This document shows positions 1 to 64,000 of a stretch of DNA of 64,000 nt, piece after piece. Below the pieces are notes generated by a model. The model was not told the origin of the DNA, made no database searches, and saw nothing but the letters and a program-made list of their open reading frames with translations. Source of the DNA: an uncultured Pseudohongiella sp. (lineage in GTDB: Bacteria > Pseudomonadota > Gammaproteobacteria > Pseudomonadales > Pseudohongiellaceae); assembly GCA_951812965.1 (NCBI GenBank), contig OX638341.1, positions 2,958,438 to 3,022,437 on the forward strand, written 5' to 3'. Position numbers and translations under genes: made by a program. Each line of letters starts with the position of its first letter. Within the stretch, counting starts at the first letter, position 1.

Positions 1-710
1 CGGCGGATGCCGGCAGTGTCGATCAGGGTGTAGCGGCGGCCTTCGCGTTCAAAGGGAATCTCGATGCTATCCCTGGTTGTGCCGGGTTCATCGAAAACCA
101 GCACGCGGTCCTCGCCGAGCAACCGGTTCACCAGGGTCGATTTGCCGACATTGGGCCTGCCGGCGAAAGTAATCCTGATGCTATTCTCGTCCTGCTCCGG
201 TTCGGCCGGCGTTTCGCCCGTTTCGAGCCGGTCCAGCGCCAGACGGGCGAGTTGTTTCACACCGGCGCCCTGGGCCGCCGCAATAGCCAGAATCTCCGGC
301 GCGCCCAGTTCATGGAATTCCGCTCTGGCCTGGTCCGGATCGAGCCCGTCGGTCTTGTTCACCACGAGAAATCCGGGCTTGCCCTGCTCGCGCAGGAATT
401 GATGAATCCTGCTGTCCTCGGGCGTCAGACCGTCTCTGGCGTCGACCAGGAAAAAAATGCAATCCGCTTCGCCAATGGCCTGCATGGCCTGGGCCACCAC
501 TTCCCGCTCGAGTCCGTCGGGGCTCGGCGTGATGCCGCCCATGTCGATGACGAGGAATTTCCTGCCGTCGATCTCGCCTTCGCCGTATTGCCGGTCCCGG
601 GTCAGGCCGGGCAGATTAACCGTCAAGGCATCGCGGCTGGCGGTAAGGCGATTGAACAGGGTGGATTTTCCCACGTTGGGCCGGCCAACTATGGCGAGGA
701 CGGGTTTCAT
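1..710 (-). CDS. der: ribosome-assembly GTPase Der (EngA), 3' end outside window
   Basis: This is the N-terminal part of the double-domain GTPase that acts in late 50S subunit assembly. About 236 codons are present; the stop codon lies left of the window. The first G domain has GRPNVGKS (residues 9-16), an IDMGG switch (D56) and NKTD (118-121). A second GRPNVGKS (184-191) starts domain two, followed by a DTAG switch near the cut. Two tandem G domains are diagnostic of Der. The ATG at 708-710 is the family's usual start, with the P-loop following at once. It is the last gene seen of the long minus-strand run and follows bamB, as in many gammaproteobacteria. Confidence 0.96.
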
Positions 711-857
711 TTGGCAGTACAATTAATGGGCACCGGTCGCTTTCCGTCGGTAACTGAACACTTTCCCGGCTTGCGCCGGGCCCCTTTCAGTCACCGCCGC
801 GCTCCCTCTGTGGCAAGTCCAAGTACTTTTGGTGGCAAATGAGAGAGTTGGGAGGGA
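711..857. other. der-bamB intergenic spacer
   Basis: This 147-bp spacer between bamB (upstream on the minus strand) and der holds no open frame that looks coding. A short GC-rich inverted repeat (CCCGGC and GCCGGG, about 765-780) could fold in the bamB-der transcript. No T-run follows it, so I do not call a terminator. Confidence 0.4.
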
Positions 858-2036
858 TTACTGAATGGCCAGGGCCATTAGCGCACCGCTGTTACCGAAT
901 ACGTACAAACGACCGCCGTCCGCCAGGATATTGGCTCGCACGCCATCGTTATCCACCCTCGAGCGGCCGACGATGCGGCCGTCGATCTGGGAAATGACAT
1001 GCAAATAGCCTTCGAAGTCGGCTACGGCGATATAGTTGCCTACAGTCCTGGGTCCGGTGAGGGCGCGGTTTTCGAGATCTTCGTTGGTCCAGACGATATC
1101 GTTGCTGTTATCGCGCACCGCGACCACATGGCTGTCGTCGGAGCTGAAATAGATGTTGCCGAATCCCCGGTCTAGGGCCTGGTAGCTGGAAGCCTCCATG
1201 CCCCAGACGATCCGGCCGGTGGCGGTATCGAAGGCCATCACATTGCCCTGGTAACTCGAGGCCAGGACCCGGTTGCCGTCGAGTTGCAGGTCGCCGTCGG
1301 CATCGATCACGCGTTCGATGTCATAACGCCCTTCGGGAATCGCGATACGTTCCTCCCAGCGCCAGATACCGTCATCGGCCGCGACCGAAACCAGGGTGCC
1401 GTTGCTGAAACCGGCGATAACGAAACCCTGTGGCGTGATGACGGGCCGATTGGTGCCGCGCAAGGTCAACGCCGGTAAACTCGTTTCATAAATCCAGCGC
1501 CGCGAACCGTCGGCAGCGTCAAGAGCGATCAATTTGCCATCGACGGTCTGTGCGACTACCACGTCGCCATCGGTCTGGGGCGGTGAAAGCACTTCACTGG
1601 TCACTTCACCGCGCCAGAGTTCCTCGCCGGTGAACTGATTGAAAGCGATCACTTCCGCATCGGCGGTGCCCACCAGTACGAGGCCGCGTCCGGCGCCGAC
1701 ACCCCCGGTAACGACTTCATCGTCAAGCCGGGTGCGCCAGAGCGCATCGCCGGATTCAAGCTCGAATCCGTAGATATTGCCGTCCTGGCTGGCAGCGAAT
1801 ATGCGTTCGCCGTCAATGGCCGGAGTCAATTCGAAATAATCGCCCCCCTGACCGTTGCCGATATTGGCGCTCCAGATGCGGCGCAATTCGACTTCTTCGT
1901 CGATGGCCTGCAATTCCGCCGGCGGATCCACTTCGTCATCGTTGAACCAGGTGGACGGATTCAGATTGATGATCGAGCAGCCGGCGAACAACGGCAAGGC
2001 AAGCAAGGTGAGCGTCTTTTTCATGGCAATTCTCAT
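858..2036 (-). CDS. bamB: outer membrane assembly lipoprotein BamB
   Basis: BamB is the beta-propeller lipoprotein of the BAM complex, which folds outer-membrane proteins. The N-terminus is a lipoprotein signal peptide ending in the lipobox LFAGC (Cys20). The body is a chain of PQQ-like propeller repeats with recurring A-x-D-G/W-x-x-E patterns. At 392 aa it matches the family. A second ATG four codons in (2024) gives an equally good signal peptide (MKKTLTLL), so the exact start is open. It lies 10 bp downstream of the yfgM stop and upstream of der, the standard yfgM-bamB-der arrangement. Confidence 0.95.
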   Translation of the reverse strand: MRIAMKKTLTLLALPLFAGCSIINLNPSTWFNDDEVDPPAELQAIDEEVELRRIWSANIGNGQGGDYFELTPAIDGERIFAASQDGNIYGFELESGDALWRTRLDDEVVTGGVGAGRGLVLVGTADAEVIAFNQFTGEELWRGEVTSEVLSPPQTDGDVVVAQTVDGKLIALDAADGSRRWIYETSLPALTLRGTNRPVITPQGFVIAGFSNGTLVSVAADDGIWRWEERIAIPEGRYDIERVIDADGDLQLDGNRVLASSYQGNVMAFDTATGRIVWGMEASSYQALDRGFGNIYFSSDDSHVVAVRDNSNDIVWTNEDLENRALTGPRTVGNYIAVADFEGYLHVISQIDGRIVGRSRVDNDGVRANILADGGRLYVFGNSGALMALAIQ

Positions 2037-2046
2037 TCCGGCGATC

Positions 2047-2709
2047 TCATATCACGCCGCCGAGGTTTTCGAGTTTCATGCGCAATCCGTCACTGATCGA
2101 ACCCGCGTCCTGCGCCGCGAGCCAGGAATCCCGCGCATCTTCCGGCCGGCCGAGGGCAAGATAGATGTCTCCGCGCAATTCGTGAAACCCGGGCTCGAAA
2201 TTGCGCGGGTCCACGCTGTTCACCAGCAACAAGGCGCGGTCGGGGTCGCCCCGGGCCAGGATTACGCGTCCAAGCCGTAAGGTCGCTATCAGTACAAGGC
2301 CTTCGTCCGCGCGCCTGATGATGCTGGTCGAGGCATTGTCGACCACCCATTGCAACACTTCCTCGGCAGCCGCCAGATCGCCTTGCTGAACCGATTGCCG
2401 GGCGCTGAACAATGCTCCGTAACGCGCATAGACGGTATTCGGGTATTCATCCATTAACCGGCCGGCGAGATCGATGATGGCCGCGGCATCGGGTTCCAGA
2501 GTAACGTCGACAGGCTGGACAACGGCCAGGATTTCCTCGTACAGGTCGGACGCGGCTTCGCGGCCGGAAGTGCTGGATAGCTGCCAGAAGCTCCAGCCGC
2601 CGTAGCCTGTCGCGGCGACGACCACGATCAAAAGCAGGAACTTGCCGTTTTCGTCCCACCACCGCCGCAGCGCTTCTATATTCTCTTCTTCAGCGGCACT
2701 GAAAGCCAC
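2047..2709 (-). CDS. yfgM: YfgM-like TPR membrane protein (SecYEG ancillary)
   Basis: The protein (220 aa) has a short cytosolic N-terminus (AAEEENIEALRRWWDENGK), one membrane helix at about residues 24-45, and a periplasmic TPR-like helical region. This is the architecture of YfgM, which in E. coli associates with the Sec translocon and the chaperone PpiD. The EExNIExLRxWWxxxGK opening is typical of the family. It sits between hisS and bamB, the usual place. No odd features. Confidence 0.9.
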   Translation of the reverse strand: MAFSAAEEENIEALRRWWDENGKFLLLIVVVAATGYGGWSFWQLSSTSGREAASDLYEEILAVVQPVDVTLEPDAAAIIDLAGRLMDEYPNTVYARYGALFSARQSVQQGDLAAAEEVLQWVVDNASTSIIRRADEGLVLIATLRLGRVILARGDPDRALLLVNSVDPRNFEPGFHELRGDIYLALGRPEDARDSWLAAQDAGSISDGLRMKLENLGGVI

Positions 2710-2755
2710 GTTCTGCTCCTGTAGATCAAGCCCAACTGCGTATTATAGAACTAGT

Positions 2756-4045
2756 TCACGAATTTGGCGTCAGCAGTCTGCCGACTTCCGGGCCACAACG
2801 ATCCAGAGGCACGACCAGGGGTTCGAAGCTGTTGTCCAGTGAACGCAATTTTACCTGTTGCGGAGCAGCTCCGTCCGACTGTTCCATGACGGCGACCAGA
2901 CGGGCTTCGAGTTCGTAGGCCCGTTTGACCTGCTGGGAATATTTGCCTCCGCCGCATTGGCAAACTACTCGCAGGCCGGGATATCGCTCACGCAGGCCTC
3001 GGGCAAGAGTCTGGCTTGCGGCGACGATGTTTTCGCCTATGACGACTATGCAGACATCGGCGCGGAATTGCACGGCGGCGGGGATCTTGTCCAGGGTTTC
3101 CAATAGCAGAGCCAGGCGTTCGACGCCGATGGCAAAGCCTGCCGCCGGAGTCGGTCTGCCGCCGAGTTGGGCCACCAGTCCATCGTACCGGCCGCCGCCG
3201 CAGACCGCGCCCTGGGCGCCGAGCGCGTCCGTCGTCCATTCGTAAACGCAATAATTGTAATAATCCAGGCCGCGGACGAGCGAGGGAGTTTCGATGAAGC
3301 GGATCCTCGCCGCCGCCAGCAATTTCTTGAGCGCCTCATAGTGGACGACGCTTTCCGGGCTCAGATAGTCGGTCATGGCAGGCGCCTCCCGGACGACCGC
3401 CAGATTGCCCGGATGCTTGCTGTCGAGCACACGCAAGGGATTTGTTTCGATTCTGCTCCGTGCCGAGGGGTCGAGTTCCTCGGCCCGGCTTGCCAGGTAT
3501 TCGGCAAGAATCGACCCGTAACGCCTGCGATCCTCGGCGCTGCCTATATTGTTCAGCTCCAGGGTAAGGTTGTCCGCCAACCCCAACCGCTTCCATAAAG
3601 CGTGCGAAAGTTCGATGATCTCGGCATCGATATCCGGGCCCGCCATGCCGAAGGCTTCAAGTCCGAATTGATGAAACTGGCGGTAGCGGCCTTTCTGGGG
3701 CCGCTCGCGCCGGAACATCGGGCCCTGATACCACAGCCGCTGCTGGCGGTTGTACAAAAGTCCATGCTGTTCCGCTGCGCGCACGCAACCGGCCGTGCCT
3801 TCGGGTCGCAGACTGATATGGTCGCCGCCGCCGTCCTTGAAACTGTACATCTCCTTTTCGACGATGTCGGTCACTTCGCCGATGGAACGTTTGAACAACT
3901 GGGTCTGTTCCAGCAAGGGAAACCTGATTTCACGGTAGCCACAGGCGCCGGTTATCTCGCGAAAGCTGTCTTCGAGGTATTGCCAGACGGCGGATTGCTC
4001 GGGGAGAATGTCATTCATTCCCCGGATTGCCTGAAGTCTCTTCAT
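2756..4045 (-). CDS. hisS: histidyl-tRNA synthetase
   Basis: HisS is a class II synthetase charging tRNA-His. The 429-aa protein opens with the family signature (IRGMNDILP), has motif 2 (RPEGTAGCVRA, near residue 80), the histidine-specific LVRGLDYYNYCVYEW segment near residue 258 and GGGRYDGLV near 283, and ends in an anticodon-binding domain. It lies 18 bp after ispG in the minus-strand run. Length and motifs are complete. Confidence 0.97.
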   Translation of the reverse strand: MKRLQAIRGMNDILPEQSAVWQYLEDSFREITGACGYREIRFPLLEQTQLFKRSIGEVTDIVEKEMYSFKDGGGDHISLRPEGTAGCVRAAEQHGLLYNRQQRLWYQGPMFRRERPQKGRYRQFHQFGLEAFGMAGPDIDAEIIELSHALWKRLGLADNLTLELNNIGSAEDRRRYGSILAEYLASRAEELDPSARSRIETNPLRVLDSKHPGNLAVVREAPAMTDYLSPESVVHYEALKKLLAAARIRFIETPSLVRGLDYYNYCVYEWTTDALGAQGAVCGGGRYDGLVAQLGGRPTPAAGFAIGVERLALLLETLDKIPAAVQFRADVCIVVIGENIVAASQTLARGLRERYPGLRVVCQCGGGKYSQQVKRAYELEARLVAVMEQSDGAAPQQVKLRSLDNSFEPLVVPLDRCGPEVGRLLTPNS

Positions 4046-4063
4046 CAGTTACGGGCGAGGTTT

Positions 4064-5176
4064 TCAGGAACTGGCAATAATTTTTTCGGCGGCGGCCTGT
4101 TTTTCCGCAACCCGGCGCCGGACCATGGCTTCCAGTTCGTCGAGCAATTCCTCGTTGCTTACCTTGTGATGAGGGGCGCCGTCCAGATAGGCCATATTGG
4201 CCGGGCTGGCGCCGGTAAGCCCGACCTCCGCCTCCCTGGCCTCACCGGGTCCGTTGACAATGCAGCCGATGACGGCGACATCGACCGGCGTTACGATATC
4301 CTCCAGCCGCGCTTCGAGTTGAGTGACGATGCCGATGACGTCGAAATTCTGTCTTGAGCAGCTCGGACAGGCGACGAGATTGACGCCCTTGTGGCGCAAA
4401 CCGAGGCTCTTGAGAATGTCGAAACCGACCTTGATTTCTTCCACTGGATCCGCCGCCAGCGATACGCGGATGGTGTCGCCGATGCCTTCGAGCAGCAAGG
4501 CGCCCATACCGATAGCGGATTTGACCGTGCCGCCGCGCAATCCGCCGGCTTCGGTAATGCCGAGATGGAACGGGTTGTCGATCTGGTTCGCCAATCCGCG
4601 ATAGGCGGCCAGGGTCATGAAAACGTCCGAGGCCTTGAGACTGATCTTGAAATCCCGGAATTCGAGCTTGTCGAGGATCTCGATCTGCTGCAAGGCGGAC
4701 TCGATCATCGCTTCCGAACTCGGCTCCTTGTATTTTCGCAGCAAGGCCTTGCTCAGCGAACCGGCATTGACTCCGATGCGCATGGGAATGCCCTTGTCCC
4801 GTGAACTGCTGACCACGGCCCGCACTCTTTCTTCCTTGCCGATATTTCCCGGGTTTATGCGCAGGCAATCGACGCCGTACTCGAGCACTTTCAGCGCGAT
4901 GCGATAATCGAAATGAATATCAGCGACAAGCGGCAATGAAACCCTGGCGCGAATTTCGCGAAACGCTTCGGCGGCATCCATCGTGGGCACCGACACTCGA
5001 ACGATGTCCGCGCCCACCGCTTCCAGCCGTTCTATCTGTGCGACGGTGTCCACAATGTCGCAGGTTTCCGTGTTGGTCATGCTCTGCACGGTGATCGGCG
5101 CTCCGCCTCCGACCGGCACCTTGCCGACCATGATCCGGCGCGTCTTGCGGCGTTGTATCGCTTGTTGCGCTTTCAT
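4064..5176 (-). CDS. ispG: 4-hydroxy-3-methylbut-2-enyl-diphosphate synthase IspG
   Basis: IspG is the [4Fe-4S] enzyme that makes HMBPP in the MEP isoprenoid pathway. Taking the ATG at 5174-5176 gives 370 aa. Cys270, Cys273 and Cys305 then fall at the positions of the E. coli cluster ligands, and Glu312 sits in NGPGE. The frame stays open 31 codons further upstream, but that stretch lies inside rodZ and has no homology to the family, so I reject it. The start is 4 bp after the rodZ stop, suggesting translational coupling. The other Fe-S enzyme of the pathway, ispH, is at 40828-41781. Confidence 0.97.
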
Positions 5177-5180
5177 GGTT

Positions 5181-5726
5181 TCAATTTTCCTTTCTTGTTG
5201 TAGCCGTAAGAACCGGCAGGAATCCGGCCGTGAAAGCCTGGATCGCCCACCATCCGACGGCGGCAGCACCGCCGGCCAGAGCGATCAGAATCAGCACGTA
5301 CCAGAGGCGGCCGACTCGCTCCGGCGCGGTATGTTCGTGAATGATGTCGTAAACGGCAGGCGCGCCGGAATGCCGATAGGCAGACAGCACCTGATCCTCG
5401 TCCAGACCGAGCAAAAGCGCATAACTTTTCATATAACCTATTACATACACTTCGGCGGGCAATTTTTCGTAGTCGCCCGATTCCAGGGCGCGCACGTAAT
5501 GCTCGGTCAGGAACAGCCTTTCGGATACTTCAAAAACGCTCAAATCCTGCCGTTCCCGCGCCGCGCGCAACATGGCGCCGGCGCTGACCGGGGGCATCCC
5601 GACCACGGCGGGACCGATCGGGTCCGGATCCTGCCCGGTTTCCCAGGCCGGAGGCTCCTGCTCCGGATCCTGCCCCAGGTCGCCTGAATGTTCGAGCGGA
5701 ATTTCGTCCTCGTCTTCAATACCCAT
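5181..5726 (-). CDS. rodZ: RodZ-like HTH membrane protein, short form
   Basis: RodZ links MreB to the elongation machinery. This protein has an acidic, proline-rich N-terminal extension (1-45), a Cro/C1-type HTH (about 47-118, with [20 protein letters not shown]) and one membrane helix (about 141-160). It then ends about 20 residues later at 181 aa. Characterised RodZ proteins are around 330 aa and carry a periplasmic DUF4115 beta-domain, which is absent here. No frameshifted remainder is visible, since ispG starts 4 bp after the stop. A later start near residue 44 is possible. It overlaps the end of pilF by 11 bp, as in the usual pilF-rodZ-ispG order. Confidence 0.85.
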
Positions 5727-6522
5727 CCATCAATTCCACGTACCTGCGGTATTCCGCTGTTTCCGGGTACAGTTTACCTAGAATCGCCCCGAATTCCTCT
5801 ACTTCATCTCGATTTCCGGATTGCCGGGCAAACTCGGCGCCGACGAGCAATGCTCTCGGGCTGTGAGGCAGGCCTTGTCTTTCCGCGATTTTCAGATAGT
5901 CACCGAAAAGGCGCCGGGCTTCGGCCTGATTGCCGCGCCGCCTGTGTATGAGGGACGACTCCAGCGCCGCCACAGCCAACTCCCCATTCAGGCTCAGGGC
6001 ACCGGCAAAAGCCTCCAGCGCTTGCGCGGGACGTTGTCGGCGCAGAAGAGCCTTGCCGAGATTCTCAAGCGCATGGGCGCGGCCGGGGTAGCTTTCATCG
6101 GCCGCCGCCATGTGGAACTGCGTCAGCGCTTCCTCGTCGCGTTTGAGCGAATACAACAGCACACCGAAATTATTCCTGAGCGAGGAATTGTACCGCGCCA
6201 GCCGCAGTGCGCGTCGGAAATGTATTTCCGCCAGTTCGAAATCACCGTCGGCGGCAGCGAGCAAAGCGGCGATATGATCGATTTCCGCCTGTCCGGCGTC
6301 GTTGTCGCGGGCATTTTCCAGATGAAGCCGCGCGGCGGGGAGATCGCCGGCTTCGAAATAGCCCATGGCCAGCGCCAGGTAGTCCCTGGCCGCGGTATCC
6401 GACCCCGGGGATTCAAAGCCGCCACCGGGAGAACTTACGCAAGCGGCCAAAATTGCAGCGCAGCAAAGCGGCAGGCAACTTCGGCCTTCCTCGTACCGGA
6501 AGCGCAACGCCGCGGGTATCAT
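5716..6522 (-). CDS. pilF: type IV pilus biogenesis/stability lipoprotein PilF (PilW)
   Basis: This 268-aa protein has a lipoprotein signal ending in LAAC (Cys28), then TPR repeats: repeated LA-x-x-x-F/Y-A and N-F/L-G-x-L motifs between about residues 50 and 240. PilF/PilW pilotins help assemble the PilQ secretin in the outer membrane. The start overlaps the rlmN stop (ATGA). Its position between rlmN and rodZ is the conserved Pseudomonas-type order and is the main support for the name. The pilus genes themselves are not in the window. Confidence 0.88.
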   Translation of the reverse strand: MIPAALRFRYEEGRSCLPLCCAAILAACVSSPGGGFESPGSDTAARDYLALAMGYFEAGDLPAARLHLENARDNDAGQAEIDHIAALLAAADGDFELAEIHFRRALRLARYNSSLRNNFGVLLYSLKRDEEALTQFHMAAADESYPGRAHALENLGKALLRRQRPAQALEAFAGALSLNGELAVAALESSLIHRRRGNQAEARRLFGDYLKIAERQGLPHSPRALLVGAEFARQSGNRDEVEEFGAILGKLYPETAEYRRYVELMDGY

Positions 6523-7700
6523 CGAGCCGTTCCCCGCGGCCGAGCCGTCTGCCTCGAATCGCCTCTTTCGCTATGTATAAGCCCGCTGCTTGATGCGCCG
6601 CTTTCGCCGCGGCGCAGCATTCGCTCCCGCCGCCGGGTCTGATCACGCACGGCGCCCGTCAGTTGGCCACATGCCGCGGCAATCCCGTCGGCGCGGGTAG
6701 TTCGCACGGTTACGACAAGACCCGCGTCCTGAAGGATCTTGCGAAAATTTCCGATCGAACTCGCACTGGGGCGCCGGTAGCTGACTTCGTTGAACTCGTT
6801 GAACGGAATCAAATTGACCTTGCAGGGGAAATCCTCAAGCAACGCAGCGAGTTCCCGGGCATGTTTCCGATGGTCGTTGACACCGCGGATCAGCGTGTAT
6901 TCGATCAGCGGATCGCGACTTTCCCCGAGGTCCGACATGTATTCGCCGGCAGCCTCAAGCAACTCTGCGATGGGGTATTTTTTATTCAGCGGCACAAGTT
7001 CATTGCGCAATTCGTCATTGGGTGCATGTAGCGAAACCGCCAGCGCGACGTCGGTCCGTCCGCGCATGCGTTCGAGACCTGGAAGCACCCCGGCGGTGCT
7101 GATCGTGACCCGTCGCTTGGACAGACCGTAGGCATAATCGCTGAGCATCAGGTCGACGGCATCCATGACATTGTCGAAATTCAGCAATGGCTCGCCCATT
7201 CCCATGAAAACCACATTGGTTACGGGAGGGCCGGCGCCGTCCTCGAAACTGTCGAGTTCACGCCGCGCATGCCAGATCTGGCCGATAATCTCCGCGGTTG
7301 TCAGGTTGCTGTCAAAGCCTTGCTTGCCGGTCGCGCAAAAGCTGCAATCCAGGATGCAGCCTGCCTGGGAGGAAACGCACAGGGTGCCGCGGCCGCCTTC
7401 GGGAATATAAACCGCTTCGACGGCGCTGCCGCTGGCCGTGCGGATGATCCATTTCACACAGCCGTCGTCCGCGTCGTGCCGGCTGACAATTTCCGGCGGC
7501 GCAAGCGCAGTCTCCCGCGCCAGCCGCTCGCGAAAGGATTTGCCGATATCGGTCATCGCGTCGAAATCGAGCACACCACGGCGGTGCACCCAGCGCATGA
7601 GTTGACGCGCCCGATACGGTTTCTCTCCCATGCTTTCCAGCAGGGCGGTCAATTTGACCGGATCGAGTCCGATAAGATTCGGTTTCGCGGCTGTCGACAC
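6519..7700 (-). CDS. rlmN: dual-specificity 23S rRNA/tRNA adenine-C2 methyltransferase RlmN
   Basis: RlmN is a radical-SAM enzyme that methylates A2503 of 23S rRNA and A37 of some tRNAs. The radical-SAM motif CxxxCxxC is at C115, C119 and C122 (GCILDCSFCATG). The second catalytic cysteine near the C-terminus is C344 (GIAAACGQL). At 393 aa it has a basic tail of about 45 residues after the usual end. The start codon appears to be GTG (7698-7700), with GAGGTG upstream. It overlaps pilF by 4 bp. Confidence 0.96.
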   Translation of the reverse strand: MSTAAKPNLIGLDPVKLTALLESMGEKPYRARQLMRWVHRRGVLDFDAMTDIGKSFRERLARETALAPPEIVSRHDADDGCVKWIIRTASGSAVEAVYIPEGGRGTLCVSSQAGCILDCSFCATGKQGFDSNLTTAEIIGQIWHARRELDSFEDGAGPPVTNVVFMGMGEPLLNFDNVMDAVDLMLSDYAYGLSKRRVTISTAGVLPGLERMRGRTDVALAVSLHAPNDELRNELVPLNKKYPIAELLEAAGEYMSDLGESRDPLIEYTLIRGVNDHRKHARELAALLEDFPCKVNLIPFNEFNEVSYRRPSASSIGNFRKILQDAGLVVTVRTTRADGIAAACGQLTGAVRDQTRRRERMLRRGESGASSSGLIHSERGDSRQTARPRGTAR

Positions 7701-7730
7701 GGACGAATCACCTCGCGATTTGCGCGCGGC

Positions 7731-8153
7731 TCAGGAAGCGATCTCCAGGGCCGCGAAAAAGTAAGCGACTTCACGTTCCGCCGAGGCCGGCGAATCGGAG
7801 CCATGTACCGCGTTCGCATCTATGGACCTGGCAAAATCGGCGCGTATCGTACCCGGCTCGGCTTCCGCCGGATTGGTCGGTCCCATCAACCTGCGGTTCA
7901 GTGCGATGGCGTCCTCGCCTTCGAGCACCTGCACCATGACCCGGCCCGAAGTCATGAAACGGATCAGATCGTCAAAGAACGGCTTTCCCTTGTGTTCGGC
8001 GTAAAATCCGCCGGCGGTACGCTCGTCCAGCCGCAGCATTTTCGCCGCCACGACACGCAGTCCGGCCTGTTCGAACCGGCTGTAGATTTCACCGATCGCA
8101 TTCTTGCCAACGGCGTCTGGCTTAATGATAGACAAAGTGCGCTGAATCGCCAT
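7731..8153 (-). CDS. ndk: nucleoside diphosphate kinase
   Basis: Ndk transfers the gamma-phosphate between nucleoside triphosphates and diphosphates. The 140-aa protein has the phospho-accepting His117 in NAVHGSDS and the usual opening [11 protein letters not shown]. The ATG at 8151-8153 is chosen because a clear Shine-Dalgarno GAGGAG (8159-8164) lies 5 nt upstream. A TATAAT hexamer at 8185-8190 (minus strand) may be the -10 box of its own promoter, but no convincing -35 is visible. It sits between iscX and rlmN, as in other gammaproteobacteria. Confidence 0.97.
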
Positions 8154-8232
8154 CACAACTCCTCAAAAATTTTCGGGCGCGCGCATTATACGGGCAATCG
8201 ATTGTGGACGCTCCGCGCGGTCGCAGTGTCGA

Positions 8233-8430
8233 TCAGTCGGCGGCTTCCTCGATCCAGGCCATCTGAATCGCTTCGAGAATTTTTTCGCCGCTGCGGGCGG
8301 GGTCGTCGTCGAATTCCTCGAATTCGCAGATCCAGCGATGCAAATCGACAAAATTCACATATTGCGGATCGATATCGGGATACCTGTCAGCCAACTCGAT
8401 GGCGATATCGTGTACGTCGGTCCACTTCAT
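8233..8430 (-). CDS. iscX: Fe-S cluster assembly protein IscX
   Basis: IscX is a small acidic protein (65 aa) that binds IscS and modulates cluster assembly as an iron-dependent regulator. The sequence has the family pattern W-x-D-x-x-x-I-A-x-x-L, DPxYVxFxDLHxWI and the acidic EFEEFDDDP patch. It is the last isc gene but is separated from fdx by 172 bp of hairpin-forming DNA, unlike the tight spacing elsewhere in the operon. Confidence 0.94.
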   Translation of the reverse strand: MKWTDVHDIAIELADRYPDIDPQYVNFVDLHRWICEFEEFDDDPARSGEKILEAIQMAWIEEAAD

Positions 8431-8602
8431 TACTTACTCTCCCAAACTTTCATCATCGGTGCTTATGCTCAATCAGGCAATCACGCGGCACAAGGATGTG
8501 CCGCCGGATTCGGCGGCGCCAGCCGGTGAAGCCGGGAGCGAAACAAAACCACGCTTTTGTTTCGCGTCCAAGGGAAATTTCAGGAAGAAATTTCCCGAAA
8601 AA
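8431..8602 (-). promoter_or_regulatory. tandem hairpins between fdx and iscX
   Basis: Two perfect inverted repeats follow the fdx stop codon. The first pairs GGGAAATTTC (8572-8581) with 8587-8596 (10 bp, 5-nt loop). The second pairs GCGAAACAAAA (8538-8548) with 8555-8565 (11 bp, 6-nt loop). A third, GC-rich one (GCCGCC/GGCGGC) lies near 8500-8515. None is followed by a clean U-run, so intrinsic termination is uncertain. They could set fdx and iscX expression by mRNA processing or partial termination. Confidence 0.6.
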
Positions 8603-8941
8603 CTAATGATTTTCGGAAACCATGTTTATTGTGTATTTGGGGATTTCCACTACAAGGTCTTCATCGGCGACGATGGCCTGGCAACTCAGGCGCGATTCGG
8701 GCTCAAGCCCCCATGCCTTGTCCAGGTAGTCCTCTTCGTTTTCTTCGGGCTCTTCCAGAGAATAATAGCCTTCACGCAGAACAACATGACAAGTGGTGCA
8801 GGCACAGGATTTTTCGCAGGCATGCTCGATATGGATTTTCTGACCGAGCGCCGCGTCGAGAACGCTGATACCAGGCTCCGATTCAAACTCCGCCCCGTCC
8901 GGGCAGATCGATTCATGTGGCAAAATCGTGATTTTAGGCAT
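8603..8941 (-). CDS. fdx: ISC [2Fe-2S] ferredoxin
   Basis: This adrenodoxin-type ferredoxin supplies electrons for cluster assembly on IscU. The ligands are C42, C48, C51 and C87, the same positions as E. coli Fdx, with an extra C46 in the loop (CEKSCACTTC). It has the acidic helix SLEEPEENEEDYLDKAWGLE, used for partner docking. At 112 aa it is complete. It lies 18 bp downstream of hscA in the isc operon. Confidence 0.96.
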   Translation of the reverse strand: MPKITILPHESICPDGAEFESEPGISVLDAALGQKIHIEHACEKSCACTTCHVVLREGYYSLEEPEENEEDYLDKAWGLEPESRLSCQAIVADEDLVVEIPKYTINMVSENH

Positions 8942-8959
8942 CTTGCTTCCCCAGGCCGG

Positions 8960-10831
8960 TCATTCGGTTCGCTCGTCGATGACATTGATGGACTCACCGC
9001 GCAAGGCGGCGCCAACAGTCATGTTCATTCGCCGCGCGGCAAAGTCTTCACTGGCGTGATTCAGTTGTTCGGTGCGTTCTTCAATCTGTGCGGCGTTTTC
9101 CTCGGCCATTGCCTGCCGCAACTTATCAAGCGCTTGATCGATGCCGGCTTTTTCACTTGCCGCAAGCAGTCTTTCGTCTTCCGCCAGCGCGGAATCGATC
9201 GCATCCATCAGCCGCGTCGCTTCCAGCCGGGCTTCCCGCAAGGCGCGCGCCGCCATGTCCGCCTTTGCGTGTTCATGGGAATCCTTGAGCATTTTCTCGA
9301 CCTCGCCAAGGTCGAGCCCGAAACTCGGCTTGACCTGGACCTCGGCCTTGCAGCCGGTGCTTGCTTCTTCGGCGGAAACGCTCAGCAGTCCGTCGGCATC
9401 GACCTGGAAAGTCACTTTCACTTTCGCCGCCCCGGCCACCATCGGCGGTATGCCGCGCAAGCTGAATCGGGCGAGTGACCGGCATTCGCCGACGAGTTCT
9501 CGCTCGCCCTGCACGACATGCAGGGCCATTACGGTCTGGCCGTCCTTGAAAGTGGTGAATTCCTGGGACTTGGACACCGGGATGGAAGTATTGCGAGGGA
9601 TTATCTTTTCCACGAGTTCACCCATGGTCTCGATTCCCAGCGACAAGGGATTTACATCGAGCAGCAGGAAATCGCCGGCCGGTTTGTTGCCTGCAAGCAC
9701 TTCGGCCTGGATACCCGCACCGATGGCGACCACCCGGTCCGGATCGATGTCCTGCAAGGGTTCGCGGCCGAAATAGTCAGTCACCGCCTGTCGAACGATC
9801 GGCATTCGCGTGGCGCCGCCGACCAGCAGCACATTGTCGATGGCGCCGGCTTCCATGCGGGCGTCACGCAATACGCGGCGGCAGGCGACTATAGTGCGAC
9901 GCAGCAGTGGCGCCGCCAGTTCGGAAAATTCCGCGGCGGTAAGCAGGTAACTTGCGCCGCCCCAGGCCAATTCGACCCGGTCGCCGTCGGACAAGGCTTC
10001 CCGCGCGCTGTTCGCCACCTGCATCATCGCCGGATAGTCCCGCGCTGCAATGCTTTCCATGCCGCACTGGTCGGCGAGCCAGTCGGCGACCACCTTATCG
10101 AAATCATCGCCGCCCAGCGCAGTATCGCCGCCGGTGGCGAGCACCTCGAACACGCCTTTTCGCAGGCTTAGCAAGGACACGTCGAAGGTGCCGCCGCCCA
10201 GATCGAATACGACGATGTCGCCTTCTTCTCGCGTATCCAGCCCGTAGGCGACCGCCGCCGCGGTCGGCTCGTTGAGCAGGCGCAAGACTTTGATACCGGC
10301 AAGGCTCGCCGCGTGCCGCGTTTGCTGGCGCTGGGAATCGTTGAAATAGGCCGGCACGGTGATTACGGCGCCGTCTACCGCCTCTCCGGTCCGTTCTTCC
10401 GCGCGCCGCACCAGGGTCCTGAGAATATCGGCGGACACTGCCACCGGATCCCGCACCCCCGCTGCAGTGACAAAGGCGGGCGAGGCCGCGTCGCGTTCGG
10501 CATCGAAGCGGTATTGGCGATAATCCCCGCCGGCGGTCAACTCGTCGCGGCTTCTGCCGAGCGCCCGCTTGACCGAAACGATGACATTGGCAGGGTCGGC
10601 GGCTGCCTGCGCTTTCGCTAGCGCGCCTACGACGATTGCGCCATCGGCGCCATAGTGCACGACCGAAGGCAGCAAATGCGCGCCGGTGGCATCGGCAAGC
10701 GTTCGCACCTCTCCGTTCACGTCGGTGGCGATCAGGGAATTGGTCGTGCCCAGATCGATGCCTGCCGCGCGTTTGCGGGTAACGTGCCGTGCGGGTCGCC
10801 CGCCTGGCTCTGAAATCTGTAACAAACTCAT
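8960..10831 (-). CDS. hscA: Fe-S specialised Hsp70 chaperone HscA
   Basis: HscA is the Hsp70 that releases clusters from IscU. The N-terminal ATPase domain has GIDLGTTNSLIA (near residue 26), the phosphate-2 motif IVVFDLGGGTFDVSLL and the adenosine motif VLLVGGATRMPIV. The substrate-binding domain follows with a C-terminal helical lid, 623 aa in all. It is followed by fdx and preceded by hscB with a 4-bp gap, so it is the isc-dedicated Hsp70 rather than DnaK. Confidence 0.97.
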   Translation of the reverse strand: MSLLQISEPGGRPARHVTRKRAAGIDLGTTNSLIATDVNGEVRTLADATGAHLLPSVVHYGADGAIVVGALAKAQAAADPANVIVSVKRALGRSRDELTAGGDYRQYRFDAERDAASPAFVTAAGVRDPVAVSADILRTLVRRAEERTGEAVDGAVITVPAYFNDSQRQQTRHAASLAGIKVLRLLNEPTAAAVAYGLDTREEGDIVVFDLGGGTFDVSLLSLRKGVFEVLATGGDTALGGDDFDKVVADWLADQCGMESIAARDYPAMMQVANSAREALSDGDRVELAWGGASYLLTAAEFSELAAPLLRRTIVACRRVLRDARMEAGAIDNVLLVGGATRMPIVRQAVTDYFGREPLQDIDPDRVVAIGAGIQAEVLAGNKPAGDFLLLDVNPLSLGIETMGELVEKIIPRNTSIPVSKSQEFTTFKDGQTVMALHVVQGERELVGECRSLARFSLRGIPPMVAGAAKVKVTFQVDADGLLSVSAEEASTGCKAEVQVKPSFGLDLGEVEKMLKDSHEHAKADMAARALREARLEATRLMDAIDSALAEDERLLAASEKAGIDQALDKLRQAMAEENAAQIEERTEQLNHASEDFAARRMNMTVGAALRGESINVIDERTE

Positions 10832-10835
10832 GGCC

Positions 10836-11363
10836 TCAGATGATGGCGTCTTCCGCTTTCTCGATTTCAGCTTGCAACTTGGTCAGGAACTGCAATTCGT
10901 GGAACAGCTTTTTCGCCTGGCCAAGATTGCTCCGGGCCAGGGAACCGGCGAATTCCTGTTGCCGCCGCGCAAGCTTCACGCTCGTTGCGCGATTCAATTC
11001 ATCGATCCGGTCAAGCGCTGATTCGTCTTTCGGCAACTCGGCGAGTGATTCCCGCAAGCTTATCTGTTCAAACAGCAACTCCGGGTCGAGATCGGACTGT
11101 TCGACTTGCTCGACGTCCACCCCGCGCAACTGCAGCAGATAGCCGGCCCGCCGCAATGGCGATTTCAGGGTTTCGTAAGCTTCATTGAGGTAGCTGCTGA
11201 GCTTGATCGCCCGCAGCCGCTGATCGTCTCCGGCCGCGGCAAATCGATCCGGGTGAACAATGGTCTGCAATTCGCGAAATTGTGTGTTGAGCCGGTCGAG
11301 ATCCATCTCGAATCCGACCGGTAACTCAAACTGTGAAAAATAGTTGTCGGCAATGGACAGCAC
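10836..11363 (-). CDS. hscB: Fe-S J-domain co-chaperone HscB
   Basis: HscB recruits IscU to HscA and stimulates its ATPase. The N-terminal J domain carries HPD at residues 37-39 (VHPDRFA), and the C-terminal helical domain (about 90-175) binds IscU. The start codon appears to be GTG (11361-11363), 12 bp downstream of nothing but spacer; no ATG fits the conserved opening NYFSQFELP better. The operon position between iscA and hscA is canonical. Confidence 0.95.
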   Translation of the reverse strand: MLSIADNYFSQFELPVGFEMDLDRLNTQFRELQTIVHPDRFAAAGDDQRLRAIKLSSYLNEAYETLKSPLRRAGYLLQLRGVDVEQVEQSDLDPELLFEQISLRESLAELPKDESALDRIDELNRATSVKLARRQQEFAGSLARSNLGQAKKLFHELQFLTKLQAEIEKAEDAII

Positions 11364-11393
11364 AGCGCGATTTCGCTCTGTTCAGCGGCGAAC

Positions 11394-11717
11394 TCAGATG
11401 CTGAAGCTTTCGCCGCAGCCGCACTCGCCTTTCACGTTCGGATTGCGAAACTCGAAGCCTTCGTTAACCCCCTGCTTTACAAAGTCCATTTCGGTGCCAT
11501 CGATGTAAACCAGGCTCTTGGGATCGACTACGATCTTTACGCCGTGCTTTTCGAATACCCTGTCGCCGTCTTCGACCTGGTCGGCAAATTCGAGCACATA
11601 GGCCATGCCCGAACAACCGGTCGTGGTGACTCCAACGCGTATGCCGAGACCGCGGCCGCGGTCGGCCAACTGACGCGCGACGTGGCTGGCCGCGTTTTCG
11701 GTGATGGATATTCCCAT
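11394..11717 (-). CDS. iscA: Fe-S carrier IscA
   Basis: IscA is an A-type carrier delivering iron or [4Fe-4S] clusters to targets. The three ligand cysteines C35 (TTGCSGMAY), C99 and C101 (GECGCGESF) fall at the family positions. At 107 aa it is complete. It starts 4 bp after the iscU stop. Confidence 0.96.
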
Positions 11718-11721
11718 GAAT

Positions 11722-12150
11722 CTATTCTTCCGTCTGGTCTTCCGTCTGGTCTTCCGTCTGATCTTCCGTATTGCCCTGCTTTTTCCTCACGTCGGCGATC
11801 GCCGCCTTGATGGCGTCCTCCGCCAGTACCGAGCAATGAATCTTGACCGGCGGCAGCCCGAGTTCGTCGGCGATGTCCTTGTTGCGGATCTGCGTTGCGT
11901 CATCGAGCGACCTGCCCTTGACCCATTCGGTCAACAGGGAACTCGAAGCGATCGCCGAGCCGCAGCCATAGGTCTTGAATTTCGCGTCTTCGATGACGCC
12001 GTCGCCGTCGACCTTGATCTGCAGGCGCATTACATCGCCGCAGGCGGGCGCGCCGACCATCCCGGTGCCGACATTCGCGTCGTCGTCGTCGAGCCGACCT
12101 ACATTGCGCGGGTTTTCGTAGTGGTCCAGTACCTTGTCTGAATATGCCAT
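11722..12150 (-). CDS. iscU: Fe-S scaffold IscU with repeat-built C-terminal tail
   Basis: IscU is the scaffold on which IscS and ferredoxin build [2Fe-2S] clusters. The ligands C37, C63 and C106 and the HscA-recognition motif LPPVK (99-103) are at E. coli positions. The protein is 142 aa rather than about 128, because it ends in an acidic tail, [17 protein letters not shown]. The tail is encoded by three in-frame 12-bp tandem units at 11724-11768. The core fold is intact, so the tail is an appendage that replication slippage could lengthen or shorten. Confidence 0.97.
11724..11768 (-). repeat. 12-bp in-frame tandem repeat inside the iscU 3' end
   Basis: A unit reading TCTTCCGTCTGG on the plus strand is repeated about 3.5 times, with one variant base (GA for GG) in the last unit. 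It encodes Thr-Glu-Asp-Gln repeats. The unit length is a multiple of three, so a copy-number change would alter only tail length. Confidence 0.9.
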
Positions 12151-12174
12151 GATGCTTTTGCTCCAGCGTACGCT

Positions 12175-13389
12175 TTAATGCGCAGCCCATTGAACCTGAT
12201 CGAGATCCACGCCTTCCTTGTACATGTCCCAGAGCGGGGAAAGTTCCCGCAATTTGGCGACAGCATAGTGAATTTTCTCGATCGCGTAGTCGATATCTTC
12301 CTCGGTGGTGAATCGGCCGATGGAAATTCGCAGTGAACTGTGGGCCAGTTCGTCGTTGCGGCCGATCGCCCGCAGCACGTAAGACGGCTCCAGGCTGGCC
12401 GATGTGCAAGCCGAACCCGATGACAGTGCGAGTTCGCGCAGCGCCATCATCAACGATTCGCCTTCCACGAAATTGAAACTGATGTTCAGATTGCCCGGCG
12501 ACCGAAGCTTCAAGTCGCCGTTCACGTAGACTTCCTCGATGTCTTCCAGGCCGCGCAGCATTCTGTCGCGCAAGGCCAGGGTGCGGCGGGCTTCCTCGTG
12601 CATTTCTTCCCTGGCGATGCGATAGGCCTCGCCCATGCCGACGATCTGGTGAGTCGGCAAGGTGCCGGAGCGCATGCCGCGTTCGTGACCGCCGCCGTGA
12701 ATCTGCGGTTCGATGCGCACCCGCGGCTTGCGCCGCACGTACAAGGCGCCGATGCCCTTGGGTCCATATAGTTTGTGCGCGGTCAGCGACAGCAGATCCA
12801 CCTGCATTTTTTCCAGGTCGATGTCGAGTTTGCCGGCGCTCTGGGCAGCGTCGACGTGAAAGATTACCTTGTGTTTGCGCGTTACCTCGCCGATGGCCCC
12901 GATGTCGTTGACCACGCCGATTTCATTGTTGACGTGCATCAGGGAGACCAGGATGGTGTCCGGGCGCAGCGCCTGTTCGACGGTTTCCGGCGAGATAAGC
13001 CCTTCGCTGTCTGGGTCGAGATAGGTTACTTCAAAACCTTCCCGTTCCAGTTGCCGGCAACTGTCGAGCACGGCCTTGTGTTCAATCTTGGAAGTAATGA
13101 TGTGCTTGCCTTTCTTGTGATAGAAATGCGCGGCGCCTTTAAGCGCCAGGTTGTCGGCCTCGGTGGCGCCCGAGGTCCAGACAATCTCGCGCGGGTCGCA
13201 ATTGAGCAGATCGGCCACGTTACGGCGCGCGTTTTCCACCGCTTCCTCCGCTTTCCAGCCGAATTGATGCGAGCGCGACGCGGGATTGCCGAAATTCGAT
13301 TCGATCGTGAGGCATTCCGACATTGCCCTGGCGACCCGGGGGTCTACCGGCGTCGTAGCCGCATAATCGAGATAAATAGGAAGTTGCAT
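12175..13389 (-). CDS. iscS: cysteine desulfurase IscS
   Basis: IscS is a PLP enzyme that takes sulfur from cysteine for Fe-S clusters and tRNA thiolation. The PLP lysine is in [14 protein letters not shown] (around K206) and the persulfide cysteine is in [17 protein letters not shown] (around C328). At 404 aa, with the standard opening [14 protein letters not shown], it is full length. It lies between iscR and iscU. Confidence 0.97.
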
Positions 13390-13412
13390 GTATTACTCCG
13401 CGATAAGGACAA

Positions 13413-13898
13413 CTACACCGAGGTAGCCGATATGCGTATTTCGTTCATGTTGCCTGCTACCATTTTCCTGTCCTGATGGCCGGCGATGCGGCGTACATCT
13501 CTCCGCGAAACCAGGTCAGCCAGGCTGATGCGTTGCAGGAAACCGAGTATCTGGTCGCTCAAGTCCTCCCAGAGGAAATGCGTCAGACAGGTTTCGCCGC
13601 CCTGGCAATCTCCGGAACCCTGACAGCGGGTCGTATCGACGGACTCGTCGACGGCGCCGATGATCTCGGCGACGTATATCGCCTCGGAATCCCGATCCAG
13701 TTGATAGCCGCCACCGGGGCCGCGCACGCTATGGACGAGTTCGGCCCGGCGCAATTTGCCGAACAGTTGTTCCAGGTAGGCCAGGGAAATATCCTGGCGC
13801 CGCGATACATCGGCCAGACTCACCGGCCCTTCGCCGTCATGCAAGGCCAAATCCAGCATGGCGGTCACGGCATATCTGCCCTTGGTAGTCAGCTGCAT
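13413..13898 (-). CDS. iscR: Rrf2-family Fe-S regulator IscR
   Basis: IscR senses Fe-S status and represses the isc operon in its [2Fe-2S] form. With the ATG at 13896-13898 ([11 protein letters not shown]) the protein is 161 aa, and the cluster ligands C92, C98, C104 and H107 are exactly at E. coli positions. Six further in-frame codons upstream are ignored because the family always starts MRLTSKGRYAV-like. The first gene of the isc operon, it is preceded by its own operator at 13940-13964. Confidence 0.97.
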
Positions 13899-13931
13899 TG
13901 CAAAATCCGCTGTCAACCGGATAACGAGGCA

Positions 13932-13964
13932 ATTATCGAATAACCGACCAAATCAGTCAAGTAT
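13932..13964 (-). promoter_or_regulatory. isc operon promoter with IscR type-1 site
   Basis: On the minus strand TTGACT (13955-13960) and GATAAT (13932-13937) form -35 and -10 boxes separated by 17 bp. The 25-bp stretch 13940-13964 fits the type-1 IscR consensus (ATASYYGACTRWWWYAGTCRRSTAT) at 23 of 25 positions and covers the -35 box and spacer. This is the geometry of [2Fe-2S]-IscR autorepression. The iscR start codon is about 27 bp downstream of the expected transcription start. Confidence 0.88.
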
Positions 13965-14485
13965 TATTCAGCGGCTATGGTGGAGGGGGCCTTGCCGAGG
14001 TTCGGGGGGACGGGGAAACTGCTGGAGCGGGCGATCATGGCGATGATGGCCAAGTGGTGGATGCTGTGGGTGATGAGGCCCATCAATTCGCGGTCCAGGG
14101 TGCTCGCCACGATGGCGGGCTCACCGTGGTAGTGGACGAGCTCGCGGACCGGGATTTCGGCGCCGAACGTGTCCGGGTCGAGGACTTCGAAGCGGCCGCG
14201 GGTTTCCGTCAGGGCGGCGGCGGCGACTTGCACATCGGTCTCGACGCTGGTGCCCCGCTTGCGGTCGTCGTAGTCGATGCAGCCCACTTCGAGGCCGCTC
14301 AAAAAGCACCTGTATCGATCCACGATATGGCGCACGTGGGCGCCGATGGAAGAATTGCCCACGCCCCTGCCGATGAATATCTCGCCCGGCATGCCATCGA
14401 GCAATTCGAAGCACTGGTCCACGCAGTCGATGCAGCCGTCTATCAAGCGTCCAGTGCGGCCGCGGAATTCGGCGCCGTCGCTCAT
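13964..14485 (-). CDS. DinB-like four-helix protein
   Basis: A 173-aa protein with the DinB/YfiT-like pattern of three spaced metal-binding histidines: HVRHIVDRY near residue 50, HYHGE near 118, and THSIHHLAIIAMIA near 142. DinB-like proteins are metal-binding helical bundles, some of them thiol-dependent transferases. The substrate here cannot be read from sequence. It lies 12 bp downstream of the zinc-ribbon gene 14498-14884 and probably shares a transcript with it. Its stop codon touches the IscR operator. Confidence 0.72.
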   Translation of the reverse strand: MSDGAEFRGRTGRLIDGCIDCVDQCFELLDGMPGEIFIGRGVGNSSIGAHVRHIVDRYRCFLSGLEVGCIDYDDRKRGTSVETDVQVAAAALTETRGRFEVLDPDTFGAEIPVRELVHYHGEPAIVASTLDRELMGLITHSIHHLAIIAMIARSSSFPVPPNLGKAPSTIAAE

Positions 14486-14497
14486 GGATGCGAGCCC

Positions 14498-14884
14498 TTA
14501 GCTTCTCTTGGCCAGCGCCAGCAGGCCCCGGAAAATATCCAGCGGTGTCTCGTGTTTGTAATCGGTAAACTCGCCGGCGTCCATGAACATGCCATGGTCC
14601 TCGCAGACCTCGTAGCGCAGATGAGGCTGATTCGGGTCCGTCACATGTTTCATCGGCTTGCCGCAACGCGGACAGTTGATGTCCTTCACGACGTTGTAAC
14701 TCTTGCCTACTGCCGGGTCTCCGGAATCGGCAAAATCCGCCATCCAGTTTCCTTTCAACGCCTCGGCTTCGCCGTGGTCGAACCATAGGCCCTGGCAGCT
14801 TTCGCATTTGTCGATGATGACCTTGCCATGGAGGATTTCAATCTTGATTTCCTTCATCGGCGAATTGCACTTGGGACATTCCAT
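14498..14884 (-). CDS. TFIIB-type zinc-ribbon protein
   Basis: A 128-aa protein with two metal-binding halves. The first is CPKC...CESCQGLWFDHGE (residues 3-6 and about 27-40), the second CPRC...CEDHGMFMDAGEF. The CxxC...C-x-x-C-x-G-x-W/F-x-D-x-G-E pattern is that of the zf-TFIIB family, whose function is mostly unknown. It probably heads a two-gene unit with the DinB-like gene. Confidence 0.75.
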   Translation of the reverse strand: MECPKCNSPMKEIKIEILHGKVIIDKCESCQGLWFDHGEAEALKGNWMADFADSGDPAVGKSYNVVKDINCPRCGKPMKHVTDPNQPHLRYEVCEDHGMFMDAGEFTDYKHETPLDIFRGLLALAKRS

Positions 14885-14999
14885 CCGGTTCTCCTCAGAA
14901 TTCGATATGGCGCACGGCGCGGAGGGTCGGCGACATTCTAAAAGATATTCACGCGCATGACCACGTCAGCGAAAACGTGATTTTCCCGTGTGGGCAGGG

Positions 15000-16004
15000 T
15001 CAGTAACTATAGCGTCCGGAGCGGTCGCCAAGGGTTTCGGAATTAAGTTCGCCGACATCGCAAAGCAGCAGGTCCGCCTTGCTGAACGTATGCAAAAGGT
15101 CGGCGCGGCCGCCGGTGGACGATTCGTCTCCCAGACCGTTCAGGATCACGGTGACATTCTCGTCCGCGGGCAATTCCCGCAGGCTGGCGCCGTACTGGCA
15201 CATCGCTCCGAGCAGTCTTTGCTCCAGGGCCGCCACGTCCTGCCGCCAGCGCGCCGCGCGTTCGGTCTGGGCGCTTTCGCTCCGCTCTCGCAAGTCTTCC
15301 GCCAATTCTTCCGCCCGCTCCCGCAACTGATCCATTTCCGCCGACATCTCGCCCAGCGCCTGTTCAAAGCGTTCGCCCTGTTCGGCGGCGGCGCCGACGC
15401 CAGCGCGCAATTCTTCGGTCAACTCGCGCAAACGTTCGACGTCGGCCCGGTTTTCCTGCCGCAGGCGTTCGATTTCCACGCGCAATTGCTCGAAAGCATC
15501 GTCATCCACGCCGTCGGCGTCGCGCAGAATCCGGGCATATTCGCCGGCCTGGGAAATCGCCGAATCGACGACTGCCGAGTAATCTATATCGCGAGCCCGC
15601 AACAGCAACTCGAATTGCGGGTGCCGCTCGTCTTCCTCGGTCAATACTTCCTCGGGCTCGGCTTCCGCCTGCACCCTCCGCGCCAGAGCCGCGAAAGGAT
15701 TGTCGTCCTGGCGTAACGCCATCACGGAGTTGTTCAGCATTACCAGGTCGAGCCGGCTGCGCGTACTCGCCAAATTGCTGCGTACTTCGAGCACAAGACC
15801 GTGACCCGCCAGATACATGCTGTCGATGCGTTCGCCGCCGAGTCCGAACAGGCCGCGTTCCAGCTCGAGTTCAAGCGCCTGTTCGAGCATGCCGGTAAAG
15901 GCTTCGACATTGCGCTTGAGCGGATCGTAGGGATCGTCCTGGGCGGCGGCGGGATACGCCAGGAACGTGGTAAGCGCCGTTGCCAGCAATGTGTTTCTTA
16001 CCAT
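15000..16004 (-). CDS. periplasmic coiled-coil protein of an ECF cassette
   Basis: I do not recognise a family. The 334-aa protein has a Sec signal peptide cleaved after AAA (YPAAAQDD). It then has an alpha-helical body with a long Glu/Arg/Leu-rich heptad region (about 165-260) that should form a coiled coil. The C-terminal part (about 265-334) has two cysteines (MCQYGASL and LLLCDVG) and an NVTVILNGLGDES segment resembling a small alpha/beta domain. Its start overlaps the anti-sigma stop by 7 bp, so it is probably translationally coupled to the regulator pair and may be the cassette's envelope effector or sensor. Confidence 0.65.
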   Translation of the reverse strand: MVRNTLLATALTTFLAYPAAAQDDPYDPLKRNVEAFTGMLEQALELELERGLFGLGGERIDSMYLAGHGLVLEVRSNLASTRSRLDLVMLNNSVMALRQDDNPFAALARRVQAEAEPEEVLTEEDERHPQFELLLRARDIDYSAVVDSAISQAGEYARILRDADGVDDDAFEQLRVEIERLRQENRADVERLRELTEELRAGVGAAAEQGERFEQALGEMSAEMDQLRERAEELAEDLRERSESAQTERAARWRQDVAALEQRLLGAMCQYGASLRELPADENVTVILNGLGDESSTGGRADLLHTFSKADLLLCDVGELNSETLGDRSGRYSY

Positions 16005-16579
16005 TCCGTCACTCCCGCCGAGCCGACCAGGCTGACCAGTTGCTGCAGCGAGCGCACGGTTTCGTAGTCGCGGTCCGCCAGCAATTCATAACCTGCCTGC
16101 ATGGTTTCGAGATCCTGCATGCGCAATTGTTCGAAACGGGCCAGCATGCCGGCGAATTCTTCCCGTTCCTCGGCCTGAAGCCGATTGAATTCCGCAAGGC
16201 GCCGGTCGACCGCCGTCAGTTCCGGCGAACCGAAACTGATTTCCAGGGCGCCGCCCTGATAGACCACGGATGTGTTCAGCAACGTCAGCCCTAGCATGAG
16301 TGCGCAGGCTGCGGCGGGAATCCATTGCCACGCGAGTCTCCAGCGGCGGTCCTTTTCCACACCGCGTTCGCGCCGGAACAGCGCCATGTGACGGTCCCAG
16401 CGAGGGGCAGGAATTTCTTCCCAGCCGCGCAGTTCGCGCGCAGCGCCGGTCAACTCCTGCAATTGCGCGGCGCAATCCGCACAGGCGGTTACATGTTCTT
16501 CGATTTCAACCCTCAATACGGGGCTCAAATCATCGGAAAAATATTCCCGCAGCAAGTGATCAGTTCTCGAGCAGGGCAT
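15998..16579 (-). CDS. anti-sigma factor with zinc-finger (zf-HC2) domain
   Basis: The N-terminus has the anti-sigma zinc motif H-x3-C-x2-C (EEHVTACADCAAQL, about residues 27-40), and one membrane helix follows at about 88-106 (WQWIPAAACALMLGLTLL). The periplasmic part (about 107-193) is helical. It should hold the ECF sigma factor encoded just upstream, with which it overlaps by 20 bp. At 193 aa it fits a membrane-bound ZAS anti-sigma factor. Confidence 0.85.
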   Translation of the reverse strand: MPCSRTDHLLREYFSDDLSPVLRVEIEEHVTACADCAAQLQELTGAARELRGWEEIPAPRWDRHMALFRRERGVEKDRRWRLAWQWIPAAACALMLGLTLLNTSVVYQGGALEISFGSPELTAVDRRLAEFNRLQAEEREEFAGMLARFEQLRMQDLETMQAGYELLADRDYETVRSLQQLVSLVGSAGVTEW

Positions 16580-17144
16580 TTTCTTTCTCCGGTATCAAGC
16601 GCATTTTCTTCAATGCGGCATAAAATCTGGTTTTTGCGGTGTTCACGGAAATCTCCTGCATTTGCGCGATTTCCTCGAATGTCAGGGACTGGTAGATCTT
16701 CAACTCCACCACCAGCCGCTGTTCCAGTGGAATCCGGCCCAGCAATTCAAGCGCCAGCCGGTTCCTTTCGCGTTCGGCAAGACCGTGATCGGGTTCGGAC
16801 TCCGGCCGCGCGCTCAGTTCGCCGCCGGCGAATTCTCCCGACTCATCCAATCCGCCGGTAAGTGACAGCAACTTCCTTCTGCGGTTCAGATCTACCGCCT
16901 TGTTATGCGCGATGCGAAACAGCCAGGTGCGAAAACTGGAGTCGCCGCGAAAGCGATGCAGATTGCGGTAGACGCCGAGGAACACCTCCTGCATGAGATC
17001 CATCGCGTCCTCACCGTTACCGGTAAGCCGGTATCCCAGGTTGTAGACGCGGCGTTCGTAGCGTTGCACGAGTTGCCGCCAGGCCCGGGTGGAGCCATTC
17101 AACGCGCCGGCTACCAGTTTTTCGTCGCTGTTGCTCACGCGCAT
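16560..17144 (-). CDS. ECF-type RNA polymerase sigma factor (RpoE-like)
   Basis: A 194-aa group 4 sigma factor with region 2 (LVQRYERRVYNLGYRLTGNGEDAMDLMQEVFLGV, about 25-60) including the -10 recognition helix (FRTWLFRIAHNKAVDLNRR). Region 4 has the HTH LTFEEIAQMQEISVNTAKTRFYAALKKMR. It is the first gene of a sigma / anti-sigma / coiled-coil cassette with overlapping reading frames. Such cassettes normally answer envelope stress; the signal here is unknown. Confidence 0.92.
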   Translation of the reverse strand: MRVSNSDEKLVAGALNGSTRAWRQLVQRYERRVYNLGYRLTGNGEDAMDLMQEVFLGVYRNLHRFRGDSSFRTWLFRIAHNKAVDLNRRRKLLSLTGGLDESGEFAGGELSARPESEPDHGLAERERNRLALELLGRIPLEQRLVVELKIYQSLTFEEIAQMQEISVNTAKTRFYAALKKMRLIPEKENALLEN

Positions 17145-17208
17145 ATAGTCCTGTTGTCGGAACAGCAGCCGGAAAAGTTTGCGCCTTGCAGGGAAGAAGG
17201 TACCGGGT

Positions 17209-18873
17209 TCAGGCGGCCGCTTTTTGCTTTGTGAGCAATTGGCTGGCCGCCGACATCAGCGCGTTCAGTGACGAGCTGACGATATCTTCGCTTTTGGCGA
17301 TGCCGGTGTATCTTTTCCCCTGGCCCCTGATCTGGATATAGGTGACGGCTTCGGCGTCGGCGCCCTGGCTAAGCGCGTGTTCGCCGTAATCCATGACTTC
17401 GAAATCGATCTGGATCACCTTCTGCAATCCATTAACCAGGGCGTCGAGTACGCCGTTGCCCTGCCCCCGGACCTGCATGCTCTTGCCGAAATAAGTGATT
17501 GTCCCACTGAATATCTCACCCGTTTCGTTTCTCTCGATGGAGTAATTCTGCAGGCAGATAACTTTTTCGTTGTCGAAGTAGTGGCGATTGAACAACTCCC
17601 AGATCCGGTCGGGCTGGATCTCTCCCCCGGTTTCCTCGGCGGCGTCCTGCACCACCCGGCTGAACTCGATCTGGAGCCAGCGCGGAAGCTGGAAACCGAA
17701 CTTGTTCGCCAGCACGTAGGCCACGCCGCCCTTGCCGGACTGGCTGTTGACGCGGATCACGTCCTGATAGGTGCGGCTCAGGTCGCGCGGGTCGATGGGC
17801 AGATAGGCGATTTCCCAGGGCTCGCCTTCCCGGTACAGATCCAGGCATTTCTTGATGGCGTCCTGGTGCGAGCCGGAGAAGGCGGTGAAAACGAGGTCAC
17901 CGGCATAGGGCTGGCGCGGATGCACGTCGATCTGGGTGCATTCGCGCACGACGGAGACGATGCGGTCCATGTCGGCCAGGTCGAGCCCGGGGTCGACGCC
18001 CTGGCTGTACAGGTTCATCGCCATGACCACGACATCCATGTTGCCGGTGCGCTCGCCGTTGCCGAGCAATGTGCCTTCCACGCGCTGGGCGCCGGCCATG
18101 ACACCGAGTTCGGCAGCAGCCACGGCGCAGCCGCGGTCGTTATGCGTATGCAGGCTGACGATGACGGAATCGCGCCGGGAAACATGGCGGCAGAACCATT
18201 CGATCTGATCCGCGTAGATATTGGGCGTCGCCATTTCCACGGTGGAAGGCAGATTCATGATCGCGGGCCGTTCCGGAGTCGGCTCCCACACGTCGATCAC
18301 CCGGTCGCAGACTTTCACCGCGAAATCGATTTCGGTGCCGGTGAAGCTCTCCGGCGAATACTGGTAAATCCATTTAGTCTCGGGAGCGGCTTCCGCGCAG
18401 CGCCGCACTTCCTCGGCGCCCGTCACGGCGATATCGATGATGCCGGCCTTGTCGGTCCTGAACACCTTTTGCCGCTGCACGATGGAAGTCGAGTTATAGA
18501 CGTGCATGATCGCCTTGCGCGCCCCGCGCAGCGATTCGAAAGTGCGCCGGATCAACTCGGGCCGGGCCTGGGTCAGCACTTGCACTGTGACGTCTTCCGG
18601 GATCGCGTCCTGTTCGACCAGGCTGCGCACGAAATCGAAGTCCGGCTGGGAGGCAGCCGGAAAGCCGACTTCTATTTCCTTGAAGCCCACCTCGACGAGC
18701 AGATCGAACATCTTCCTTTTCTGGCTGACCGACATCGGTTCGATGAGGGCCTGATTACCGTCGCGCAAGTCTACGCTGCACCAGCGCGGCGCGCGGGTCA
18801 GCACCTGATCGGGCCAGGTTCTTTCCGGCAGCCCGATCGGTGGAAAGGGCTTGTATCGGGTATGGTCAAACAT
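17209..18873 (-). CDS. leuA: 2-isopropylmalate synthase (long LeuA form)
   Basis: LeuA condenses acetyl-CoA with 2-oxoisovalerate, the first committed step of leucine synthesis. The 554-aa protein has the DRE-TIM barrel signature SVDLRDGNQALIEPM (about 33-47), the metal motif HTHNDRGCAVA and the GNGERTGN segment. A C-terminal LeuA regulatory domain (about 425-554) binds leucine. The opening RYKPFPPIGLPERTWP marks the long form found in many bacteria. No leucine-rich leader peptide is visible upstream. A second family member is at 29256-30833. Confidence 0.95.
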   Translation of the reverse strand: MFDHTRYKPFPPIGLPERTWPDQVLTRAPRWCSVDLRDGNQALIEPMSVSQKRKMFDLLVEVGFKEIEVGFPAASQPDFDFVRSLVEQDAIPEDVTVQVLTQARPELIRRTFESLRGARKAIMHVYNSTSIVQRQKVFRTDKAGIIDIAVTGAEEVRRCAEAAPETKWIYQYSPESFTGTEIDFAVKVCDRVIDVWEPTPERPAIMNLPSTVEMATPNIYADQIEWFCRHVSRRDSVIVSLHTHNDRGCAVAAAELGVMAGAQRVEGTLLGNGERTGNMDVVVMAMNLYSQGVDPGLDLADMDRIVSVVRECTQIDVHPRQPYAGDLVFTAFSGSHQDAIKKCLDLYREGEPWEIAYLPIDPRDLSRTYQDVIRVNSQSGKGGVAYVLANKFGFQLPRWLQIEFSRVVQDAAEETGGEIQPDRIWELFNRHYFDNEKVICLQNYSIERNETGEIFSGTITYFGKSMQVRGQGNGVLDALVNGLQKVIQIDFEVMDYGEHALSQGADAEAVTYIQIRGQGKRYTGIAKSEDIVSSSLNALMSAASQLLTKQKAAA

Positions 18874-19029
18874 AAGGCGTGCAGCTTAGCCCAATCGTAT
18901 TGGTTTTTCTATTTATATTTTCTACTGATTTTGCTAATTCTTGATACTTTTCACTAATTAATATAGCTTTACTGGTTAGTCCTGATATTTATTGGTCAAC
19001 ACGGAGCTTTGTTGCCCGGAGGCAGCCTC
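18874..19029. promoter_or_regulatory. AT-rich divergent control region leuA / lrp-type regulator
   Basis: This 156-bp region between divergent leuA and an Lrp/AsnC regulator is much AT-richer than its surroundings (for example 18900-18975). Such regions commonly hold promoters and Lrp-type binding sites. I see several possible -10 boxes but no unambiguous promoter. A Shine-Dalgarno GGAGG (19018-19022) lies 7 nt before the regulator's ATG. Confidence 0.5.
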
Positions 19030-19512
19030 ATGCAACTGGACAAACTCGACCGGCGCATACTTCGACATCTGCAACAGGACGGCAACATTACCAATCTTGA
19101 ACTCGCCCAGCGCATAGGGCTGTCGGCAACGCCTTGCGCACGCCGGGTCAAGCAACTCGAGGACGCCGGCATCATCCTCCGCCAGGTGACCCTGCTCGAT
19201 CCGAACAAGCTAGACCTGAAACTGACGGCGCTGATCCAGATCGCCATGGACCGGCACACGCCCGAGCGTTTCGAGGTGTTCGAGAAGGCGGTCAGCGCCT
19301 GTCCGGAAGTGATCGAATGCCTGCTGATTACCGGCCAGGCAGCGGACTATCTGCTCAAGGTCGTGATTCCGGATATGGAGTTCTACCAGGAGTTTCTGCT
19401 CAACAAGATCACCCGCATCCCCGGGGTGAGCGATGTGCATTCGAGTTTCGTGCTGCGCAAGGTCGTCAGCACCACGGAGTTGCCGCTGGAGCACATCCCG
19501 CAACCGGCTTGA
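19030..19512 (+). CDS. Lrp/AsnC-family transcriptional regulator
   Basis: A 160-aa feast/famine regulator. It has an N-terminal HTH (LDRRILRHLQQDGNITNLELAQRIGLSATPCARRVKQLEDAGII), then a RAM ligand-binding domain (VIECLLITGQAADYLLKVVIPDMEFYQEFLLNKI) sensing amino acids or related metabolites. The ATG at 19030 is preferred to one at 19009 because of the GGAGG 7 nt upstream. It is divergent from leuA, so leuA or its own gene is the likely target. Confidence 0.92.
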   Translation: MQLDKLDRRILRHLQQDGNITNLELAQRIGLSATPCARRVKQLEDAGIILRQVTLLDPNKLDLKLTALIQIAMDRHTPERFEVFEKAVSACPEVIECLLITGQAADYLLKVVIPDMEFYQEFLLNKITRIPGVSDVHSSFVLRKVVSTTELPLEHIPQPA

Positions 19513-19524
19513 CGGGTTTCGGAT

Positions 19525-21363
19525 TCAGTCGGGCAGGCTGAACGCCAACAGCGTATCGGTCGCGGCAATCGAAACGTATTGATTCCCGTCGGCGCCCAGG
19601 TAGGTCATGGGGTTGGCATTGCCCCGGCCGGGAAGCACCGCCTGCCAGAGTTCCGCACCGGTCTCGACATCCAGCGCCCGGAACCTGTTGTCGTCGGTCG
19701 CGGCAATGAACAACAGTCCGCCGGCGGTAACGACGGCCCCGGCGCGCCCCGGCCGGCCGGTGTTGCGCAAGGCTTCCGGCAAACCTTCGGTAACGCCCAG
19801 CGGCCGCTGCCAGACGATTTCTCCGGAAGTGAGATCCACCGCGCTGAGTTGACTCCAGGGTGGCTTCTGGCAGGGCCAGCGCGAATCGTCCATGGCGACG
19901 TCGAAGCCCGAGGGGCGTGGACCGGCCAGTGCCCAGGCGCCATCTTCAGTGGGTTCCATCCAGCCGAAAGTACCGAGATTCGCCGCCAGCACGAAGCCGG
20001 TATTGGTCGGACGGTCGATGGCCACACCGCCCCAATTGGGTCCGCCGGCAAGACCGGGGAACAGCAAGGTCGTGCGCGGCGGGGTATCGGGCATCCGATG
20101 CACCCAGGGCGTATAGGGCCCCTGATTCACGACCTCACCCAGGCTTTCCAGTAATTCGCCGCAGGCTGCGGAGTGCGCGGCATTCGTGTCCGCGGCGGAA
20201 ACCAGGTCCTGCATGCTGAAGCCGGTGCGCGCGATATCGGCCGGCGCCGCGGGAACCGGCTGACTGGGAGATGTCGACTCGCCCGGGACCTCGCTTGCAG
20301 GCGCCGGCCTTTCGACGATTTCCACGATCGGCTCACCGGTTTCCCGGTTCAACACGAACAGATAGCCCGATTTGGTGGTGAAAGCCATGGCCGGCGTACC
20401 GTCTTCAAGCTCAAAAAGGCTCGGCGGCGCCGGCGGGTCGTGGTCCCACAAATCATGATGAATCGTCTGGAAATGCCAGATGTACTCGCCGCCATGAAGA
20501 TTCACCGCAACGATGGCGTTGGCGTACAGATTGTCCCCTGCCCGGTCGCCGCCCCAGGCAAACGGGATCGGCGAGGCGAGCGGCAGATACACCATGTCGC
20601 GCTCAGGGTCGGCAGTGAAATAGAACGGCCAGGCGTTTGCGCCCAACCGCCCCCGCCAACTGTCGCCGGCCCAGGTTTCGTTGGCCGCATCGCCCGGCTG
20701 CGCGACCGAGACGAATTCCCACAGCAGGCTGCCGTCCCGCACGTCGAACGCGCGCGGATTGCCGATTCCTCCGGGTTGACCGGGAGGCGTGTTGGCGCCG
20801 ACGATAACGACGCCTTCCAGGATCAACGGGACCGAGTTGTAGGGTACGCCGATGTCAACAACGCCGCCGTCGCCGAAGCCGGTGGAGTCGGTGCCTGAAT
20901 TCGCGTCGATTGCATGGAGATTGCTGCCCGCCATGAACAGGATTCGGGCCGGATGTTCACCGTCGCCCGGCCACCAGGCGACGCCGCGCCGGGACGGCCG
21001 GCCGTCTTCCACGCTTCGCACCCAGATTTCCCGGCCCGAGACCGGGTCCAGTGCGACGATACGGTCCGCGGCGGAAAAATACATGACGTCGCCGGCAATT
21101 ATGGGCGTTACCTGGGAATTTGCGCCGCCTCCGGCAGCGCGGGGGGAATTTGCGCCGCCATCGGCGCTGCGCAGGGAATATTCCCAGGCAATCTCAAGCG
21201 ATTCGACATTTGCGCTGCTGACCTGGGCCAAAGTGGAATAGCCGGTTCCCGCCGGGTCGCCGCGATAGTGATTCCATTCAGGCCCGGATGCGGCCTCCTG
21301 TCCGCATCCCGCCAGCGCCAGCAGCGGTGCCAGGAACAGGTAAAATGTTTTTGCCTTGCCCAT
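19525..21363 (-). CDS. PQQ-dependent dehydrogenase-like lipoprotein (quinoprotein)
   Basis: A quinoprotein-type beta-propeller of 612 aa with a lipoprotein signal (LLALAGC). Propeller W-motifs recur, for example WRGRLGANAWPFYFTADPERDMVYLPLASPIP and HHDLWDHDPPAPPSLF, which match the PQQ glucose/alcohol dehydrogenase class. It would oxidise a sugar or alcohol in the periplasm and pass electrons to the quinone pool. The substrate is not readable. The start MGKAKTF (21361-21363) is chosen because an upstream extension overlaps mdh and lacks a signal peptide. It lies 28 bp downstream of mdh. Confidence 0.85.
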   Translation of the reverse strand: MGKAKTFYLFLAPLLALAGCGQEAASGPEWNHYRGDPAGTGYSTLAQVSSANVESLEIAWEYSLRSADGGANSPRAAGGGANSQVTPIIAGDVMYFSAADRIVALDPVSGREIWVRSVEDGRPSRRGVAWWPGDGEHPARILFMAGSNLHAIDANSGTDSTGFGDGGVVDIGVPYNSVPLILEGVVIVGANTPPGQPGGIGNPRAFDVRDGSLLWEFVSVAQPGDAANETWAGDSWRGRLGANAWPFYFTADPERDMVYLPLASPIPFAWGGDRAGDNLYANAIVAVNLHGGEYIWHFQTIHHDLWDHDPPAPPSLFELEDGTPAMAFTTKSGYLFVLNRETGEPIVEIVERPAPASEVPGESTSPSQPVPAAPADIARTGFSMQDLVSAADTNAAHSAACGELLESLGEVVNQGPYTPWVHRMPDTPPRTTLLFPGLAGGPNWGGVAIDRPTNTGFVLAANLGTFGWMEPTEDGAWALAGPRPSGFDVAMDDSRWPCQKPPWSQLSAVDLTSGEIVWQRPLGVTEGLPEALRNTGRPGRAGAVVTAGGLLFIAATDDNRFRALDVETGAELWQAVLPGRGNANPMTYLGADGNQYVSIAATDTLLAFSLPD

Positions 21364-21391
21364 CGTTTCCGCCCTGTCTTTTCGTTTCGCT

Positions 21392-22366
21392 TTACAGCAG
21401 GTCGGCGATAGCGTCCCGCTCCTGCTGCAACTCACGTTCAGTGGCTGTCATCATCTTGCGGCTGAAATCGTCGATCTCCAGATCCTTGACGATCTGGTAA
21501 CCGCCGTCTTCGCAGACTACCGGGAAGGAATATATCAACCCCTTCTCGATGCCGTAACTGCCATCGCTGCAAATGCCCATGCTGACCGTGCGCCCGCCGC
21601 TGCCGAGCGCCCAGTCGCGCATATGCTCGATGGCCGCATTTGCCGCCGAGGCCGCGCTGGAAAGGCCCCTGGCCTTGATGATCGCGGCGCCGCGCTGTTG
21701 CACCTGTGGAATGAACTTGTCTTCCACCCAGTCCTGATCCACCAGATCGGTCGCGGCCTTGCCGGCGACGCTGCAATGATGAATGTCCGGGTACTGCGTG
21801 GCCGAATGGTTGCCCCAGATGATCATGCCTTCGACATCGGTGCTGTCGCTGTGCGTGCGCTCAGCGAGTTGCGCGATGGCCCGGTTATGGTCGAGCCGGG
21901 TCATCGCGGTGAACTGGGAGGAGTCGAGATGGGTCGCATTGCGGGCGGCGATGAGGCAATTGGTATTAGCGGGGTTGCCCACCACCAGCACTCTTACGTC
22001 GCGGCTCGCCCAACGGTCGATCGATGCGCCCTGGCCGGTAAAGATCTTTGCATTGGCCTGCAACAGATCCTTGCGCTCCATGCCGGGACCGCGCGGCCGC
22101 GCGCCGACCAACAAACAATATTCAGCGTCGCGGAATGCAATATCGGGATCGTCGGTCTGGACGATGTCGGCGACCAGCGGGAACGCGCAATCCTCGATTT
22201 CCATGACCGTGCCAGCCAGGGCGTCCATTGCCGGTGTGATTTCGAGCAGTTGCAGGATTACCGGCTGATCCTTGCCGAGCATTTCGCCGGCGGCGATTCG
22301 AAACAGCAAGGCGTAACTAATCTGGCCCGCCGCGCCCGTGACCGTGACCCGAACTGGTTCTTTCAT
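21392..22366 (-). CDS. mdh: malate dehydrogenase
   Basis: Mdh interconverts malate and oxaloacetate with NAD. The 324-aa protein has the Rossmann motif [11 protein letters not shown] (about 11-21), the substrate loop [15 protein letters not shown] and the catalytic histidine in [13 protein letters not shown]. This is the MDH type 2 group found in many beta- and gammaproteobacteria rather than the E. coli type. It is followed by the quinoprotein gene and preceded by queA, all on the minus strand. Confidence 0.95.
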
Positions 22367-22439
22367 GTGTACTCCTTCTTATCAGCCCTGTACCGGGCAG
22401 GCGCATTGTTTCCGATTAATGCGGATAGTTCAACAACTG

Positions 22440-23474
22440 TCAGGATACCCACATAGCGTCGCCGTAGCTGTAGAAACGGTAGCCTTCGGCGATGGCTTCG
22501 CGGTAGGCGCCGAGCAGCGTTTCCCGGCTGCCGCAGAAGGCGCTGACGAGCATCAGCAGACTGGAACGCGGCAAATGGAAATTGGTGATCATGGCGTCCA
22601 CCACGCGAAACTCGAAGCCGGGGAAGATGAAGATGTCGGTGTCGCCGCGGTATTTGGCGAAGCGACCTCCCCCGGCGGCGGATTCTAGCGCGCGCACGAC
22701 CGTGGTGCCGACGGCGACGACGCGTCCGCCGCGCTGTCGGCAGGCGTCGATGGCGTCACATGCCGCTTGTGGGACATCCACATATTCACTATGCATGCGG
22801 TGCTTGCCGATTCGCTCTTCGCGCACCGGCTGGAAAGTGCCGGCGCCAATATGCAGGGTAATAAATGCCGATCGCACGCCTCCGGCGGCTATACGGTTAA
22901 GCAAAATGTCGTCGAAATGCAGGCCGGCGGTTGGCGCGGCGACCGCGCCGTCGCGGCTGGCGTAGACTGTCTGGTATCGTTCGGCGTCGGCGGCCGTGGC
23001 CTGCCTGCGGATGTAAGGCGGCAGAGGCACTTCGCCGATGCATTCGAGCACGCCCGCGACGTCTTCGTCGAAACGCAGGTCGAACAGATCGCTGTTTCTG
23101 CCCAGAACCTCTGCTTCCACTTCTTCATCGGCGTTTCCCGAGAGCAGCAGACGGCTGCCCGGCCTAGGCGACTTGCTGGCCCGCACTTGGGCCAGCGCCC
23201 GACGCGCCTCGGGAATCCGCTCGATCAGAACCTCGATCTTGCCGCCGCTGTCCTTGTGTCCGTACAGCCGCGCTCGGATAACCCGGGTGTCGTTGAAAAC
23301 GAGCAGATCTTTAGGGTCCAGTAGTTCGGGCAAATCGGTGAAACACTGATGGCGAATGCTTCCCGAAGACCGGTCGAACCTCAACAGCCGGCTAGCCGAG
23401 CGGACCGGCGTGGGCTGCTCGGCGATCGCCTCCGGCGGCAATTCGTAATCGTAATCGGACAGCAATTCGCTCAT
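22440..23474 (-). CDS. queA: tRNA preQ1-34 S-adenosylmethionine ribosyltransferase-isomerase QueA
   Basis: QueA transfers ribose from SAM to preQ1 in tRNA, making epoxyqueuosine. The 344-aa protein has the family blocks YDYELPPEAIAEQP, VFNDTRVIRARLYG, PTAGLHFDD and LHIGAGTFQPVR. The usual partner tgt is not adjacent; the upstream side is a plus-strand tRNA-Leu gene. Confidence 0.96.
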   Translation of the reverse strand: MSELLSDYDYELPPEAIAEQPTPVRSASRLLRFDRSSGSIRHQCFTDLPELLDPKDLLVFNDTRVIRARLYGHKDSGGKIEVLIERIPEARRALAQVRASKSPRPGSRLLLSGNADEEVEAEVLGRNSDLFDLRFDEDVAGVLECIGEVPLPPYIRRQATAADAERYQTVYASRDGAVAAPTAGLHFDDILLNRIAAGGVRSAFITLHIGAGTFQPVREERIGKHRMHSEYVDVPQAACDAIDACRQRGGRVVAVGTTVVRALESAAGGGRFAKYRGDTDIFIFPGFEFRVVDAMITNFHLPRSSLLMLVSAFCGSRETLLGAYREAIAEGYRFYSYGDAMWVS

Positions 23475-23523
23475 GAATCATCCGGGCGGCGGCGGAATTC
23501 CCAGCAGGTAAGGCGCGGTCCGA

Positions 23524-23551
23524 TTGAACCGCGAAGGGCGATTAATATACC
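23524..23551 (+). promoter_or_regulatory. possible tRNA-Leu promoter
   Basis: TTGAAC (23524-23529) and TATACC (23546-23551) are 16 bp apart, placing a start about 50 bp before the tRNA. An 8-bp inverted repeat (GCGAAGGG at 23531-23538 and its complement at 23555-23562) spans the -10 region. The match to the consensus is modest. Confidence 0.35.
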
Positions 23552-23605
23552 ATTCCCTTCGCCGGGGCATGGGTGTCCCATCCCGGCCTTGGCCCGATCT
23601 GCCCT

Positions 23606-23692
23606 GCCGGAGTGGTGGAATTGGTAGACACGATGGATTCAAAATCCATTGCTAGCGATAGCGTGCCGGTTCAAGTCCGGCCTCCGGTACCA
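23606..23692 (+). tRNA. tRNA-Leu (anticodon CAA)
   Basis: The 87-nt gene folds as a class II tRNA. The acceptor stem GCCGGAG pairs with CTCCGGT, the anticodon arm ATGGA-TTCAAAA-TCCAT carries CAA, a long variable arm follows (TGCTAGCGATAGCG), and the T arm is GCCGG-TTCAAGT-CCGGC. The discriminator is A and CCA is encoded. Its 3' end is duplicated at 25291, as expected for an integration target. Confidence 0.97.
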
Positions 23693-23723
23693 GATCTCGT
23701 AGTCTCAGTCAGTTGTACTCGGG
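23676..23723 (+). repeat. 48-bp direct repeat at the tRNA-Leu 3' end (attL-like)
   Basis: This copy covers the last 17 nt of tRNA-Leu and 31 bp beyond it. It matches 25291-25338 at 46 of 48 positions; the two differences are at 23709-23710. Those bases lie inside the stop codon of the CPBP gene that ends here. Position and size fit an attachment site of a tRNA-targeting element. Confidence 0.8.
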
Positions 23724-24251
23724 AAACAAGAAAAGCAAGGTCGGAGGAAAATTTTGCAAACTATGAAGCAAGGTAACGGATAGCAGCGGGAAACCGCCTC
23801 TTCGCGCGCGCTGAACGATGGCGAGCAGGGTGAGCGCGATTCCGCCCGGAATTCTTGTCGCCGCGTTAAGCAAACCGTAAATGGACCGGGCGTCTTCGGC
23901 GTTGGTGGCGTGTACGGCGGCAAAAGTCAGGCTGGTAATCAGAAACGCCGGAAGCCAGCTTTCCGATCTGCCGACCCATTCGGTCAGTTTTTTCGCGAGC
24001 AGCAACAGCGCACCCTGAAAAATCAGTGTCTCCAGTATAGGGGCTAATACCAGAGCAATCAGAGCAAGTTCGGCGAATGACAACGATGCAAGAAAATCGC
24101 CGCCCAGCCCATCCTCATCAAGCATCCCCAGGTCAATAGAGACAAACAGCAAGCCAAGCAGAACGACATCGCTGAGTGTTACCAGGGCCCACATTGCCAG
24201 GATCAGCTTAAGCGTGGGGATTTGAACCAATCTGGAAACAAGCGCAGCCAA
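23709..24251 (-). CDS. CPBP-family intramembrane protein, copy A
   Basis: A 180-aa multi-helix membrane protein resembling CPBP (CAAX protease and bacteriocin-processing) intramembrane endopeptidases. Motif 2 FxxxH is present (FAAVH), as is the late HxxxN (HSLQN). Motif 1 reads ETLIFQ where active members have EExxxR, so activity is doubtful. The start is a TTG (24249-24251) with AGGAAGG 3 nt upstream. The first about 157 residues are near-identical to copy B at 25782-26318; only the C-terminal end differs. Its stop codon lies inside the attL-like repeat. Confidence 0.72.
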   Translation of the reverse strand: MAALVSRLVQIPTLKLILAMWALVTLSDVVLLGLLFVSIDLGMLDEDGLGGDFLASLSFAELALIALVLAPILETLIFQGALLLLAKKLTEWVGRSESWLPAFLITSLTFAAVHATNAEDARSIYGLLNAATRIPGGIALTLLAIVQRARRGGFPLLSVTLLHSLQNFPPTLLFLFPEYN

Positions 24252-24385
24252 GACCCTTCCTCTGCTTGCGAAGGCGCGATTGTGTATTCAGCCATCGCCG
24301 GACGCAAGTCGGTCAGCGGGCAGCGGCGGCCAAGGCGGCGGCCAAGGGACACCCATCAAAAGACTGCTTCAGGGGATGGGTGTCC
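23776..24385. repeat. 610-bp duplicated block, copy 1
   Basis: This block recurs at 25843-26452, exactly 2,067 bp away, without indels. I count about four mismatches. It covers most of a CPBP gene, its upstream region and an inverted repeat (GGGACACCCATC at 24346-24357, complement at 24375-24386). Sequence beyond both edges differs. Confidence 0.92.
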
Positions 24386-24460
24386 CATGGCTGCTTTCAA
24401 AAATTGCAATTGGAATCAGACCCAAACTATAGCCCCCCCTTTGAGTATCAATATGATTGC

Positions 24461-24489
24461 TTGCGGCGCGTAACGCGATACGTTACAGT
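24461..24489 (+). promoter_or_regulatory. higBA promoter with HigA-operator-like palindrome
   Basis: TTGCGG (24461-24466) and TACAGT (24484-24489) are 17 bp apart. A perfect inverted repeat GTAACG-CGATA-CGTTAC (24470-24486) lies in the spacer and -10 box, a typical place for autorepression by a HigA antitoxin. The ATG of higB is only 5 nt beyond the -10, so the message may be leaderless. Confidence 0.5.
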
Positions 24490-24494
24490 AAGGC

Positions 24495-24767
24495 ATGAAG
24501 ATCAGGCACAAGGGACTACGTGCGCTGCACGAGCGGGACAATCCCGCGCGAGTGCCTGCCGGACTGGCTCCACGAATCAAGCGCATTTTATTTCGTTTGC
24601 AGGAAGCAACGCATCCGCGAGACGCCGACGCACCAGGATTTCGACTACATCCCCTGAAGGGTGACCTCGCAGGCCAGTGGAGCGTCCGGGTATCGGGAAA
24701 CTTGCGCGTGGTTTTCCGCTTCGAGAACGGAGAAGCTATTGATGTAGACTTGGTCGACTACCATTGA
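24495..24767 (+). CDS. higB: HigB-type RNase toxin (RelE superfamily)
   Basis: A 90-aa RelE-fold protein with the HigB pattern: LxRIxRxLxxL-like helix, LHPLKGDLAGQWSVRVSGNLRVVFRF and the ending DVDLVDYH. HigB toxins cleave mRNA on the ribosome. The toxin-first order with an XRE-type antitoxin 19 bp downstream is characteristic of higBA. It lies between the two tRNA-end repeats, consistent with a maintenance role for a small mobile segment. Confidence 0.9.
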   Translation: MKIRHKGLRALHERDNPARVPAGLAPRIKRILFRLQEATHPRDADAPGFRLHPLKGDLAGQWSVRVSGNLRVVFRFENGEAIDVDLVDYH

Positions 24768-24786
24768 CCAAAGGGGAGTGCTGACC

Positions 24787-25101
24787 ATGAACGATATGAC
24801 GGGCGACCGAGTCGGCCCGATGCTGAACCCGCCGCATCTGGGTGAACTGATCCGCGAAAGCATGGATGAGGAAGGTTGGAACGTGACCGAGACGGCGGCG
24901 CGCCTCAAGTGCGAACGCGGTACGTTGTCGCGGCTGTTGAACGGCAAAGCGGGTGTGTCCGCGAACATGGCGCTCGCACTGGAGGATATCGGATGGGGCG
25001 CGGCCGATCACTGGATGCGGATGCAGGCCAGTTACGCGCTTGCACAAGCGCGGCGCGACCGGACGACCGGAGAGTCGCACACTAGCGCACTGCATGCGTG
25101 A
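24787..25101 (+). CDS. higA: HigA-type antitoxin (XRE-family HTH)
   Basis: A 104-aa HigA antitoxin. It has the family opening PPHLGELIRESMDEEGWNVTETAARLKCERGTLSRLLNGKAGVSANMALALE, which contains the HTH, followed by WMRMQASYALAQAR. The ATG at 24787 is chosen since GGGGAG ends 9 nt upstream; a GTG at 24778 would leave no space. It should neutralise HigB and repress the shared promoter. Confidence 0.9.
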   Translation: MNDMTGDRVGPMLNPPHLGELIRESMDEEGWNVTETAARLKCERGTLSRLLNGKAGVSANMALALEDIGWGAADHWMRMQASYALAQARRDRTTGESHTSALHA

Positions 25102-25290
25102 CCGCGTAGCCCTCCCCATCAACGCGACAATTCAAAATTAGAATTGCCGGCAGTTTCGACATGCCGGAAAAAAGGGTAGTCCGGTACCTGGCATTTTCGT
25201 CCGCTGATTTTCGTTGTACAAAGCGTTGCCTGCTGCGCGAGGGGTATTCTATAAATCGAGCAGGAACAATAAGTTACAGAATTCTCCGCT
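25102..25290. other. spacer between higA and the second tRNA-end repeat
   Basis: This 189-bp stretch is AT-richer than the surroundings and has no convincing gene. It ends at the second copy of the tRNA-Leu 3' segment, so it may be the distal end of an inserted piece. Confidence 0.4.
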
Positions 25291-25338
25291 TCCGGCCTCC
25301 GGTACCAGATCTCGTAGTCTCAGCAAGTTGTACTCGGG
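25291..25338 (+). repeat. 48-bp direct repeat, tRNA-Leu 3' end remnant (attR-like)
   Basis: This is the second copy of the 23676-23723 repeat, with 46 of 48 identical positions including the encoded CCA. The bases upstream do not form a tRNA, so it is a partial copy. The distance between repeats is 1,615 bp. Confidence 0.8.
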
Positions 25339-25339
25339 T

Positions 25340-25744
25340 CTAACCGGATTTTCGCCTGGACTCGAATTCCGAAAGGAAGCCGTCCATGTCTTTTGGGGAG
25401 ATCAGAATCCATTTGTAATTTCCATAATGAATCCGGAGCCTGTCCACGGATAGTGCAGGGCCTGACGCAAGGCTGCGAGATTGTTCGATGCGTCTAACAT
25501 CGGACAATGGAACCGTCCAGTTGAACGGGCCGGATCTGACGTACAGGTTGTCGTTCCCAAACCTGTAATCCGTAGCTGCCAGCATCCAGCAAGGCAGGAT
25601 TATTATGGCGCCGAACACGGCAATCAAGATAATCAGCTCAAACAAACCGGATACTCCCTGAAATACGATCCAGCAAAACAGCCCTGCCGGCAGGCCCAGC
25701 AGTACCAGTAGCACCCAATTATCGATTTTGGATTTGTATGGCAT
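25340..25744 (-). CDS. small membrane protein with bacterial PH-like domain
   Basis: A 134-aa protein with two membrane helices (about 7-28 and 33-55), then a soluble segment (YRFGNDNLYVRSGPFNWTVPLSDVRRIEQSRS...IHYGNYKWILISPKDMDGFLSEF). This resembles the bacterial PH-domain family typified by YyaB. Function is unknown. The ATG at 25742-25744 is preferred over a GTG three codons upstream. It lies downstream of CPBP copy B on the same strand; the copy A side has no equivalent. Confidence 0.6.
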   Translation of the reverse strand: MPYKSKIDNWVLLVLLGLPAGLFCWIVFQGVSGLFELIILIAVFGAIIILPCWMLAATDYRFGNDNLYVRSGPFNWTVPLSDVRRIEQSRSLASGPALSVDRLRIHYGNYKWILISPKDMDGFLSEFESRRKSG

Positions 25745-25781
25745 CCTGGTCACCTGACATTACATAGTTCTCCTTGATGTC

Positions 25782-26318
25782 TTACTCGGGTGGCAAATAA
25801 AGCATGGTCAATGGAAGATTTATCAATCCATGCAGGACGGATACGGATAGCAGCGGGAAACCGCCTCTTCGCGCGCGCTGAACGATGGCGAGCAGGGTGA
25901 GCGCGATTCCGCCCGGAATTCTTGTCGCCGCGTTAAGCAAACCGTAAATGGACCGGGCGTCTTCGGCGTTGGTGGCGTGTACGGCGGCAAAAGTCAGACT
26001 GGTAATCAGAAACGCCGGAAGCCAGCTTTCCGATCTGCCGACCCATTCGGTCAGTTTTTTCGCGAGCAGCAACAGCGCACCCTGAAAAATCAGTGTCTCC
26101 AGTATAGGGGCTAATACCATAGCAATCAGAGCAAGTTCGGCGAATGACAACGATGCAAGAAAATCGCCGCCCAGCCCATCCTCATCAAGCATCCCCAGGT
26201 CAATAGAGACAAACAGCAAGCCAAGCAGAACGACATCGCTGAGTGTTACCAGGGCCCACATTGCCAGGATCAGCTTAAGCGTGGGGATTTGAACCAATCT
26301 GGAAACAAGCGCAGCCAA
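25782..26318 (-). CDS. CPBP-family intramembrane protein, copy B
   Basis: A 178-aa near-duplicate of 23709-24251 with the same TTG start and Shine-Dalgarno. It shares the FAAVH motif and the altered motif 1 (ETLIFQ). The C-terminus differs from copy A (HGLINLPLTMLYLPPE) but keeps HxxxN. The sharp change from near-identity to clear divergence at about 25843 suggests recent gene conversion or recombination between two older paralogues. Confidence 0.72.
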   Translation of the reverse strand: MAALVSRLVQIPTLKLILAMWALVTLSDVVLLGLLFVSIDLGMLDEDGLGGDFLASLSFAELALIAMVLAPILETLIFQGALLLLAKKLTEWVGRSESWLPAFLITSLTFAAVHATNAEDARSIYGLLNAATRIPGGIALTLLAIVQRARRGGFPLLSVSVLHGLINLPLTMLYLPPE

Positions 26319-26452
26319 GACCCTTCCTCTGCTTGCGAAGGCGTGATTGTGTATTCAGCCATCGCCGGACGCAAGTCGGTCAGCGGGCAGCGGCGGCCAA
26401 GACGGCGGCCAAGGGACACCCATCAAAAGACTGCTTCAGGGGATGGGTGTCC
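25843..26452. repeat. 610-bp duplicated block, copy 2
   Basis: The partner of 23776-24385. Beyond its right edge the sequence runs into the 3' end of an Lrp-type gene. Here the inverted repeat GGGACACCCATC/GATGGGTGTCC ends one base earlier than in copy 1. Confidence 0.92.
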
Positions 26453-26479
26453 TTGCGCCCTTTGCGCCCACTGTCGCTC

Positions 26480-26911
26480 CTAGCGCTCGAATCTTGTCGT
26501 CAGGACAATCGAGGAGACGGTTTTTTCGACACCGGGCACGTGACCGATTCGATCGAGCGTATCGTCGAGTTCGCGGGTCGAGCCGGTGCTGACCATGGCC
26601 ACCATGTCGTATTCGCCGTTGACCGTGTGCAAGGCGCGCACCGTCGAAATCTGCCTCAGCGCGCGAAATATGCCGTCGGCCTGCTTGGGGTCCGAGCGAA
26701 TCATGACGTGCGCCCGAATCTGCCCTTCGGCGAAATCTTCGCTGAAACGGATGGTATAACCGTTGATCACTCCCATCCGTTCAAGCCGCTCGATCCGGCT
26801 GGTTACGGTCGTGCGCGAAATGCCCATTTTTCGAGCCAGTTCCGCGGTGGATTCCCTGCTGTTGGCGCTGAGCAGGGCGAGTAGCGCCTTGTCCTTCGCG
26901 TCTATGATCAT
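26480..26911 (-). CDS. Lrp/AsnC-family transcriptional regulator
   Basis: A 143-aa regulator with an N-terminal HTH (DKALLALLSANSRESTAELARKMGISRTTVTSRIERLERMGVI) and a RAM domain (VRALHTVNGEYDMVAMVSTGSTRELDDTLDRIG). It is divergently placed 120 bp from a saccharopine-dehydrogenase-like gene, the usual layout for an Lrp-type regulator and its target. It is not a close copy of the regulator at 19030. Confidence 0.92.
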   Translation of the reverse strand: MIIDAKDKALLALLSANSRESTAELARKMGISRTTVTSRIERLERMGVINGYTIRFSEDFAEGQIRAHVMIRSDPKQADGIFRALRQISTVRALHTVNGEYDMVAMVSTGSTRELDDTLDRIGHVPGVEKTVSSIVLTTRFER

Positions 26912-27031
26912 TTCGACATTTTTTTCGTCATATTGCTAATAATTTGTTGGCAAATTCATTATTTCAAACGTTAATTCTGTTCTATTTCGGGGCTACACTC
27001 AAGCCTGAAAGCAACAGTTGGGGGAACGACA
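26912..27031. promoter_or_regulatory. AT-rich divergent control region with palindrome
   Basis: The 120 bp between the divergent regulator and oxidoreductase genes are AT-rich. They contain the perfect inverted repeat AATTTG-TTGG-CAAATT (26941-26956), extended imperfectly by AATAAT...ATTATT on both sides. This is a plausible binding site for the adjacent Lrp-type protein. GGGGGAA precedes the oxidoreductase ATG. Confidence 0.5.
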
Positions 27032-28162
27032 ATGCAGGTCCTGTTGCTGGGCGCCGGCAATATTGGTATAGGGATCGCCGAGTTTCTTGCGGCCACGGAC
27101 GACTTTGAAGTCACGGTCGCCGACAGGGAGCCGGCCAGTCTGGAAAGGCTGCCGCCGATTCCCGGTATCAGGACACTGCTTCTGGACGCGGGCGACGCGC
27201 GTGCAATGGACGCCGCCGTCGCCGGCAAGTTCGCCGTCGTCAACGCCGGCCCCTTCAGCGTCAACGCCAGGGTCGCCAGAGTGGCCGCAGCCAAAGACGC
27301 GCACTACCTCGATCTCAGCGAAGACCTTGCCGGCGTGCGCGCCGTGCGCGAACTTGCCGCGAATTCCAATTGCGCGATGATCCCCCAGTGCGGGCTGGCG
27401 CCCGGGTTCGTCTCCATCGCCGCCTTCGAACTGGCGCGTAAATTCGACGAACTGCAGCATATCCGGCTCCGCGTTGGGGCATTGCCGCGCTACCCATCCA
27501 ATTCGCTGAAATACAACCTGACCTGGTCTACCGACGGGCTGATCAACGAGTACTGTAATCCCTGCGAAGCCATCGCAAGAGGCGAGCCAGTAGAGATCCA
27601 GCCGCTCGAAGGGCTGGAATCCTTCTCGCTAGACGGCATCGACTACGAAGCCTTTAACACCTCCGGCGGTCTCGGCAGTCTGCGCGAGACCTTCGCCGGC
27701 AAGGTGGAAGAACTGAATTACCGCACCATCCGCTATCCCGGTCACCGCGACATCATGAAGGCGCTGCTCGAAGACCTGAAACTGCGGGATCGCCGCGAAT
27801 TACTGAAAGACATCCTCGAGACCGCCCTGCCGCTTACCGGGCAGGACGTGGTGGTGATAATGGTTTCAGTCAGCGGCATGCGCGATGGCCGCCTCGAACA
27901 GGAAACCTGGGCCAACCGCATCCATCACCGTAATATCGATGGCACGCCATGGAGCGCCATCAGGCTGACCACCTCAGCCGGCGCCTGCGCCGCTCTGGAT
28001 CTGCTCGCGCAGGGCAAATTGCCAGGGACTGGTTTCATTCGGCAGGAAGACATTCCATTCCGGGATTTCATCCGCAATCGATTCGGCCGCTATTTCGCCG
28101 CCGGGCCGGAATCCATCCAACCGGCGCCGTCCGCTACCACCAGAACTTCCTCTGCGGCATAA
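27032..28162 (+). CDS. saccharopine dehydrogenase-family oxidoreductase
   Basis: A 376-aa protein with an N-terminal Rossmann motif (LLLGAGNIGIGIAEFL, residues 4-19), then VNAGPFSVN, HYLDLSED and GLAPGFVSIAA. These are typical of saccharopine dehydrogenase / lysine 6-dehydrogenase relatives, which oxidise or reduce lysine-derived substrates. The exact substrate is unknown. It is divergent from an Lrp-type regulator and 48 bp upstream of a LeuB-type gene, so an amino-acid metabolic role is likely. Confidence 0.82.
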   Translation: MQVLLLGAGNIGIGIAEFLAATDDFEVTVADREPASLERLPPIPGIRTLLLDAGDARAMDAAVAGKFAVVNAGPFSVNARVARVAAAKDAHYLDLSEDLAGVRAVRELAANSNCAMIPQCGLAPGFVSIAAFELARKFDELQHIRLRVGALPRYPSNSLKYNLTWSTDGLINEYCNPCEAIARGEPVEIQPLEGLESFSLDGIDYEAFNTSGGLGSLRETFAGKVEELNYRTIRYPGHRDIMKALLEDLKLRDRRELLKDILETALPLTGQDVVVIMVSVSGMRDGRLEQETWANRIHHRNIDGTPWSAIRLTTSAGACAALDLLAQGKLPGTGFIRQEDIPFRDFIRNRFGRYFAAGPESIQPAPSATTRTSSAA

Positions 28163-28210
28163 TCAGCCACCCGAACAGCCCGGGCTCAACCGCCTGCATC
28201 AGGAAGTCAC

Positions 28211-29323
28211 ATGAGTTCATATACCATCGCCCTGCTGGACGGCGACGGCATCGGCCCTGAAATCATGGCCGAAGCCGTCAAGATTCTGCGTCTGGCGGAA
28301 TCACGCAACTGCATTCGACTGGAACTGGAACATGGCGCCTTTGGCGCCGGCGCCTGGTTCTCTCACGGCGATTCCTTCCCGAAGGAAACCAGGGAGTTAT
28401 GTGACCGGGCCGACGCGATCCTCAAAGGTCCAATCGGGCTAGACCACGAGCAAACCGAAAAAATTCCCGTCGACATGCGCCCGGAACGGGGCGCGCTGTT
28501 GCCCCTGCGCCGCCGTTTCGACACTTTTGCGAATTTCCGCCCGGTGCGGCTGGCCGGCAGCCTGACGCATTTCTCGCCGCTCAAACCCGAAATCATCGCC
28601 GGCGGCATCGATATCATGATCATCCGTGAACTCGTCGGCGGGCTTTATTTCGGCGCCAAGGAAAGCGGCCGCAACGCCGCCGGCAAGCGCTACGTCAACG
28701 AAAGTCTGGAATACGACGAGGATCAGATCGCGCGCATCGCCCGGGTCGCCTTCGATACGGCGCGGGGCCGCAAAAAACTGTTGCACAACATACACAAAAG
28801 CAATGTGCTCAAGTCGAGCGTGCTATGGAACGAAGTGCTCGGTGAAGTTCACCGGGAATACCCCGACGTCGAGGTGCGCCACATACTGGTAGATGCCGCC
28901 GCCACCTATCTGTGCCTGAATCCCGGACAGTTCGACGTCATGGTCATGGAGAACATGTTCGGCGATATTCTCAGCGACCAGGCCGGCGGCATTCTCGGCT
29001 CGCTGGGTTTGATGCCTTCGGCCTGCCTCGGGCCGGACAAGGCCTATTACGAACCGTCCCACGGCTCGGCGCCGGATATCGCCGGCAAGAATATTGCGAA
29101 TCCCTATTCCATGATCGGTTCGGTCGCCATGCTGCTCGACATGAGCCTGGGATTGAAAGGAGAAGCCGGCCATGTCTGGAAAGCCATGCAATCGGTGTTC
29201 GACCAGGGTTGGACAACGCCCGACCTGGCCCGGCCGGGCGCCGGCAAGCGCACGATCAGTACGCCGTCTTTTGGTGATCTGGTAGCCGAGAACTACGCTG
29301 CTGCACCGGCATCTGCAGATTGA
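28211..29323 (+). CDS. leuB: isocitrate/isopropylmalate dehydrogenase family (LeuB-like)
   Basis: A 370-aa beta-decarboxylating dehydrogenase. LeuB traits are LLDGDGIGPEIMAEAVKIL, RPERGALLPLRRRFDTFANFRPVRL, and MVMENMFGDILSDQAGGILGSLGLMPSA with the nucleotide-binding HGSAPDIAGKNIANP. It would decarboxylate 3-isopropylmalate or the methylmalate analogue. AGGAAG precedes the ATG. Its last 68 bp overlap the 3' end of the convergent synthase gene, and the pairing with a CimA-type enzyme leaves the substrate open. Confidence 0.88.
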   Translation: MSSYTIALLDGDGIGPEIMAEAVKILRLAESRNCIRLELEHGAFGAGAWFSHGDSFPKETRELCDRADAILKGPIGLDHEQTEKIPVDMRPERGALLPLRRRFDTFANFRPVRLAGSLTHFSPLKPEIIAGGIDIMIIRELVGGLYFGAKESGRNAAGKRYVNESLEYDEDQIARIARVAFDTARGRKKLLHNIHKSNVLKSSVLWNEVLGEVHREYPDVEVRHILVDAAATYLCLNPGQFDVMVMENMFGDILSDQAGGILGSLGLMPSACLGPDKAYYEPSHGSAPDIAGKNIANPYSMIGSVAMLLDMSLGLKGEAGHVWKAMQSVFDQGWTTPDLARPGAGKRTISTPSFGDLVAENYAAAPASAD

Positions 29324-30833
29324 TCATCCGCAAACTCGCCTTGACCGCCGCGAGCACCTGGTTGGAGTCCACGCCGCGCGTCTTGAGCGTGCGTTCCGGT
29401 AATTGCCAGGTGATAAAGCATTCGGTGAGCGCGTCGGTCTGGCCGCCGCGGGGAATGTGCACCTCGTAGTCGACGAGTACGGGAATTTCAAAATCCTGCC
29501 CTTGCATGATCTTGCCGAGCGCGTCCATGAAGGCGTCGAAACCGCCGTTGCCCGCGCCCGAAGCCTGAAATTCCTCACCGCCGATAGCCACGCGCACGCT
29601 GGCGGTGCTGTCGACGTTGAGGCCGGTATTGATGTAGCAGTTGAGCAGACTCACGTGCTGCTCTTCCCTGCCTTCGAGTACATCGGCGATGATGAACGGC
29701 AGATCGTCGGTGGTGATGACATGTTTGGAATCGCCCAGTTCGACGATGCTTTTCAGCACGGCGGCCTGCTCCTCTTCAGTCAGGCTGATGCCGAGTTCTT
29801 CGAGGTTGTTGATCAGTGAAGCCTTGCCGCTCATCTTGCCGAGGGCATAAGTGCGCTTGCGGTCGAAGCGTTCCGGGCTGAGCCGGGAAACGTAGAGATT
29901 GCCTTTCAGGTCGCCGTCGGCGTGGATGCCCGCGGTCTGGGTGAATACGTCCGCTCCGGTTACGGGAGTGTTCGCGGCGATCCATTTGCCCGAGAAATTT
30001 TCCACCATGCCGCTCAGGGCGGAAATGCGCGTCTCGTCGATGGAAAGTTCCACGCCTGCCTTGTCCCTGAGCACGACGGCGATTTCCGCCAGCGATACAT
30101 TGCCCGCGCGCTCGCCCAGACAATTGACCGTGCAATGTATGCAGTCGACCCCCGCCTCCACCGCGGCCAGCACGTTGGCGGTGGCCAGGCCGTAGTCGTT
30201 GTGGGGGTGGAAATCGAATTGCAGTTCGGGAAATCGCTGCCGCATGCCGGTAATGTATTCCTTCACCTCCTGCGGCGACAAGGCGCCGAGGGTGTCGGGC
30301 AGCATGAAGTGTTCGATTCCGAGATTCAGCATGCCTTCGACCAGGCCAAAAACGTAATCCCGGCTGTCGCGGTAGCCGTTTGACCAGTCTTCGAGGTAGA
30401 CGTTTACTTTCAGTTCCTGACTGCGCGCATACTCGACGGTGCGCTCAATGTCCGCCAGATGCTGCTCCAGCGTCTTGCCGAGTTGCTTGCTGCAATGTTT
30501 CTCGCTGCCCTTGGTGAGCAGATTCACCACCTTGCAGCCGGCGCCGACGATCCAGTCGACACTGCGCTTGTAATCGACGAATCCAAGCACTTCGACGCGG
30601 TCTCCGTAGCCTTGCTCGGCGGCCCAGGAGCAGATTCGCGCCACCGCCTCGCGTTCGCCTTCGGAAACGCAGGCCGAGGCTACTTCGATACGGTCGACGC
30701 CCAGCGTCTGCAGCAAGGCGCGCGCGATGTTGACCTTCTCGTTGACCGAAAAGGAAACGCCCTGGGTTTGCTCGCCGTCACGCAAGGTGGTGTCCATCAG
30801 GACGATGTGACGTTGGCTGGCTGATGTCGTCAT
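29256..30833 (-). CDS. DRE-TIM synthase, 2-isopropylmalate / citramalate synthase type
   Basis: A 525-aa acetyl-CoA-dependent aldolase relative. It has the barrel signature LMDTTLRDGEQTQGVSFS (12-29), DFHPHNDYGLATAN, the CTVNCLGERAGN motif, and a C-terminal LeuA-type regulatory domain (about 385-510). The opening and the THADGDLKGNLY-like linker (TAGIHADGDLKGNLY) resemble the CimA-like branch, which makes citramalate from pyruvate. As a separate long LeuA exists at 17209, this one may serve isoleucine synthesis. The last residues (QQRSSRLPDHQKTAY) are encoded in the overlap with leuB and look unlike the family. Confidence 0.85.
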   Translation of the reverse strand: MTTSASQRHIVLMDTTLRDGEQTQGVSFSVNEKVNIARALLQTLGVDRIEVASACVSEGEREAVARICSWAAEQGYGDRVEVLGFVDYKRSVDWIVGAGCKVVNLLTKGSEKHCSKQLGKTLEQHLADIERTVEYARSQELKVNVYLEDWSNGYRDSRDYVFGLVEGMLNLGIEHFMLPDTLGALSPQEVKEYITGMRQRFPELQFDFHPHNDYGLATANVLAAVEAGVDCIHCTVNCLGERAGNVSLAEIAVVLRDKAGVELSIDETRISALSGMVENFSGKWIAANTPVTGADVFTQTAGIHADGDLKGNLYVSRLSPERFDRKRTYALGKMSGKASLINNLEELGISLTEEEQAAVLKSIVELGDSKHVITTDDLPFIIADVLEGREEQHVSLLNCYINTGLNVDSTASVRVAIGGEEFQASGAGNGGFDAFMDALGKIMQGQDFEIPVLVDYEVHIPRGGQTDALTECFITWQLPERTLKTRGVDSNQVLAAVKASLRMINLQMPVQQRSSRLPDHQKTAY

Positions 30834-30918
30834 GGCGGAACTCGCGTTGCGGCGCCTGCGGCCGGGCCTTGCCGAAAGGCGGGAATTCTAGCAAATCGGC
30901 GTCTTTTAAGCGCGTCGC

Positions 30919-30946
30919 TTGCAACAAAAACGCTTATGGCTATACT
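30919..30946 (+). promoter_or_regulatory. pntAA promoter
   Basis: TTGCAA (30919-30924) and TATACT (30941-30946), 16 bp apart, lie 38 bp before the pntAA start codon in the divergent spacer. Both boxes are close to the sigma-70 consensus. Confidence 0.55.
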
Positions 30947-30983
30947 GCGTTGCCAACAAACAGGGTCCGGGTCGGGAATTGGT

Positions 30984-32102
30984 ATGACAGTTCGAATCTG
31001 CGTTCCGAAAGAAGTACGCGAAGGAGAGCATCGCGTCGCTTTGGCGCCCGATGCGGTGAAACGGCTTACCGGCAACGGGATCGAGGTAAGCATCCAGGCG
31101 GGCGCGGGCGAGCTCACGGGTTTTGCGGACGACAGTTTCGACGGCGCCGAGATCGTCGCCGACGCGGGCGACCTGCTCGACAAAGCCGATATCAGCCTGG
31201 TCGTCAACCCCCCTACCGGCGAGCAGATCGCGCAATTGCGCGAAGGCTCGGTGCTGATCGGCTTCCTCGACCCGCACTCGGACGCGCAACGATTCGAACG
31301 ACTCGCCGCGCGCAACATCAGCGCTTTCAGCATCGAACTGATTCCGCGCATTTCCCGCGCCCAGGCAATGGACGCGCTTTCCTCCCAGGCCAGTATCGCC
31401 GGCTACAAGGCGGTATTGCTCGCCGCCGGCCACCTCGGAAAGTTTTTCCCCATGCTCACCACCGCGGCAGGCACGATCCGCCCATCGAAGGTTCTCGTGA
31501 TCGGCGCCGGTGTGGCGGGCCTGCAGGCCATCGCCACGGCCAGGCGGCTGGGGGCGGTGGTCGAAGGCTATGATGTGCGGGCGGCGGTCAAGGAACAGGT
31601 CGAATCACTCGGCGCGCGATTCGTCGACACCCAGGTACAGGCCGAAGGCAGCGGCGGTTATGCGCGCGAACTGACCGATGAAGAGAAGGCCCAACAACAG
31701 GAAATCCTCGGCCAGCACATCACCGGGGCCGATGTGATCATTACCACCGCGGCCATTCCCGGCCGGCCCTCGCCGCGCATAATCAGCCGTGAACTCGTGG
31801 AAAACATGCGCGGCGGCTCGGTGATCGTGGATCTGGCGGCGGAAGGCGGCGGCAACTGCGAACTGACCAGGGCCGGCGAAGTCGTCAATCACGCCGGCGT
31901 GACCATTGACGGGCCGGTGAACCTGCCCGGGCAAATGGGCGGTCACGGCAGCGAGTTGTACGCCAGGAACTTGCTCGCCTTTCTCGACCTGCTCATAAAA
32001 GACGGCGCGATCGACATCAACCTGGAAGACGAAATCATCAACGAGAGCCTGGTGACTCACGCCGGCGCCATACATAACGCGGCAATCAGGGAACGGCTCT
32101 AG
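30984..32102 (+). CDS. pntAA: NAD(P) transhydrogenase alpha subunit part 1 (NAD-binding)
   Basis: This is the soluble NAD(H)-binding domain I of the proton-translocating transhydrogenase. It is 372 aa from the ATG at 30984 (MTVRICVPKE). Motifs include GEHRVALAPDAVKRL, the nucleotide fold VLVIGAGVAGLQAIATARRLGAVVEGYDVR, and the mobile-loop region VNHAGVTIDGPVNLPGQMGGHGSELYARN. The frame is open 16 codons further upstream but that stretch covers the promoter. It is the first gene of the operon pntAA-pntAB-pntB. Confidence 0.95.
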   Translation: MTVRICVPKEVREGEHRVALAPDAVKRLTGNGIEVSIQAGAGELTGFADDSFDGAEIVADAGDLLDKADISLVVNPPTGEQIAQLREGSVLIGFLDPHSDAQRFERLAARNISAFSIELIPRISRAQAMDALSSQASIAGYKAVLLAAGHLGKFFPMLTTAAGTIRPSKVLVIGAGVAGLQAIATARRLGAVVEGYDVRAAVKEQVESLGARFVDTQVQAEGSGGYARELTDEEKAQQQEILGQHITGADVIITTAAIPGRPSPRIISRELVENMRGGSVIVDLAAEGGGNCELTRAGEVVNHAGVTIDGPVNLPGQMGGHGSELYARNLLAFLDLLIKDGAIDINLEDEIINESLVTHAGAIHNAAIRERL

Positions 32103-32131
32103 CGCCCGCCCAACAACTTCGGAGCGAAATC

Positions 32132-32437
32132 ATGATTGAAGGACTCGCGGCGATTTATATTTTTCTGCTGGCGGGATTTACCGGGTACGAGATCATCGCC
32201 CGCGTGCCGGTCATATTGCACACCCCGCTGATGTCGGGTTCGAATTTCGTCCATGGCATCGTGCTGGTCGGTGCGATGTACGCCCTGGGCATCTCCGAAA
32301 CCACCACCGAGCAGGTCATCGGCTTTTTAGCCGTGCTGCTCGCGGCGGGCAACGCCGTCGGCGGCTATGTAGTTACCGAACGCATGCTGGAAATGTTCAA
32401 GTCCAGCAACAAGCCCGGCAAAGCTGCGGGAGACTGA
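32132..32437 (+). CDS. pntAB: NAD(P) transhydrogenase alpha subunit part 2 (membrane)
   Basis: This 101-aa membrane subunit has about three helices and the family pattern FLLAGFTGYEIIARVPVILHTPLMSGSNFVHGIVLVGAM. In E. coli it is fused to the preceding domain; here it is a separate gene, as in the three-subunit alphaproteobacterial type. It starts 29 bp after pntAA and ends 3 bp before pntB. Confidence 0.95.
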   Translation: MIEGLAAIYIFLLAGFTGYEIIARVPVILHTPLMSGSNFVHGIVLVGAMYALGISETTTEQVIGFLAVLLAAGNAVGGYVVTERMLEMFKSSNKPGKAAGD

Positions 32438-32440
32438 GGC

Positions 32441-33850
32441 ATGGACTTCATCATCGACGCCAGTTATCTCGCCGCCGCGATACTTTTCATCATCGGCCTG
32501 AAACAGATGAGTTCGCCGGTCACCGCCCGGCGCGGCATCGTCTGGGCAGGCCTCGGCATGCTGCTTGCCACGATCGTGACCTTCGGCACGCCGGAACTGC
32601 TCGAAAGCGAACACTTCACGGTTAACCTTTCGCTCATTATCGCGGGCATTGCCATCGGCGGCGGCTATGCCTGGGTCAGCGGCAAACGCGTCGCCATGAC
32701 CGACATGCCGCAGATGATCGCCATGTACAACGGCATGGGCGGCGGCGCGGCGGCGACCATTGCCGCGGTGGAACTGCTCAAGGCGGGCGAAGCCAATCCC
32801 GGCGCGGGCGCAGCGGCCTATCTTGGGGTCGATGTGGCGATCCTGGCGATTCTCGGCGCTGTGATCGGCACGATTTCCTTCAGTGGCAGCATAATTGCCT
32901 GGGCCAAACTCGACGGCCGCCTGCACCTGAACAAGATCGTGCCGGGGCAACATTTCGTCAATGCCCTGTTGGCGATCGCCACGGTCGTGTTCGCGATTCT
33001 GGTGTATTTCTCCGTCGACGTGACGACCATCGCCATTTTCTTCGCATTGGCGCTGATTCTCGGCATCTTCATCACCGTACCCGTCGGCGGCGCCGACATG
33101 CCGGTGATCATTTCCCTATTTAATGCGCTTACCGGGCTCGCGGTCGGCTTCGAAGGCTATGTACTCGGCAATGCCGCCATGATCATCGCCGGCATCGTCG
33201 TCGGCTCGGCGGGCTCGCTGCTCACCCACTTGATGGCCGTGGCGATGAACCGCTCGGTAGCGAATGTGTTCTTCGCCGGCGTCGGCACCGGTCCAGCGGC
33301 GGCCGTCAGCGGCGAGCAGGAGATGAAGGAAATCCAGGCCCAGGACGCCGGCATTCTGATGGCTTTCGCCGATCAGGCGATCATCATTCCGGGCTATGGC
33401 ATGGCCGTTGCCCAGGCCCAGCACAAGATCTGGGAACTCGTGCAATTGCTGAACGAGCGCGGCGTCAAGGTCAAGTTCGCGATACATCCCGTCGCCGGAC
33501 GCATGCCTGGACACATGAACGTGCTGCTCGCCGAGGCCGGCGTGCCTTACGACATGATCTACGACATGGAAGACATCAACGCCGACTTCAAGAACACCAC
33601 GGTAACGCTGATCATCGGCGCCAACGACGTGGTGAACCCTTCGGCCAAGATCGACACTTCGAGTCCGCTTTACGGCATGCCGATTCTCGACGCCATGGAT
33701 ACGGACAATGTAATCGTCGTCAAGCGCGGCCGCGGCGCGGGATTCTCGGGAGTCGAGAATCCGCTGTTCTTCGCCGACAATACGAAAATGCTGTTCGGCG
33801 ACGGTCAGAAGGCCGCCAACGAATTGATTCAGGCAGTCAAGGAACTGTAA
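32441..33850 (+). CDS. pntB: NAD(P) transhydrogenase beta subunit
   Basis: PntB (469 aa) forms most of the proton channel and binds NADP(H). Eight or so membrane helices occupy residues 1-260. The soluble domain III has GYGMAVAQAQHKIWEL, KVKFAIHPVAGRMPGHMNVLLAEAGVPYD and VVKRGRGAGFSGVENPLFF. The complex makes NADPH from NADH using the proton gradient. Confidence 0.97.
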   Translation: MDFIIDASYLAAAILFIIGLKQMSSPVTARRGIVWAGLGMLLATIVTFGTPELLESEHFTVNLSLIIAGIAIGGGYAWVSGKRVAMTDMPQMIAMYNGMGGGAAATIAAVELLKAGEANPGAGAAAYLGVDVAILAILGAVIGTISFSGSIIAWAKLDGRLHLNKIVPGQHFVNALLAIATVVFAILVYFSVDVTTIAIFFALALILGIFITVPVGGADMPVIISLFNALTGLAVGFEGYVLGNAAMIIAGIVVGSAGSLLTHLMAVAMNRSVANVFFAGVGTGPAAAVSGEQEMKEIQAQDAGILMAFADQAIIIPGYGMAVAQAQHKIWELVQLLNERGVKVKFAIHPVAGRMPGHMNVLLAEAGVPYDMIYDMEDINADFKNTTVTLIIGANDVVNPSAKIDTSSPLYGMPILDAMDTDNVIVVKRGRGAGFSGVENPLFFADNTKMLFGDGQKAANELIQAVKEL

Positions 33851-33865
33851 GGTTTCGACAAGCCC

Positions 33866-34333
33866 GTGGACGATCCAGCATCGCTACCGACCGCCGGATT
33901 GATCCGGCGGCTCGCCGCCCTGCTCTACGACGCCTTTCTCGTGCTGGCGATCTGGATGGCGCTGGGCTTCGCCGCGCAACTTATCGCCGGCGTTGAAACC
34001 AACCAGGTGATCGACGGCCGCGTACAGACCAATCCCGCATTCGGCCTGCTGCTGTTCGCGCTCATGTGCGCCAGCGCCGCGGCTTTCTATGTGTGGTTCT
34101 GGACCCGTGGAGGCCAGACCCTCGGCATGCTCGCCTGGCGCATCAGGGTGCAATCCCGCGAAGGCGGCCCGGTGTCGGTCCGTCAGTCCTTGCTTCGATT
34201 CCTGTGCGCTTGGCCGTCTTTCTTCCTGTTAGGTCTCGGCTACCTCTGGCTCTACTTCGACCCAAACGGCGACGCCGCCCACGACCGTTTGTCGGGAACC
34301 CGAGTCGTAGCTCTTCCAAGCCCTCAGCGCTGA
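33866..34333 (+). CDS. RDD-family membrane protein
   Basis: A 155-aa protein with about three membrane helices and RDD family features: RRLAALLYDAFLVLAIW near the N-terminus, GGQTLGMLAWRIRV, and a final HDRLSGTRVV. The start is a GTG, 15 bp after pntB, so it may be cotranscribed with the transhydrogenase. Some RDD proteins are linked to ion transport; the role here is unknown. Its last 10 bp overlap the convergent alkaline phosphatase. Confidence 0.82.
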   Translation: MDDPASLPTAGLIRRLAALLYDAFLVLAIWMALGFAAQLIAGVETNQVIDGRVQTNPAFGLLLFALMCASAAAFYVWFWTRGGQTLGMLAWRIRVQSREGGPVSVRQSLLRFLCAWPSFFLLGLGYLWLYFDPNGDAAHDRLSGTRVVALPSPQR

Positions 34334-35811
34334 TCGAGTTGGGTGGCTTCCATCATGATGTGGAAGATCACGTTTTGCTCGATCACGCCGCGGACCAGGT
34401 CCGAGCCTGGACCTGCGGCATAGACCGGCACGTCCTCCCCGGCGTGGGTCTCCGAACCGAGCGGCACCAGGGTCTGGGACTGAAAGCTCTCGTCGGTGGT
34501 GTCGATGTCGCTCAGGTCCGCGCCCCGGCCTCGATTGGGTCCGTTGATATATCCCAGGGTCGTATAGGGCATGCCATCGTCGGCCAGAATTAGCCCGGCG
34601 CTGTCAGCCGCCTTGCCCAGGATCGGATTGCCGCGGCCCGGATAGCCGGCAATGGTGAACACATGGCTGTGGTCGGCGGTAACGATGATAAGCGTCTCGG
34701 ACATATCCACCATTTCGTAGGCGGTTTGCACCGCGCGCGCGAATTCGATGGTGTCCACCAGTGCCCGCCGCGGACTGGTGTCATGGTGGGCGTGGTCGAT
34801 GCGCCCGGCTTCCACGTTCAGATAGTAGCCGTTCGGATTTTTCGACAGGATTTCGATTGCCTTGGCGGTCATCTCGGACAGGCTGGGCTCGCCTCCCGTA
34901 TCGTTTTCGCGGTCGAGTTCGTATTCCATGTGCGAGGATTCGAACAGGCCCAGCAGATGGGAAATTTCGCCGGCGTCCGTCGCGGCGAATTGCGCGGCGT
35001 TCCAGACATAGGCCGCATCATCATGGCGTTCGACCCATTCCCGAGTTAAATCCCTGCCGTCGAGGCGGTCGCCGGTCACGCCGTCCTCGAGGTCGGCGCC
35101 GTCGCGGGCGGGCAAAAACGCGGCGCGGCCGCCGCCCAGCGCGACTTCCAAACCATCGGATCCTGCCACATTACCGGCGAACTCGATCAGTTGCCGGGCG
35201 ATATCCACGCAATCGCCGTTATTCAGCAGGTCCTCCGCATCGGCGTCTGACTCGAAATTGCGCTCCATGGAATGGGCGTAATTCGCCGCTGGCGTGGCAT
35301 GGGTCAAGCGCGCCGTGCTGACTACGCCGGTCGCCAGCCCGCGCATTTCCGCGCGTTCCAGGAAAGTGAGCAATTCCGTTCCCTGCTGGGAGGCGCAATC
35401 GCCGCGGGTGGCCGCATCGCTGACGCTGATCACCCCCTGCAGGGTTTTCACGCCAGTGGCCATTGCGGTCATGGTTCCCGCCGAATCGGGCACCTGGGCG
35501 TCGGTAGTGTAAGTTTTGGCCAACGCCAAATTGGGGAAGGTCTCGAAGAACAGCTCGTTCTCCTCGCCGGTCTCGCCGCGCAATTGACCTTCGAGGATTC
35601 GCGCGGCGGTAACTGTAGACACGCCCATGCCGTCGCCGACGAAAAGAATCACGTTTTTCGCATTGGCCCCCGCTACCGCACGCTGGTCCAGATTGCGTTC
35701 GACCGCGGCGCGGCCTTCTTCAAACCAGTCCTCGGTGGATTGTTGGGAATACACCGAGAGCGGCGACAACACGAGGCTCAATACTGAAACCAGGTAAAAA
35801 AATCGATTCAT
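34324..35811 (-). CDS. phoA: alkaline phosphatase
   Basis: A periplasmic phosphomonoesterase of 495 aa with a Sec signal peptide (LSPLSVYSQ). Metal site FVGDGMG (about residues 61-67), the nucleophile serine in VPDSAGTMTAMATG, the DHAHH metal ligands and TADHSHVF are all present. The ATG at 35809-35811 gives the best signal peptide. It should release phosphate from organic esters. No Pho box was identified. Confidence 0.93.
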   Translation of the reverse strand: MNRFFYLVSVLSLVLSPLSVYSQQSTEDWFEEGRAAVERNLDQRAVAGANAKNVILFVGDGMGVSTVTAARILEGQLRGETGEENELFFETFPNLALAKTYTTDAQVPDSAGTMTAMATGVKTLQGVISVSDAATRGDCASQQGTELLTFLERAEMRGLATGVVSTARLTHATPAANYAHSMERNFESDADAEDLLNNGDCVDIARQLIEFAGNVAGSDGLEVALGGGRAAFLPARDGADLEDGVTGDRLDGRDLTREWVERHDDAAYVWNAAQFAATDAGEISHLLGLFESSHMEYELDRENDTGGEPSLSEMTAKAIEILSKNPNGYYLNVEAGRIDHAHHDTSPRRALVDTIEFARAVQTAYEMVDMSETLIIVTADHSHVFTIAGYPGRGNPILGKAADSAGLILADDGMPYTTLGYINGPNRGRGADLSDIDTTDESFQSQTLVPLGSETHAGEDVPVYAAGPGSDLVRGVIEQNVIFHIMMEATQLDQR

Positions 35812-35892
35812 GAGAATTATCCAGGGCAAGCCGGTACGCGGCTCAGCATAATGCCGGAAAATTACTACAGGATGAAGACGAGATTGCGACAG

Positions 35893-36336
35893 TCAGGCGA
35901 CGCGCGACTCCGCGGGTTGCACGAGCTGTTTGAAATGCCGCGGCACGGCAACCATCTGGTGCTTGTCGAAATCGAACAGGACCACGCCCATCTTGGCGAC
36001 GCACACCACTGAATCGAGCGCACTGTTGGTGACCCGCAGGCAGATGTCGACACCGTAACGGTTCACCTTGCCAATGCCGACATCGATGATCAGCACGTCG
36101 TTGGCGAAGGATTCGGAGCGAAAATCGATCGAAAGATCGGTCACCACCATACCGAGGCCGAAGATGTCTTCCTCGGTGAAACCGAGACTCGCCAGGTATT
36201 GCAGCCGCGCCTCATGGAGTATCTTGATCATCGACATGCTGTCGAGGTGCTTGGCGTAATTCAGGTCGCTGAGACCTACGCTTTTTTCCATTCTGAAGGT
36301 GAATTCTTCCGGAAGATTCAGCTTGATACGAGGCAT
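35893..36336 (-). CDS. hotdog-fold thioesterase (4HBT family)
   Basis: A 147-aa hotdog protein with YAKHLDSMSMIKILHEARLQYLASLGF and a beta-rich second half (LSIDFRSESFANDVLIIDVGIGKVNRYGVDICLRV). This matches acyl-CoA thioesterases of the 4-hydroxybenzoyl-CoA type. The catalytic Asp position in the family (N-x-x-R/H-Y-D) reads DLNYAKHLD here. The start MPRIKLN (36334-36336) is preferred to an upstream ATG. Substrate unknown. Confidence 0.75.
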   Translation of the reverse strand: MPRIKLNLPEEFTFRMEKSVGLSDLNYAKHLDSMSMIKILHEARLQYLASLGFTEEDIFGLGMVVTDLSIDFRSESFANDVLIIDVGIGKVNRYGVDICLRVTNSALDSVVCVAKMGVVLFDFDKHQMVAVPRHFKQLVQPAESRVA

Positions 36337-36516
36337 GATGACGGCTCCAGGGCATTCGAGAATATTGTTCTTCCATGAACTGCTTTTCATGAGACAGCGA
36401 ACAGCCGAATTGGTTCAATTCATTTCATTTCGGCTCTTCGGTTGCCTGGACCGTCCAATCTACTTAGCATTACGCCCTTGCGTCAATACTGAACCGAAAT
36501 TTGGAGGAAATGGCTC
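36337..36516. other. divergent spacer thioesterase / pepA
   Basis: The 180-bp region between the divergent genes carries the Shine-Dalgarno for pepA (TTTGGAGG, near 36500). No clear promoter boxes or operators stand out. Confidence 0.35.
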
Positions 36517-38013
36517 ATGCATTACTCGGTCATGCCGGATCCCATCGCGGAAAACGCGGTCGATTGTCTTGTGGTTCCGGTCTGGAAAGACGGCGGGCTC
36601 GGTGCGGAAGCGAGCGCGCTGGACGAGATGGTCTCCGGGGCATTGAGCCGAATCGCCGAAAGCGGCGATTATCTCTGGGACCTGGGCGATACGCATTTGC
36701 TGCATTGCCCGGAAGGCTGCGCCGCAGGCCGCATTCTGCTGTCCGGCGCCGGCGCCGCGGACGAATTAGGCGCCATGGAAGCCGCGAAGTTTCTCGCGGG
36801 CAGCGTCAAGCACGTGCTGGCCCGCAACATGCCGCACGTTCATTTCGCGCTGGGCGACCTGCGGCACAACGGGCCCGACGCGCAATGGCTCGCGGCCAGA
36901 CTGGCCCAGGAGGCGGAAGTCGCGGCGTATCGCTACACGACGACCAGGGCAAGCACGAAACGGCAGCCCGCGCTCGAAGGCTTGCGGATTTCAGCGATGG
37001 ACGACGGACTCGATGCGGCCCTAAATGAGGCCTTACACAAGGGCCGGGCCATAGGCAGGGGCATGAATCGCGCCCGCGAACTCGGCAATCTTCCCGGCAA
37101 TATCTGTACGCCGAAGTACCTGGCTTCCCATGCCCGGGAACTGGCCGACTCATTCGAGTCCGTCAGTGTCGAAGTGCTCGACGAGGCGCAAATGCGGGAT
37201 CTGAAAATGGGCAGCCTGCTTTCCGTCGCCGCCGGCTCGGTGGAAGAGGCGCGGCTGATCGTGTTGCATTACGAAGGCGCCGGCGACGACAGCAAGCCCG
37301 CGGTGCTGGTCGGCAAGGGCATTACCTTCGATACCGGCGGCATCAGCCTGAAAGGCGGGCTCGCCATGGACGAAATGAAATTCGACATGTGTGGGGCCGC
37401 GAGCGTGCTCGGCACATGCGCCGCAGCGGCCGAACTGGAATTGCCGATCAATCTGGTATGCATGGTGGCCGCCGCCGAAAACATGCCGAGCGGCAAGGCG
37501 ATCAAGCCGGGCGACGTTGTCACCACCATGTCCGGCAAGACCGTGGAAATCCTCAATACCGACGCCGAAGGCCGGCTGGTGCTATGCGACGCTTTGACCT
37601 ATGCCGAACGCTTCGACCCGGCTTGCGTGATCGACATCGCCACCTTGACCGGCGCTGCCGTCGCCACCTTCGACAGTCACGCCAACGTCGTGCTCGGCAA
37701 CGACCAGGCGCTGATGGACCGCCTGCTGCAATGCGGCCTCGATTGTCTCGACCGGGCCTGGCAGCTACCGCTATGGGATGAGTACCAGAAGCAACTCGAC
37801 AGCAATTTTGCCGATATCGCCAACATCGGCAGCAAGAAGGCGGGAACGATAACCGCCGCCTGTTTCCTGTCGCGATTCACCGACAAGTATTCCTGGGCCC
37901 ATCTCGACATAGCAGGCAGCGCCTGGCATTCCGATGGCGCGAGAAAAGGCGCCACGGGCAGGCCAGTTCCCTTGCTGACGGAATTCCTGCTGCACCTCTC
38001 GAACAAGGATTGA
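36517..38013 (+). CDS. pepA: leucyl aminopeptidase (M17 family)
   Basis: PepA (498 aa) is a dizinc/manganese aminopeptidase. The catalytic segment has [17 protein letters not shown] (about 266-282), the metal motif [14 protein letters not shown] and the C-terminal [11 protein letters not shown]. The N-terminal macro-like domain could also bind DNA, as E. coli PepA does. It is followed after 1 bp by valS; the holC gene that separates the two in E. coli is absent. Confidence 0.95.
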
Positions 38014-38014
38014 A

Positions 38015-40819
38015 ATGGACAAGACCTTCAAGCCGCGGGAGATCGAGGACCGCTGGGACCGCACCTGGGAAGACGCCGGCTATTACGCCCCGCGAGGCGG
38101 CGACGAAGCCTACAGTATCGCCATTCCACCCCCGAACGTGACCGGCAGGCTGCATATGGGCCACGGGTTCCAGTTGGCGATCATGGACGCCCTGATCCGC
38201 TACCACCGCATGCGCGGCCGCGACACGCTCTGGCAGGTCGGCGCCGACCATGCCGGCATCGCGACGCAGATGGTGGTGGAGCGGCAACTGAACGCCGAGG
38301 GGATCAGCCGGGAGGAGATCGGCCGGGAACGTTTCGTCGAGCGCGTCTGGGACTGGAAAGAAGAATACGGCGGCATCATTACCCGGCAGTTGCGGCGCAT
38401 GGGTTCCTCGCTCGACTGGTCGCGCGAGCGGTTCACCATGGACCCCGAACTGTCGGCCCTGGTTGAGCACGTATTCATCGAATTGTATCGGGAAGGGTTG
38501 ATCTATCGCGGCCGGCGCCTGGTCAACTGGGACCCGGATCTGCTGACGGCGATTTCAGACCTTGAAGTCATCGCCGAAGAGGAAACCGGCTCGCTCTGGC
38601 ACCTGCGCTACCCGCTTGCGGACGGCGGCGCCGGTGGCATGACTCACGTGACTGTTGCCACCACGCGCCCGGAAACCATGCTCGGCGATACCGCGGTGGC
38701 GGTGCATCCGGAAGACTCACGTTACCAGGGACTGGTCGGCAAGACGCTTGAATTGCCGCTATGCGACCGGCGGATTCCGATCATCGCGGACGAATATGTC
38801 GACCCGGAATTCGGCAGCGGCTGCGTCAAGATCACTCCGGCGCACGACTTCAACGATTACGAGATCGGCCTGCGCCACGAACTGCCGATGATCAATGTCC
38901 TCACTCGCGATGCGCGGATAAGCGACGAGGCCCCCGAGCGCTATCGCGGCCTGGACCGTTTCGAAGCGCGCAAGCGGGTCGTCGCGGACCTCGAACAGGC
39001 AGGCCTGGTCGAGAAAATCGAAGCGCACAAGATGAAAGTACCGCGGGGCGACCGCAGTGGCGTCATCATCGAACCTTTCCTGACGCGGCAATGGTATGTG
39101 GCGATCGACGCCCTCGCCAAACCGGCGATCGCGGCGGTGGAAAACGGCGACATCGAATTCGTGCCGCGCAACTGGGAGAATACCTATTTCGCCTGGATGC
39201 GCAATATCCAGGACTGGTGCATCAGCCGCCAACTCTGGTGGGGCCACCGGATTCCCGCTTGGTACGACGAGCAGGACAATATCTACGTCGGCGCCAGCGA
39301 AGCCGAGGTCAGGCGCGAACATGCGCTTCCCGACGATGTTGTCCTGCGGCAGGACGAGGACGTGCTCGACACCTGGTTTTCTTCCGCACTCTGGACATTT
39401 TCCACCCTGGGCTGGCCCCCCGACGGCAATCCACAGCAGCGGGAGTATTTCGACCGCTTTCATCCTACCAGCGTGCTCGTGACCGGCTTCGACATCATAT
39501 TTTTCTGGGTCGCGCGCATGATCATGATGACGCTGAAATTCACCGGCGAAATCCCGTTCCACAAGGTCTATATCACCGGCCTTGTTCGAGACGAACACGG
39601 TCAGAAAATGTCCAAGTCCAAGGGCAACATTCTCGACCCCATCGATCTCATCGACGGCATCTCCCTGCCCGACCTCGTCGCCAAGCGCACCGACGGCATG
39701 ATGCAGCCGCATCTGCGCGAGACTATCGATAAATTCACCCGCGAATCCTTTCCGGAGGGCATTCCCGGATATGGCACGGATTCGCTGCGCTTCACCTTTT
39801 ACTCACTCGCCTCGACCGGCCGCGACATCAAGTTCGACATCGGCCGCATGGAAGGCTTCCGCAATTTCTGCAACAAGATCTGGAACGCCGCCCGTTACGT
39901 GCTGATGCACACCGAAGGCAAGCCGGTGGCGCCGGCCATCGTTGCCGCCGAATGCACGGTTGCGGACCGTTGGATCATGGACCGTTTCGAGTCCGCCGCC
40001 GGGGACATTCGCCTGGCGATGGAGCAATACCGCTTCGACAACGCCTCGCGCACTCTCTACGAGTTCATCTGGAACGAGTTCTGCGACTGGTACCTGGAAC
40101 TGTCCAAGCCGGTGCTGTGGAACGAGGAAGAAGACCCGGCCGCCGCGGCCGCGACCCGGCGCGTATTGCTGACCGTGCTCGAACGCTCGCTGCGCCTGCT
40201 GCATCCCTTCATGCCCTTCATCACCGAGGAAATCTGGCAGCGCATAGCGCCGTTACTCGAAATCGAGGGCGAAAGCATCATGTTGCAGCCCTACCCCGAG
40301 CCCACCGGCGCGGCGCCCGACGCGGCAGCGGCCGCGGATATCGAATGGATCAAACAGGTCGTCACCGCGGTGCGCAACATCCGCGGCGAGATGGATATTT
40401 CTCCCGCGCGTCAGGCGCCCGTGTTACTGCGTTGCCGTAAAAGAGCCGACGAAGCGGCCGGCAAGGCGAGGCTGGCGCAATATCGCCGTTATCTCACGCA
40501 ATTGGCGAAACTCGAATCGATCGAATGGCTCGAAGGCGAAGCGCCGGCGGCAGCGACTTCGATTCAGTCGAGTACCGAAGTGCTCGTGCCGCTGGCCGGA
40601 TTGATCGATGTCGACGCGGAAAAATCGCGGCTCGACCGGGAGATCGAAAAACTCGCGAAAGGACTGCGCTTGGTCCAGGCCAAGCTCGGCAATTCCGGCT
40701 TCGTCTCCAACGCCCCTGAAAAAGTAGTCACCGAAGTACGCGAACGCGAAGCGCAGATGTCGACTTCGAAAACCGCCTTGCAGGCGAAAAGATCGAGCCT
40801 GGAAGACTTGGCGGACTGA
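38015..40819 (+). CDS. valS: valyl-tRNA synthetase
   Basis: ValS (934 aa) is a class I synthetase charging tRNA-Val. It has the HIGH-type motif [15 protein letters not shown] (about 45-59), the editing (CP1) domain with [17 protein letters not shown], the KMSKSKGN motif (about 529) and a C-terminal coiled-coil tRNA arm. It is translationally coupled to pepA. Confidence 0.97.
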
Positions 40820-40827
40820 ATCCGTCT

Positions 40828-41781
40828 TTAGTTGCGCAGGCCGACAGGCATGCTGAAGGTGATGTCTTCCGTGACGCCGTCGAGTTCCTGCACGCGGCAT
40901 TCGGCGCGCTTGCGCAGATAGTCGATCACTTCCTGCACCAGGGATTCGGGCGCCGATGCGCCGGCGGTGACGCCGATGCGTGTCTTTCCTTTCAGCCAGA
41001 CGGAATCGATGGCGTCGGCGCTGTCGATCAGATGCGCCTGGCAGCCCAGCCGTTCGCCAAGGTCGCGCAGGCGATTGGAGTTCGAGCTGTTGTGAGCGCC
41101 GACGACGAGCATGAGGTCGCATTCGAGCGCCATCTGCTTGACTGCGTCCTGCCGGTTCTGGGTTGCATAGCAGATATCGCTCTTGCGCGGCCCGGTTATT
41201 GCCGGAAACCGTTCGCGCAAGGCCTCGATGATCTGTCCGCAGTCGTCGACCGACAAAGTCGTCTGCGAGACATAAGACAGGCGCGCGGGATCTCTTACCT
41301 CGAGCAGGCGCGCATCTTCCACGGTTTCGATCAGATACACGCTGCCGCCGGCGCTGGTGTCGAAATTGCCGATCGTGCCTTGCACTTCCGGGTGGTTGGA
41401 ATGGCCGATCAGGATACATTCGTCTCCCTTGCGGCCCGCCCTGGCCACTTCCATATGCACCTTGGTCACCAGGGGACAAGTGGCGTCGAAAACCTGGAAC
41501 CCGCGTTCGGCCGCGTCCCGGCGAATCTGTTTGGCGACGCCATGGGCGCTGAACACGACGATGGGCGCGCGGCCGGAATCGTCCCGGTCGGGAATTTCGC
41601 GCAATTCCTCGACGAAGATCGCGCCCTGTTCCCTGAGTTCTTCCACGACATGACGGTTGTGCACGATCTCATGGCGCACGTAAATCGGCGCGCCGAACAA
41701 CTCCAGCGCGCGTTTGACCACGTCTATGGCGCGGTCCACTCCCGCACAGAATCCGCGCGGATTGGCCAACTTGATTTCGAT
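40828..41781 (-). CDS. ispH: HMBPP reductase IspH, apparent ATC start
   Basis: IspH is the last enzyme of the MEP pathway, a [4Fe-4S] reductase making IPP and DMAPP. It has [14 protein letters not shown], the conserved [15 protein letters not shown] and a third cysteine in [10 protein letters not shown]. Alignment by eye with the family (M[13 protein letters not shown]) puts the first residue at an ATC codon (41779-41781). A GGAG (41789-41792) lies 7 nt upstream of it. No ATG or GTG exists in frame nearby; the only standard alternative is TTG at 41767-41769, 19 nt from the GGAG. The slpA stop is 4 bp upstream of the ATC. Confidence 0.93.
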
Positions 41782-41785
41782 GGTG

Positions 41786-42256
41786 CTACTCCAGTTCCAG
41801 TTTGCTCGTGCCCGGCGCCAATACCGAGACGATCGAAGCGCGGAAAACGATCTCCCGGCCCGCGAGCGGATGATTGAAGTCTACCTCAACTTCGCCATCA
41901 GTGATGCTCAAGATCACTCCGGGCCGGTCGAATCCGGCCGGATCCTTGAACATGACCACGCTGCCCGGCTCAAGCGGCACAAGTTTATCTTGCAGCAGCG
42001 CGGCGAAATTCACCGCCGAAAATTTTTGCAGATTGGCGTGATTCACCGCGCCGAAAGCCTGCTCCGGCAGCATCGTGCGCTCTATAGCGTCGCCGGCCTC
42101 CAGGCCGAGCAATACCTTCTCGAAAGCCGGCGGCAGATCGCCTTCGCCGATGGTGCAAGTCGCCGGCTTGCCGGCAAAGTTGGAATCGACGATGGAGCCG
42201 TCGGTCAGCGCCAGCGAGAAATGCAAATTGACGGTGGCGCCGCTTTCGACCTTCAT
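41786..42256 (-). CDS. slpA: FKBP-type peptidyl-prolyl isomerase SlpA
   Basis: A 156-aa FKBP with an IF-domain insertion. It shows [46 protein letters not shown] (1-60), then the insertion, [21 protein letters not shown]. This is the SlyD/SlpA group but it lacks the metal-binding His-rich tail of SlyD. The order ileS-slpA-ispH is conserved in gammaproteobacteria (E. coli has lspA between). Confidence 0.93.
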
Positions 42257-42284
42257 CGCGCTTATCCGCTCCCTGTCGTGCCGC

Positions 42285-45113
42285 TCAGGCGAACCGCCGC
42301 TGTTCGCCTTCGCCTTCTATATTGTCGATGCAGCGCATGCACAAATCCGGATACTTCGCCTCCGCGCCGACATCGGGACGATGGTGCCAGCAGCGCTCGC
42401 ATTTCTCGTGGAAAGTCGCCGACACACGCACGCGCAAGCCCTCGATTTCGGTTGCTTCGCTGTCCTCGCCCGCAGCGGACAGCGGATGTGCGTCGGCGCG
42501 CGACACGATCAGGGCGAAGCGAAGTTCATCGCTCAATTCGCGCAACTGCGCCAGCGTTCCGTCGTCCGCGAACAAGTCGACTTCGGCGCTCAGGCTTGAA
42601 CCGAGGGTCTTGTCTGCCCGTTTTGCTTCCAGTTCCCGGTTCAGCGCGGCCTTGACAGCCATGATCCGGTCCCAGAATGCATCTGAGAAACATCCTTCCG
42701 TTTCGAATTCCGGCCCTGCCCCGCCCATATCGGCCAACAGCACCGAGGCCGCCCGCTCGCCGGGGATATTTTCCCAGATTTCGTCGGCGGTGAAACTCAG
42801 GATGGGCGCGATCATCGGGCTCAGCATTTCGAGAATGTGGTACATGGCGGTCTGCGTCGATCTTCGCGCCAGGCTATGGGTACGGGTGGTGTATTGCCGA
42901 TCCTTGATGATGTCGAGATAGAATCCGCCCAACTCGATTACGCAAAAATGATGCACCTTCTGGTAGATCGCCAGAAAATTGTATTCGTGGTAATGCCCGA
43001 CCACTTCCGCGCGCAGACGTCCGGTGCGGCGCACAATCCAGTGGTCGAGCGCGATCATTTGCGCCGGATCCACCAGATCGCCGCCGGGGTCGAAGCCGTT
43101 CAGATTGGAGAGCATGAAGCGCGCGGTATTGCGAATGCGCCGGTAAGCGTCGGCGACCTGGCCGAAAATCGCGTCGGAGACGTGCATTTCGCCGCGATAG
43201 TCGGTCGCCGCGACCCACAGGCGCAGGATGTCTGCGCCGTACTTATGGAAGATCTTTTCCGGCGCCACGGTATTACCGAGCGACTTGGACATCTTGCGCC
43301 CTTCGGCGTCGACGAAGAAGCCGTGGGTCAGCACTTCGCGGTAGGGAGCGCTGCCGTTCATGGCGATGGCGGTCTTGAGCGAGGACTGGAACCAGCCCCG
43401 ATGCTGATCCGAGCCTTCCAGGTAGAGGTCCGCCGGATACTGCAATTGCTCGCGCCGGTCGAGCACCGAAAAGTGCGTGACGCCGGAATCGAACCAGACG
43501 TCGAGCGTATCGGTGACCTTGTTATAGAGCCCCGCATCGGCGCCGAGCAATTCTTCTGCGTCAAGTTCATACCAGGCGTCTATGCCTTTCTGCTCGATAC
43601 GCTCTGCGATCTGTTCGAACAATTGCTGCGTGTCGGGATGCAATTCACCGGTTTCCCGGTGCATGAACATGGTGATCGGCACGCCCCAGGTGCGCTGGCG
43701 GGAGACGCACCAATCCGGGCTGCCGCGCAACATCAATTCCATACGCGCCCGGCCCCAGCCGGGAAACCACTTGATGCCTTCCACCGCCTTGAGCGCCGAG
43801 TCGAGCAGGCCGCCTTCGCTCATGCTGATGAACCATTGCGGTGTTGCGCGATAGATCAGCGGGGTCTTGGTGCGCCAGCAATGGGCGTAGCTATGGGTGA
43901 TGCGATCCTCGTTTACGAGTCGCTCGTGCTGCTTCAGCGCTTCGACGATGTCGGCGTCGACCTTGTAGACATGGGCGCCGGCAAAGCGGCCCGCGGCTTC
44001 GCGGAATACGCCGTGATCGTCGATCAGGTTGAGCGTTTCCAGACCGTACTCGCGGCCGGTGTTGAAATCGTCCACGCCGTGATCGGGCGCGGTATGCACT
44101 GCCCCGGTGCCGCTTTCGGTGGTGACATGCGCGCCAAGAACGACGGGAACTTCGCGTTCGTACAGTGGATGGCGCAAGCGCTGTGACTCCAGTCGCGCAC
44201 CCTTGCACGAAGCGAGCACTTCGAATCGTTCGCTGCCGAATCGCTGCATGACTTCCGCGGCCATTTCCTCGGCGATGACGAGCAATTCGGGCCCGGCGTC
44301 GAGTTCGCAACGAATCAGCGCGTAGTCGAGCCCGGCATTGAGACAGACCGCCTGATTCGCGGGCAGTGTCCAGGGCGTGGTAGTCCAGATCACGACGGAA
44401 ACGGGCAATTCGGGATCCGGCGCCGCCGCAGCTTCGAAGCAGGCCAGCAAGGCGGCGCGGTCGGCCGCGGCGAATCGGACATCGATGGAATACGATATCT
44501 TGTCCTGGAATTCGACTTCGGCTTCGGCCAGGGCCGAAGCGCCAACTACGCTCCAGTAGACCGGCTTGTAGCCGCGCACCAGATGACCGTTGGCGACGAT
44601 TCGGGCCAGAGCGCGAACGATGTCGGCTTCGGTCTTGAAATTCATGGTGAGATAGGGATTGTCCCAGTCCCCGAGCACTCCCATGCGGATGAAACCCGCC
44701 TTCTGCCTTTCGATCTGGCGGGCGGCGTATTCGCGGCAGGCCCGGCGGAACTCGGCATGGCTGATCTTCTGCCCCGCCTTGCCCTTTTTCTTTTCGACCT
44801 GGTGCTCGATCGGCAGGCCGTGGCAGTCCCAGCCGGGAACGTAAGGCGCATCGAATCCCGTCATCGCCCGTGACTTGACGACGATGTCCTTGAGCGTCTT
44901 GTTGATGGCGTGACCGAGATGCAGGTCGCCGTTGGCGTAAGGCGGCCCGTCGTGCAATACGAAATGCGGCCGGCCCGCGTTCTTTTCGCAGATGGCGCGA
45001 TACAGATCGAGTTTCCGCCATTTGCGCAGGCGCTCGGGCTCGCGGTTGGCGAGATCGGCCCGCATGGGGAAATCCGTATGCGGGAGGTTCAATGTGTCCT
45101 TGTACTTGCTCAT
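42285..45113 (-). CDS. ileS: isoleucyl-tRNA synthetase
   Basis: IleS (942 aa) has the HIGH-type motif [18 protein letters not shown] (about 57-74), an editing domain ([14 protein letters not shown]), KMSKSLGN (about 603) and a C-terminal zinc-binding CERCWHH...CMRC. The frame is open about 300 codons upstream but that part runs antisense-frame through ribF; the true ATG (45111-45113) overlaps the ribF stop. lspA, usual downstream in E. coli, is not present here. Confidence 0.97.
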
Positions 45114-46069
45114 GACTCTAGTTTCGGCAGGTTTCCCGCGTTTGTCAGCACGCGGCTGATTTCCTCCACGTCGGCAGCGATCTGCTGCCGCAGTTCTTCC
45201 AGCGTGGCGTACTTTTCCTCTTCGCGGATCTTCTGCCGGAAAATGACTTCGATGTTCTCGCCGTACAGTTCGCCGTCGAAATTCAGCAGATGTGCTTCGA
45301 GCACCGGCTTGCCGGCGTCGCTTACCGTCGGCCGGTAGCCGATGCTCACCGCCGCCGGGTACTCTCCCGCGGCCGTTTTCACCACACAGGCATAAATTCC
45401 GTGCAAGGGAATCCGCCGGTGCGGCAATTCGATATTGCAGGTGGGGAAGCCCAGCTTCGCGCCGAGTTGCTCGCCCCTGGCAACCGCGCCGCGAATCGAA
45501 TACGGGCGACCCAGCAGTTTCTCCGCCCCGGCGAAATCGCCCCGCGCCAGATGCTGCCGCACCAGAGTGCTGCTGACGCGCATGCCGTCGACTTCCCGCG
45601 CCAGGGTTCGATGTACGTCGAAATCGAACTCCCTGCCCTTGCTTTCGAGCATGGCGAAATCGCCTGCGCGCCGGTGTCCGAAGCGAAAGTCCTCGCCGGC
45701 GATCAGCGCCGCCACTCCCAGGCCGTCGACGAGTATGCGGCGAATATAGTCCTCCGCCGAAGTCCGGCTCATTTGCGCGTCGAAGCGCAGGACGAAACCG
45801 AAATCGATGCCGCAGGCTTCCAGCAGCCGCAACTTCTCCTGCCGGCCCGTCAGCCGCGCCGGACAATCCCCATCGGTACCGGCGAAGAATTCTTCCGGAT
45901 GCGGCTCGATCACGATCACCAGCGCGGGCAAGCCCTTGTCCCTTGCCTGTTGCTTCAATTGATCGAGTATGAGCTGATGGCCGAGATGGACGCCGTCGAA
46001 TTTCCCGATCGTGGCCACGCATCGGCCGTGGTTTCGCGAAAAACTGCTGGCGTCTTCAATAAGGATCAC
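45110..46069 (-). CDS. ribF: bifunctional riboflavin kinase / FAD synthetase
   Basis: RibF (319 aa) makes FMN and FAD. The N-terminal adenylyltransferase domain has [14 protein letters not shown] (about 19-32), and the C-terminal kinase domain has [29 protein letters not shown] and the [13 protein letters not shown] end motif. The stop overlaps the ileS start (ATGA). Confidence 0.96.
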
Positions 46070-46192
46070 GGCGCGAGCCCGGCCTGCGCAAAAGGCGGGG
46101 ATTATACTCTCTTTCCGGATGACCGGGCAGACAATGCGGGAGTCTCCCCAGAGAGATTCCGCGACTGCGCGCGGAATGACAGATTCAAGCAG
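46070..46192. other. spacer upstream of ribF
   Basis: This 123-bp stretch holds no gene. A TATACT hexamer at 46104-46109 reads on the plus strand; on the minus strand nothing convincing is visible. Confidence 0.3.
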
Positions 46193-46414
46193 CTATCCTT
46201 TCCTGTCCCGCAATCCAGCCAGGCCTCGGCGGATCAGATAGCGGGCGATGGCTAGCAGGCAGGCTATCAGTACGATCCGCCCAACGAGCAGATTCACGAC
46301 GGATATCGTATCCGGCATGCTCGCGTTCAGCGCCATATCCACGACCACCAGCGCCGCCAGCACGGTCAGCGCCAGGGCGCCCAATATCTGCAACAGGGCG
46401 ATGAGTTTATTCAT
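46193..46414 (-). CDS. tiny two-helix membrane protein
   Basis: A 73-aa protein made of two hydrophobic helices (about 4-28 and 40-62) ending in a basic tail (RRGLAGLRDRKG). I recognise no family. The ATG overlaps the stop of the acyltransferase fusion by 4 bp (46411-46414), which supports translation and a shared job in the same operon. Confidence 0.6.
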   Translation of the reverse strand: MNKLIALLQILGALALTVLAALVVVDMALNASMPDTISVVNLLVGRIVLIACLLAIARYLIRRGLAGLRDRKG

Positions 46415-48165
46415 CCGGCGGAAGCGAGTTCGGCCATTTTGTGGCGGGAGTTGAACTTGTGGTAGCCGTCGGCGCCCATGAAGCGCGTCACGGTCTTGGG
46501 ATCGGTCTTGCGAACATCGACGATGATCAGCCCTTCGAGCGAATCGTTGAAATCCGAATGGATGTTGAAGCAGACCATGCGGCCCTTCAGCGACAGGTAA
46601 TGCCGCAGCAGCACGGGCACGGCCTTGCCGGGGTCGCAGCGGCCGATGAGTTTGCCGAGCATCTTGATGTTGACCAGTTCCTTCAGTATGTCCTCGGACC
46701 AGACCCGATGAGCGATCCTGTGGGGGGTCAGCGGTTTCACCAGCGGGACAAACTCGCTGGCCTTGAAATTGGTGAGCAAGGCGTCGGCGATCAGCGCCCG
46801 GGCCAGGTCGCTGTATTCTCGGGAGATACTCACCGAGCCGAACAGGGTGTGATATTGCGGCCGGTCCACGAGCACCCGGCCGATGCCGCGCCAGAGCAGG
46901 GTTAGCGAATCGGGCCGGCGCTGATAGTCGGGATGGATGAATGAGCGGCCCATTTCGATCGCCGAACCGAGCCGATTGATAAAAGCCTTGTCATACCTGT
47001 ACAGCGAACGGCTGTAGAGCCCTTTTACACCGTGCTCGCGGACGATTTCATCCACGAGCCCGACCCGGTAAGCGCCGGCGATGCGGCCGTTTTTCTTGTC
47101 CCATAGAAACAGGTGCAGGTAATGCGGGTCGAACTGATCGGAATCGCGGGTCAGGCCCGTACCTTCGCCGACCGCGCGGAAAGTGATTTCCCGCGCGACG
47201 GCGATCATTTCCATGATGACGCCGAGACGCTCGTGGGGAGCGCAATAGACATCGAACTCGTCGTGTTCGATGAGCCTGCAATCCTGGAGCCCCTCAAGTG
47301 CGGCGGCAATCTCTGCGCTGGAAGCTTTCGAACTGATATCTTCCACACGATGCTCGAAGTTGGCCGGCATTGCTTCGGGACGGTGCGCCAGGGCTTCAGT
47401 GCTGACGCGCATATACTCCGTAACGGCCCTGGGCGTTTTCAGCAGCCGCAATTCCTGGGCGAGCACTGGTTTGCCCAGGGTGACTTCCAGAGTGAATCCT
47501 TTTTTGTTCGCCAATTGCCGCGGCAAAAGCAAGGTCCGCAGGCGCGGATGGATAAGGCCGGCCAGATAAAAATACGCGCTGTTGTATCCATTTACGTGTA
47601 CCGGGACACAGGCGCATTCGTACCGCTTGATCAATTGGCCCGCCAGCCGGTTCCATTTGCGGTCCTGAATGCGGCGCTCGCGCAATTCGATCGCCGAAAC
47701 CATGCCCGCGGGAAAGATCAGCACCGCCCCGCCGCCGTGCAGATGCTTGTGAACTTGCTTGATGCCCTTGACGTTGGCGCCGGCGGCATCCGCCGACAAT
47801 ACGTCGACACCGATAAACAGGGAGGCGACTTCGGGAATGCGGCGCAGCAGTTCATTCGTCAGCACTTGCAGATCGGGCCTTATTCCGAGCAGCATCCGGG
47901 CAAGCGCGATTCCTTCCAGGCCCCCAAACGGATGGTTGGCGACAATAAGCAAGGGGCCTTCACGCGGAATCTGTTCCAGTTGCTGTTCGTTGTTGATCCT
48001 GAGGCTGACACCGAGCGAATCTAGCGCATATTGCAGGAAATCTTCCGGATTCAGCCCGTGAGGCCGAGCATCATAATAATCCGCCAACTGACTGAGCCCG
48101 AACAGCTTTTCGACAAGCGCCGCCAGCGCCCGCGGTCTGAAATTCAAACGGCAGGGATTAGTCAT
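46411..48165 (-). CDS. olsF: PlsC-type acyltransferase fused to OlsB-type N-acyltransferase (OlsF-like)
   Basis: A 584-aa two-domain protein. The N-terminal half (about 60-260) is a PlsC-like acyltransferase with NHPFGGLEG (77-85) and FPAGMVS. The C-terminal half (about 300-570) is an OlsB/GNAT-like domain (YRVGLVDEIV, IEMGRSFIHPDYQ, LFGSVSISREYS). This is the architecture of OlsF, which makes ornithine lipid by N-acylating ornithine and then O-acylating the product. I infer the same general role but cannot tell the amino acid. It overlaps the upstream ATP-grasp gene by 8 bp and the downstream tiny membrane protein by 4 bp. Confidence 0.8.
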   Translation of the reverse strand: MTNPCRLNFRPRALAALVEKLFGLSQLADYYDARPHGLNPEDFLQYALDSLGVSLRINNEQQLEQIPREGPLLIVANHPFGGLEGIALARMLLGIRPDLQVLTNELLRRIPEVASLFIGVDVLSADAAGANVKGIKQVHKHLHGGGAVLIFPAGMVSAIELRERRIQDRKWNRLAGQLIKRYECACVPVHVNGYNSAYFYLAGLIHPRLRTLLLPRQLANKKGFTLEVTLGKPVLAQELRLLKTPRAVTEYMRVSTEALAHRPEAMPANFEHRVEDISSKASSAEIAAALEGLQDCRLIEHDEFDVYCAPHERLGVIMEMIAVAREITFRAVGEGTGLTRDSDQFDPHYLHLFLWDKKNGRIAGAYRVGLVDEIVREHGVKGLYSRSLYRYDKAFINRLGSAIEMGRSFIHPDYQRRPDSLTLLWRGIGRVLVDRPQYHTLFGSVSISREYSDLARALIADALLTNFKASEFVPLVKPLTPHRIAHRVWSEDILKELVNIKMLGKLIGRCDPGKAVPVLLRHYLSLKGRMVCFNIHSDFNDSLEGLIIVDVRKTDPKTVTRFMGADGYHKFNSRHKMAELASAG

Positions 48166-49291
48166 TGGCGGGGTACCGCTTCACCAGTTGCAACTCGTGT
48201 CGCCAGGCTTTGTAGAGCGGCCATATTCCAGGCGGCTTGCAGCCGCGTTTCCTTTGCGCGTATCCAAGTTTAAATAGCGTTCGATATTGCTGCAATAGTG
48301 TTTTGACGGCATCGGCAAGTCCGGTCTTCCGGTCCCAGATGTGGATCGATTCAGAACTCGCGCCGTTGATCTCGACGATCTGCAGGTTCTGTCCGGCGCG
48401 CAGGTTTTCCACGTCGCGGAACTTGACGTCGAGGCGGCCGTAATAGAAGCCGTGAATATCGTCGAAAATCCGGTCGAGCGCGCGAGTCAGTTCCGCGGTG
48501 ACGAGATGGCCGCCGTCGCGAAAAACCGCGCCGCGGCAATGACTGGCCGAAAACACCAATCGGTAAGGGCTGCCTGCGGGAATCACTTCATGCCAACGGT
48601 CGGCATTGCGTTCCTGGTAGAGATGCGGCACGCCCCCTGCGCGCGGGTCGGCGGCCACGAGTTCGGCCAGCGTGCGCATGCCGTCACCGACGACATAAGG
48701 CGTGTATTTCAGCGTCAGCGAGGTGATGCGGCCCCGCTCGCTTTCCGGGTCGCGCACATAGAACACGCCGGCTTCGGCTTCCCAATCGCTCAATCGCTGC
48801 AACATCAGTGAACCGCCCACCGGAAACCGTTCCAGGCAGGCTTCCAGCGCCGCGCCGTCGCGCAGCAACTTGACCCCGGCGCCGCGGCAGCCGATGTCGG
48901 GCTTGCCGACCACGGGAAAGGATAATCCAGCAGCGGCCATGGCCGATTCCGCCCGTTCGCGCTGGGCGGCCGGCGATTCGCTGCCGGCCTCGTACACGAT
49001 CCAGGGCAGGATCGAACGGTTTGCAGTCTCTCCGGCAAGTTTCAGAATCGCCGACTTCGGCACGCCAACCATCCCGGAAAGCGGCACCGCCGGATTCGCG
49101 ATCAGGGGGAGGCTAATGCTGCGATAGCGCAGACCGAGCAACAGGCACAGTGCCGCCACCGGGATGTACATCAGCCAGGTCGGCCAGAACTCAAAGAAGG
49201 AATATGCGCGGCCGCCGAGATCAAGCGGCGGCATCCCTTCCGGCACATGGACGGTTTCTTGGGAAGATGGCTGTTTCTGAACCTGTGTCAA
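48158..49291 (-). CDS. membrane-anchored ATP-grasp ligase
   Basis: A 377-aa protein with one or two hydrophobic segments at about 33-68 (FWPTWLMYIPVAALCLLLG), then an ATP-grasp fold. Likely ATP-binding features are FPVVGKPDIGCRGAGVKLL and GSLMLQRLSDWEAEAGVFYVR, with a Mg-binding end YGRLDVKFRD...IVEINGASSE. ATP-grasp enzymes join a carboxylate to an amine or similar group via an acyl phosphate. It is coupled to the OlsF-like gene. The start is uncertain: TTG at 49289-49291, or an ATG at 49232-49234 with GGAAGGG abutting it. Confidence 0.7.
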   Translation of the reverse strand: MTQVQKQPSSQETVHVPEGMPPLDLGGRAYSFFEFWPTWLMYIPVAALCLLLGLRYRSISLPLIANPAVPLSGMVGVPKSAILKLAGETANRSILPWIVYEAGSESPAAQRERAESAMAAAGLSFPVVGKPDIGCRGAGVKLLRDGAALEACLERFPVGGSLMLQRLSDWEAEAGVFYVRDPESERGRITSLTLKYTPYVVGDGMRTLAELVAADPRAGGVPHLYQERNADRWHEVIPAGSPYRLVFSASHCRGAVFRDGGHLVTAELTRALDRIFDDIHGFYYGRLDVKFRDVENLRAGQNLQIVEINGASSESIHIWDRKTGLADAVKTLLQQYRTLFKLGYAQRKRGCKPPGIWPLYKAWRHELQLVKRYPAND

Positions 49292-49310
49292 GACCAGTGC
49301 CCTTTGTCTT

Positions 49311-50858
49311 TCAATTTAAACCATGAATTGCGGTGCGCAGGTAATCCACCGCCTCGCGGACCGAGCGGCCTTCGACGTCGACAATGCGATTGGCTTCGCG
49401 CATGACTTCGTCGGAGATGCGGCCGGTCAGATCGGCCAGGGCTTTGATGAAATCGGGATTTCGCGCAGCTTCCGCGGAAGCGAGCAGAAAACCGTCGTAA
49501 GGCAACATTGCGTTGCGGGGGTCTTCGAGCACCAGCAGGTCGAAATGGGCGATTCTGCCGTCGCTGGTATAGGCGGTGATCAGGTCCACCTGGCGTTCGT
49601 CGACCGCGGTGTACATCAAGGTGGTGTCGAATGTGAGCTTGCGGTCGAAGTCGATGCCGTAGGTATCGCGCACCGAAATCCATTCGGGGCGGCCGAAGAA
49701 CTCGAGGTCGCCGCCGGCCACGAGTCGCTCGGCGACGGGTATCAGGTCTTCGATGGAACGCACGCCGAGTTCGGCAGCCCGGTCCTTGCGCATGGCAAGG
49801 GCGTACAGGTTCTGGAAGCCGAATTCGCCGATCACGGTCATGCCGTCGGTCGCCTCGACGAAGTCGACGACTTCGGCCAGCACTTCGGCCCGGCCCGGAT
49901 TGTCGTCGCGATCCATGATGTTCGCCCATACTGTGCCGCTGTATTCGAGATAGGCGTCGACCGCGTTATTGGCCGTGGCTTCGTAGATTACCTGGGTGCC
50001 GAGGCCCAGGCGCTGGTCAACGCGAAAGCCGGCGTCCTCGAGTTCACGGGCCAGCAGGCCGGCTATGATGTGCTGCTCGGTGAACCCCTTGCCGCCGACC
50101 GTGAAATCCGCGTCCGGCTCCGGCAGCAGGCTCCAGGCGGATACGCCGGCAGCCAGCAAAACCGCGCCGGTTACGGTGGCAAACACGCGCCGGTAGCGGC
50201 CGGCGAATTCCTCGTTGTTGCGATTTGCCGTAAGCCGGTTTTCCACCAACCAGAGTATGCCTCCTATTATAGCGTCGAGGACTACCGCCATGACCGCGGC
50301 GGCGATGCTGCCCACGGTTACCGCGACCAGGTTGCGCGTCTGCAGTCCGGTGAAAATGTAGTTGCCGAGACTGGTGGCGCCGACCAGGGTGGACAGCGTC
50401 GCCAGCCCTACCGTCCAGACGGCGGCGGTGCGAATGCCCGCGATAATGACCGGCAGGGCCAACGGCAATCTTACGCGCACGAGAATCTGCGTGCGGGACA
50501 TGCCGATGCCGCGAGCGGCTTCGACCACGTCAGCGGCGACGGTTTCCAGTCCGGTAACCGTGTTGCGCACGATCGGCAACATGCTGTACAGCAGCAGGGC
50601 GATCAGCGCCGGCAGCAGGCCGATGCGGCCGCCGAGCGCGGCTACGGTCAAGGCCAGGATGGCAACGCTCGGAATCGTCTGCAACACGCTGACCGCAACG
50701 AGCAGCGGGCGTTTCAGCACAGGCTGTTGATTGGCGAGAATGCCGAGCGGCACGCTGACGGCGATTCCAAGGCTCAGGGCGATCAGGGTCAGCAACAGAT
50801 GCCCTTCGAGATATGCGGGCAGCAACAGCAATTGTTCGCGCAGATTCTCGCTGATCAT
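49311..50858 (-). CDS. fused permease / substrate-binding protein of betaine-choline ABC importer
   Basis: A 515-aa fusion. The N-terminal 215 residues are an OpuBB/ProW-type permease with about six helices and the EAA loop (VVEAARGIGMSRTQILVRVRLPLALPVIIAGIR). The C-terminal part (about 240-515) is an OpuBC/ProX-like binding protein (FTVGGKGFTEQHIIAGLLARELEDAGF, YLEYSGTVW) facing the periplasm. The fused form is known for osmoprotectant importers. Likely substrates are glycine betaine, choline or carnitine. The ATPase gene overlaps its start by 4 bp. Confidence 0.9.
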   Translation of the reverse strand: MISENLREQLLLLPAYLEGHLLLTLIALSLGIAVSVPLGILANQQPVLKRPLLVAVSVLQTIPSVAILALTVAALGGRIGLLPALIALLLYSMLPIVRNTVTGLETVAADVVEAARGIGMSRTQILVRVRLPLALPVIIAGIRTAAVWTVGLATLSTLVGATSLGNYIFTGLQTRNLVAVTVGSIAAAVMAVVLDAIIGGILWLVENRLTANRNNEEFAGRYRRVFATVTGAVLLAAGVSAWSLLPEPDADFTVGGKGFTEQHIIAGLLARELEDAGFRVDQRLGLGTQVIYEATANNAVDAYLEYSGTVWANIMDRDDNPGRAEVLAEVVDFVEATDGMTVIGEFGFQNLYALAMRKDRAAELGVRSIEDLIPVAERLVAGGDLEFFGRPEWISVRDTYGIDFDRKLTFDTTLMYTAVDERQVDLITAYTSDGRIAHFDLLVLEDPRNAMLPYDGFLLASAEAARNPDFIKALADLTGRISDEVMREANRIVDVEGRSVREAVDYLRTAIHGLN

Positions 50859-51634
50859 GCCCGGGCGCTCTCCTCGCGGATCAGCCGGTCGAGCCGTACG
50901 GCCTCCTGCCGGGGCATTTCCACCATTTCGCTGACGTAGCCGTGTTCCGGCGCCATGAGCAATTCGTGGGGCGTGCCGACCTGCAGTACTTCTCCCTCTC
51001 TCATTACCGCGATGCGGTCCGCGAGCAACAGGGCTTCCATCATGTCGTGGGTGACCAGGATTACCGTCAAGCCGAGTTTTTGCTGAATTGTCCTGAATTC
51101 GTCCCGCAATTGGCCCCTGGTGACCGGATCGAGGGCGCCGAACGGCTCGTCCATCAGGACTACCTCCGGAGAAGCAGCGAGGGCGCGCGCGACGCCGACG
51201 CGCTGCTGCTGGCCGCCGGAAAGTTGCATCGGATTACGCTCGCCGTATTCCTCCGCCGGCAAGCCGACGAGTGCGAGCGCTTCGCGGCAGCGGCTGCCGG
51301 TCTCCTGGCCGCTCCAGTGCAGCAGCCGCGGCACGGCTGCCACGTTTTCCATGACGGTATAGTGGGGAAACAGACCGATTCCCTGAAAGACATAGCCGAT
51401 ATTGCGCCGCAGGGCCTGAGGATTGCGATCCATGACATCGCGGCCGCCGACGAGAACCTGACCCGCGTCGGGTTCTTCGAGCCGGTTGATCATCTTGAGG
51501 GTAGTGGTCTTGCCGCAGCCCGACTCACCTATGAGTCCGAGCAGCTCGCCTTTTTCGACCTTGAGACTGACGTCGGCGACCGCGAAGGTCACACCGTTAT
51601 CGTAGCTTTTGCTGACGTTCCGTAGCTCGATCAT
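50855..51634 (-). CDS. betaine/choline-type ABC transporter ATPase
   Basis: A 259-aa ABC ATPase with Walker [10 protein letters not shown] (about 36-44), Q-loop [13 protein letters not shown], signature [15 protein letters not shown] and Walker [14 protein letters not shown]. The sequence pattern ([14 protein letters not shown]) is that of OpuCA/ProV-like ATPases but it lacks the CBS domains of OpuCA. It is coupled to the fused permease-binding protein, so the importer needs only these two genes. Confidence 0.92.
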
Positions 51635-51734
51635 CGCTGAGCCGCGGCGGCGGCCGGCCCATTGCGGAAAGTGGTGATGCTAACAGAATGCCTCTGAAAT
51701 TTGGGAAACCCGGTTGCGCCGCCAGACGGGAAAG

Positions 51735-52298
51735 CTAGCAATCCTCCTCTTCCGCCTGCGCCTGGTATTCGGAAAGCTCGTCGATGTCGAAGCGGCGGCC
51801 GAGGGCGCCGATGTCGTCGAAACTGATATCGCCGGCGATATTCGCCAGCACCATTTCGCCGTCTTCGGAAACGATCATTACCGCGATGCCATGGATCACT
51901 TCTTCGGTTTCCGAAAATCGCAGGTAAATGTCGACCTGGTCATCGTCTTCGCGGATGCGCACCACGCGCTCCCAGTTCTCACCGTCGAGGTCCGCGGCGA
52001 TTTCGTCCAGATTCTCCGCGACCTGCTGCACGTTGTCGCCGATGTCTTCATAGACATGCAGGCGCACATTGAGCAGCCTGGAAACGAAGTTGGCCGCTTC
52101 CTCGTCCTCTTCGGGAATGGTTTCGGTAATGAGCCGGAGCAAGGGCTCCCGCAAAGTAACTTCAACCACGGGTTCGGAGTTGATCAGGCTGTGCAGAGCG
52201 GAAAAGTCCACATAGCCAGGATGGTTTTCCGCGGACACCGCGAATGCGCTCCATGCACTCAGGGCGAAAACGGTGATAACTTGCTGAATTGCTTTCAT
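51735..52298 (-). CDS. DUF4252 envelope protein of an ECF cassette
   Basis: A 187-aa secreted protein: signal peptide cleaved after VSA, then a DUF4252-like domain (GYVDFSALHSLINSEPVVEVTLREPLLRLI ... RLHVYEDIG ... IHGIAVMIVSEDGEMVLANIAGDI). The end is highly acidic (EYQAQAEEEDC). DUF4252 proteins are often next to ECF sigma/anti-sigma pairs, as here; function unknown. Confidence 0.75.
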   Translation of the reverse strand: MKAIQQVITVFALSAWSAFAVSAENHPGYVDFSALHSLINSEPVVEVTLREPLLRLITETIPEEDEEAANFVSRLLNVRLHVYEDIGDNVQQVAENLDEIAADLDGENWERVVRIREDDDQVDIYLRFSETEEVIHGIAVMIVSEDGEMVLANIAGDISFDDIGALGRRFDIDELSEYQAQAEEEDC

Positions 52299-52352
52299 TG
52301 GTACTCTCCTTACTAAGACCTTACTGAGGCCTTGCTGAGATTGACGGCCGGT

Positions 52353-52937
52353 TCAGATCGGGTCGTCCGGGAAGGAGGCGGCCGCGCCGCCGTTCGTCCG
52401 GTCCACCGAAATCGCCGGCAAGCTGAGGACCGGCAGGCTGACCATCCTGTCGCCAAGCCGGACCCGCATGGATTCGGTAATTTCATTCAAGGTCTGGATG
52501 GTCGTGTTCAGATCCTGGATCGCTACCACCAGTTCCTCCTGTGTGTATTCCTCTTCGACGACTATCTGCGGCTCATCGGGGGCCGGCGCGCTGACCTGCA
52601 GCCAGACCGCCACCGCCGCGAGCGCGGCAAATGCGGGGACCGCCAGCCGCGGCCATGGCCCGCCGGCCAGCGCCCGCAATCGTTCGCTCAGGCTTGCGGG
52701 CCGGCTATCGGCCTGTTCGAACACTCCGACCAGCAGGCCCGGCGGCAATTCCGGCCGGGGCATGTCCAGCATGGCGTCCCGCAGAGATCGCGCCAGCAGA
52801 AACTCTCGCGCGCAATCCGGACACTGATGGATGTGTTCCAGCGCCGGTTGCTGCTGTTTCGGATCGAGTTCATTGTCGAGCAGATCGTCGATCTGCAATT
52901 GAACGATGCCGCATTCCGTATCGTTGTTTGTGTTCAT
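52353..52937 (-). CDS. anti-sigma factor with zinc-finger domain
   Basis: A 194-aa protein with the N-terminal zinc motif H-x3-C-x2-C (EHIHQCPDCAREFL, about 34-47), a predicted membrane helix at about 93-112 (PRLAVPAFAALAAVAVWLQV) and a short periplasmic tail. It should sequester the ECF factor encoded 52 bp upstream. The pair parallels the one at 15998-17144, but the two anti-sigma proteins are not close in sequence. Confidence 0.85.
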   Translation of the reverse strand: MNTNNDTECGIVQLQIDDLLDNELDPKQQQPALEHIHQCPDCAREFLLARSLRDAMLDMPRPELPPGLLVGVFEQADSRPASLSERLRALAGGPWPRLAVPAFAALAAVAVWLQVSAPAPDEPQIVVEEEYTQEELVVAIQDLNTTIQTLNEITESMRVRLGDRMVSLPVLSLPAISVDRTNGGAAASFPDDPI

Positions 52938-52989
52938 ATGTATCTACCTGCTGTTTTCGGCTCGCGCCGCGCGGAAGCTCTGAACCAGC

Positions 52990-53556
52990 TCAGACCTTCC
53001 GCAGTGAAATCAGATTTTCCTCCGCCGTTCCGTGCACGCCGGCGAATGCGCGGCGCAAGTCCTCGTCTTCGCGCAATTTTCTCCGGCCCCGGTGCAGATA
53101 CACCTTTACCTGGCTCTCGCTCATTTCCAGCGCTCCCTGCATGTCCGCGTAACTCATGCCCTGGATATCGCGCATGATCAGCAGTGAACGGAACGGCTCA
53201 TCGAGCGCCTGGATCGATTCGAGCAAGGCTTCGCGCAATCGTTCCCGATCCCGGGCCTCGCCCTGATCTTCCCCGCCGGACCGAAATTCGGGCTGGGTAT
53301 CGGGTTCGATGCGGTCATCGCGCCTGGATTCCGCAAGTTGCCGCTTGCGGATATGGTCCACCACGGCGTTGCGGGTCACCCGCATCAGCCAGGCCATGAC
53401 CTTGTCCGGGTCGACCTTCCGCCAGTTTTGCCAGAGCTTGACGAGCACCTCCTGGGTGACGTCGTCCGCGTCCTGTCTGCTGCGCAAGCTATAGCAGGCG
53501 AAGGCGTAAACCTTCTGTCCGTACTGCTCCACTGCTCGCCTGTATTCCGTGTTCAT
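52990..53556 (-). CDS. ECF-type RNA polymerase sigma factor
   Basis: A 188-aa group 4 sigma factor. Region 2 is YRRAVEQYGQKVYAFACYSLRSRQDADDVTQEVLVKLWQNW (4-44) with the recognition segment VMAWLMRVTRNAVVDHIRKRQ; region 4 has FRSLLIMRDIQGMSYADMQGALEMSESQVKVYLHRGRRKLR. The frame stays open about 145 codons upstream, over glnK sequence, so I start at the ATG 53554-53556. It heads a sigma / anti-sigma / DUF4252 cassette and is divergent from glnK. Confidence 0.92.
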   Translation of the reverse strand: MNTEYRRAVEQYGQKVYAFACYSLRSRQDADDVTQEVLVKLWQNWRKVDPDKVMAWLMRVTRNAVVDHIRKRQLAESRRDDRIEPDTQPEFRSGGEDQGEARDRERLREALLESIQALDEPFRSLLIMRDIQGMSYADMQGALEMSESQVKVYLHRGRRKLREDEDLRRAFAGVHGTAEENLISLRKV

Positions 53557-54039
<483 letters not shown>

Positions 54040-54050
54040 GTGACCGCATC

Positions 54051-55355
54051 ATGAAACCAAATTCGAAACTCATAACTGGCCTGGTCTCGACGGCGCTGAT
54101 CCTGTTTCCCGGTCTCGCCCTGGCCCAGGACGGCCTGAACGGCGCCAACACTTCCTGGATTCTGACTTCGACCGCGCTGGTGCTGTTTATGACCTTGCCC
54201 GGCCTGTCGCTGTTTTACGCCGGCCTCGTCCGCACGAAGAACGTCCTTTCGGTGCTGATGCAGTGTTTCTCCATTGCCGTGGTGATCTCCATCGTCTGGC
54301 TGCTGGTGGGCTACAGCATCGCTTTCGGTCCCTCCGAATCCGCCTGGTGGGGAGGCCTCGGCAAGGCTTTCTTCAGCGGTGTGGACGCGGGCGCCATGTC
54401 CGGCGATATCCCCGAAACGGTCTTCGCCGCCTTCCAGATGACATTCGCCATTATTACCCCGGCGCTGATCGTCGGCGCCTTCGTCGAACGCATCAAATTT
54501 TGTTCCATGCTTGCCTTCACGGTGCTGTGGGCCTTGCTGGTCTACTTCCCGGTGGCCAACTGGGTCTGGGGCGGCGGCTGGCTGGGGCAGATGGGATTGA
54601 TCGACTTCGCCGGCGGCACCGTGGTGCATCTCACGGCAGGTGTGGCGGCTCTGGTGCTGGCGCTGGAACTGGGCAAACGCGACGGCTTTCTGACTGCGTC
54701 CGTCGTGCCGCATAACCTGACCATGAGCTTTACCGGCGCCGCCATGCTGTGGGTCGGATGGTTCGGATTCAATGCCGGCAGTGCGCTGGCAGCGGACAAC
54801 GCGGCCGGTATGGCGCTTTATGTCACGCATACTTCCGCCGCCGCGGGAGCGCTGACCTGGATGGTGCTCGACTGGTTCAAATTCGGCAAGGCCAGCGGTC
54901 TCGGCGCGATCACCGGCATGGTGGCGGGCCTGGCGACGATAACTCCCGCGGCCGGATCGGTAGGCCCGATGGGAGGTCTGTTGCTGGGACTGATCGGCGG
55001 CGTAATCTGCTATTTCGTCACGATTTACATGAAGCAGAGACTGAAAATCGATGATTCCCTCGACGTGTTCCCGGTGCATGGCATCGGCGGTCTGACCGGC
55101 ACCTTGCTCGCCGCGATACTCGTGTCCGGCGGCCTGGGAGTATTCAGCGGCACCGGCATGCCCGATGGCATGACAGTGGGTTCCCAATTTGTCGTCCAGC
55201 TCATCGGCGTGGTTACCATCGGTCTGTATACAGGGGTGCTGACCTGGGTCATCGTCAAGATCGTCTCGGCGGTCATGGGACTGCGAATCGGCGCCGACGA
55301 GGAACAGGTCGGACTCGATATCACCGAGCACGACGAGAAAGGTTATTCGATGTAA
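54051..55355 (+). CDS. amtB: ammonium transporter
   Basis: AmtB (434 aa) has a cleavable signal (LALAQDGLN), eleven predicted helices, and the ammonium-site signature DFAGGTVVHLTAGVAALVLALELGKR with one of the twin pore histidines; the second is in HGIGGLTGTLLA. It works as a trimer in the inner membrane under GlnK control. Confidence 0.96.
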   Translation: MKPNSKLITGLVSTALILFPGLALAQDGLNGANTSWILTSTALVLFMTLPGLSLFYAGLVRTKNVLSVLMQCFSIAVVISIVWLLVGYSIAFGPSESAWWGGLGKAFFSGVDAGAMSGDIPETVFAAFQMTFAIITPALIVGAFVERIKFCSMLAFTVLWALLVYFPVANWVWGGGWLGQMGLIDFAGGTVVHLTAGVAALVLALELGKRDGFLTASVVPHNLTMSFTGAAMLWVGWFGFNAGSALAADNAAGMALYVTHTSAAAGALTWMVLDWFKFGKASGLGAITGMVAGLATITPAAGSVGPMGGLLLGLIGGVICYFVTIYMKQRLKIDDSLDVFPVHGIGGLTGTLLAAILVSGGLGVFSGTGMPDGMTVGSQFVVQLIGVVTIGLYTGVLTWVIVKIVSAVMGLRIGADEEQVGLDITEHDEKGYSM

Positions 55356-55372
55356 GCAAAGGTGCGCCGATC

Positions 55373-56650
55373 ATGGCTGACAAACTTCGATTTGCCGCGG
55401 CCGTTTTGCTCTGCGGCCTGACTTTTCCGGCCCTGGCAGCCGAACTGCCAATGGACTCAGCGGAAAACGTCGGCGTTTCCCCGGAACGCTTGCAACGCGT
55501 TTCCGACACGATGCAGCGATATATCGACAATGACCTGCTGGCGGGCACGATCACGCTGCTGGCGCGCGACGGCAAGGTCATCCACCTGGAGTCCCAGGGC
55601 TGGCGGCACAGGGAAGCCGGCGCCGAAATGACCGAAGACAGCATCTTCGTCATCATGTCGATGACCAAACCCATCGTCTCCACCGCCTTGATGATGCTGT
55701 ACGAGGAAGGCCGCTTCCTGTTGACCGACCCGATCACCGATTGGGTTCCCGAACTGGCGGACAAGCAGGTCATAGTGCGCGACGAATACGGCACGCGGCG
55801 CGTGCCGCCCGCGCGGCCGGTGACGATTCGCGACGTGCTGGCGCACACCGCCGGAGTCGACCCGAACCGGTCCGATCTGAGCGACTCGGAGCAACAATTG
55901 CTGGGGCGCGCCGAAACGCTGGAACAGACCATCCTGCAACGTGCGCCGCTGCCGCTGGATTTTCATCCCGGCGACGAATGGCGCTATGGCAGTTCCACGG
56001 ACTATGTGGCAATTCTGGTCGAACGGGTTTCAGGGCAGCCGCTGCGGGAATTTCTGCGTGAGCGAATTTTCGAGCCGCTGCAGATGAGCGACACGCATTA
56101 CATCGTTCCCGCCGACAAGGTGAATCGCGTCGCCGCGGTATACAGCCCCAGCGGGCCCGAGCGAACCATCGAGTTAATGCGTGCGCCGGAATACCGTGAG
56201 ACTACGTATTTCGGCGGCGTGGCGGGGTTGTCTTCGACGATCTCCGACTATTGGCGCTTCGGCCAGATGATCCTCAACGGCGGCGAGCTCGACGGCGTAC
56301 GCTTGCTGAGCCCTAAAACCGTCAGCCTGATGATCAGCAACCATACCGGCGACAAGGACATTTACGTGCGCGGCCCGGGTTACCATTTCGGCCTCGGCTT
56401 CGGCGTGCTGGACGACGCCGGCGTAGCCCGCGACCCGATGACGCCCGGCACTTTCACCTGGGGCGGCGCCTGGGGAACGCTGTTCTGGGCCGACCCGGTG
56501 GAAAACATGGTCGGCATCCTGATGACCCAGATCAGTTCCTACGGCCACATCAACGTGCGCAACGACTTCGGCGTAACCGCCATGCAGTCGATCGTCGACA
56601 GCTACGCGGCGCGGCCGTTCACCGTGGCGCCGTATCCGAAGCTGGACTAG
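55373..56650 (+). CDS. beta-lactamase-family serine hydrolase
   Basis: A 425-aa secreted serine hydrolase (signal ends LAAELP) of the class C beta-lactamase/esterase fold. SxxK is SMTK (about 101-104) and a YxS-type motif is YGSSTDY. Members include esterases and D-amino-acid peptidases; activity on antibiotics cannot be assumed. Its last about 150 bp are mirrored by a decayed copy at 59736-59920, on the far side of the TonB receptor gene. Confidence 0.85.
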   Translation: MADKLRFAAAVLLCGLTFPALAAELPMDSAENVGVSPERLQRVSDTMQRYIDNDLLAGTITLLARDGKVIHLESQGWRHREAGAEMTEDSIFVIMSMTKPIVSTALMMLYEEGRFLLTDPITDWVPELADKQVIVRDEYGTRRVPPARPVTIRDVLAHTAGVDPNRSDLSDSEQQLLGRAETLEQTILQRAPLPLDFHPGDEWRYGSSTDYVAILVERVSGQPLREFLRERIFEPLQMSDTHYIVPADKVNRVAAVYSPSGPERTIELMRAPEYRETTYFGGVAGLSSTISDYWRFGQMILNGGELDGVRLLSPKTVSLMISNHTGDKDIYVRGPGYHFGLGFGVLDDAGVARDPMTPGTFTWGGAWGTLFWADPVENMVGILMTQISSYGHINVRNDFGVTAMQSIVDSYAARPFTVAPYPKLD

Positions 56651-56697
56651 TCGGAAACTGCACTATCGGTGGCTATCGGTGGGTGAACGATGCGTTC

Positions 56698-59583
56698 TCA
56701 ATAGGTATAGGTGAACTCCACACCGTAAAGACGCGGCACGGTGGTGCCTGCATTGTGGCGGAAGAATTCGGCTTCTCCCTGGCGCAGGATTTGCAGATTT
56801 GCTACATCGTTAAAGACATTGTTGACAAAACCGCTGACCACCCAGTTACTATTCAATGAACTCCAAGTGGCGCGCAGGTCCGTGCGACTGTAGGCTTCCG
56901 CCTTTTCCGCTTCGGACTGAAAGGGCGAAAAGTAAACCTCATCAGTCCAACTGAAGATGCCGAACAGTTCAACTTGAGAACCGCCTGAAAGCGGGAGCAG
57001 ATAGCCGCCCCAGAGAGTCGCCTTCCCTTCCGGCACCTGCAAGAGTTGATTACCCTTAACGTCCTGAGTCAGGCTTTCAAACTCCGGGTACAGGGAACCC
57101 GGCGCATCGTATTTACTGGCGTCGCTGATCAGCAGGGTCTCTGTGTACTCACTGGGCGTGAAACTGAAATTGCCACCGAGAGTCAGATAATCGTTCACCA
57201 GCCAGGTAGCCTCGGCTTCGGCGCCCAATACTCTGGCTCCGGGAGCCTCAAGCACCGAAGTGGTGGTTCCGCCAATCGATGTTACTTCGGTTCCGACCGT
57301 ATGAATGTTGTCGTAGTCATAGAGATAGAACGAACCGTTTAGCTGCATGGTATTGTTGAGCAACTGGGTCTTGTAGCCAATCTCGTAGGCGATCAATTCT
57401 TCGGGATCATAGGTTGGCGTGTTACTGAAGAACACCAGGTTATACCCACCGGAGCGGTAGCCCGAGGTCGCGGAAAAATAAACCAGCGCCGAATCGGTTA
57501 CATTCCAATCGAGATTGACACGACCCGTGGTTTCTCTATCGGTTCTCATAAACGGCCGGTACACACTCAAAGCGAAGGGAATACCTCCGTTAGTTGCCTT
57601 TTCGGTCGGGACGATCAAGTTGCCATCGGCATCCGCCACCAAGCCGCCATTGATGCGATTGACCACGGCCAGACCACCGTACAGCGCAAGGAAGCCGTCG
57701 GCGCCGGTTTCCGAGTAGCGAAACAGATTTTCTTCCGCAGCTACCTGATCTTCGGCGTAACGCACTCCGAGAGTCAGAGCGAAGGTTTCGTTAATGTCCC
57801 ACACCCCTTGCGTATATGCCGCGAAAGCTTCTCGTTTTGTCTGCGTAGCGTAGAGCAGATCCGTAGCGGAAGTTGACGGACCGTTTATCACGTTCAGGGC
57901 AGGATTTGAGCCGTCGTCGCCGTACCAGGCAGAGGTTTGCAAATTATTGCCGCCTCCATTGCGCTGGCAGGAGTCCGCCGGACTTGCCACGTTACAGGAA
58001 TCCTTGGCGCTGAACAGGTTAACCATTGGCGCGCCCCCGAATGCCAGAGTGGATGCGCTGATACCGGCAAGGCCCGGAGCGCCGATGGCGGCCGCCGCCC
58101 CCGCGCTCAATGCAGTATTGTCTTCATAGGCGTTGAGCAATCGCGCTTCACCCACGGAAGAATAAAAATCGCCACGCTGATCGATGGTGGCATCGTAGAC
58201 AAAGTAACCGGAGGTGATAGACACGGAATCGCCAACGTCATAGAAGGCCTGAATCTCGTGCGAGGTGTAATCGGCTTCGTGATTTACGTAAAACTGGCGG
58301 TCATGGAACATGCTCGCCGTGTTGTCGTCATCGGTGGTGCGTTTATAAGTGAGCTTGTTGAATCCGTACAGATACTTCAGCTCCAGTCGGTCACTGACAT
58401 CCCAGGATGCGCTGAGCTGCGTACCCTGTTGCTCAAAGACTTCGCTGTTCAATCCATTGGTTGCCGCACACAGGGCATCCCCGTCTATTTCCCCAGGGAA
58501 AACGCATTCGTTATATCTTGCCGCAGTTGCGGGGGAGGTAAAGTTAAACCCATCAAGGGATGCCGCCGCGTTCTGAAAACCGTTAAAGTCTGCGAAGTCT
58601 ATGCCGGGGCGGTTGGGCTGAGCCTGGTCGATACTACCGGTGATGGGGTTGACAAAAGTCATTATCGGCTTGCTCTGGTCGTACCAGTTGTTGCTATCGT
58701 AGTTTGCCATGTCGGTGTTATCGGGATCGATAAAGCGATATCCCGGCACCAGTGAATCAGTATTGCGATACGGATTCCCTTCTTCATTTAACACCACCAA
58801 CCCACCGCCATTGGCGCCGCCGAATGAGCGATCTATTTCCATGAAATTCTGTCGTACATTAACCTCCACGGTATCGGTGGGCGTCCACTTGAACTGGCCG
58901 GCGACGTTTTCAGTGCCAAGGCTGTCTATGTCTTCGCCACCTCCAAGATCCTTCACTATGCCATCGCGGTCGCGGAGGCTGAAGTTAACTCGAGCAGACA
59001 GTGTGTCGTCAATCAGGGGAGTGTTTACCATTCCATACCATTCGTTGGTGCCGAAACTACCCAGAACGGACTTGAATGAATAATCCAGCTCATCTTCAGG
59101 CGGTTTGTAAAGCACATTGATGGCGCCGCCTACGGCGTTTCGGCCATATAGCGTGCCCTGAGGCCCGCGCAATATCTCGATTCTCTCTACATCCCAGAAC
59201 GTGGCGGCAGTGGCCGTCAACAAGTCCTCTGAGTAAATGCCGTTCATATATGTGGCAACACCGGGATCACCCCCGAGGGCCCGAAAATTTCGGCCTACGC
59301 CTCGAATGGTTGAATCGTAAGGTTGAATGGTCGTTGCCGGTATGAAGTTCTGCAAATCTTCCTGATTTCGTATTCCAAAATCGTCAAGAGATTCAGCGGT
59401 AAGTGCGGTAATCGATATGGATGTGTCCTGAATCGAAGCTTCTCTGCGCTCCGCGGTCACCGTCACTTCTTCGATTTGCCTGACGTCATCGTCCTGAGCG
59501 AATACCGCCAGTGGTATGCAGGCCGCGTAAAATAGTGCCAATGCGCTCAAAAGCGCGCCAATTTTCCTAGCAAGAAATTTCAT
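56698..59583 (-). CDS. TonB-dependent outer membrane receptor
   Basis: A 961-aa receptor: signal peptide (ALALFYAACIPLAVFAQ), plug domain starting EEVTVTAERREASIQDTSISITALTAESL with EILRGPQGTLYGRNAVGGAINV, then a beta-barrel ending in FTYTY with a terminal aromatic. It imports a large substrate across the outer membrane using TonB energy; the class (iron carrier, polysaccharide or other) is unclear. ATG at 59581-59583 is chosen; MGNEGTE at 59604 is an alternative. A hairpin lies just upstream. Confidence 0.93.
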   Translation of the reverse strand: MKFLARKIGALLSALALFYAACIPLAVFAQDDDVRQIEEVTVTAERREASIQDTSISITALTAESLDDFGIRNQEDLQNFIPATTIQPYDSTIRGVGRNFRALGGDPGVATYMNGIYSEDLLTATAATFWDVERIEILRGPQGTLYGRNAVGGAINVLYKPPEDELDYSFKSVLGSFGTNEWYGMVNTPLIDDTLSARVNFSLRDRDGIVKDLGGGEDIDSLGTENVAGQFKWTPTDTVEVNVRQNFMEIDRSFGGANGGGLVVLNEEGNPYRNTDSLVPGYRFIDPDNTDMANYDSNNWYDQSKPIMTFVNPITGSIDQAQPNRPGIDFADFNGFQNAAASLDGFNFTSPATAARYNECVFPGEIDGDALCAATNGLNSEVFEQQGTQLSASWDVSDRLELKYLYGFNKLTYKRTTDDDNTASMFHDRQFYVNHEADYTSHEIQAFYDVGDSVSITSGYFVYDATIDQRGDFYSSVGEARLLNAYEDNTALSAGAAAAIGAPGLAGISASTLAFGGAPMVNLFSAKDSCNVASPADSCQRNGGGNNLQTSAWYGDDGSNPALNVINGPSTSATDLLYATQTKREAFAAYTQGVWDINETFALTLGVRYAEDQVAAEENLFRYSETGADGFLALYGGLAVVNRINGGLVADADGNLIVPTEKATNGGIPFALSVYRPFMRTDRETTGRVNLDWNVTDSALVYFSATSGYRSGGYNLVFFSNTPTYDPEELIAYEIGYKTQLLNNTMQLNGSFYLYDYDNIHTVGTEVTSIGGTTTSVLEAPGARVLGAEAEATWLVNDYLTLGGNFSFTPSEYTETLLISDASKYDAPGSLYPEFESLTQDVKGNQLLQVPEGKATLWGGYLLPLSGGSQVELFGIFSWTDEVYFSPFQSEAEKAEAYSRTDLRATWSSLNSNWVVSGFVNNVFNDVANLQILRQGEAEFFRHNAGTTVPRLYGVEFTYTY

Positions 59584-59607
59584 TTCCGTCCCCTCGTTCC
59601 CCAAAAT

Positions 59608-59642
59608 ATTGCTTCCGAATCGTCGACTGATTCGGAAGCAAT
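59608..59642 (-). promoter_or_regulatory. 14-bp perfect inverted repeat upstream of the TonB receptor
   Basis: ATTGCTTCCGAATC (59608-59621) pairs with 59629-59642 around a 7-nt spacer GTCGACT. It ends 25 bp before the receptor start codon, in the leader or promoter. It could be an operator for a dimeric repressor or an RNA hairpin; no T-run follows it. Confidence 0.6.
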
Positions 59643-59735
59643 CGAATGACCCAGCATAGTTGAGCCATGATCCACTGTCAAAAAGACTATACGGGCTCAG
59701 CGAAAATGAGACAGTGTAAGCGATTCCAGGCCGTT

Positions 59736-59920
59736 CCCGGCGGGAACATGGTCGGCATTCCGAAGACTCGGATCCACTCCCGCAGCCACATTAGCGTGTT
59801 CAACGACTTCGGCGTCACCACAATGCAGTCGGTTGTCGACATCTATGCGGAGTGGCGCAACCCTACATTGTGGCACCGTATCCAAAACTCGATAAACTGC
59901 TTTTGGAACGGCGTACGCTT
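59736..59920 (+). pseudogene. decayed 3' end of a serine hydrolase gene
   Basis: The translation NMVGIPKTRIHSRSHISVFN and then DFGVTTMQSVVDIYAEW aligns with the end of 55373-56650 (NMVGILMTQISSYGHINVRN, DFGVTAMQSIVDSYAAR). After that a frameshift occurs: VAPYPKLD-like coding (GTGGCACCGTATCCAAAACT, near 59870-59889) continues in another frame. Nothing 5' of about 59736 resembles the gene, so only the tail survives. Confidence 0.78.
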
Positions 59921-60970
59921 CTAGCCAAGAAAAGTCTCCATGAATGACTGCAGTCCAAGTTCGATAAACCATGTCACAATGACAGCACTTACAAAAAGAA
60001 TGACAGTCAATGCAATACGTGTTCGGCGGCGGCTACGGTCAAACTGGCGTATTGCATCCCGTGACGTAAGCTCTGAAAATTTGGTTGGAGATCTGACTTG
60101 AAGTGCTCGAGCTACTACCAGATTAATCGTGTCACAAACTGATTCAGATTTTTCACCTTTAGCTAACGCATTGACTAATCCTGCACAAGCGGCATCGCCG
60201 GCTCCTATTGTTGTTAGGGGAACTACACCAGCAGGAGTTGAATTGCGATTTACGGCAGAATCAATTAGATACCAGCCATACTCACCGTCAGTAACCAGTA
60301 GCGTTCTTGTATTGAGTTTACGCTGTAATTCCTTCAGACTTTCGTCCGAAACTCCTTCCGCAATACTGAGCGCTTTCTGTAATGCAGCAGCCTCATCACG
60401 ATTCATACACAATGCGCGAGTTCCGATTGATTGCGTTGCCAGCAAGTTTAAGGCCTTCACAGCAGATGTTGCCGCTCCAACTATTGGAATATTTTGACTT
60501 TTGCTGATTTCAGAAATTTTTCTAATTACCTCTACAGATAAATTGCAATCAAAAATGATCCAGCTAAATTTCGCCGCTACTATTTCCAGCTTCGCGATAA
60601 TACTGTCGGTTGATTGACCAATGCCCATACACGAAATAGCCGAATACAAGTCTTTGTTCTTAACAGTCGCAACGAATGCACTTTCACTCAATCTCTCATC
60701 ATCAATTATGTACTTTCGAGACAGTCCACCTGCTCGCATAGCAGTCAAAACGGCACGTCCGGTAAATGACGACTTATTTAGTGCTGTTAACAAAGATGCC
60801 TTGTGTCCTAACTCTTGCATCCAGGCAGCAATATTGAGTGCAGTGCCGCCAACATCAAAATCGACCCGACTTCCTATTTTGTCCACAGATACTTCTTGGC
60901 CAACATCTTTAAATTCAGCGAAAATGTCGAGATGCGCTGAACCAATCACGAGTATATTGGCTGAAATCAC
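59921..60970 (-). CDS. PfkB-family carbohydrate/nucleoside kinase with C-terminal membrane helix
   Basis: A 349-aa kinase of the ribokinase fold. N-terminal LVIGSAHLDIFAEF and GGTALNIAAWMQELG bind substrate; the anion hole and base are in PLTTIGAGDAACAGLVNAL (about 252-270). The fold ends near residue 300; a basic stretch RSRRRTRIA and one hydrophobic helix (about 316-338) follow, which is unusual for this cytosolic family. Substrate unknown, pseudouridine- or ribose-like sugars being family possibilities. It overlaps the methyltransferase stop by 4 bp. The region is AT-rich, suggesting transfer. Confidence 0.82.
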   Translation of the reverse strand: MISANILVIGSAHLDIFAEFKDVGQEVSVDKIGSRVDFDVGGTALNIAAWMQELGHKASLLTALNKSSFTGRAVLTAMRAGGLSRKYIIDDERLSESAFVATVKNKDLYSAISCMGIGQSTDSIIAKLEIVAAKFSWIIFDCNLSVEVIRKISEISKSQNIPIVGAATSAVKALNLLATQSIGTRALCMNRDEAAALQKALSIAEGVSDESLKELQRKLNTRTLLVTDGEYGWYLIDSAVNRNSTPAGVVPLTTIGAGDAACAGLVNALAKGEKSESVCDTINLVVARALQVRSPTKFSELTSRDAIRQFDRSRRRTRIALTVILFVSAVIVTWFIELGLQSFMETFLG

Positions 60971-61674
60971 TTGGTAGCAATCATCTTAATGTTGCCAAAT
61001 TCAGATAACCAAAGTTGGAGGATATTCAGCTTGCAGTTGACTGCCAGTTGCCGAGCATCTTCCAGAGAGTAGAGGCACACTTTTCTATATATTCCGTGCT
61101 TTTCTTTCATGTTATCTGCAAGATGAAAATAACGTTTGGTTAATGTAGTACTTGGGTATCCTACAGCCAATTCACTTTCTGACCCAGACAAAGAAAGGAA
61201 TAAACTGCATTTTTTGCTTCTATTCACTATAGTTTGGATGAGATCTACCGCCTCAAAAAATCGAAGGAAATGCAAAAAACGTTGCGAATATACAATGTCT
61301 GGCATCGGACACTCTTCCCAATTAACATGACGAGCATCAGATTCTACAATCTGAATCGAGTAGCCATTGCCTGAAATCTTCGCCAATTTGTTCATTGGTT
61401 CAATGTCACACGCTATCACAGCACAGCCAATTCTCAAGAACTTGATTGCCATAGCGCCTTGGCCGCAACCGATGTCGTAAACCACGGGCCTACGTTCTCG
61501 TTCGTTATCAATATGACCTTTTGCTTCCTTTAGCGCTTGGAAATCAAGATCGTCTTCTCTTTGGCTACTAATATCCGCGCCAAAACCCGACTCCCCCACC
61601 AACACACGAAGATCCCCATGCGTGTTTAGGGATTTGCCAGAGTTTGTGTTTCGACGGCTTGGGCTCATATGCAA
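60967..61674 (-). CDS. class I SAM-dependent methyltransferase
   Basis: A 235-aa protein with the SAM-binding motif VVYDIGCGQGAMAIKFL (about 64-80), motif II acidic end VIACDIEPMNKLA, and motif for the third strand MPDIVYSQRFLHFLRFF. About 60 residues precede motif I, including a short basic N-terminus. The fold matches small-molecule methyltransferases such as the TehB-like group more than DNA methylases (no NPPY). It overlaps the kinase start by 4 bp and starts 4 bp after hepT, in the AT-rich island. Confidence 0.78.
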   Translation of the reverse strand: MHMSPSRRNTNSGKSLNTHGDLRVLVGESGFGADISSQREDDLDFQALKEAKGHIDNERERRPVVYDIGCGQGAMAIKFLRIGCAVIACDIEPMNKLAKISGNGYSIQIVESDARHVNWEECPMPDIVYSQRFLHFLRFFEAVDLIQTIVNRSKKCSLFLSLSGSESELAVGYPSTTLTKRYFHLADNMKEKHGIYRKVCLYSLEDARQLAVNCKLNILQLWLSEFGNIKMIATK

Positions 61675-61678
61675 AATT

Positions 61679-62017
61679 TCAATTGTTTGAATCGACAGCT
61701 TTCAAATTCTCAATCAATGAAGGCAAGTCTTCAATAACTGTCTTCCACACAATTTCATAGTCTACATCGAAATATCCATGAATCAGTCGGTGGCGCATAT
61801 CAATAACGTCTTTCCACGGGATATTTGGATGTGCTTTTCTGGTTTCATCACCTACCTGATTGGCCGCCTCGCCAATAATTTCAATTAGCTTAAGCACGGA
61901 CAATTGGCTTAGCCGATCTTCTTCAAATTCAATCCGAGATTTGTTACCAGCGATAGAAACCGCCTCTTGTGCCGAATCAAGCATGTCGAGAACAAGAGCT
62001 CCGTCGTCACGCTTCAT
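61679..62017 (-). CDS. hepT: HepT-type HEPN RNase toxin
   Basis: A 112-aa HEPN-domain protein with the catalytic motif RX4HXY at R75-H80-Y82 (RHRLIHGY). HepT toxins are RNases; the antitoxin MntA silences them by AMPylating the motif tyrosine. Helices 1 and 2 (VLDMLDSAQEAV, LSVLKLIEIIGEAANQV) fit the family. It overlaps mntA by 11 bp. Confidence 0.92.
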   Translation of the reverse strand: MKRDDGALVLDMLDSAQEAVSIAGNKSRIEFEEDRLSQLSVLKLIEIIGEAANQVGDETRKAHPNIPWKDVIDMRHRLIHGYFDVDYEIVWKTVIEDLPSLIENLKAVDSNN

Positions 62018-62327
62018 ATAGTACCCTCAGGGATTCGAGAATTGCTTTGCGCCTTATGTGGTTTCTGCTTTTTTCCACAGCGTTTCTAGTCACCAGGTCT
62101 ACTTTACGTCCTAACATTTCTGCCATTTCCTGTTCCATTCGTACAATTCCCAATAGTCCAGGCGTATGATCGGGTTCGAACTTTACCAGCACGTCTATGT
62201 CGCTTTCGGGGCCGAAATCACTGCGCAGGATCGAACCGTACAGACACAATTCACCTACATTCCACTTGCGGCAGAATTCCCGAATTGCTTCGGACCGAGA
62301 GGCAATGCGTTCGATTTCCCGCTCCAT
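62007..62327 (-). CDS. mntA: MntA-type nucleotidyltransferase antitoxin
   Basis: A 106-aa minimal nucleotidyltransferase with GSX10DXD complete (G31-S32, D43, D45 in GSILRSDFGPESDIDVLV). It should transfer AMP to HepT, switching off its RNase. It is the first gene of mntA-hepT-methyltransferase-kinase, in which consecutive genes overlap or are 4 bp apart. Confidence 0.92.
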   Translation of the reverse strand: MEREIERIASRSEAIREFCRKWNVGELCLYGSILRSDFGPESDIDVLVKFEPDHTPGLLGIVRMEQEMAEMLGRKVDLVTRNAVEKSRNHIRRKAILESLRVLYEA

Positions 62328-62338
62328 ATCGTCAGCAA

Positions 62339-63400
62339 CTACTGCTCGTCAAGCAGCTGGTAGATTCGGTTTATGGCCCTGGGGTCGGCGCCTGGGCCCT
62401 GGATTTGGGGGAAATTGTCGGCGTGGGCGGTCATGTCGATAGTGGTCGCGGCCTCTTCCGCCGGGATTCCCTCTTCATACATCTCGACGACCGCGGGCCA
62501 AAAGTCGCGCAGATAGGCCTGGAAGTTATCGATAAACTCGCGGCTGCGCATCACCGGGCCGTGTCCCGGCAGCCAGATGTCGAAATCGAGGGCCTTCAGC
62601 CCTTCCAGCGCCGCCGGCCATTCGTCGACATGGCCGTCGCCCATGTAGGCGAGCCCCGGAAGCATCATGTCGCCGGTGAAAACAACGCGTTCTTCGGGCA
62701 GGAAAATCACAACATCGCCGCCGGTATGGGCGCGACCGAAATGATGTAGCTGGATCTCGCGGCTGCCTCCCGCAACGACCTGGAACAGGGTCATCTTGCG
62801 GTCGAGGGTGATGTTCGGCGGCGTGGGCACGACTTCCTGGATCGCATTCATGTAATCGCGTTGCACTCGATGCCGTTCTTCCAGTTCAGCCCGCAGGCGG
62901 GGGTCGTTTTCGTTGGCGGCCTGTTCCTCGAGTTGGGCTACCAGGGTCGGCACGGGGTCGGAAAAGCTGCGGAAGGTGTTTTCCTCCAGCACATTGCCGA
63001 TATCGCCGTTCAGTTTGGCGCGGGTGAATTCATGACCGATAATTTCGACGCCTTCGGGAAAGGACTGGTTGCCGTGGGCGTGATCGAAGTGATAGTGGCT
63101 GTTGACGAGATAGCGCACGGGCTTGTCGGTGACGGCCGGGATCGAATCGATCAGCGCTCGCGCCGCAGCCGGCGTGACGTGGGAGTCTACTACAAGGGTG
63201 TCGAACTCTCCGACGAGCACCATGGCATTGCTCATGGTGTGAACGGCGCCGGTCCCGCTCACGTGCCAGACGCCTTCAGCGACTTCCTCGAAACGGTGCG
63301 TGTCGGTTTCCACTACCTGCTCCTGGGCGGCGACTTGTGCAGCCGCGAGTCCTACGGTAAGCAGGCCCAGGCAGCGTATTCCCGTCAACATCGTTTTCAT
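62339..63400 (-). CDS. MBL-fold metallohydrolase, secreted
   Basis: A 353-aa protein with a signal peptide (LAAAQVAAQEQ) and the zinc motif HYHFDHAHG (HxHxDH). Further ligands are GRAHTGGDVVIFLP, FTGDMM and LPGHGPV. These match the periplasmic MBL hydrolases related to B3-type enzymes and quinoprotein relay proteins; the substrate is not evident. MKTMLTG (63398-63400) is the better start than an ATG 19 codons upstream. GC returns to the chromosomal level. Confidence 0.87.
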   Translation of the reverse strand: MKTMLTGIRCLGLLTVGLAAAQVAAQEQVVETDTHRFEEVAEGVWHVSGTGAVHTMSNAMVLVGEFDTLVVDSHVTPAAARALIDSIPAVTDKPVRYLVNSHYHFDHAHGNQSFPEGVEIIGHEFTRAKLNGDIGNVLEENTFRSFSDPVPTLVAQLEEQAANENDPRLRAELEERHRVQRDYMNAIQEVVPTPPNITLDRKMTLFQVVAGGSREIQLHHFGRAHTGGDVVIFLPEERVVFTGDMMLPGLAYMGDGHVDEWPAALEGLKALDFDIWLPGHGPVMRSREFIDNFQAYLRDFWPAVVEMYEEGIPAEEAATTIDMTAHADNFPQIQGPGADPRAINRIYQLLDEQ

Positions 63401-63497
63401 CGGAATTCCTCGATCAGCAAAGATTGGATAATCAGCAAGGGACATTAGCCCAAGCACCCTTTGCTGTAAACCACCTATGCGCGCCCGCCTTCAGAAT

Positions 63498-63525
63498 GTA
63501 GGGGCGAGGCATGCCTCGCCCCTAC
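63498..63525. repeat. 28-bp perfect palindrome (REP-like)
   Basis: GTAGGGGCGAGGCA is followed directly by its complement, without a loop. GC-rich palindromes of this type are scattered as intergenic repeats in many bacterial genomes. Confidence 0.85.
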
Positions 63526-63611
63526 GGTCTCGCATGTATTTGAACCTGCACACCACCAGCAACTCTCATTCTGGCATCGAAGCCCGGTTCCATGAATCCC
63601 GCATGGTGCAA

Positions 63612-63751
63612 GGGACCGCGGGCGGGAGAGCCTTTTCGCGTCGTAGAGGCGGCGCGATTCAGGGACGTGTAAAACGACGCCGATTCGATTTTCGCCTCGC
63701 CATGGATGGCGAGGCGAAATTTAGCGAAAAGGCTCTCCCGCCCGCGGTCCC
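63612..63751. repeat. 140-bp nested inverted-repeat element
   Basis: The 28-bp arm 63612-63639 (starts GGGACCGCGGGCGGG) is exactly complementary to 63724-63751. Inside the 84-bp interval is a second perfect 14-bp repeat, TTTCGCCTCGCCAT (63690-63703), pairing with 63706-63719. No target-site duplication is obvious. It begins 23 bp after the stop of the synthetase gene, so in that transcript it would form a very stable structure. Confidence 0.88.
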
Positions 63752-63774
63752 GATCGAAGCCTCGGCCCGCTGGT

Positions 63775-64000
63775 CTATTTCGCGATGTAGGCGGCCGTCG
63801 TGGCCTGTTCGCGGAGGAGGTATTTTTGGACCTTGCCGGTTGAGGTCTTCTTGATTGGGCCCCAGACTACTTTTTTCGGCATCTTGAAGCCGGCCAGTTC
63901 TCCTCGGCAGTAGGCGACGAATTCCTGGTCGGTCATTTGTTCGCCGTCTTTCAGGCAGACGAAGGCGCAGGGCACTTCGCCCCATTTTTCGTCGGGCGCG
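63775..64000 (-). CDS. AMP-forming acyl-CoA synthetase, C-terminal part only
   Basis: The last about 75 residues of an adenylate-forming enzyme; the rest lies beyond the window. The fragment has the C-terminal subdomain pattern DEKWGEVPCAFVCLKDG ... MPKKVVWGPIKKTSTGKVQKYLLRE, in which the lysine of STGKVQK is the conserved A10 catalytic residue. Such enzymes activate a carboxylic acid as acyl-AMP and then join it to CoA. Confidence 0.88.
   Translation of the reverse strand, partial: APDEKWGEVPCAFVCLKDGEQMTDQEFVAYCRGELAGFKMPKKVVWGPIKKTSTGKVQKYLLREQATTAAYIAK

Follow-up and report, generated by a model that had tools for sequence, protein, structure and literature searches.

A PsuK-like kinase with alternative C-terminal ends, paired with a methyltransferase and lying beside HepT/MntA in a presumed insertion of a Pseudohongiella genome

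The window analysed here, the whole stretch of 64,000 nucleotides from an uncultured Pseudohongiella sp., contains an unexpected element: a PsuK-like kinase that is paired with a methyltransferase, whose family carries alternative membrane or diguanylate-cyclase ends and is often found on mobile DNA. A nucleoside-kinase fold of RNA-nucleoside recycling is tied to a diguanylate cyclase and a methyltransferase on mobile DNA. The explanation that we tentatively favour, with confidence somewhat short of even, is that a horizontally acquired block holds two unrelated functional units, a mobile PsuK-like kinase/methyltransferase pair and an ordinary HepT/MntA pair.

Four genes on the minus strand run in the order mntA-hepT-methyltransferase-kinase at 59921-62327. 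Their positions and junctions are as the earlier note had described them: mntA and hepT overlap by 11 bp, a gap of 4 bp separates hepT from the methyltransferase gene, and the methyltransferase and kinase genes overlap by 4 bp. The Pfam matches for all four genes exceed the gathering score. The features of the locus are as follows.

62007-62327, minus strand: mntA, MntA adenylyltransferase antitoxin (PF01909, 4e-17; GSX10DXD intact)
61679-62017, minus strand: hepT, HepT HEPN RNase toxin (PF01934, 3e-25; RX4HXY intact)
60967-61674, minus strand: class I SAM-dependent methyltransferase of a small distinct family (TTG start; Methyltransf_11, 3e-7)
59921-60970, minus strand: PfkB-superfamily kinase, PsuK-like, with a basic stretch and a C-terminal membrane helix (GTG start; PfkB, 5e-22)
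59936-60019, minus strand: kinase tail, approximate, basic RSRRRTR and a hydrophobic helix from about residue 319 (hydropathy; predicted helix 298-348)
59724-59893, plus strand: serine beta-lactamase-like gene, 3' fragment lying just within the block (about 75% DNA identity to the intact gene at 55373-56650)
59684-62324: block of about 2.64 kb, absent from sister genomes, presumed insertion (flanks contiguous in seven relatives)

The four genes have a G+C content of 42-49%, whereas the window averages 59.4%, and G+C drops along the block from about 60% to 41-46%. At third codon positions the kinase has 35% G+C, compared with 73% in the MBL-fold gene. The low G+C reported earlier was confirmed; the neighbouring gene on the TonB side is intermediate (53%). 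The extent needs correction, as the low-G+C stretch takes in 59684-59920 with the beta-lactamase gene fragment. Promoter and terminator sites were no more frequent in the block than in shuffles.

In seven close relatives (L056-L062), the gene of the TonB-dependent receptor adjoins that of the MBL-fold hydrolase, and 4-319 bp separate the homologous flanks; the MBL-fold gene is kept in 68 of the 81 genomes of the genus. Because the flanks are nearly contiguous in these sisters, about 2.64 kb is present here and absent there. The extra stretch (approximately 59684-62324) consists of the four genes and the beta-lactamase-like fragment, and its right-hand boundary coincides with the mntA start codon in the junction alignments. 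The absence of the block from seven sister genomes also marks the observation as beyond chance, and this absence together with the composition leads us to read the block, most simply, as an insertion, presumably gained here. Across the taxonomic family, 136 further genomes yielded no member of the methyltransferase family, and two weak partial matches among them look generic. These results support the transfer suggested by the earlier note. Neither a target-site duplication nor transposon ends were evident in the junction alignments and repeat search. The beta-lactamase-like fragment is possibly a remnant of a recombination event or of the donor neighbourhood. At least four sisters (L056, L059, L060 and L062) show no DNA match to the intact beta-lactamase-like gene at 55373-56650 in their equivalent region, so this stretch seems to vary repeatedly. 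Just upstream of the TonB-receptor gene, at 59608-59642, two 14-bp arms form a perfect inverted repeat around a 7-nt spacer; the repeat is operator- or hairpin-like and is not perfectly kept in L056.

The kinase and methyltransferase are linked well beyond this genome. Six pairs are known in total, at distinct loci that include the window; all six have the same gene order and an overlap between the methyltransferase stop and the kinase start; the functional link proposed earlier is supported. In a class-wide sample, the gammaproteobacterial MAG STY2_bin_6 encodes a methyltransferase 54% identical to ours and, directly after it, a kinase 56% identical with the same basic-plus-membrane tail; hepT and mntA are absent there, and ordinary chromosomal genes surround the pair. 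Scanning 84,980 species genomes with the kinase alignment, and searching the taxonomic family to which the Paraburkholderia genome belongs, gave four further distinct pairs, more distant than this one: L022/L026 (the proteins of the two MAG bins are identical), Alcanivorax sp. 1008 (L024), Paraburkholderia fungorum (L025) and L032, a second genome of the family of L025. A phage-type integrase, an F-type TraN and a type I RM-like protein are encoded next to the L026 pair, TrfA, ParA and ParB next to the Alcanivorax pair, and a T4SS coupling protein, a transglycosylase and ArdC next to the L032 pair. At least three of the five other pair loci are in plasmid or conjugative regions, and a lone kinase (L023) adjoins an rve-type transposase. 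The module is rare and tends towards mobile elements; a pair widespread in core metabolic loci, which would have spoken against the earlier proposal, was not found. On the Alcanivorax contig that carries TrfA, ParA and ParB, a PAPS-reductase-domain protein of 565 aa (L035 7001-8698) is encoded about 8 kb from the pair. A phage or plasmid origin was considered and rejected: searches of 72,556 plasmids with four queries from the family, and of phage records with one query, gave no match to the methyltransferase, and no relative was found in viral contigs.

HepT and MntA behave differently. Their motifs, R75-x4-H80-x-Y82 and GSx10DxD, can be read intact in the sequence, as had been noted, and correspond to those required for toxin adenylylation in the published type VII system (PMC7641770), while their scores of 28.6 and 38.4 bits stay below the NCBIfam equivalog cut-off of 60 bits. 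The coupling of the kinase and methyltransferase to HepT/MntA, which was the central proposal of the earlier note, was not borne out. By blastp at each pair, hepT and mntA are absent near all five other loci. When the six other host genomes were searched throughout with PF01934, four had no HepT-like gene, and the remaining two had one on contigs other than that of the pair. With no linkage in either search, HepT/MntA was rejected as part of the kinase-methyltransferase system; since the other pairs lack it nearby, what is conserved is the pair itself, and HepT/MntA is a local companion. Operon-like closeness of this kind needs comparative loci before function is read from it. In the reading favoured here HepT/MntA is an independent companion of the pair and possibly stabilises the island. 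A second HepT-like gene lies in the same genome at a distance from the block (G000:C1:2263844-2264185, locus L067). PADLOC-DB 2.0.0 assembled no listed defence system; MntA matched PDC-S09, the methyltransferase gave partial matches only, and the kinase and HepT gave none. For the defence role that had been raised as a possibility, no evidence was found.

The kinase scores 79 bits against PF00294 (gathering score 25.8), with GAGD as its GxGD motif and NRDE as its NxxE motif. In the profile search, E. coli PsuK was matched at about 2e-27, whereas the best of the chains called simply ribokinase reached 3e-9 to 6e-9. Only an uncharacterised kinase from Agrobacterium, 2nwh, ranked above PsuK (6e-32). 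The AlphaFold model (pLDDT 77) has a long C-terminal helix at 298-348 and a low-confidence stretch at 16-37. PsuK accounts for the top 12 Foldseek matches of this model, and the VIA Z was 31.0 for PsuK (2.5 A, 278 residues) vs 28.2 for E. coli ribokinase. PsuK is thus the best match among characterised enzymes by profile, Foldseek and VIA Z. The kinase reaches 53 bits where the NCBIfam PRK09850 equivalog cut-off is 540.

Aligned with E. coli PsuK (EcPsuK), all seven kinase family members keep N143, S167, K170, D16, G41, N45, D256 and E190, and six of the seven keep N187. In EcPsuK, N143, S167 and K170 contact the base, D16, G41 and N45 the ribose, and the catalytic D256 the 5'-OH (PMC9247573). 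The N143/S167/K170 pattern is missing from YdjH and ketohexokinase in profile alignments. A nucleoside is the likely substrate class, one of the three (nucleoside, nucleotide or sugar) that the earlier note had named. The N1 of pseudouridine is read by Thr26 in AtPUKI and Ser30 in EcPsuK (PMC9247573); this position is K31 in the window kinase and Lys, Arg or Ala across its relatives, so that pseudouridine itself is possibly not the substrate. The proposed metal ligand D164 of EcPsuK is not conserved in the family, which makes a non-catalytic binding role possible. Given both changes, the nearest prediction is a pyrimidine-nucleoside kinase that need not act on pseudouridine. PsuG (PF04227) was found in none of the eight host genomes tested, with a positive E. 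coli control; canonical pseudouridine catabolism was rejected on this ground, and the module does not serve normal pseudouridine breakdown.

The methyltransferase family is marked by QRxDDLD, YSQRFLHYL (SQRxxHY), SxSGLxSELG and FGNxK. SAM motif I (DxGxG) is present in the window protein as DIGCGQG and is weak in L025 and L032 (DAASASG and DVASAAG). The predicted structure (pLDDT 82) is a generic class I Rossmann fold with Z of about 17-19 to many enzymes, and among its top VIA matches are enzymes of small-molecule chemistry and antibiotic tailoring as well as tRNA methyltransferases such as METTL6. As the match is so generic, the fold does not identify the substrate; the matches listed lie within about 2.5 Z across many chemistries and were uninformative in this respect. 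Solo family members occur in L017, L018, L019 and L034. In L017 (7670-8575 and 9055-9855), the solo methyltransferase is near a divergent leucine-carboxyl-methyltransferase-like gene, and no kinase is present.

The kinase C-terminus varies within the family. In the window protein the best 19-residue Kyte-Doolittle window reaches 2.37 at residue 319, after RSRRRTR, in agreement with the membrane helix predicted earlier; the tail is conserved in the nearest relatives. Three kinases (window, L021 and L022) have such a hydrophobic helix (2.2-2.65 over 19 residues). An Arg/Lys run precedes it in the window and L021 proteins, which favours a cytoplasmic kinase domain. The C-terminus of three others is instead a GGDEF domain (E 8e-35 to 3e-38) whose GGEEF or GGDEF motif is intact; these fusions always lie behind the methyltransferase gene.

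L024 7995-9374: PsuK-like kinase-GGDEF fusion
L025 7989-9362: PsuK-like kinase-GGDEF fusion
L032 5186-6556: PsuK-like kinase-GGDEF fusion

The lone kinase L023 has neither end. In L025, an EAL-domain gene lies downstream of the fusion on the opposite strand. The exchange of an anchor for a cyclase on one kinase is the strongest hint of a signalling role.

In the two-unit explanation, the first unit would be a rare, mobile, translationally coupled methyltransferase and PsuK-like pyrimidine-nucleoside kinase. The kinase dimer would bind, and probably phosphorylate, a pyrimidine C- or N-nucleoside, for example a modified one from RNA turnover, and the methyltransferase may methylate that nucleoside or its 5'-phosphate. 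The kinase C-terminus would act as an output or address that can be exchanged, taking the form of a membrane helix here and of a diguanylate cyclase in relatives, and ligand at the dimer interface may set its state: c-di-GMP synthesis in the fusions and a membrane-tethered activity here. The second unit would be an ordinary HepT/MntA toxin-antitoxin pair, possibly stabilising the block. The more specific idea of a mobile-element signalling device, in which the PsuK-like dimer reads a modified pyrimidine nucleoside, the methyltransferase tunes the ligand, and c-di-GMP or a membrane-tethered effector is the read-out, is possible although on the unlikely side. If it is true, a nucleoside-gated module would serve conjugative elements and genomic islands, and, if the ligand is found, free modified nucleosides would be a signal read by mobile elements.

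Other explanations must be weighed against the same evidence. The pair might serve plain metabolism or detoxification without signalling, a modified nucleoside or nucleoside-like antibiotic being methylated and phosphorylated for salvage or resistance and the tail placing the enzyme near uptake or efflux. The PsuK-like pocket, the antibiotic-tailoring and small-molecule enzymes among the top VIA matches of the methyltransferase model, and the carriage of the pair by mobile DNA are all consistent with this; however, the three GGDEF fusions with intact motifs are hard to fit to salvage alone and the hosts lack PsuG, and we regard it as rather unlikely. Alternatively, the kinase fold might be a catalytically dead receptor that only binds a ligand made or destroyed by the methyltransferase. 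The GGDEF fusions and the loss of D164 agree with this, as does the PsuK-type dimer, in which each protomer extends a residue to the nucleoside bound by its partner (PMC9247573). Such a receptor is nevertheless improbable, given that every member keeps the catalytic D256, the GxGD motif and E190, and that all but one keep N187.

Least probable of all, and in our judgement very doubtful, is the idea raised in the earlier note that the four genes form a guard or defence system, with the HepT RNase as effector and with a trigger that the kinase and methyltransferase would sense or produce. It would account for the operon-like layout on one strand and for the presence of all four genes within one block, but the five other pairs and most of their hosts do without HepT/MntA or HepT-like genes, HepT/MntA is common as a stand-alone pair, PADLOC matched neither the kinase nor HepT, and of the other loci only L026 had a neighbour of defence type (type I RM-like).

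The literature searches showed no title or abstract describing the pair, and full-text searches gave no paper on a GGDEF domain coupled to a PsuK-like kinase. The 'PfkB' of prophage KKP (PMC11341870) is described as a Ser/Thr kinase; it has only the name in common and was rejected as a relative. Among known systems, HepT/MntA of type VII (PMC7641770) shares with the present locus both signature motifs and adjacent, overlapping genes, but here two extra genes follow downstream. The Agrobacterium kinase 2nwh has the AH.D, NL, S..K and MN..EA signatures of the kinase and likewise misses D164, whereas its total length is 317 and the C-terminal extension is not aligned. E. coli PsuK (7vkp, 7vtg and 7vva) and Arabidopsis PUKI resemble the kinase in fold (Z 29-31) and in the residues for base, ribose and catalysis; the kinase differs from them in N14, replaced by His, Y97, replaced by Phe, the N1 reader and D164, as well as in the lack of psuG, the methyltransferase partner and the added C-terminal helix or GGDEF. 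Finally, the three fusions share the GGDEF/GGEEF active-site motif with diguanylate cyclases, but join it to a PsuK-like kinase domain.
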